Shown piece by piece: positions 1 through 25,718 of a DNA stretch of 25,718 bases (the first letter of the stretch is position 1; every line of letters begins with the position of its first letter). The DNA lies in IMG/VR virus record IMGVR_UViG_3300049846_000674, positions 1-25,718 of that record. The stretch is one strand, 5' to 3'. This DNA is from a virus. A program made the position numbers and the translations under genes. Under the pieces are notes generated by a model. The model was given only the letters and a program-made list of their open reading frames with translations, searched no databases and had not been told where the DNA came from.

Positions 1-10
1 GAAACAATCT

Positions 11-58
11 ACAGCCACATCTTATTTTTGCAAGAAAAAAAGGTGTGGCTGTTTTATT
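11..58. terminator. Hairpin terminator at the left end of the operon
   Basis: ACAGCCACA (11-19) pairs perfectly with TGTGGCTGT (44-52) over 9 bases; inner bases (TTTT with AAAA and CTT with AAG) extend the stem with mismatches. Read on the plus strand it is followed by TTTTATT (52-58), a good terminator T-tract for a gene entering from the left. Read on the minus strand it follows the last gene immediately but the T-tract is poor (AGATTGTTTC). It is probably a shared terminator between converging transcripts. Confidence 0.6.
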
Positions 59-248
59 CATCGCTTTCCCAATAAAGTTTATCAATTAACCATTCTTCCA
101 TGTGTTTGTAATTTTTATGCTCCTCAAAATAGCCTTTTTCAATTCCAAGTTTGACTATTTCGTCAAAGTTCATGTTGTCGAGCATTCCCTCTACCTCTTC
201 CGCCCTTTTATCTCTTGGTGGCGTAGCTTTCCAATGGTCATAATTCAT
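54..248 (-). CDS. Small protein of unknown function
   Basis: A 64-residue acidic, helical protein (NMNFDEIVKLGIEKGYFEEH, then HMEEWLIDKLYWESDE) with no signal or membrane segment. Its ATG at 248 follows AAGGAAAAGAC, 7 bases after AGGA. Its TAA (56-54) lies just before the strong hairpin at the left end, which fits it being the last gene of the operon. I recognise no family. Confidence 0.68.
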   Translation of the reverse strand: MNYDHWKATPPRDKRAEEVEGMLDNMNFDEIVKLGIEKGYFEEHKNYKHMEEWLIDKLYWESDE

Positions 249-257
249 GTCTTTTCC

Positions 258-365
258 TTAATTAAAAATTAAGGCAAATAGGCAGGCTAGCAACATCCCT
301 ATTAAAGCCGCCCGCTGCGCCTTTAAAATTCTTATTTTATGAATATTTGAAGTAGCCATTCTCAT
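258..365 (-). CDS. 35-residue predicted membrane microprotein
   Basis: A short frame starting at the ATG that overlaps the preceding stop by one base (TAATG) and running 35 codons to TAA at 260-258. The product has a basic N-terminus (MRMATSNIHKIRILKAQR) followed by a hydrophobic helix (AALIGMLLACLFALIFN) that would cross or anchor in the membrane with the basic end inside. It fills the space between two small genes and its stop overlaps the AAGGA ribosome-binding site of the next one. Small membrane peptides of this type in phages can affect lysis timing or superinfection, but no function can be assigned. Confidence 0.5.
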   Translation of the reverse strand: MRMATSNIHKIRILKAQRAALIGMLLACLFALIFN

Positions 366-628
366 TAAAAAACCTCGCAAAACATCGCGTTATTGGCTTT
401 TCCGCCGATTCTTCCATACTGACAAGCAGCGACCTCTCGCATTGTTTTACAAAACCTATCAAGTGGTCTTTTTTTGGAAAAATCGCAAAAACTAAAGTTC
501 TGTTTGGTTAATATAAAGCCATCTTTTTTAACTTCTTTAAAAACCTCGTAGCCAAGCTTTACCCCATAAAACCAAGTGGCCCACAACAACAAGGTTTCTC
601 TGTTTGTTTTTATTTTATAGTTTTTCAT
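365..628 (-). CDS. Small protein of unknown function
   Basis: An 87-residue, basic protein with a good Shine-Dalgarno (AAGGAA) 6 bases upstream. It has four Cys (in FSFCDF, FCKTM, AACQYG and FCEVF), an aromatic helical N-terminus (LLLWATWFYGVKLGYEVF) and Lys-rich centre. It has no signal peptide; the aromatic helix is not long enough to be a sure membrane segment. The Cys could bind metal but spacing gives no known finger. It precedes a 35-residue membrane protein with a one-base TAATG overlap. Confidence 0.68.
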   Translation of the reverse strand: MKNYKIKTNRETLLLWATWFYGVKLGYEVFKEVKKDGFILTKQNFSFCDFSKKRPLDRFCKTMREVAACQYGRIGGKANNAMFCEVF

Positions 629-668
629 ACTTTCCTTCTTTCCTTTCTTTTATCTCAATCACAGGTAA

Positions 669-697
669 ATAATATATGCCCGCGTAATATAAAGCAA
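669..697 (-). promoter_or_regulatory. Promoter-like site before the three small terminal genes
   Basis: On the minus strand TTGCTT (697-692) and TATTAT (674-669) are separated by 17 bases, fitting a sigma-70-type promoter with a good -10 and a half-matching -35. It sits in the 116-base gap after the last structural gene, upstream of the AAGAAGGAAAG ribosome-binding site of the next gene. A weak inverted repeat AAATCG/CGATTT (733-714) precedes it. The site would let the small genes be expressed independently of the late operon. Confidence 0.4.
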
Positions 698-744
698 GAA
701 TAAAATAACTCCCAAATCGCCTATATTCGATTTAATAAGATTTT

Positions 745-1482
745 TTACGAAATAACGGGGGTATGCGTTGGACTTGATACCCTCGTTGGAGATGACACTC
801 TAGACGGAGAGGCAATAATAGATGGGGTGGCGACGTTTAAATTGGGTGATGCCTTGACTTCAAAGGCGGCGATTTCCCAATCCATCAAAGCGTTTAGCGT
901 GCCGTTACATGTCCTCGTTGGGCTGACCGTTTGATCGAGAAGGGCTATCGATACGCGCGAAAGGTCAGAACATAATGCCGAGGCCGATGTACGTCGATCC
1001 TGCCCAGCTCCAGCAGTGATTGCTATTCCCGATCCGATCCGATGCGCCACAATAAACCCCATAAACCAACCCCAATCGGTTAATGACCCAACCGTAACAG
1101 TTGGGCCTGTGTCGGTTCCGCTCGAGCTTCCACTTGACCCAATTGCGCTTGATTGATTTGCTTTTATCACGCTCGCCACTACCATTGCAGCACAAATATC
1201 AATTCCTGAAAACGCGGCTCTAATAGTATAAGTCCCAGGCGAAACCCCAGCCAAATAATAAGCGTTTAAATAAACTCCCGCGTATGAATTGTTCATGATT
1301 TGATTTGATCCAGCGGGGTCGAAAACGACACTATCTGGGAAAAGAACACTGCCAGAAGTCCCGCCTCCTGTTAGCCCAGCAACAACAACCGCATTTGCTC
1401 CGGTCACGGTGACGTTTACGTCTAAAACAATGTCGTCGCCAGCAATAGAGCCGTTGCTGTAATATTCAGGAACCGCGCTCAT
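745..1482 (-). CDS. Beta-rich virion-like protein with Ser/Pro-rich tail
   Basis: A 245-residue protein. The N-terminal 105 residues are Gly/Val/Thr-rich strands (VNVTVTGANAVVVAGLTGGG) consistent with an Ig-like or fibre domain; then a Ser/Gly linker (SSAIGSSGSSSGTDTGP, about 112-128), a second domain (LTDWGWFMGFIVAHRIG), and a low-complexity tail with a repeated SPxRVS unit (SPSRVSSPTRVSSPTHTP). It overlaps the 62-residue gene by four bases. The domain layout suggests an appendage or adhesin-like virion protein, but I recognise no family. It is the last gene before the 116-base gap. Confidence 0.75.
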   Translation of the reverse strand: MSAVPEYYSNGSIAGDDIVLDVNVTVTGANAVVVAGLTGGGTSGSVLFPDSVVFDPAGSNQIMNNSYAGVYLNAYYLAGVSPGTYTIRAAFSGIDICAAMVVASVIKANQSSAIGSSGSSSGTDTGPTVTVGSLTDWGWFMGFIVAHRIGSGIAITAGAGQDRRTSASALCSDLSRVSIALLDQTVSPTRTCNGTLNALMDWEIAAFEVKASPNLNVATPSIIASPSRVSSPTRVSSPTHTPVIS

Positions 1483-1667
1483 GGAAGGGCGGCGATTTGA
1501 GTCGATAAATTTTGAAGGAGCGTGATTTGATTATTTAGAAAAGTAACATATCGGGCTTTCACATCTGTTTGAAGAGCTGGAGCCACTTGAAGTAAGTTCC
1601 CTAATTTCTCAGAAAAATCATTCACCCGAACTGCGATTTGTGATACCTGATCAAGTTTATCGTTCAT
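1479..1667 (-). CDS. Small helical protein linked to structural gene
   Basis: A 62-residue protein predicted as one or two amphipathic helices (MNDKLDQVSQIAVRVND... and FLNNQITLLQNLSTQIAALP), suitable for a coiled-coil bundle. Its Shine-Dalgarno GGAGG overlaps the final Glu-Glu-stop codons of the preceding gene (the stop is one base before the ATG), so the two are translated together. It ends with ATGA overlapping the next gene. Function unknown; it may be a chaperone or a stalk for the flanking virion proteins. Confidence 0.75.
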   Translation of the reverse strand: MNDKLDQVSQIAVRVNDFSEKLGNLLQVAPALQTDVKARYVTFLNNQITLLQNLSTQIAALP

Positions 1668-1668
1668 C

Positions 1669-2922
1669 TTATTCCTCCGAAAAAATAATTTGGCAAGTCG
1701 CGGTTATAGTTGCCGCCGCCGACGCATCCACCATGATTGCGTACCCTTCAGCGACCCCTGACCTCATGATCAAGGGTTCAACCTCTGTTAACCCATCGTC
1801 TTCATACAAAATGACGGGAATCTCTGTCGGGATTGGGTTAACCGTAGATGCTGCGCCAGTGATTCCGAGTGCGATTTCCATATTTCCCCATCCAGCGTTT
1901 GCCGCCGCTTCTGATCCGGCGGTGGTCGGAAGTGCCAGGCATGTCGCCTCAGCCGCCGAGCTTGAAGTATTGTGGGCAAGCGGAGTTATTGCAGGGTTAC
2001 CAGTGGCTGGTGCTGTCGTAGCTGAAAGCCTACGAAGCTCAACCATGACGGTTACCGCTGCGCTACAGTTTTTAAGCCACACCCGAACGGATCTGATCCG
2101 AACGGTTTTTGTTGCAGAGGCGGCGTGATAAATCGTTGCGTATTGCTTGACCCCAGCTCCCGCAAAAGCGTTTGAAAGCGCGTATGCTCTTGTCGTCAAT
2201 CGATAGTTTGCGACATAAGTCGTCCTAAATCCACCTCTAACAATCTGAGCGCCGTTTAAATCAAACCAACCATCAACACGGTCATTGTTGGCACTTACGG
2301 CGGTTGGGATCGAAGTTCTTGTGGTCGCCTTTCCACCGATTTTTAGAGGGTTGCCGGAATCAACACCGTCGTTTGCAATATCCCCCGCCGAAAGAATGGG
2401 TGACATCGATCCATCTCCGGTAATGTGAAGCCTTCCGCTTAAATCCGCCCACCCCCGAACGACGTTTCCAGAGGTTACGGAAGTTGGTGCTCCGGTTGAC
2501 CCTACAAATCCTTGTAAAATAGGGTTCCCTGTGATTGAGGCGTTATGTGCGTCTATTCCTCCGCAAAATAAATTTGAAATTCCGACAACATGAACGGGCA
2601 CGCCTATCAGAGATGAAATACTTGCAATTGGTAGCGATTCGTAATCTCCGTTTGCAGCCCCAGCGGCCAGGGTGTCTCTTCTTACACCTAGCATTTGAAC
2701 GCCAACGTCACCGCTTGCGTGTATTGCGTCTTCCGCCTTTCCTAGATCAGTTGCGCCAGTTCCAGGTGTTACTTGTGATATAGATACCGTGGAAGATCCA
2801 AATGAAGTGATCTGGTTTCCAGATGCGTCTACAATTTCAACGGAAAGAACGCGCTTTGATCCCCTCTGAGAATCAGATATTGGGATTGTTCCACCTATCG
2901 TTGAAGCAAGCTGTAACCTCAC
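1669..2922 (-). CDS. Beta-rich virion structural protein (late cluster)
   Basis: A 417-residue protein starting with GTG at 2922, behind GAGGAAGTTAA. It contains HASGDVGVQMLGVRRD (about 69-84), NGDYESLPIAS, GRLHITGDGS and NDRVDGWFDLNGAQIVRGG (about 213-231), a set of motifs I know from large phage structural proteins whose exact position in the virion is not established. The C-terminal third is Ala/Thr-rich beta (IRSVRVWLKNCSAAVTVMVEL). There is no signal or membrane segment. Its location after the lysis cassette is unusual for a structural gene, but such displaced tail or fibre genes occur. The base composition seems richer in GC than the neighbouring small genes (by eye). Confidence 0.78.
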   Translation of the reverse strand: MRLQLASTIGGTIPISDSQRGSKRVLSVEIVDASGNQITSFGSSTVSISQVTPGTGATDLGKAEDAIHASGDVGVQMLGVRRDTLAAGAANGDYESLPIASISSLIGVPVHVVGISNLFCGGIDAHNASITGNPILQGFVGSTGAPTSVTSGNVVRGWADLSGRLHITGDGSMSPILSAGDIANDGVDSGNPLKIGGKATTRTSIPTAVSANNDRVDGWFDLNGAQIVRGGFRTTYVANYRLTTRAYALSNAFAGAGVKQYATIYHAASATKTVRIRSVRVWLKNCSAAVTVMVELRRLSATTAPATGNPAITPLAHNTSSSAAEATCLALPTTAGSEAAANAGWGNMEIALGITGAASTVNPIPTEIPVILYEDDGLTEVEPLIMRSGVAEGYAIMVDASAAATITATCQIIFSEE

Positions 2923-3209
2923 TTAACTTCCTCAATGGCATCAATTAGACTGTTTTGGTAGCAGGTATTCAATTTAGCCAAAATTCTAGATAACTTTTCG
3001 TCCCCAATTAAAATAAAGTGAGTAAGGTCCAAGTCTTTGCACTCGCATCCAACGGCTTTAGGGTCAACTATCTTTTCACTTAGCGGGGGGATCGGGCTTG
3101 CGTGGGTGCAAGATAGCGTCAAGTTTGCCAACAAGATTATCAAGATCTCTTTGAAGATCGTCGATTTTCCTGTCCTGAAGCTTGATGAGCTGTCGATTGG
3201 TTTGATCAT
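2919..3209 (-). CDS. Outer-membrane lipoprotein spanin (Rz1-like), overlapping the i-spanin
   Basis: A 96-residue protein. The N-terminal region ends in a hydrophobic stretch and lipobox (ILIILLANLTLSC, lipidated Cys34), followed by a Pro-rich THASPIPPLSEK segment as in Rz1-type proteins. The ATG at 3209 has AGAGGA about 6 bases upstream, inside the inner-spanin gene, so about 134 bases are read in two frames; the gene then continues beyond it. Downstream are CECKDL and a helical C-terminus. A shorter start at an internal TTG would also keep the lipobox. The TGA overlaps the next start by four bases (GTGA). Confidence 0.76.
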   Translation of the reverse strand: MIKPIDSSSSFRTGKSTIFKEILIILLANLTLSCTHASPIPPLSEKIVDPKAVGCECKDLDLTHFILIGDEKLSRILAKLNTCYQNSLIDAIEEVK

Positions 3210-3333
3210 TCACTTCCTCTCGAATTCTTAAAGCCTCTTTAACTCTTGGATTGATCTTAGCGAATGTCTGGCGGTTAAACCACTGAAGGATAACCGCGCA
3301 AACATTCAAAATAACATCTAAGACCTTAAGCAT
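3076..3333 (-). CDS. Inner-membrane spanin (Rz-like)
   Basis: An 85-residue protein: an N-terminal membrane segment (LKVLDVILNVCAVILQWF, 2-19), then a long charged coiled coil (about 30-75, REEVNDQTNRQLIKLQDRK...) and a Pro-rich basic end (HPRKPDPPAK). It is shorter than lambda Rz. It has no separate Shine-Dalgarno and probably relies on coupling to the holin-like gene (TAATG). Most decisive is that a lipoprotein gene begins inside it in another frame, the classic Rz/Rz1 arrangement. Together they would bridge the periplasm and fuse inner and outer membranes in the last step of lysis. Confidence 0.74.
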   Translation of the reverse strand: MLKVLDVILNVCAVILQWFNRQTFAKINPRVKEALRIREEVNDQTNRQLIKLQDRKIDDLQRDLDNLVGKLDAILHPRKPDPPAK

Positions 3334-3530
3334 TAAACAGCAGGAGGCACGTCTTGCTTAGATCGAATCCCTAAAAGACCTAACCCAAGAAAAAACGTAG
3401 CCGCGCCTTCCTGGTATGATCCCTGCAGTTTTCCGGTATAAACTAAAACCATCTGCACTAACCCAATCACCATTAATCCAGCGCCGCCCAACTTTCCTTT
3501 AGATTTTAAAATATCAACTAAGAATTGCAT
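3333..3530 (-). CDS. Holin-like small membrane protein
   Basis: A 65-residue protein with two hydrophobic segments (about 17-33, GLMVIGLVQMVLVYTGK, and about 42-55, AATFFLGLGLLGI) separated by a short Gly/Gln/Ser-rich turn, and charged ends. This is the shape of a class II-like holin, which would make the inner-membrane holes that release the endolysin. It begins after an excellent AGGAGGAATC Shine-Dalgarno inside the end of the endolysin gene, and its TAA overlaps the next ATG by one base. Another membrane protein (at 4046) is an alternative holin candidate, so the assignment is by topology and context. Confidence 0.72.
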   Translation of the reverse strand: MQFLVDILKSKGKLGGAGLMVIGLVQMVLVYTGKLQGSYQEGAATFFLGLGLLGIRSKQDVPPAV

Positions 3531-4039
3531 GATTCCTCCTTTTTTAAATTATACTTAGAAACAACACTACCATAGGCTGTCCTAAATTCTTTAATGTACT
3601 CATATGGCACGTTTTTGTCTTTGTGGTACCCGCTATTATAACAATCCGCGAACTCCTCTACAGTCTTAACCCCACGCGCAACACAACGTCTTTTTATGTA
3701 TTCAACCACCCATAAAACTGCAATGTCGTCATTCCACAAATCCGCAGGGCTGCGCCGCCAAGGTTCGGAATCAAACCCTAATTCGCAAGCGACAGGGTAC
3801 ATGATCTGGAAAGAGCTATATGAGCAGCACGCCCACGCGCCCCATTTTTTATATCTTTGAAGCTGGTCGTAATTAAACAAGTGCCCCTCTTTAGCGTAAG
3901 CTCGTTCAAACCTAGGCACATTAAATTCACCAAAGGATGACTCTACTACTGCAAGCGCACCTAAAAGTGCTAGTGGGTCAGCAAAACTTACAATAGGTGT
4001 AAGCATTTTTGCGCCGGTCTTGATGGATTCAACCAGCAC
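3518..4039 (-). CDS. Endolysin, lytic transglycosylase (SLT/lysozyme-like) type
   Basis: A 173-residue peptidoglycan-cleaving enzyme. The lysozyme-like motifs are in order: catalytic Glu33 in LGALAVVESSFGE, SYSSFQIMYP (73-82, the counterpart of the usual SYGLMQI), and ADCYNSG (131-137, counterpart of AYNAG). It has no signal peptide, so it depends on a holin. The start is GTG at 4039, five bases after AGGTGAG; an ATG at residue 12 would be too close to the fold. It overlaps the holin-like gene by 13 bases. Cys71-Cys72 just before the QIM motif are unusual. Confidence 0.85.
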   Translation of the reverse strand: MLVESIKTGAKMLTPIVSFADPLALLGALAVVESSFGEFNVPRFERAYAKEGHLFNYDQLQRYKKWGAWACCSYSSFQIMYPVACELGFDSEPWRRSPADLWNDDIAVLWVVEYIKRRCVARGVKTVEEFADCYNSGYHKDKNVPYEYIKEFRTAYGSVVSKYNLKKEESCNS

Positions 4040-4045
4040 TAATTC

Positions 4046-4285
4046 TCACCTGCGTAGCCTTTCTCTAATAACGGCAAGTTCAACGTCGTTTCTATCGAGT
4101 CTGGTTTTAAGCTGTTCGATTTCTTTTCGGATCTCGTTGATTGCCATTGAAGAAACTTCGTTTGTATTTTGGGCAACCCAAAATTTGTGAAGACCGCTAT
4201 AAGCCATGCCGAGAGCAATAAGAAAGGAAAGTAAGTTCGACGCGTCACGCAGTATGAATCTCCTAATTTCAAACTTCTCGGCCAT
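4046..4285 (-). CDS. Small membrane protein with cytoplasmic or periplasmic coiled coil, lysis cassette
   Basis: A 79-residue protein with one membrane segment (about 16-32, NLLSFLIALGMAYSGL) followed by a coiled coil (about 45-78, SSMAINEIRKEIEQL...). The ATG at 4285 follows an in-frame TAG; the GGAG upstream is 11 bases away, a long spacing. It directly precedes the endolysin, so it may be a holin, anti-holin or an Rz-like partner. I prefer this frame over the overlapping 89-codon frame at 4039-4308, which has no Shine-Dalgarno and no clear organisation after its own hydrophobic stretch. Confidence 0.7.
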   Translation of the reverse strand: MAEKFEIRRFILRDASNLLSFLIALGMAYSGLHKFWVAQNTNEVSSMAINEIRKEIEQLKTRLDRNDVELAVIRERLRR

Positions 4286-4310
4286 CTAACTTTATTCTCC
4301 TTCCACATAA

Positions 4311-4378
4311 TAAAAAGTCAGTTAAGACTCCCTCCCATCGACGCTGAAACCATAGCAGCACTAAAAGCCTTAACTGAC
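4311..4378 (-). terminator. Terminator-like hairpin between fibre genes and lysis cassette
   Basis: On the minus strand GTCAGTTAAG (4378-4369) pairs perfectly with CTTAACTGAC (4326-4317), followed directly by TTTTTA (4316-4311). The loop is long (42 bases) but contains a smaller GCTG/CAGC stem. A perfect 10-pair stem plus a T-run is a typical intrinsic terminator; the long loop makes it weaker or regulated. It would limit read-through from the virion genes into the lysis genes. Confidence 0.55.
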
Positions 4379-4413
4379 AATGTATTATAGAATTTTACAA
4401 GTCTAAATTCCAT
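4318..4413 (-). CDS. Possible 31-residue small protein before the lysis cassette
   Basis: An ATG at 4413 lies inside the last codons of the lectin-like gene, 5 bases after AGAGAGG, and opens a 31-codon frame running across the gap. The product starts MEFRLVKFYNTLSVK and ends with a small-residue, weakly amphipathic stretch (AFSAAMVSASMGGSLN). Its TGA lies in the closing arm of the terminator-like hairpin, so translation would run through that hairpin and could affect it. Size alone cannot exclude chance; the Shine-Dalgarno and complete filling of an otherwise empty gap are the arguments for it. Confidence 0.35.
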   Translation of the reverse strand: MEFRLVKFYNTLSVKAFSAAMVSASMGGSLN

Positions 4414-5737
4414 AAAAACCTCTCTCGGAATTAAAAATCTGCGTAACCTCGGTATCCGAAAGTTTTACATTCCAAATGCGAACCCTAGAAACTGGCCCGT
4501 CGACGGCGGATTGAGAAGCCAGTGAAGTTGTCGCACCAATGTTAAATGTTGATGCCACTGGCGCAGTAATAGCGGCGGCAGAAGTCCCAACGGAAACACC
4601 GTTTTTATAAACGGCTTGCAAATTATTGGCGTCATCGAACCCATACGCAATGTGAATAGGCGTATTTATTGCGTAGGTGGTAGATCCGGTAAAGCTGGCC
4701 CCCGCGTATATTCCAGAAACACCCGTTGGCGATAAAACTAAAGCAACGTCATTTACGTTCATGGATAGCGCGTAAAGGCCGGTACTCCCTGCTTGATCCG
4801 TGTTAGAACATGGAGGGATTACCCAAGCCGAAATCGTTCCTAGCCCTGGGTTTATGTTTGAACTTGGATAATTTAAATTGTCCGGATTTGTGGTCCCAAC
4901 AGCTCCAGTTGTCCTAATAAATGGAGATGGCTGAGCGTTCCTGTTTATTACAAAACTCGCAGCATTTACTTGCTCGATTTGGGCAAAGACTGCAAACAGG
5001 GTGCTAGAACTTGAATCAATCGTGATCTGCATCGAGGCATTTCCCGCTGCCGTTCCTGAAAAGGCTTTAGCAACCGTAACCCTTGTCCAAACGCTTGTTG
5101 ATGTGCCTGTAGTAAAAGAGGTGTCAACCTGCTCTGACCCACCCGTTCCTAATAAACTCAGTTTACCGGAAGTATTCCCACCAAACACAGAGCGAACATA
5201 AATCGACCCGATAAATGTATTATTCGCAGCCAAAACACCGGAATCAAATTTTCGGCCAGAAGTATTTGAAGACGCTGTGAGCTGCGTTGAGTTTGGAACC
5301 CCAGGATCGGGTGATCCGGTTCCGGCGTAGTTATTTACGCTTAAGGTTCCAACTGTAGTCCATGCCGCGTTAGAAAGATCGTCACTAAATGTGATAAAAT
5401 TCTTTCTGGCCCCTGCAATTTGAACCCCCGAACCAACGCCAGAACCACCATAGGCAAAAGCTGGTTGAGCTGCGATACTTCCAGACGCTACCGCTAGAGA
5501 CGTTGAGCTATTCGCATAATAAACAGATCCGGTTCTTGCAAATGAACCGGCGGTTCCAATAGAAGGTGTGATGTTGTTTACTAAGTCTGCCTTAAAAATA
5601 ATGTTGCCTGGTCTTGGCAAGGGAATAGTCCCAACATTTCTTTTTTTAGGCTGAAACCCTTGCCAGGTATTGTTTACCTGGCCAAAAACAACACCTACAA
5701 ATAAGCCTAAAATTAAAACTTTTAAGGAAGTACGCAT
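4403..5737 (-). CDS. Exported lectin-like protein (signal peptide, carbohydrate-binding-type domains)
   Basis: A 444-residue protein beginning MRTSLKVLILGLFVGVVFGQ, a Sec signal with likely cleavage after about residue 19. The middle contains ARKNFITFSDDLSNAAWTTV and later SNTSGRKFDSG (about 105-270), a pattern seen in carbohydrate-binding-module-like domains of phage fibres. The C-terminal part (about 280-440) looks like a LamG/concanavalin A-like beta-sandwich, ending VSRVRIWNVKLSDTEVTQIF. A signal peptide on what otherwise looks like a receptor-binding protein is odd, because fibres assemble in the cytoplasm. It may instead act outside the cell, for example on surface glycans, or the N-terminus may be a membrane or assembly anchor. 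Confidence 0.78.
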   Translation of the reverse strand: MRTSLKVLILGLFVGVVFGQVNNTWQGFQPKKRNVGTIPLPRPGNIIFKADLVNNITPSIGTAGSFARTGSVYYANSSTSLAVASGSIAAQPAFAYGGSGVGSGVQIAGARKNFITFSDDLSNAAWTTVGTLSVNNYAGTGSPDPGVPNSTQLTASSNTSGRKFDSGVLAANNTFIGSIYVRSVFGGNTSGKLSLLGTGGSEQVDTSFTTGTSTSVWTRVTVAKAFSGTAAGNASMQITIDSSSSTLFAVFAQIEQVNAASFVINRNAQPSPFIRTTGAVGTTNPDNLNYPSSNINPGLGTISAWVIPPCSNTDQAGSTGLYALSMNVNDVALVLSPTGVSGIYAGASFTGSTTYAINTPIHIAYGFDDANNLQAVYKNGVSVGTSAAAITAPVASTFNIGATTSLASQSAVDGPVSRVRIWNVKLSDTEVTQIFNSERGFYGI

Positions 5738-6111
5738 AACTCGTATTTTTGAGTTGCAACCTGTGAAATGCAGCTAACAAATGCGTCGTTAGATGATCTA
5801 ACCTGAATAACCACCTGTTGGTTGGCATAAACCACGAACCCAACCCTACTTCCTGCAATTGCGTTAACGTCTACCGCTGATCCACCCTGGATGCATCGGA
5901 TAGTTGCCCCGTTCATACCAGCCGTTGTGTCAACTCCATAAAGCAAATATCTCTTTCCATTTGTAAGCTGTACGGACCTGTTGTTACCAGTGGTAGTAAC
6001 GCTGGTTTGAATACACCCCGTTGACATAGGACCATAAATGGTTTCAAAAAGTGCCGCGCTTTGAGCAAACACAGACACCGGCAAAAATAATAAAAATAAA
6101 AACTTCTTCAT
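5722..6111 (-). CDS. Secreted small protein with Sec signal peptide
   Basis: From the ATG at 6111 this is a 129-residue protein beginning MKKFLFLLFLPVSVFAQS: a basic n-region, hydrophobic core and a VFA-QS signal peptidase I site, so it should be exported. The upstream in-frame ATG at 6126 (134 residues, overlapping the previous stop) would add five residues before the signal; I prefer 6111 because AAAGGGG (6123-6117) sits 5 bases before it. The mature part is about 113 residues, beta-rich, with four Cys that could form two disulfides (C near 33, 73, 114, 126), again typical of exported proteins. Function unknown; it precedes and overlaps the exported lectin-like gene by 16 bases. Confidence 0.8.
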   Translation of the reverse strand: MKKFLFLLFLPVSVFAQSAALFETIYGPMSTGCIQTSVTTTGNNRSVQLTNGKRYLLYGVDTTAGMNGATIRCIQGGSAVDVNAIAGSRVGFVVYANQQVVIQVRSSNDAFVSCISQVATQKYELCVLP

Positions 6112-6122
6112 AAAATCCCCTT

Positions 6123-8912
6123 TCATCGTTGCATTACCTTCTGCATAGGGGTTAAAAGTCTACTTGGGAGAGTCGAACTCTTCTTTTGACTTCCACCACC
6201 TCCAACATTGCCACCCTGTTGTGGCAACATCGTTGCATAGTTTTTTGAAATTGTGAATTGATTCAACCCAGATTCTAATGGCTGATCCAAAAAGTATGAA
6301 AGGCCCAATCTTTTGTTTTTTGGGATTACCTTACCCTCGGCTTGCATTTTAGTTATTCCATCCATAACGCTAACCTTAAGATGATCATACAGTTCTGGGT
6401 ATACTTGGCTCAATACCTCTTTTGTTTCCTTTGTAAAATTACCGTTTTTTAATTCGTCTAATGCCACATAGGGGTTATTTATTGTCCTTAAATACCTAGC
6501 AGCCTTGGAAATCATATCTTTTGAAGGCACAAATTTGCCGTCTAGCGGCCTTGAATCAGGAAGGATAAGTTTTTGGGATAGAAAAGAAACTGCCCTGGTA
6601 GCAACTGCGTTAATTCCTGCCGTTATCTGGGGAACGGCTTCGTCCATTCCTTCAAGGCTTTTTGATAATTTATCAATCGCAAGATCTGGGTTATTGGCTA
6701 TCGCCCGAACCTCATTAGTTAGCTTATCCCATTCCTCGCTGTGTTTTTTTGGCCCTTCATTTAAAAATTCATTTAGTTTTTTGTTGCTTTGGGCCTGTAT
6801 AGGTTCTGAGTTAAAAATAGATTTAACAGACGCTTGGATTTTCTTATCCGCTGCAATTGTGGCCCTTTCAATAGCAAAAAGAGTATTTAATCTTCTTTCC
6901 GCATCGTCTAAATTGCTGTGGATATCCAACCCAAGTGCCGCACCTAAGCCCCCAACAGGAACACTTTCAGCGGCCTTAATAATACTTGATCCCCTATTAG
7001 ACGCCTCTTCAATTGCCTTCGCAATTCGACTAACTACTCCAGCCGATTTAGGCGAAGCGTTGCCAAGCAACATGCTCTGAATTTCTCTCGTTTTCATATT
7101 GACGTAAAATTCTGGCATTTCCCCTGTTAAAACAACCTTCGCAGCCCCACCCAGAACCTTCCCTGGAATCTCTGAAGGATGCTTTAACGCAGACGCGGCG
7201 GCCTCTACTCCGCTGACCATCCTAGAACCCCATGACCCTAATTGACCTGCCATTGCAGATTCAGGATTTAATTTTCCATAAATTAGGTTTACCTTTGAGG
7301 CTCTCTCAAGGTCCACGCCAGCATATTTACTAAACCACCTAATAAGATCTGCATCACCCTTGGTCCCTGGGAGATTTGTATTAAAAGGCTTTGCAATTCG
7401 ATTAGATGCCCAGTCACTAACAAGGTCTGAGTCGTTTTTTTCCCAATTCCAGTTTAGATGATCCTCAAGCTCAATGCTTTTTTTAGTAAACGGGGCGAAT
7501 TCTTTCTGAACATTTTTATATGCCTCGGAATTGTCTTTTAAGTAATCATCAATTAACCCTTGAGCCTCTCGAAGTTTTTGTTTAACTAACGAGTCCCCGC
7601 CAGTATAAAGCTTCATTTCAGTTCTTAATCTTTGAAGGGTATCTCTTAGGTCAGTGGCAGGTATCATGTCCGGCTTTTTCGCCGCTCCATCTGCCCAAGT
7701 CTTAATCGCTTCATATGCTCTTTTACCAGGAGGCTCTGCTAAAAGACCGCTCGATTTAATATCATCCATTACTTGAGTGAAAAACTTACGATATACGCCC
7801 TTAGAAACGGATAATGGTTGCCCGTTAGGCATCAACGTGCTTTCCAGGGCCTGGTCGGCCATATTATCTAACCGAGTCCTCTCTGCAGAAAGATTCTTCA
7901 TCCCCTGTTTTACAACATCCTCTACATGAACCTGGCCCTGTGCCATTGGGTCTAAGGTTGGGACTTCATTTGTCCCGATTAGCTTAAAAACTGTCGGTTT
8001 ACCTTCAGCGTCTGGCAAGCCATACTTTTTAAGATCTTCTAAATCATTTATGTTTAGTGGATTTTTAGGGTTAAGTTTGGCAGCGGTTTCCACAACCTTT
8101 TCATCTGGCATCCCGAAATCAATCGTTCCTTCCAATTTAACCTCAGTTGCCGGTTTTACAGTTCCTTCAATCGCGCCTTCCGATACTCCCGCTTGCGTAC
8201 CCAAACCAGTTGGAACTTCATTAGCGGCCTTCGTTTCTGGGGATATTTTATTAAATAATTTTCCAGCGCCACTTAGACCAGCACCTACAGCCGTCACCCC
8301 ACCGCTTAAAACACCGCCAAATAGTGCCCCCAAACCTATATTTGAAAATACCTTTTGTGCGTTTAGGGTAGGATCTCCCAGCGCAGACTCAGAAACAGAT
8401 TGCCCAGCCCCATAAAATGCACCTTCAAGCGCACCTGCAACGGTTTTTTCAGCAATCTTTTTGGCAATTGCGTTCTCGATAGCTCCAGGGACAATTCTTT
8501 CAGCGGCTGATGTAGATACTTTAGAAACACCGCCAACTAACCCACCGCCAGGGACTAATAGAGAGCTCCCCAAAATTCCAGCGCCTTCTCCAATACCAGA
8601 CGCTACAGGGTTAGCCTCTTTTAACCCCTCTAAGGTTTCTGGGCTAACCAGTCCGGTTTTAGTTAAGGCTAAATCGCTTAACCCAAAAGTGGCCCCCCTA
8701 CCTGCCCCAGCTAGTGCAGACTTTAGTTCTCCAGAAAACCCACCATATTTTTTTTCAATAAGTGCTTCGTGTAGTGTTTGATTATCGGGGAGAGAAAACC
8801 CTTCCGCTAAAACGCTTTTTAGATCTCCCTGTCCAACGGTTCCTAAACGCCCGCTTCTGTCTACTACTGGGACTCTTCCTTTAGGTATTAGATTTGTTAA
8901 GTCCTCCGCCAT
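6123..8912 (-). CDS. Large internal virion / DNA-ejection (pilot) protein
   Basis: A 929-residue protein, the biggest of the ejection trio. Residues about 100-225 contain Gly-zipper hydrophobic helices (GAGILGSSLLVPGGGLVGG; NIGLGALFGGVLSGGVTAVG), typical of proteins that insert in membranes during DNA entry. The rest is mostly helical and charged, with repeated long helices (residues about 330-470 and 650-800) and a Gly/Gln/Ser-rich C-terminus. No catalytic motif is evident; I looked for a lysozyme-type ALxxxES motif and did not find one. Overlaps: one base with the gene before and four bases (ATGA) with the full-length start of the next gene. Confidence 0.78.
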   Translation of the reverse strand: MAEDLTNLIPKGRVPVVDRSGRLGTVGQGDLKSVLAEGFSLPDNQTLHEALIEKKYGGFSGELKSALAGAGRGATFGLSDLALTKTGLVSPETLEGLKEANPVASGIGEGAGILGSSLLVPGGGLVGGVSKVSTSAAERIVPGAIENAIAKKIAEKTVAGALEGAFYGAGQSVSESALGDPTLNAQKVFSNIGLGALFGGVLSGGVTAVGAGLSGAGKLFNKISPETKAANEVPTGLGTQAGVSEGAIEGTVKPATEVKLEGTIDFGMPDEKVVETAAKLNPKNPLNINDLEDLKKYGLPDAEGKPTVFKLIGTNEVPTLDPMAQGQVHVEDVVKQGMKNLSAERTRLDNMADQALESTLMPNGQPLSVSKGVYRKFFTQVMDDIKSSGLLAEPPGKRAYEAIKTWADGAAKKPDMIPATDLRDTLQRLRTEMKLYTGGDSLVKQKLREAQGLIDDYLKDNSEAYKNVQKEFAPFTKKSIELEDHLNWNWEKNDSDLVSDWASNRIAKPFNTNLPGTKGDADLIRWFSKYAGVDLERASKVNLIYGKLNPESAMAGQLGSWGSRMVSGVEAAASALKHPSEIPGKVLGGAAKVVLTGEMPEFYVNMKTREIQSMLLGNASPKSAGVVSRIAKAIEEASNRGSSIIKAAESVPVGGLGAALGLDIHSNLDDAERRLNTLFAIERATIAADKKIQASVKSIFNSEPIQAQSNKKLNEFLNEGPKKHSEEWDKLTNEVRAIANNPDLAIDKLSKSLEGMDEAVPQITAGINAVATRAVSFLSQKLILPDSRPLDGKFVPSKDMISKAARYLRTINNPYVALDELKNGNFTKETKEVLSQVYPELYDHLKVSVMDGITKMQAEGKVIPKNKRLGLSYFLDQPLESGLNQFTISKNYATMLPQQGGNVGGGGSQKKSSTLPSRLLTPMQKVMQR

Positions 8913-10444
8913 TAAAGCCCTGGTTTGAATTTTTTAGACCCAGAACCTTGTGAACCTACAAGCCTTGATTGATATGCGTTTGTCGCTGTGTTTTCAATCA
9001 TTGCGGCCAACTGATCCAATTTTTCAGTGACTTCTCCTTGATCTAATGCGGAAGGATTAGGAATCAATTTTTCCATTGCCCTATCTGTAAACTCCCCAGG
9101 TCTTCCAGCACGGGTCATAATGTTTCTAAATGTTTGTTTTGCTCGCTCCTGCATAGCTTTAGCTCTTGATTCCTTATCGCTCTCAACAAATGGTATAATA
9201 GACGTTAGCTCTCTAGGGTTATCCCCTTGATAAGACCTCATCTCCTTAATGATCCCACGCATGTTTTCAACTTCTGGTTGTAGCTCTCTAAGATCTTCAG
9301 CCACCTTTGGTGTTTGAGCAACAGCCCATTTCCCGTTGGGCAATTTAACCGCCTTTTCTTGAATTTCTTTAGGCAACATCGCAATGTCATTGCCTGTTGG
9401 CTCAGAAGGAGTTCCTGGTTCGCCTGAATAAAGTCTATTTATTGCGTCCTGCTGGGCTTTTTGAGCGGCCATCGTGCCTTTAAGCTCATCAATTTTTCTT
9501 CCAAGCTCTAAATTAGCTTGAGCAGCTTGTTGTTTTACGGTCTGGCTTTGCGTATTTGCACCAATTTGGGCAATTTGAGCGTTAAACATATTCATCATAT
9601 CTAGCGTTGTAGCCCTATGAGCCGCTTCTAAATTTCCAAACTGCCTATAATAATCAGATAAAAGTCCCTTTTTAGTATCTAGGTTCGCTTTCTGAGCATC
9701 GATATTTTCGTCAATTGCCTTTTGAATTAACTGAACGGCGGGGTTAACTCCGGTTTTCATCTGAGACACCCCACCTAAAACCATACCCAAAATTGCAGAG
9801 ACTTTAGAACCAAACCCAGCCAAACCAGTTTTTTGCTTCCAGAACTGAGAAGGATCTACTTTTTGATTAGCCACATCCTCTCTTAACTTGTCGGTTTTTT
9901 GAGTAAGATCATTCCAGTTTTGTTGGTAACTTTGTCTTTCTTGGTTTAGGGCGTTTAAAAGTTCAGTGTTTTTAGCTACAACATCTCTCTGGCCATTAGC
10001 TTGGGCGCTGGCAATTCCCATTGTTAAATCTGACATTTTCTTTTGGTATGAATCTAAATTACTTAAAGCTACGTTATACGGATCTTTTTGAATAACAACA
10101 TCCTGTCCAGATAACGCAGCGGCTACAATTGGGTGAAGTTTTGGAGCCTGCGGTTCACTTACCGGAGTAGGCTCTGCGCTTTCCTGCAATCCGGTCATGA
10201 CTTCTGGAGATAGTTTTGTTTGCTCTTGGGTAGGGGTAGTCATTGGAACAGGGGTTGGGGTAACTTCGGGAGCAACCTCTGGAACAACACTTTTTTCCTG
10301 AGAAGTAGGAGGCTTGGGTAATCCAACCAACTGTTTTTTTAAATTGTCTGATAATTCGTCTTTGGCAATAGCAAGCTGTTGGCCGCTTGCATTATCTTGA
10401 ACCATGTAATGATTTTCGCCTTCATCAATTAAAGAGTAGTCCAT
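8912..10444 (-). CDS. Internal virion / DNA-ejection protein with coiled coils
   Basis: A 510-residue protein starting 3 bases after the previous gene, with a GGGGAG Shine-Dalgarno. Order: a small N-terminal domain (1-40), a Pro/Thr/Glu-rich linker (42-110), a coiled coil (about 125-195), a hydrophobic Gly-rich helix (about 206-227, GLAGFGSKVSAILGMVLGG) that could enter a membrane, and a second Gln/Ala coiled coil (about 235-340) containing DENIDAQKANLDTKKGLLS, a pattern I know from phage ejection proteins. The C-terminal domain is helical and charged. This suits a protein ejected from the head to form part of a channel through the envelope. Its TAA overlaps the next ATG by one base. Confidence 0.8.
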   Translation of the reverse strand: MDYSLIDEGENHYMVQDNASGQQLAIAKDELSDNLKKQLVGLPKPPTSQEKSVVPEVAPEVTPTPVPMTTPTQEQTKLSPEVMTGLQESAEPTPVSEPQAPKLHPIVAAALSGQDVVIQKDPYNVALSNLDSYQKKMSDLTMGIASAQANGQRDVVAKNTELLNALNQERQSYQQNWNDLTQKTDKLREDVANQKVDPSQFWKQKTGLAGFGSKVSAILGMVLGGVSQMKTGVNPAVQLIQKAIDENIDAQKANLDTKKGLLSDYYRQFGNLEAAHRATTLDMMNMFNAQIAQIGANTQSQTVKQQAAQANLELGRKIDELKGTMAAQKAQQDAINRLYSGEPGTPSEPTGNDIAMLPKEIQEKAVKLPNGKWAVAQTPKVAEDLRELQPEVENMRGIIKEMRSYQGDNPRELTSIIPFVESDKESRAKAMQERAKQTFRNIMTRAGRPGEFTDRAMEKLIPNPSALDQGEVTEKLDQLAAMIENTATNAYQSRLVGSQGSGSKKFKPGL

Positions 10445-10446
10445 GC

Positions 10447-12027
10447 TTACTCCCCATACATTCTGTTTAAAGCCAAAATTTCCCCATAGTGTTTAACCTT
10501 TTTCTTTAGGATCTTATCTAGGAATGCGTGCGCTTCTTCAGGGTCTTGAACAGCACTTCTTGGGATAACCACTTCACCAGGAGATAAGAGTACGGGTACT
10601 TTGTCATTCTTTTCAGAGTCTCCTTTAATCTCGGCCCTTCCAGACACTTTCCCACCAGATGACATGGGAGGAACGGCTCCTAATGACGCCCCAAACATTC
10701 CAGCACCTTCAGGTGCCCCCATAATGCTAAATTTAGAGTTTCCACCCTGTAATCCCATTAAACCTGGACTTCCACCAATAGGAGCGGCTGAGGCAAACTT
10801 ATCCTTTAAGAAAGATCCTAGCCCTTCTCCAGCCTTTTCCATCCCAGCACCCATCATCTGAGAACCTTTGTTTAAATCAGCAGAAGATATTTCGGCGCTT
10901 AATGGGTCGCCAGATTGGAATGCTTGGTACTGTGCAATTCCTCCACTAGCCATTTTTGCGCCCCTTTTGGCTACCTCTAGAGCAAAATCATCGAGCGTTT
11001 CATGTGAAACCCCGCCCTTGCTCATTTTTTCAAATTTTCTCTGTTCGGAAAGAGCAATTGCTATGGCTTGCTTTGGGTTGGTTACCTTTTTACCGGAAGA
11101 AGATTTTAGCTTGCCCTTATCAAACTCAGCCATAACTATGTCTGTTTTCTTATGACCCTCTGGATATGGAACCTCTCCACCTTCTGCTAGACCCATAGCA
11201 GCCAAACCGGAGGATAGACCTCCCATAATACCCTGGCCATATTGTCCAGATGTATTTGCATTCTGAGCCGCCACACCTGCATTGATGTTGTTCATTGCAT
11301 TCCAAGCATTTTGTAGCCGGTCCTGATAACTTCCTTGTTGACCAGCCGCTAATCCCTGCTGCTGCATTCCTTGGGATCTCTGATTTGCTAATGCCTGAGC
11401 TAGTAAATTAGCGTAAGCCTGCTGCTGCTGGGCATTCATTCCAGACATTTGAGATTGTAAGCCAGCACGTTGTCCTAATAGGTTTCCCGCCAATTGCTGG
11501 GCACCTAGTTGCTGCTGTGCGGATTGAATAGCAGCCTGGCCAGCCGCCTCTTGATTCATGTTTGCGCCAGCCATAGAAGCCTGTCTTGCCGCCAAGGCAG
11601 GATTTAAACCCCTACTAGACGCCAAAGCCCCAGCCTGGCTTCTAATGTTAGCGTCCGTTGTCATTCTTAGCTGATCTAGAGCAGGGTTTGGGCCTTCTCC
11701 TCTAGCCTGAGCACTAATTGAATCAATCATCTTTTGTTGCTGTTCTAGTGAATTATTCGCCCCACCAAAATCAATGTTTTGGTTCATTCTGGATCTAAGA
11801 TCGTTAGATAACCCTGTTTGTTGTCGGCCAACTCCCTGAGACTCTCTTAAAGCTTGATTTAAGGTTCTTTCATATCCAGCGTTTTTGGCTTCGTATTCCT
11901 GTTGCTGCCTTCGCCTAAACTGTTCTGGTGTTTCGCCAGGTCTAGGCATCCCCATCATTGGGGATTGGGCAGCCTGATAACTATTTCCACCGCCAAAAAT
12001 ACTTGAAAACATGTCTCCTAAGCCCAT
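10447..12027 (-). CDS. Internal virion / DNA-ejection protein, Gln- and Gly-rich
   Basis: A 526-residue protein. The N-terminal 250 residues are Ala/Gln/Asn-rich and helical (LGAQQLAGNLLGQRAGLQSQ about 174-193), as in ejected proteins. From about 281 come several GG beta-turn motifs (AEGGEV, SKGGVS, ASGGIA, SSGGKV). Residues about 295-332 (IVMAEFDKGKLKSSSGKKV then NPKQAIAIALSEQRK) resemble the short conserved motif called DUF6496. Near the end is VPVLLSPGEVVIPRSAV (about 477-493), common in tape-measure and ejection proteins. As no tail tube is encoded, it is best read as an internal head protein ejected with DNA to build a channel across the host envelope. Confidence 0.8.
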   Translation of the reverse strand: MGLGDMFSSIFGGGNSYQAAQSPMMGMPRPGETPEQFRRRQQQEYEAKNAGYERTLNQALRESQGVGRQQTGLSNDLRSRMNQNIDFGGANNSLEQQQKMIDSISAQARGEGPNPALDQLRMTTDANIRSQAGALASSRGLNPALAARQASMAGANMNQEAAGQAAIQSAQQQLGAQQLAGNLLGQRAGLQSQMSGMNAQQQQAYANLLAQALANQRSQGMQQQGLAAGQQGSYQDRLQNAWNAMNNINAGVAAQNANTSGQYGQGIMGGLSSGLAAMGLAEGGEVPYPEGHKKTDIVMAEFDKGKLKSSSGKKVTNPKQAIAIALSEQRKFEKMSKGGVSHETLDDFALEVAKRGAKMASGGIAQYQAFQSGDPLSAEISSADLNKGSQMMGAGMEKAGEGLGSFLKDKFASAAPIGGSPGLMGLQGGNSKFSIMGAPEGAGMFGASLGAVPPMSSGGKVSGRAEIKGDSEKNDKVPVLLSPGEVVIPRSAVQDPEEAHAFLDKILKKKVKHYGEILALNRMYGE

Positions 12028-12036
12028 TTTATCCCC

Positions 12037-12546
12037 TTATGTAAGAACGCCTTCGATAACAAAAGAACCCCCTGGAACCACTACTCCTGTTCCAGATTTA
12101 CTAATGGTGAGAGTTACACTCATTCCAGTTGTTAAGACGTTATTTGCCAAGCTCCCAAAATCTACTCCTAAAAATGCTGTCCAACTTCCGGTTCCACTTG
12201 TAGTTGTCTGAATGCTGGCGATAGTCACCTGGCCACCCCCTGCAGCGTTTCTAGAGCTGATCAATAAGGTTGCAAAGTTTGTATCGTTCGCAGTTAAAGC
12301 GGCATCTGGAACATACGTTATTTTGGTAAGTGTGAGTCCCAAAGTCGATGAAAGTAGGACGTGTTCAGAGGTTGCGGTACTTGCTGCAGCGTCGGCTGCT
12401 TTGGTTTGTAGATATACGGCCTTAGTCATACATGTCTGTTTAGTTAGAGGAAGAATTGATGACTCTTTGTCTGCCTCTGACTGTTGCAAAGACTGAAGGT
12501 TCGCGTTAGCTAGTGCTGGTGTATTTTCGTTGTAATAAATAGGCAT
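12037..12546 (-). CDS. Small beta-rich virion protein
   Basis: A 169-residue protein with a helical N-terminus (PALANANLQSLQQSEADKESS) and a Thr/Ser/Gly-rich beta-strand remainder (LLSSTLGLTLTKITYVPDA, TMSVTLTISKSG, VPGGSFVIEGVLT). It has no signal peptide or membrane segment. It begins behind a strong AAGGAGATCAA Shine-Dalgarno and lies between the GNAT-like gene and the internal virion genes, so it is probably a minor tail or head protein. I cannot assign a specific role. Confidence 0.78.
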   Translation of the reverse strand: MPIYYNENTPALANANLQSLQQSEADKESSILPLTKQTCMTKAVYLQTKAADAAASTATSEHVLLSSTLGLTLTKITYVPDAALTANDTNFATLLISSRNAAGGGQVTIASIQTTTSGTGSWTAFLGVDFGSLANNVLTTGMSVTLTISKSGTGVVVPGGSFVIEGVLT

Positions 12547-12555
12547 TTGATCTCC

Positions 12556-12930
12556 TTAATTGCTTATTTGTTTTGCAAACAACCTGCATGGGCCACAATC
12601 TTCAAAACCAAATGTCTTCGCGTGGTTCTCTATCGCCTCATTATCTGTAATTGCAAAGAGATAGGCAAGCCCCATCTGCTTGGCTATTTCTTGCAACTCA
12701 TGGGCAATTCTTAAAATCGCTACTTTTCTTTCACTCTTTTTTGCAAGAGGATTTGAAACAAAGTTCTCAAGCAATCCAACTCCTGAATCTGTTTTGGTTA
12801 GCCATCCTGCAGCAAGTCCAGGCTCTATAAGCCCCGTTTTGGGGTAAAACTCGGATGACAAGGTTTTAAGGTCGCGGTCCATTCTCCAGGTGTTGATCTC
12901 AAGAAAATCTGATCTTTCAATTAGTCTCAT
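12556..12930 (-). CDS. GNAT-like acetyltransferase-fold protein
   Basis: A 124-residue protein. The C-terminal half, NPLAKKSERKVAILRIAHEL then AKQMGLAYLFAITDNEAI and HAKTFGFE (about 60-110), follows the GNAT pattern of an acetyl-CoA-binding helix, a strand and the usual 'AI..HAK.FGF' helix-strand end. The classic pyrophosphate-loop Q/RxxGxG/A is not clear, so cofactor binding may be altered or lost. It overlaps the nozzle gene by four bases (ATGA) and is followed 9 bases later by a structural gene. Known acetyltransferases modify proteins or small molecules; here the target is unknown. It could equally be a degenerate fold used as a virion or assembly factor. Confidence 0.62.
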   Translation of the reverse strand: MRLIERSDFLEINTWRMDRDLKTLSSEFYPKTGLIEPGLAAGWLTKTDSGVGLLENFVSNPLAKKSERKVAILRIAHELQEIAKQMGLAYLFAITDNEAIENHAKTFGFEDCGPCRLFAKQISN

Positions 12931-15900
12931 GAAAACGACCTTGATGGATTTACTTTAAATGTCCCCGATTTAACGCCAAATAGGAAGTTAATAGCTGAAA
13001 TTGAAAGCCCCTCACCATAGGTTGGGGTCTGAACCTCCTCAATTTCAAATTGAATAGCCTGACATTTCTGTTTCTCCATAAAAACCCTGAATTGCTCAAG
13101 CGGAAACTCGCCACCGTATGGTGTGCCTGATCCATAAGGTGAATCTTCCCCGTATGTTGTGGTTCCTAGCAAACTCCCAGCGTCAATTGTTACTTCCTGA
13201 ACAAAGTTTGGGTTAAAATCATAAGCCACCCTCACGATAAAACTATGGCTGCTCTTATATTCCCCTAAGAAAATAGCTTGATAAATTCTTTGGAATCCTT
13301 GCAATCCCGCAAACGAAATCCACCCTGTTTTTAGTTTTAATGGAATAAAAGCCCCGCAATCCGTGAATAGGTCGCTTTGATCCTGGCAAACAGCCCCAGC
13401 CGTACTGATATAGGTAAACTTATTCTGAAAGATGGTTGAATCAGCTATATTTTGTCCTGTAAATGTAGACCATTGGTTAAATAAATAGTCGTAAACCAGG
13501 GTTGTCCCCACCGAAGTTGTAAACCTAACCTGGTTCGTGTTTGGAATGAGTTGAGCGGAAGTTATTGTTAAGTTATTAAACGCCTCTACGGGAGCGCCAA
13601 TATAATTATCTTGGAGTGATCGATCTAAAAGATAGATCCCTTTAGCAGTCTGTCTCATAAGACCAACTGGCGTTATAACAATTGATCTTTGGTTTGTGCA
13701 TCCTGCGTCCGTTGTAATTAGCTCAGGTGTCGGTATATCATCTTGAGTTCCAGTATTTGTAGGCCCCTGCCCACCCGTTACCCATGACGTATTGGTTTTA
13801 AATAAGATAAGCTTTTCATCCATTTGGGCCAGACCTGTTAATTCCCCGTCCCTCCCGTCAATAGGCTTAACTATAAAATCAGAGAATTCTACCGGCGTCC
13901 CAGGAATTGTCTCTTTAGATAGCCAAAACGAAAGCTTATTTTCGCTAGGAATAAGGGCCAGCCTGTTTTTATATGTAGTAACCACCGAACATGCAGGGGC
14001 GGATACGTTTTCCAAAACCCCACCTGTTGTATATAAAAATTGGTTTCCATTTAAATATTGGTCAGTAGCGGTATCTATAAAAGACACGGTATCAGCAGTT
14101 GGATCATTTATAGTTGGGGATGAAATAGAAGAAACTTTATAAAAAACGGTTCCGTTATTTTGAGTTCTATAAACAGCAATGGAGGCATCTGCCCGACTAA
14201 AAGACTGCCTTTTTGATGTAAGCCTAAGCGTTGGAATTGAAAAAGTTGCCTTGCTTGTGTCACTTGTAGAAATAGCAACCCCCGCCCCTCCAGCCGTTGC
14301 TAGATTTGACATTGTGATAACAGTCGATGAATTGATAACTTGAATGTAGGTGTTAGCTGGTATCCCAGCACCCGTTATTTTTTGGCCTACAATTAACCCA
14401 GAAATCGACGAGACTGACGTTAATTGGTTACTGTTTAATGTAGTTGTGGCGGTAAAGTTTACCGGCGTTCCTGTTTGTTGTATGACTGTTTGTGGAACAG
14501 ATGGCGCAGAACGATGAATATTGCCTTTATTGTCGGTCCATTCATAGACAAAACAGTACTGGTATGTGCCCGCTGGAATTCCTCCACCTGTTACCGCTAA
14601 TGTTGGAGCGGCTGCTTGCTCAGGGAAAACATGAAACCCATGCTCTACAACAGAAACCCCGTCATACATCGATAAATAACCTCCGGAAATGTGAAGATTA
14701 AGCGACATGTCGGCTCTTATAAATACGTTTGACCCAGTAAAATTAAATTCCGCATCGACCACACCTGAGTTAGTTAAAACAACACCTGATTGAACATCTA
14801 AAGAGTCTTTTTGAAGTAATCCTACTAAGTATTGTCCGGTAGCAATCTGCCATACGCCAGGAAGAATCACTTTCTTTGTAAGACCTCCCCCTACCTGAGA
14901 TGCGATTCTTGCTACAATTGTTCCAGAGGTGTTTGCTAAGAAATAACTTGGCTGCAATGAAGATTCATAGGCCAAACCGACGTAGGTGTCGGTATTGTAG
15001 GTAAACATTTTAAAAGCAAGGCCCACGGATCTCATAAATACTGAAATGGTGCCTGGAGTGACCGCACTTGTCGCTCTAACCAAGCTCACCTTTCTAATGT
15101 TGTGATCATATGTATTTGTAGCCGATATTTGATAAAGAAGCGTTGATGTTCCGTTATTTGAATCAGGTTCTGAAACTATAATTCCAGTTAAATTTACTAC
15201 GTTGGCAATAATTTCAATAGAGTATGGAGCTACTACAGTTGATGAAAGGTCGTAGTTTAAAACAAAACCCTTAACCGTAGTTCCGTTATAATAAGCAACC
15301 CAGATATTTTGGTTCGCATCCCCCCAGACCGTGACCCCACCAGTAGCCACCTCTGTTGCCTTATCTAGCGCAGAGCTTATGGTTAAGAAAGAATTGATAT
15401 ATTGAGTTGTTACGGCAGTAACTGTTGAGTTGTAGCTTAAAAACAACCTAGCACCAACTACTTGTCCGTCCCATTTAGGATTAGCAGCTACCACGTTTGA
15501 GTTAATTTGAACAGCCGAACCTATTGTGGTTGGGGTAGAAATCTGTACGGCTCTGTAAAATAGACCAGGGGCTTTATAGTAAATAAAAATAATGTAGTTT
15601 CCTAACGCGAAAACCCTTGGTGTTGCCCCAGATGCGTCCAGAACGGAGTCTGCAATTAATGGTTGGTTGGTATTAGCATCTAAGATTGTGTACCTAGTCC
15701 CGCCCCTAGAGTCTTCCCAACAAAAAGCCTTAAATCCAGCCGTGTGGTAGCACCCATCCTGTGACGTTTGGGCATATGGGTTAGAAATTACCGCCCTATT
15801 TGTAACCTCCATCGAAACAAGAGAACCTTTTGAGTTTACTGCAGCCTGGGAAGCTGAATAAGAATTTACGTTTCTACCATCAAAAGCTAGGAGTTCATTT

Positions 15901-16094
15901 AGGTATGCCGATATACCTGCTCCTGCTGACGCCGTAGCTAGAAGAGAAGACCCATTTCTTTTATTGATCCTATTAACATTGATGAAAGTCCCGTTTTGAA
16001 GAGTAAGAAGTTTACCAAGTGGAACTTGTTTAGAATCTGTTTTTGTGTCTAGCCCGTTACCAAATGGAAGTGAAAGGCTTTGTTTTTGAAGCAT
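12927..16094 (-). CDS. Tail nozzle / stabilisation protein (large beta-rich tail protein)
   Basis: A 1055-residue protein starting LSLPFGNGLDTKTDSKQVP (about residues 7-25) and then KRNGSS, an N-terminal pattern I associate with nozzle proteins of short-tailed phages (roles like T7 gp12 or P22 gp10). The body alternates strands and Gly/Thr/Asn loops, with repeated Trp- and Tyr-containing blades compatible with a beta-propeller. It is longer than the T7 and P22 counterparts, partly because of an inserted Thr/Ser-rich module at about 541-616 (SGLIVGQKITGAGIPANTY). The C-terminal third contains PYGSGTPYGGEFPLEQFRVF, also typical. It would form the tail tip and plug that holds in DNA. Confidence 0.83.
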   Translation of the reverse strand: MLQKQSLSLPFGNGLDTKTDSKQVPLGKLLTLQNGTFINVNRINKRNGSSLLATASAGAGISAYLNELLAFDGRNVNSYSASQAAVNSKGSLVSMEVTNRAVISNPYAQTSQDGCYHTAGFKAFCWEDSRGGTRYTILDANTNQPLIADSVLDASGATPRVFALGNYIIFIYYKAPGLFYRAVQISTPTTIGSAVQINSNVVAANPKWDGQVVGARLFLSYNSTVTAVTTQYINSFLTISSALDKATEVATGGVTVWGDANQNIWVAYYNGTTVKGFVLNYDLSSTVVAPYSIEIIANVVNLTGIIVSEPDSNNGTSTLLYQISATNTYDHNIRKVSLVRATSAVTPGTISVFMRSVGLAFKMFTYNTDTYVGLAYESSLQPSYFLANTSGTIVARIASQVGGGLTKKVILPGVWQIATGQYLVGLLQKDSLDVQSGVVLTNSGVVDAEFNFTGSNVFIRADMSLNLHISGGYLSMYDGVSVVEHGFHVFPEQAAAPTLAVTGGGIPAGTYQYCFVYEWTDNKGNIHRSAPSVPQTVIQQTGTPVNFTATTTLNSNQLTSVSSISGLIVGQKITGAGIPANTYIQVINSSTVITMSNLATAGGAGVAISTSDTSKATFSIPTLRLTSKRQSFSRADASIAVYRTQNNGTVFYKVSSISSPTINDPTADTVSFIDTATDQYLNGNQFLYTTGGVLENVSAPACSVVTTYKNRLALIPSENKLSFWLSKETIPGTPVEFSDFIVKPIDGRDGELTGLAQMDEKLILFKTNTSWVTGGQGPTNTGTQDDIPTPELITTDAGCTNQRSIVITPVGLMRQTAKGIYLLDRSLQDNYIGAPVEAFNNLTITSAQLIPNTNQVRFTTSVGTTLVYDYLFNQWSTFTGQNIADSTIFQNKFTYISTAGAVCQDQSDLFTDCGAFIPLKLKTGWISFAGLQGFQRIYQAIFLGEYKSSHSFIVRVAYDFNPNFVQEVTIDAGSLLGTTTYGEDSPYGSGTPYGGEFPLEQFRVFMEKQKCQAIQFEIEEVQTPTYGEGLSISAINFLFGVKSGTFKVNPSRSFS

Positions 16095-16483
16095 TAAAAC
16101 ACCACGGCTGTTTTACAAAATTGAGATTCTAGGCTTACAAAATCTTTTGAAGTATGGGCAGAGTCTGGATCTCTATACAAAAAATTTCTTGAAGCATGAA
16201 CAAATTCGTGAACAAGTGGTATGCAAAAATTATCAGATAATTTTACATATATCTCATTTTGTTTCCAGCATCCTTGAATTCTTTCACTTAACGTCCCACA
16301 CACTTTTTTTAACTTATCTAACTCAATGATGTATACGTTTGTTTTTTTAAAAACTTCTGAAAGATCGCTTAAATAGTATTTACTAAAATAATTTTTCATG
16401 TCCTCTGTTTGGTTATATGCTTTATAATCAATCGTTTGTTCACCACATCCGATAAAAAATAAAATTAAAAATACCGTTCTCAT
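16094..16483 (-). CDS. Predicted lipoprotein with an HExxH zinc-metalloprotease motif
   Basis: A 129-residue protein beginning MRTVFLILFFIGCGEQ: a short basic n-region, a hydrophobic core and a lipobox-like FIGC, so Cys13 may be lipidated after signal peptidase II cleavage (the Phe at -3 is not ideal). Residues 92-96 are HEFVH, the zinc-binding and catalytic motif of zincin proteases; H110, D105/D107 or E119 could supply the third ligand. Further Cys at 62, 72, 87 and 123 could form disulfides outside the cytoplasm. It overlaps both structural neighbours by 4 and 1 bases. It may process a tail or host surface protein; the substrate is unknown. HExxH alone can occur by chance, but its predicted secondary structure context (helix after C87) fits. 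Confidence 0.75.
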   Translation of the reverse strand: MRTVFLILFFIGCGEQTIDYKAYNQTEDMKNYFSKYYLSDLSEVFKKTNVYIIELDKLKKVCGTLSERIQGCWKQNEIYVKLSDNFCIPLVHEFVHASRNFLYRDPDSAHTSKDFVSLESQFCKTAVVF

Positions 16484-17739
16484 GTATCAAATATAACTTC
16501 AAACCATGCATGAGAATACAGTGTCCCAGCTATACTAGATCCGTTATTGTCCTCTACCATTGATAAATAATCGCCGGCTATAAATGTATTTGCATTTCTA
16601 GAAAAAGTTGCCCTATCATCTTTTAGACCTGTAGCTGAAAAGCTAATGTTTGAACCAGTTATAAAATCAACTCCATTTTTTTGTATCTTCATCCTGCAAG
16701 TACCAACAGAAGAAAAAGCTGTCATTCTAAATGTAACACCATAACCAACTATAGACCCTGGCCTTGTCATCACATAAGGATATGTGGTCGTACCCACACC
16801 TAAAGTTCCGTTTAAGGTGTATTGTACTGGACTGATTGATGGGTTAAAATTTAATGCGGACCCAGAAAATGTGTTTCTGACTCCTCTAGCCTCTCCAGTT
16901 ATTGTTATGATGTCTGCTGCAGCATCACCTAATGTAACTGCCCCATTAAATATCGATGCGCCAGATACGGTAATTGATTGAACCGTTCCGTTAATTGTTA
17001 TCACATCACCGGAAGAATCACCGAGCGTGACGGCACCATTAGCTACAAGCGCACCTGTAAGGGTTAATGACCCACCAAACGTCGCATTTCCTGTTACGTC
17101 AATAGCCGAAACGGTAGATGAAAACGCAATTACCCCAGAGGCATTGCACGTTAATGGAAGTACGCTACCTGGCAGAGCACCTGGAAGAGTCAAAGAATAC
17201 GATGCCGCTAAAGACCCTGGAACCAAAACCGTGATGGCGTTTGTTGGAGTTGTTATATTTCTAAGTATTAAATCGCCAGTATCAATTTTTGCTGGAGTGT
17301 TAGATGATTGCCAAAACGTAAAAATCTTTGAGGCTGACGTATAGAACAGCGATGCTGTAGAAGTAGAGTAATCGCCTCCAATAGCTCCTAAACTTGCCCC
17401 GTTTAGAGCTGCTCCAGCCGTAATCTGAACTTGCGAACCGCCCGAATTATTATAGTAAAGATTCCCGCCTGATTCATAAATGCATCCAAGGTCAGTTCCT
17501 AACGCTAATGGAGAGCCTTGATTTACTAAGCGCAAAGACCTGATATTCGTCATGTTAAATGAGTTTAGGGCTAAGTCTGCGTTGATGTTGATGCCCGCCG
17601 TTGGCACCTTAATTCCTTTTCCAGAAGTGTGATCATGCGAATCAACCGACGTAATTGCATCGTTTAACGTAGATGCCCACCCAGGTCCGGTGGATATTGA
17701 AGCGGTTGGAAGCGTTAAATTCATGTACGGAGTAGCCAT
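16480..17739 (-). CDS. Tail fibre-like protein
   Basis: A 419-residue beta-rich protein. The N-terminus (LTLPTASISTGPGWASTLNDA then VDSHDHTSGKG, to about residue 43) is a well-known anchor type in phage tail fibres. The shaft contains Gly/Thr/Ala-rich strands with near-repeats: NGAVTLGDSSGDVITINGT and, about 35 residues later, NGAVTLGDAAADIITITGE. The C-terminal 100 residues form another beta domain (with KIQKNGVDF and AGDYLSMVEDNN) ending in AWFEVIFDT, a likely receptor- or trimer-tip domain. It should sit on the short tail and contact the host surface. The DNA repeats have diverged, so the protein repeats look old. Confidence 0.83.
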   Translation of the reverse strand: MATPYMNLTLPTASISTGPGWASTLNDAITSVDSHDHTSGKGIKVPTAGININADLALNSFNMTNIRSLRLVNQGSPLALGTDLGCIYESGGNLYYNNSGGSQVQITAGAALNGASLGAIGGDYSTSTASLFYTSASKIFTFWQSSNTPAKIDTGDLILRNITTPTNAITVLVPGSLAASYSLTLPGALPGSVLPLTCNASGVIAFSSTVSAIDVTGNATFGGSLTLTGALVANGAVTLGDSSGDVITINGTVQSITVSGASIFNGAVTLGDAAADIITITGEARGVRNTFSGSALNFNPSISPVQYTLNGTLGVGTTTYPYVMTRPGSIVGYGVTFRMTAFSSVGTCRMKIQKNGVDFITGSNISFSATGLKDDRATFSRNANTFIAGDYLSMVEDNNGSSIAGTLYSHAWFEVIFDT

Positions 17740-18050
17740 CAGAACACCACCAAGCTTGCCGTGGCAGGGCCACTGGCTGTTAAAATTAAAGTCTTGTCTT
17801 GGATTAAGTTCGTAGCCTGAGAATCAAACAGAGTAATCGCGGCGCTAATCCTAACGACAAACCACCCTGATAATTTTCTGCCCAACTTATGCGATATTGT
17901 ATTTACCCCAGAAACCAAAGAAATACCCTCCAATAAGACCGCATCCACTAAAAGAGAAGAAAGCGCCTGGTTTACTCCTTCAAGTAACCTATCCTGCATT
18001 TTGCTTACTTCAAAATCCTTTGGGTTGCTTGATAACACTGTCTTTCTCAT
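17739..18050 (-). CDS. Small beta-sandwich virion protein, fibre-associated
   Basis: A 103-residue protein. After a helical N-terminus (residues about 14-35) comes an alternating pattern: ISLVSGVNTISHKLGRKLSGWFVVRISAA... ending in small hydrophobic strands. The 'GVNTISHKLGR' plus 'GWFVVR' pattern is one I know from small phage proteins and from domains fused to tail fibres or spikes, so it is probably a tail accessory or fibre-attachment protein. It overlaps the adaptor by four bases (ATGA) and the next fibre gene by one (TGATG). No enzymatic residues are visible. Confidence 0.72.
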   Translation of the reverse strand: MRKTVLSSNPKDFEVSKMQDRLLEGVNQALSSLLVDAVLLEGISLVSGVNTISHKLGRKLSGWFVVRISAAITLFDSQATNLIQDKTLILTASGPATASLVVF

Positions 18051-19117
18051 GGCAGGTATCCACCTCCGTTAAAACCATTGTAAGGGTCGAAATCGGTCAT
18101 TACATCTGTAACGGTTTGAGGTTCTCCTACATCTCTATTTTCTGCAGCCTCTTCAATTCTCTGTTTTAAACCCATTTTCTGTGCCATGAAAAGCTGCGGA
18201 TCAGTTTCTTCAGCTCCACAATATTTTATGCAAACATCAGAAACAATATATTGCTCCCACCCAGATACACCGTCTAATTCTTGAGGCCCGAAGTCCGTAA
18301 CCAAATCGTATTGAAGGTGAAAATTCTGAATATCAACAAAAGACGGCCCTTGAATCCATATTTCTAATGTGTCCCCTGCAACAAACGATGTTGAAATCTG
18401 CTCCGAGGTTTCTACAAAAGAAGCTGAAGAAGTATTTTGAGTCAATCCGATTGGAAACCCATTTTTATAAATTCTTGAGGTCGATGCTCCTGCACTAGCA
18501 GCACGCCATTGCCAAACCACCTGAAAAGTCCCACTTATAGCAGAAGGAATGGTCATCGAAGTACCCAAAGCAGGGGTAGCTGGAGAAAACGGAGAAACTA
18601 GCGTGTTATTAGATAACTGAATCGTTGAAGAAGCCTGCGCCGTACTTACTCCAGCGTCATTAGGTCTAGGGGCATATAAAAGACGTATCGTTTGCCCAGC
18701 AGAGGGTAGGGGGGAAAACCATATTTTATCCCCTCGTAGTCGATACCTCATGTTTCCAGAACCATAAACGCCCTGAAAATCTGGCTGTTTGAAATTATTC
18801 CTTTCGCCCTTCATGAACTGTTTAATAGAAACCCATCCATCTGGGGAACCATTAACTGAAAGATCTACCCCATATAATTTGTAAAAATCTACAGGAAGGG
18901 CAAAGGTGTCATTGGTCCCATCCGTTTGAAACGTATATGGATCGGCAAAATAATAATCGGAACCAAATTTCTGGACTAAAAGATCGTAGAGTTCTTTATA
19001 TGAATCAAGAATCCATTTATACCTTCTGGATTGAGGTACAAATTCAGAGCCGGTTCGATCCATCCTAGCCAGAACCTCTGCATCAATTTCGCTAATCGTG
19101 GTCCGGCCATTGGCCAT
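18047..19117 (-). CDS. Head-to-tail adaptor with an inserted beta-rich domain
   Basis: A 356-residue protein expected to bind the portal and connect it to the tail nozzle. The N-terminal part (ILDSYKELYDLLVQKFG, then FALPVDFYKLYGVDLSVNG) and the C-terminal part (LDGVSGWEQYIVSDVCIKYC, then MAQKMGLKQRIEEAAENRD) match the usual adaptor pattern. In ordinary adaptors these two halves are joined by a short linker after a YxPRP motif. Here about 110 residues (about 157-268) intervene: a Ser/Thr-rich beta segment containing a RIYKNGFPIG loop and AGDTLEIWIQG strand, resembling fibre domains. Start overlaps the preceding TAA by one base; the end overlaps the next gene by four (ATGA). Confidence 0.85.
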   Translation of the reverse strand: MANGRTTISEIDAEVLARMDRTGSEFVPQSRRYKWILDSYKELYDLLVQKFGSDYYFADPYTFQTDGTNDTFALPVDFYKLYGVDLSVNGSPDGWVSIKQFMKGERNNFKQPDFQGVYGSGNMRYRLRGDKIWFSPLPSAGQTIRLLYAPRPNDAGVSTAQASSTIQLSNNTLVSPFSPATPALGTSMTIPSAISGTFQVVWQWRAASAGASTSRIYKNGFPIGLTQNTSSASFVETSEQISTSFVAGDTLEIWIQGPSFVDIQNFHLQYDLVTDFGPQELDGVSGWEQYIVSDVCIKYCGAEETDPQLFMAQKMGLKQRIEEAAENRDVGEPQTVTDVMTDFDPYNGFNGGGYLP

Positions 19118-19416
19118 TAAATCTCCCCACTAATTAAAAGGGCGCCTGGCCCCTCTTTTTCCTCCGATTCAACTTCAGGGCCACCGCAACAAGTAATAAA
19201 GTCTTTCAACACCTGAGCGCCTAGCTTAACGTCCTTTTCTTGAACAGCTAAAAGAAGCTCGGCAAAAATAAGCTCTAGCTCATTAAATTTACCCTCTTCT
19301 TTGGCTTCCTCTACATCTCCACCTTCGCTCATCTTTTTGTTAACTTCTTTAAGATTCTTCATCTTAGAAGAAATAACATCCGATAGACCCTTTGGCTTAT
19401 TGTATTCTGGAAGCAT
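19117..19416 (-). CDS. Small helical protein of unknown function in the head region
   Basis: A 99-residue acidic protein. Residues about 15-30 are Lys-rich and helical with an MSEGG motif; residues about 43-72 form an amphipathic helix (NELELIFAELLLAVQ) followed by a TCCGGPE turn and a Glu-rich tail. Small helical proteins of this size commonly sit between capsid and adaptor genes in podovirus-like phages, but I cannot name a function. It is joined to both neighbours by one-base TAATG overlaps, so its amount is probably tied to them. Confidence 0.75.
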   Translation of the reverse strand: MLPEYNKPKGLSDVISSKMKNLKEVNKKMSEGGDVEEAKEEGKFNELELIFAELLLAVQEKDVKLGAQVLKDFITCCGGPEVESEEKEGPGALLISGEI

Positions 19417-19823
19417 TAATAATCCTGTGGTCCGATATTGGAATTTCTAACCAAGAACGAAAAGAACATAGTCGTTCCGTTTGCTGGATCTGCAGCCGTT
19501 GTGGTTGCAGAGTAGCATTGAATCTTGATTTGTTTATTGGTTCGGATGTTGGTTTTAATGTTGGCTTGAGTATCTACTAACTCAACCCCTCCAATACCTG
19601 AAGCAGTACCACCACCAAATGCAATGTGATGACCCCAGACCATATGATAAGAGTCTTGCAAGGTAACTGTATAAGCCCCAACACCTGTTCTGGTTACTGA
19701 TGCAATCCCCATTCCCTTAACAGTTCCAACCGCTCCAGTAGCACCTACGGTCATTGTTCCAACTATTTTTACAAGGTCTGTTTCAAAAGTATAAAGTCTT
19801 GATTTTAAATATCGATTTGCCAT
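19416..19823 (-). CDS. Beta-rich virion protein following the capsid gene
   Basis: A 135-residue protein starting MANRYLKSRLYTFETD. The middle is rich in Gly, Thr and Val with alternating hydrophobic residues (TVGATGAVGTVKGMGIASV), and the C-terminal end alternates strands and Thr/Ala loops, suggesting a compact beta fold. There are no membrane segments. Coming straight after the capsid gene it may be a head decoration or minor head protein; I recognise the type from phage structural clusters but cannot assign a precise role. The start has an AAAAGGAGATCTA Shine-Dalgarno just behind the triple hairpin. Its TAA overlaps the next ATG by one base. Confidence 0.8.
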   Translation of the reverse strand: MANRYLKSRLYTFETDLVKIVGTMTVGATGAVGTVKGMGIASVTRTGVGAYTVTLQDSYHMVWGHHIAFGGGTASGIGGVELVDTQANIKTNIRTNKQIKIQCYSATTTAADPANGTTMFFSFLVRNSNIGPQDY

Positions 19824-19835
19824 TAGATCTCCTTT

Positions 19836-19922
19836 TAAACCGGCTTTATAACACCGGAGGGCGGTTTACCTTTCTTGATAGCCCCCCTCAAGAAAGGGGG
19901 GAGAGGCACAAAGCCCCTCCCC
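19836..19922 (-). promoter_or_regulatory. Three abutting hairpins after the capsid gene (attenuator or processing element)
   Basis: The 111-base gap after the capsid gene contains three inverted repeats with no spacer between them. In transcript order: GGGGAGGGGC/GCCTCTCCCC (19922-19898, 10 pairs with one G-T, 5-base loop), CCTTTCTTGA/TCAAGAAAGG (19897-19869, 10 perfect pairs, 9-base loop), and TAAACCG/CGGTTTA (19868-19836, 7 perfect pairs). The first is followed by CCTTTCTT, a weak T-rich tract, so partial termination is possible. A competing stem, CCCCCC (19901-19896) with GGGGGG (19887-19882), would break the first two. The last stem ends just before the AAGGAG ribosome-binding site of the next gene. 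Confidence 0.65.
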
Positions 19923-19934
19923 TTATTCAATTAC

Positions 19935-21155
19935 TTACGCGCTTAACTGAACCACTGCGTTCCAGCCTGGAGCGTTTGTTCTCAAGTTGTAGTACGCACC
20001 AACTCGAAGCTCTGCTGAATCCGCGTTGCTCACTCGCAACATGTCCATTCCATCCCCATATCTGAGGATCTGAGGAACGTCGCCAAGTCCTTCCAAGCAC
20101 CAGGTATCCATTTGTAACAGGTAACCTAGGAGCGGAGGGCAGTTACGATCTGGGAACACGTCGATAGTGCTGTTCGCACCAAAGACTTTAATACCCCTGA
20201 ACGCAATCTCAGCCGGACCCTTAGCGTCAACATACATCACTTTAGATCCCAAGCTCTTTTCGAGAGCTGCAAAGGATGCAAAGGAGCAGATGAACTTAGA
20301 GGGTCTTCCACCTTCACGCGCTACCAAGGCAGCAGCGTCAATGATTGCCTCTTCGATGGTTTGCGAAGTCCCGTTATATCGAACTCCTCCTAAACGAACC
20401 GTATCAACGGATCGGTCAACACCAAAGAATAGCGTAGCACTTGGAGCCGAGGTAGGAATCCATGCGGCCAACCCCGCGCATTTAGCGTTGTTATCCCCAT
20501 CTCTGAGTAGGAAGTCGTTTGCAGCCCATGAAGCTGGGGATGCAGCAGAACCACCCAAAGAAGTTGCAACTGTTACGGTTCCGGCACTTCGATCAACTGC
20601 AATGACAAACCCTGCAGCCGCTCTAGGAGTACCCCCATCCGTTGCGTTGGCGTTCAACTTCATGTTGACTTCAAATTGAACTACGTCAGCGGCGTTTGTT
20701 AAGGTGATAACACCCGTTGAAATCGCGCTGATCTGTCCGATAGAGCCTGTTCCACTTCGGAACAAGGCAGAAGCCACCGAGTTGGTATTGGTACGAATTG
20801 CGGAATCCACTAAAACCTTAGCCCCCTCAATAAATGCCATCTTGTCTGTTTTAGCAGCCAAGAGAAGCTCGTTACTGATTTGAGCAATCGAGTAGTCCGT
20901 GGTTCGTGTTAATAGGAACGAACGAAACTCTGCAGCCGCTTGGTTAGCCAATGCGTTGGCAAAGGTCGCCGAAGCTCCCTGAGAAGTTCCGATAATAATC
21001 GGGATGGGTTTATATTTGCCTCCAAAGTCCGTCTTTTTAGGCACCATCGCCAAAAACGGGTTGTCGGCATAAACCATATTTTGCATTACTTGATCTGAAT
21101 ATAATTCTTTTAGCGCAGCGTTAGCTTGCGATACGTTTAAAACTGTTGCGGCCAT
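19935..21155 (-). CDS. Major capsid protein, HK97-like fold
   Basis: A 406-residue protein that would form the icosahedral shell. Evidence: position directly after scaffold, length normal for an unprocessed HK97-type capsid protein without an N-terminal delta domain, and a pattern I associate with this family: N-terminal arm with DNPFLAMVPKK, a Gly/Ser/Ala E-loop region (GTSQGASATFANALANQ), a long helix (SNELLLAAKTDKMAFIEGAK), a beta-rich middle, and a C-terminal A-domain ending GAYYNLRTNAPGWNAVVQL. It has a strong AAGGGGG Shine-Dalgarno, a private promoter and RNA structures on both sides, consistent with the high expression a capsid protein needs. Confidence 0.93.
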   Translation of the reverse strand: MAATVLNVSQANAALKELYSDQVMQNMVYADNPFLAMVPKKTDFGGKYKPIPIIIGTSQGASATFANALANQAAAEFRSFLLTRTTDYSIAQISNELLLAAKTDKMAFIEGAKVLVDSAIRTNTNSVASALFRSGTGSIGQISAISTGVITLTNAADVVQFEVNMKLNANATDGGTPRAAAGFVIAVDRSAGTVTVATSLGGSAASPASWAANDFLLRDGDNNAKCAGLAAWIPTSAPSATLFFGVDRSVDTVRLGGVRYNGTSQTIEEAIIDAAALVAREGGRPSKFICSFASFAALEKSLGSKVMYVDAKGPAEIAFRGIKVFGANSTIDVFPDRNCPPLLGYLLQMDTWCLEGLGDVPQILRYGDGMDMLRVSNADSAELRVGAYYNLRTNAPGWNAVVQLSA

Positions 21156-21161
21156 GTAGCC

Positions 21162-21221
21162 CCCTTGTATTAAAAGTTAATAAGTTTTTTCGTATCTTCG
21201 ATTAACTATTATCTACAAGGG
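21162..21221 (-). promoter_or_regulatory. Leader stem sequestering the capsid ribosome-binding site
   Basis: In the capsid leader the minus strand contains CCCTTGTA (21221-21214) and its exact complement TACAAGGG (21169-21162), with a nested 6-base pair set AGTTAA/TTAACT (21207-21202 and 21180-21175). The proximal arm contains most of the Shine-Dalgarno AAGGGGG (21166-21160) of the capsid gene, so pairing would hide the ribosome-binding site. A further small inverted repeat GGATC/GATCC (21239-21220) overlaps the outer arm and could compete with it. Structure is read by eye; folding energy was not computed. Confidence 0.5.
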
Positions 21222-21264
21222 ATCTAATCTGCTTGATCCTAGAAATAAAAATATCTGCTTTTAC

Positions 21265-21294
21265 ATATTCACATTACGATATATGCATTGTCAA
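21265..21294 (-). promoter_or_regulatory. Promoter for the major capsid gene
   Basis: On the minus strand a perfect -35 box TTGACA (21294-21289) is followed after 18 bases by GAATAT (21270-21265), preceded by TGT as in an extended -10 element. It lies in the 140-base gap between scaffold and capsid genes, beginning right at the scaffold stop codon. It would give the capsid gene its own host sigma-70-type transcript with a leader of about 100 bases. The -35 match is strong; the -10 is only partial. Confidence 0.6.
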
Positions 21295-21295
21295 T

Positions 21296-22144
21296 TTATT
21301 TTTCGGCTGCTTCCATTGCTTTTAAAGCTCTTCGGATTCTTTCGTCCTCACTATAGGCAGGAGTCCCGCCTGGGGTTCCAGATGTCATGTCATTTGTTAG
21401 TGTTCTAACTGGTGTAGACCCGTCTGGAGTTTGTTCTTGAGGCTGCTTAGGTGCATATTTGTTTTTAAAATAGCTTACATTGTTAATAACTTCCTCAAGT
21501 TGCCCCAAAAGATACTCTTGGGTACCAGCGCAAGCCTCTTCTATGGTTGGAATCTTTTTAGTATCCCTGTTAACCATTACAATTCCGTTATAAACCATGT
21601 CTTTTAAGTTAATGAGTTGCTTAGAATCCAGGTAATTTAAAAGCTCTAAGTCTTTAGATCCAGCCGCATATTCGGCGATTGATTCCTTGTACTGAGTAAC
21701 GGCTTGATTCTTACCCTCTTCCTTTTGTTTCTGAGCATCCTCTAAAGCCTTTTTCTCCTTCATCTCCTGGGCTTGGCGCCACTCCATCATTTCTTGACGT
21801 AATGCCTCTAGCTTGGCGTCAGGTGTAGGCTTTTCCTTATTTAAAATGTATTCGGTCACCTGCTCATAGGTAAGACCTAACTTTTTCATGGCTTCAAGGG
21901 GGTTGCTTAATGCACCTTTTTTGGTTTCCTCAAATTCCTTTAGTTGTGCTTCGTACTTAGTTTGCAGCTCCTTAACCCTAGCCTCTGCTGCAGCTATTTC
22001 TTGGGCCTTCTTACTAATCTGTCGATCCCTATGCGCTAAGGCTGCGAATTTGTCAGAGGCAATGTTCTTTTCTGCTGGTTTTTGTTCTGGTTGTGTTGTT
22101 TGCGGCGTTCCTGTGGCTTCAGGGGCTTGAGTCTCTACTTGCAT
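21296..22144 (-). CDS. Capsid scaffolding protein
   Basis: A 282-residue, highly charged, almost entirely helical protein between portal and capsid genes, the usual place of the scaffold that templates prohead assembly and is then removed. The N-terminus is Thr/Pro/Gln-rich and disordered; residues about 40-75 form a coiled coil rich in Ala, Glu and Lys; a second Lys/Glu/Gln coiled coil covers about 108-150; the C-terminus is a basic amphipathic helix (RIRRALKAMEAAEK), the type of segment scaffolds use to bind capsid protein. It follows the portal after 9 bases with an AAGGAGAA Shine-Dalgarno. No protease domain is visible in it. The capsid promoter begins just upstream of its stop codon. Confidence 0.85.
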   Translation of the reverse strand: MQVETQAPEATGTPQTTQPEQKPAEKNIASDKFAALAHRDRQISKKAQEIAAAEARVKELQTKYEAQLKEFEETKKGALSNPLEAMKKLGLTYEQVTEYILNKEKPTPDAKLEALRQEMMEWRQAQEMKEKKALEDAQKQKEEGKNQAVTQYKESIAEYAAGSKDLELLNYLDSKQLINLKDMVYNGIVMVNRDTKKIPTIEEACAGTQEYLLGQLEEVINNVSYFKNKYAPKQPQEQTPDGSTPVRTLTNDMTSGTPGGTPAYSEDERIRRALKAMEAAEK

Positions 22145-22153
22145 TTATTCTCC

Positions 22154-23998
22154 TTATTGGATTGGAAGTTCTTGTGGAATCTCCGGTGGAAGTTCTGGCC
22201 CTGGAGGTGCAGGTGGAGGTGCCGCCTGCATCTCTAGAGCCGATATTTGAGAGTTAAAGTCCTTTAATAACTGCAACTTTTCCTCTTCGAGTCCTTCGTT
22301 CATATACATGTTGATGTACATAAGCGATAACTCCCTGGCTAAATCTGGAGGCATGTACTCATCTGGAGGTGTGAACTCCCCGTCATCCACGATTTTATCC
22401 AGGATTCTATAAATTCTTTCTTCAACTGAATTGTATAAAGTCTCGACTTGATCTACATCTGGAAAGTCCATTAACCTCCTAGACTGTCTTTGATCTAAAT
22501 AGCCCATGTTTACCATGTCTTGAATGGTAGCCATTCTACCCGCTGGATCTGAAGGTAAGGAAGAAACTGGAAAGCATTGAAGAACGTATTTGTCCTCGTC
22601 CATATCAACAGACTTCCAATCGATTGTTTCAATAAATTTAGAGCCTGGGTATTTAACTTTCAATTTCTTGTTGTCTTCATAAATTTTTCTAGCAGTTAAA
22701 ATAGAAACATTCGCGCAATCTAAATGAAACTGCTCCCACGCCATCCCGACATTCTGGAATCTTTCAGATTCAATGTCGTTATACTCCCTTAGCGCCCTTC
22801 CAGAATCTAAGCCGTCAGGTTTTTTAGAGGCGGCTGATAGCTGGGAAATTCCTTCCTGCTCATACCCCCTTTGAATCAATGTCATGAGATGCTGGTAAAC
22901 CTCCGGCTGAACCATTGGAGGGGTAATGTACTGGGGAGGTTGCCCTGTATAAACTCCAATTGGTAAAATAGCGTTGTTTAAGTGCTCTTTAACTACCTTT
23001 GAACCCTGCTCTACCCAAATTTTAGATGTTCCAGCTAGGTGCATAGTCTTCTGAATAACCCATAGGAGCTTATTGATCTCTAACTGGATATTTTGGAGCC
23101 TCTCGCACGCACCCTGCCCCCAGAACCCATACTGCCTACGGGCCGAGTGAAAGAATACAATCGGGAATACGGGTAAATCCCAAACTTCGGAAAATAACGT
23201 GCCCCCGTCGCAAACAATCGTATGAAGCCCGTCTTTAGCATCCTTCCCAGAGGGTAAATGCCAACTTTCTGCTACCACAATTTGATCCGAAACATGAGGT
23301 CTTGAACTAGATTTGTCTGATAGAGCCTCTTTTGAATTATCAATCATCGAACCCTTGCCAGGGAATAGAGCTTTTAAAACGCCTCTGTCTATTGCCTTTA
23401 GCCTATGCATCTGTCTTGGGCTGGCTGAAGACAAAGATTCAACCTCATCAACTAGAATCTCATCAACAAGCACTCGCTCAAATGTTACTTGCCCATCCTT
23501 CTCAAAAACATGGATTGCCCCTGTGCCGTTTATATCGGCGTCCCTAAATACAATAGGGGCTAGCTCCCTCATCCGGTTCTGGAAAAACACCCCGTCAATG
23601 AATTGGTTTAATTTCTGCGCTTTTCTTTTTAACTTGTAGTTTCCACGCTCAGTTATGAATAAGGGCTTCGGCCTGTTTTTGGTAATCTTGGCCATCTTTG
23701 TATCGACTACGCTTTGACAAAGGTTATAAGTGATTCTGTCTTTAATGGTTGGGGTAGAAGAGGGAAGCTTGGAATAGCTGACCCCGTGGGAACCGTATAA
23801 GGGGGAGTTACCATAAAGACGGTTTGAGATTACTCTCTGGCCAACTATTCCTATTTGAGCCTCTTGGAGTGCTGTGATTACAGTAGCAACAGCCTCATGT
23901 AAAGTTTCTTTGGGTTCTTCCCACCACCTTCGATTGAACTTCTTATCTTTGTCTGGACCTTCAGGAGAAAACGATTTGTAATCTATCGAAAGGCCCAT
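22154..23998 (-). CDS. Portal protein
   Basis: A 614-residue protein that would form the dodecameric ring at the capsid vertex through which DNA enters and leaves. Recognition rests on size, position after terminase and before scaffold, and portal-like features: a helical N-terminal region with basic KITKNRPKPLFITERG (about residues 104-119), a beta-rich wing (AIHVFEKDGQVTFERVLVDE), an aromatic 'QYGFWGQGACERLQNIQLEI' crown/stem transition and a long helical stem. The C-terminal end is a Pro-rich tail (PPPAPPGPELPPEIPQ) that may be flexible. Start ATG overlaps the preceding TAA by one base. It fits the portals of podovirus-like phages without a fused protease; no head-maturation protease gene is visible nearby. 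Confidence 0.9.
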   Translation of the reverse strand: MGLSIDYKSFSPEGPDKDKKFNRRWWEEPKETLHEAVATVITALQEAQIGIVGQRVISNRLYGNSPLYGSHGVSYSKLPSSTPTIKDRITYNLCQSVVDTKMAKITKNRPKPLFITERGNYKLKRKAQKLNQFIDGVFFQNRMRELAPIVFRDADINGTGAIHVFEKDGQVTFERVLVDEILVDEVESLSSASPRQMHRLKAIDRGVLKALFPGKGSMIDNSKEALSDKSSSRPHVSDQIVVAESWHLPSGKDAKDGLHTIVCDGGTLFSEVWDLPVFPIVFFHSARRQYGFWGQGACERLQNIQLEINKLLWVIQKTMHLAGTSKIWVEQGSKVVKEHLNNAILPIGVYTGQPPQYITPPMVQPEVYQHLMTLIQRGYEQEGISQLSAASKKPDGLDSGRALREYNDIESERFQNVGMAWEQFHLDCANVSILTARKIYEDNKKLKVKYPGSKFIETIDWKSVDMDEDKYVLQCFPVSSLPSDPAGRMATIQDMVNMGYLDQRQSRRLMDFPDVDQVETLYNSVEERIYRILDKIVDDGEFTPPDEYMPPDLARELSLMYINMYMNEGLEEEKLQLLKDFNSQISALEMQAAPPPAPPGPELPPEIPQELPIQ

Positions 23999-24300
23999 TA
24001 AGCGTTCTCTTTAGGAAATTCTAAAGTTTCTGAGGATGCGAAAAGCATTTCTTCATCTGATGGCATGTCGTCTGCTAACCCCGTTCCTTCAATTACAGGC
24101 TCCTCATTTTTAGGCATTACAGCATCTTGAGTCTTTTCAAAAGAAATTTCAAGATCTTTGCCTTTAAAATAAGTGACGCCCTGTGTTTTGCAATATTCAA
24201 TAAAGTCTGCAACGTCCATGTAATCAGCCTTCAAACGGATCTCCCCAGAATTCTCCATCTTCTTTGTTTTGGGAGATTTGGGATTCAATTTGTTCGACAT
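23998..24300 (-). CDS. Small acidic protein of unknown function between terminase and portal
   Basis: A 100-residue protein I do not recognise. It has a basic, Lys-rich N-terminus, a central part predicted mixed helix/strand (DVADFIEYCKTQGVTYFKG) and an acidic C-terminal third. The ATG at 24300 lies after a good AGGAGA Shine-Dalgarno but inside the terminase frame, overlapping it by 77 bases. A shorter start at 24219 (MDVADF) would avoid the overlap but has a weaker, more distant GAAGG. The stop TAA shares one base with the portal ATG (TAATG), implying translational coupling. Its place among packaging genes suggests a role in head assembly or packaging, but nothing in the sequence proves it. 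Confidence 0.72.
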   Translation of the reverse strand: MSNKLNPKSPKTKKMENSGEIRLKADYMDVADFIEYCKTQGVTYFKGKDLEISFEKTQDAVMPKNEEPVIEGTGLADDMPSDEEMLFASSETLEFPKENA

Positions 24301-25681
24301 GCTCTCTCTCCTGATCTTCTAGCCATTCTTTTGAGTAAATTTCCGGCTCTGTCTTTTTGGGTTCATACATCCAGTGCAGGGATTCTCTCAACCCATACAA
24401 TACAGCGTCAATAATATCACTGTGGTACTTTGAACTAATAACTTTTTTTTGCTTTTCGGTATCTATCTCCCACTCTAAAAGTTTAGCGTCTTGGGCAAAA
24501 GCAGAATCCTTTAAAACCTTAAACCTTCCTGTTCTAGAAGCGTCGTTTAGAATCTCAATGTATTCGTATTTTCTAGTCTTCTCTGCTGCCTCTACTGGAA
24601 GCCCATATCTTCGCCTAATTTCCTCAGCAATCTTCTTTCCTAACCCTCCGGTGTCCATTACTATTTTTAGGGGTTCATACTTTCTAACTACACCCTCCAA
24701 TTGCTGGGCTAGTTCGGTGACGCCCTGCTTGTTCTTAACAATCTCTTCAACTAAGTATGCTGTTGGCGATGTCTCGCTAAATGCTATGACCGCTATAGCG
24801 TCAGAGTCTTCAAATCCAATGTCTACCGAAACGACATACTCCCAATTATGTTTGGGAAGTTCTGAGTAATAGCAAGAATCGTTTAAGAATATAACCAAAG
24901 ATTCTAGATCTATTACCCATTTCCCGAAAAACTCTCTCTGGATAGTTGGATGGTCTACCGTTACCCCCCTACGCTCAAGCTCCATTTTTAACCTTTTTTC
25001 TGGCTCTTCCATGAAAGGGTTATCAAACATCGTAAAGAAGTGGTGCTTCCAGTGCTTTGACTGTGTTATTTCATAAAAATAACCTGCTGGGATAGCCCCT
25101 GGGGTTCCGCTTAGTCTTAACCTGCCCTTTTCATCGATTAACGCTGGAGCTAACACCTCATCAATCAATTCTTTGATGTATGGGCGCATACTCTGAGGCT
25201 CGTCTATCGTTACAAGTTTAAACTTCATACCTCGGAAGTTATGAATAGCCATCTGATCATTAACCCCTGCTAAGTAAATCTTTGACCCATTGGGGTATTC
25301 AAAAGATAGGTCCGATATGTTTGGGGTGGATAAAAGACCGTATTTCTCATTGATCTGGTTAACTATTGGAAAGAAGATCTTTTTCGCGTTCGAGCGCGTG
25401 AGCGTGATGTAAAGGCTATTGGTATTCGGGTACTTGAGCGCCGTTTCCACATGGTCTGCAGCGCGGCCAGTAGTTTTTCCTGCTCTTCGTGTTGTAACTT
25501 CAGTTGCGTAAGGAGAAGAGTCCATAATTGCTCGGTATTGTCCTTCATGTAGCTTTCCATTTTTTGTGCAGAACTCTTTGACATCAAACTGGCTCCTCCT
25601 CTTTAGGAGCTTTAGTATCCTTTCCTGCTTCTCCTTCAGGCTCAGGAAATACTCTTCGGATTTCATCTCTGAGTTGCTCAT
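24224..25681 (-). CDS. terL: Terminase large subunit (packaging ATPase and nuclease)
   Basis: The 485-residue protein pumps DNA into the prohead and cuts the concatemer. The N-terminal ATPase shows a Walker A variant TRRAGKTT (about 64-71), Walker B LVTIDE (about 156-161) and a coupling motif SGTPG (about 191-195). The C-terminal RNase H-like nuclease shows the expected acidic residues: D287 in VSVDIGF, D343 in IVMDTGG, and D422/D425 in SDIIDA. Length is normal for the family. The ATG at 25681 has an AGAGGGG Shine-Dalgarno about 7 bases upstream, so I keep this start although it overlaps the preceding gene by 98 bases; no later start precedes the conserved LHEGQYRAI stretch. The 3' end overlaps the next gene by 77 bases. 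Confidence 0.96.
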   Translation of the reverse strand: MSNSEMKSEEYFLSLKEKQERILKLLKRRSQFDVKEFCTKNGKLHEGQYRAIMDSSPYATEVTTRRAGKTTGRAADHVETALKYPNTNSLYITLTRSNAKKIFFPIVNQINEKYGLLSTPNISDLSFEYPNGSKIYLAGVNDQMAIHNFRGMKFKLVTIDEPQSMRPYIKELIDEVLAPALIDEKGRLRLSGTPGAIPAGYFYEITQSKHWKHHFFTMFDNPFMEEPEKRLKMELERRGVTVDHPTIQREFFGKWVIDLESLVIFLNDSCYYSELPKHNWEYVVSVDIGFEDSDAIAVIAFSETSPTAYLVEEIVKNKQGVTELAQQLEGVVRKYEPLKIVMDTGGLGKKIAEEIRRRYGLPVEAAEKTRKYEYIEILNDASRTGRFKVLKDSAFAQDAKLLEWEIDTEKQKKVISSKYHSDIIDAVLYGLRESLHWMYEPKKTEPEIYSKEWLEDQEREHVEQIESQISQNKEDGEFWGDPFEG

Positions 25682-25718
25682 CGTCCAACCCCTCTAAAAA
25701 CTTATCATAGTTGTTAAT
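25584..25718 (-). CDS. C-terminal end of an upstream gene (partial), possibly small terminase subunit
   Basis: An open frame enters from the right edge and encodes 44 residues before a TGA stop at 25586-25584. The visible tail is strongly charged: an acidic helix (roughly FLEGLDDEQLRDEIRRVF) then a Pro/Glu/Lys-rich end finishing KEEEPV. It overlaps the terminase start by 98 bases in another frame. A gene directly upstream of the large terminase is often the small terminase subunit, which recognises DNA for packaging, and acidic C-terminal tails are compatible with that. This is inference from position only, since the N-terminal DNA-binding part lies outside the window. The stop codon overlaps an ATG (TGATG) preceded by a strong GAGGAGGAG sequence, discussed in the findings. 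Confidence 0.6.
   Translation of the reverse strand: MNNYDKFLEGLDDEQLRDEIRRVFPEPEGEAGKDTKAPKEEEPV

Follow-up and report, generated by a model that had tools for sequence, protein, structure and literature searches.

A putative lipid-anchored mini-zincin encoded by an accessory gene beside a putative tail fibre gene in an uncultured phage

Receptor blocking through binding is an established activity of small phage lipoproteins. Spartan and Wss1 are cytosolic or nuclear proteases which act on DNA–protein crosslinks. In phage T5, the llp gene adjoins the receptor-binding protein gene on its downstream side, and the lipoprotein that llp encodes, periplasmic and of the outer membrane, contains a disulphide and inactivates FhuA (PMC9586334). 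The benefit ascribed to superinfection-exclusion proteins is that progeny do not end up on debris or on cells already infected (PMC9586334). The effector domain of VgrG2b, a Tpe-type periplasmic metallopeptidase, is a zincin with an HExxH motif that works in the bacterial periplasm, and it illustrates that a zincin in this compartment can prove toxic and may detach lipoproteins from membranes (PMC6899460). Jumbo phages encode SprT-like zincins, which have been suggested to cleave host proteins (PMC7824862).

The locus described here lies in a window of 25,718 nucleotides, the whole stretch of viral DNA analysed (IMG/VR record IMGVR_UViG_3300049846_000674). We place at roughly 55% the probability that one of its genes is accessory and encodes a lipid-anchored zincin acting on the envelope. 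The protein would resemble Llp and Cor in being a small periplasmic phage lipoprotein with a disulphide, here a candidate one; its gene lies beside a putative fibre gene, and llp beside that for the receptor-binding protein. Llp is however smaller, and binds and jams FhuA with no proteolysis described, whilst the window protein has about 116 mature residues and a zincin motif. VgrG2b, by contrast, is delivered by type VI secretion, is larger and not lipidated, and has no sequence match to the window protein. In Listeria, Mtz and the TIMP-like Tim likewise form a phage-derived envelope metalloprotease system (PMC8235301), although Mtz is of the metzincin class, is secreted and cleaves its partner lipoprotein, and the two genes are under a CI/Cro-type switch. 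No lipoprotein is mentioned for the SprT-like metallopeptidases of jumbo phages (PMC7824862), unlike the window protein. The features of the locus are as follows.

16480 to 17739, minus strand: upstream putative tail fibre gene, 419 amino acids, homologous to the fibre of relative L019 and eleven others
16480 to 16483, minus strand: ATGA overlap of the fibre stop and the ORF start, with presumed translational coupling
16094 to 16483, minus strand: ORF of the lipoprotein-type mini-zincin, 129 amino acids
16448 to 16483, minus strand: very short signal, residues 1–12, MRTVFLILFFIG (from sequence)
16445 to 16447, minus strand: predicted lipidated Cys13 (from sequence and general knowledge)
16268 to 16300, minus strand: Cys62...Cys72, candidate disulphide hairpin ahead of the edge strand
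16241 to 16255, minus strand: predicted edge beta-strand EIYVK, residues 77–81 (AlphaFold2/DSSP; I.V pattern in family alignments)
16196 to 16210, minus strand: HEFVH, residues 92–96, with putative zinc ligands H92 and H96 and catalytic E93, within predicted helix 87–103
16154 to 16171, minus strand: DPDSAH, with H110 as candidate third zinc ligand (family motif; Spartan alignment)
16094 to 16096, minus strand: TAATG overlap of the ORF stop and the start of the downstream structural gene
12927 to 16094, minus strand: downstream gene for a conserved virion protein of 1,055 amino acids, 28 distinct relatives

An earlier note on this DNA had described an ORF at 16094–16483 with a lipoprotein-type signal ending in FIGC and an HEFVH motif, all of which are borne out by the sequence. 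The ORF starts at ATG 16483 and, since an in-frame stop lies two codons upstream, a longer in-frame start is impossible. Judged by eye against the lipoprotein signal rule as known, MRTVFLILFFIGC has the basic n-region, the hydrophobic stretch and the lipobox [GAS]-Cys, terminating in the lipobox-like FIGC at residues 10–13. In bacterial lipoprotein signals the cysteine is usually found at about residue 15–35; the window protein, with its cysteine at residue 13, falls short of this range, as do its relatives L052 (1382–1831), L053 and L107, whose signals are comparably short (Cys 12–13). The GC content of the ORF, 29.2%, is the lowest among the predicted genes of the window, the other listed genes ranging from 39 to 50%, and values this low occur in only 0.2% of sliding windows. 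Cysteine is enriched in the encoded protein (5 of 129 residues, P=0.002). The ORF does overlap the genes on both sides, by ATGA upstream and TAATG downstream. The earlier claim that the protein is made with the tail proteins agrees with these overlapping frames and is kept as an expectation drawn from them; no promoter of its own stands out for the ORF.

The HExxH motif is unsurprising at the DNA level, where one degenerate occurrence was found against 1.19 expected. At the protein level it arises in 0.3% of shuffles of the window protein, with 0.037 expected across the predicted proteome of the window, none of whose other proteins contains it. The real support for the motif is its relatives and the fold, not these odds. 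A zincin needs a third ligand, as the earlier note had pointed out, and a plausible candidate is present: the spacing HEFVH-x8-DPDSAH leads us to propose H110, which is likely, on sequence grounds, to be the third zinc ligand. This histidine is kept in all 21 rows of the family alignment, most members having been retrieved by a pattern which includes it, and the Spartan active site aligns at DPDSAH with its third histidine displaced by one residue.

Searches of Pfam, PHROGs, NCBIfam, PADLOC, PDB sequences and the phage collection turned up no convincing match to the window protein, and a single-protein scan of IMG/VR revealed no close homologues. A match to a DNA gyrase region in the phage collection (E=2) was dismissed, as were weak matches to RIH_assoc, hexosaminidase, MBA and CARF (Pfam, PDB, NCBIfam, PADLOC), which were attributed to chance. 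Relatives were found instead by scanning IMG/VR with DNA patterns for HExxH-x8-DxDxxH and variants, and translating the matches. About 20 very divergent relatives emerged, all small and with the features of a lipoprotein or a membrane segment; they have HExxH-x8-DxDxxH, usually with Trp or Phe soon after it, and often an upstream cysteine pair (L037, L039, L045, L047, L052 with two in tandem, L053, L056, L058, L067, L075, L098/L100, L099, L101/L111, L103, L105, L107, L108, L109 and L110). A scan for HExxH...DPDxxH returned 19 contigs; in 16 of these the motif lies in a small protein with a lipoprotein-type or membrane anchor, whilst a block-reversed control pattern returned four contigs and no protein of this type. 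Many DNA-pattern matches (for example L034, L041, L046 and L068) were dropped as His/Arg-rich frames resembling the antisense of conserved genes.

The motif is conserved by construction in members found by pattern, yet features that were not searched for also recur. The anchor is one: a lipobox-type cysteine is present in 16 of the 21 alignment rows, the window protein included, with a membrane segment in most of the others. The cysteine pair, found in 13 of 21 members with the second cysteine 20–30 residues before HExxH, has a spacing which is absent from the search patterns, and a Trp column, nearly invariant and lying upstream of the edge strand, was likewise unsearched. L052 carries two tandem, overlapping and divergent lipoprotein mini-zincin genes (L052:1382-2280), the second of which has an HELGH that falls outside the first search pattern. 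Leave-one-out profile scores were compared with those of 200 motif-keeping shuffles for each member. When left out, 16 of the 20 other members outscore all 200 of their own shuffles; the window protein scores 29.7 bits against 22.5 ± 2.6 for its shuffles, four of 200 of which reach its score. Because this score is modest, the window protein is regarded, on sequence comparison, as probably belonging to the family, but as divergent within it. HExxH, whose loss in homologues the earlier note had named as telling against a zincin, is present in the relatives detected, most of them having been found by that motif.

The members tested are unrecognised by Pfam, PHROGs, NCBIfam and PADLOC, and for those tried, tblastn against 50,697 phage records gave nothing credible. 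A motif scan of bacterial genomes yielded seven matches, none of them a small lipoprotein; one, L092, resembles a cytosolic SprT-like protein and was set aside. The family profile, run without a positive control, had no match in 297 genomes of one bacterial phylum. Relatives are found at many genome positions (by terminase, sheath, connector and DNA metabolism genes) and in phages of other tail types. Fibre adjacency was considered as a rule for the family and rejected; on inspection of neighbours it is apparent for the window, L107, L110 and L053, whilst other members lie elsewhere.

The AlphaFold2 model of the window protein, built with the 21-row alignment, has a mean pLDDT of 75, with the best region at residues 41–100. 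Averages over ten-residue blocks are 74–91 across residues 31–100 and peak, at 88–91, over residues 41–60 and 71–90. The elements run in the order strand, helix, two strands, HExxH helix (87–103) and backing helix, an order which, in the model, fits a mini-zincin layout. The top VIA-align rows belong to zincins or to YbeY, whose fold is related; they comprise YbeY, Spartan, Wss1, VgrG2b, collagenase and selecase, with Z from 4.7 to 6.3 (YbeY 5.5–6.3, Spartan 5.5–5.6, Wss1 5.3), all below 8 and so in a range where chance arrangements are common. For VgrG2b, Z is 5.2 with an rmsd of 11.2, a poor superposition. Foldseek matches are weak (best E 0.06 in the PDB and 0.012 in a viral library). The model of L105 reaches a pLDDT of 84 and its structural matches are also weak, with metalloproteases on top at E >1. 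The predicted fold is zincin-like, albeit with weak scores, and the absence of such a fold, which the earlier note would have held against its proposal, was not what the prediction gave. The reading as a lipoprotein-type mini-zincin is supported, and both the anchoring and the zincin identity of the window protein are fairly well supported.

SprT-like proteins provide a working likeness for the family. As in SprT-like/Spartan/Wss1 proteins (PF10263), HExxH is followed by a third histidine after an acidic D.D stretch and then by an aromatic residue, with a similar core, and the best PDB sequence match of the family profile (hmmsearch) is the Spartan SprT domain at E=0.0077, over 38 positions only. 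In contrast to SprT, Spartan and Wss1, the window protein is predicted to be exported and lipid-anchored. Pfam recognition is sub-threshold and confined to some relatives, which reach at most 16.2 bits against a PF10263 gathering score of 25.6, the window protein having no match to this model.

The neighbouring genes bear on the nature of the insert. The earlier label of tail fibre for the upstream gene is upheld through relative L019, whose homologous fibre matches PHROG tail fibre families. The label of nozzle for the downstream gene is left unconfirmed, since homologues of the 1,055-residue protein match only PHROGs annotated 'virion structural / internal virion protein'. Relatives of the site were gathered through this downstream gene, giving 28 distinct contigs, and in the closest of them (L006, L007, L008, L017, L019, L027 and L028) the fibre and downstream genes directly abut. 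The family profile, which matches the window and four positive controls, has no match anywhere in the 28 relatives. Because these relatives lack a family member and the closest of them have abutting fibre and downstream genes, the gene is taken to be dispensable for this tail type; judged from sequence, its low GC content included, it is an accessory (moron-type) insert at a recurrent insertion site. This is consistent with the earlier remark that no standard podovirus module of the kind is known, the family occurring also in phages with other kinds of tail and elsewhere in the genome.

Other ORFs occupy or flank this region. About ten high-GC relatives have antisense small lipoprotein ORFs at the junction, varied, unrelated and without HExxH (L002, L003, L004, L010, L012, L013, L025, L026, L029, L031 and L032), and L009:5753-5995 and L015:5759-5995 are related same-strand junction ORFs of 78–80 amino acids which are not lipoproteins. 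The junction may possibly be an insertion site for envelope-acting accessory genes. In the window, a 124-residue ORF directly downstream of the 1,055-residue protein gene (12556–12930, minus strand) matches phrog_17252, of unknown function, at E=3.5e-9. The product of 18047–19117 (minus strand) is SU10-adaptor-like, and its residues 164–257 match the C-terminal domain of BclA below threshold, which suggests an inserted domain in a head–tail adaptor.

Two alternatives are addressed by the evidence of the junction. The ORF lies between two structural genes and overlaps both, as might be expected of a virion maturation protease whose substrate is the fibre or the structural protein encoded next to it; maturation of a virion protein was an option which the earlier note had raised. 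The export and lipidation signal would however take the protease out of the cytoplasm, where virions are assembled, the 28 relatives that share the downstream gene do without it, and relatives of the protease adjoin unrelated genes; we therefore disfavour this role, which is very improbable. The protein might otherwise have no enzymatic activity and be a simple binder of the Llp/Cor type, its HExxH being incidental or serving structure alone. This reading gains some weight from the unrelated antisense lipoproteins at the junction, which have no HExxH, and from the low but real chance of HExxH alone. It is unlikely, nevertheless, given that HExxH, DxDxxH and a small anchored protein co-occur across very divergent sequences, that the unsearched tandem copy in L052 also has the motif, and that the modelled fold is zincin-like.

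The ORF, motif, lipoprotein-type signal, family, predicted zincin-like fold and accessory nature are supported by computation; the substrate and role of the protease are those that we infer. The window virus probably infects Gram-negative bacteria, with the protease probably acting on the cell envelope. The gene would be translated with the late tail operon through the start–stop overlap, the short lipoprotein signal would direct export, and Cys13 would be lipidated. Gly, not Asp, follows Cys13, which under the E. coli +2 rule suggests outer-membrane sorting. The domain would sit in the periplasm, held by disulphides C62–C72 and perhaps C87–C123. As a SprT/Wss1-like mini-zincin it would bind Zn through H92, H96 and H110, with E93 activating water, and would, late in infection, cleave a protein of the host envelope.

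The most likely benefit would be receptor or envelope inactivation, by which progeny would avoid binding debris or re-infecting, with aid to envelope breakdown as the next choice. Receptor inactivation would be an enzymatic counterpart of T5 Llp. The window gene lies directly downstream of the putative tail fibre gene, the fibre being a receptor-binding protein only putatively, and a specific receptor-inactivation role is proposed tentatively.

An accessory to envelope disruption or lysis is rather less likely. Here the anchored protease would cut periplasmic or outer-membrane proteins late in infection, such as those by which the outer membrane is tied to the wall, and so aid virion release. 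The late-operon position and the predicted lipid anchor suit such a role, and there are precedents in the metzincin of phage origin which, with a TIMP-like lipoprotein, sensitises Listeria to lysis (PMC8235301) and in VgrG2b as a toxic periplasmic zincin (PMC6899460). This reading is weakened by an apparent lysis cassette elsewhere in the window (2919–4039), where an Rz1-like ORF for a lipoprotein is nested with what may be Rz; the absence of the gene from relatives also counts against it. Within this cassette, two overlapping small ORFs at 2919–3333 (minus strand) resemble an Rz/Rz1 spanin pair, with a lipobox-like LTLSC in 2919–3209, beside a putative holin (3333–3530) and a lysozyme-like ORF (3518–4039). 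The lysis-like ORFs were assigned by inspection, having no convincing family matches.

Returning to the lipid-anchored, envelope-acting zincin, a limited literature search and the family libraries yielded no description of a lipoprotein mini-zincin family. Zincins and phage lipoproteins are known kinds; it is their combination which appears to be new. More speculatively, uncultured phages may share unrecognised lipid-anchored periplasmic mini-zincins whose proteolysis inactivates host receptors or envelope proteins, making superinfection exclusion enzymatic rather than stoichiometric. A phage protease on an anchor of the receptor-blocker type would add catalysis to a strategy of binding, and the family may represent an overlooked means by which phages alter the surface of the infected cell.
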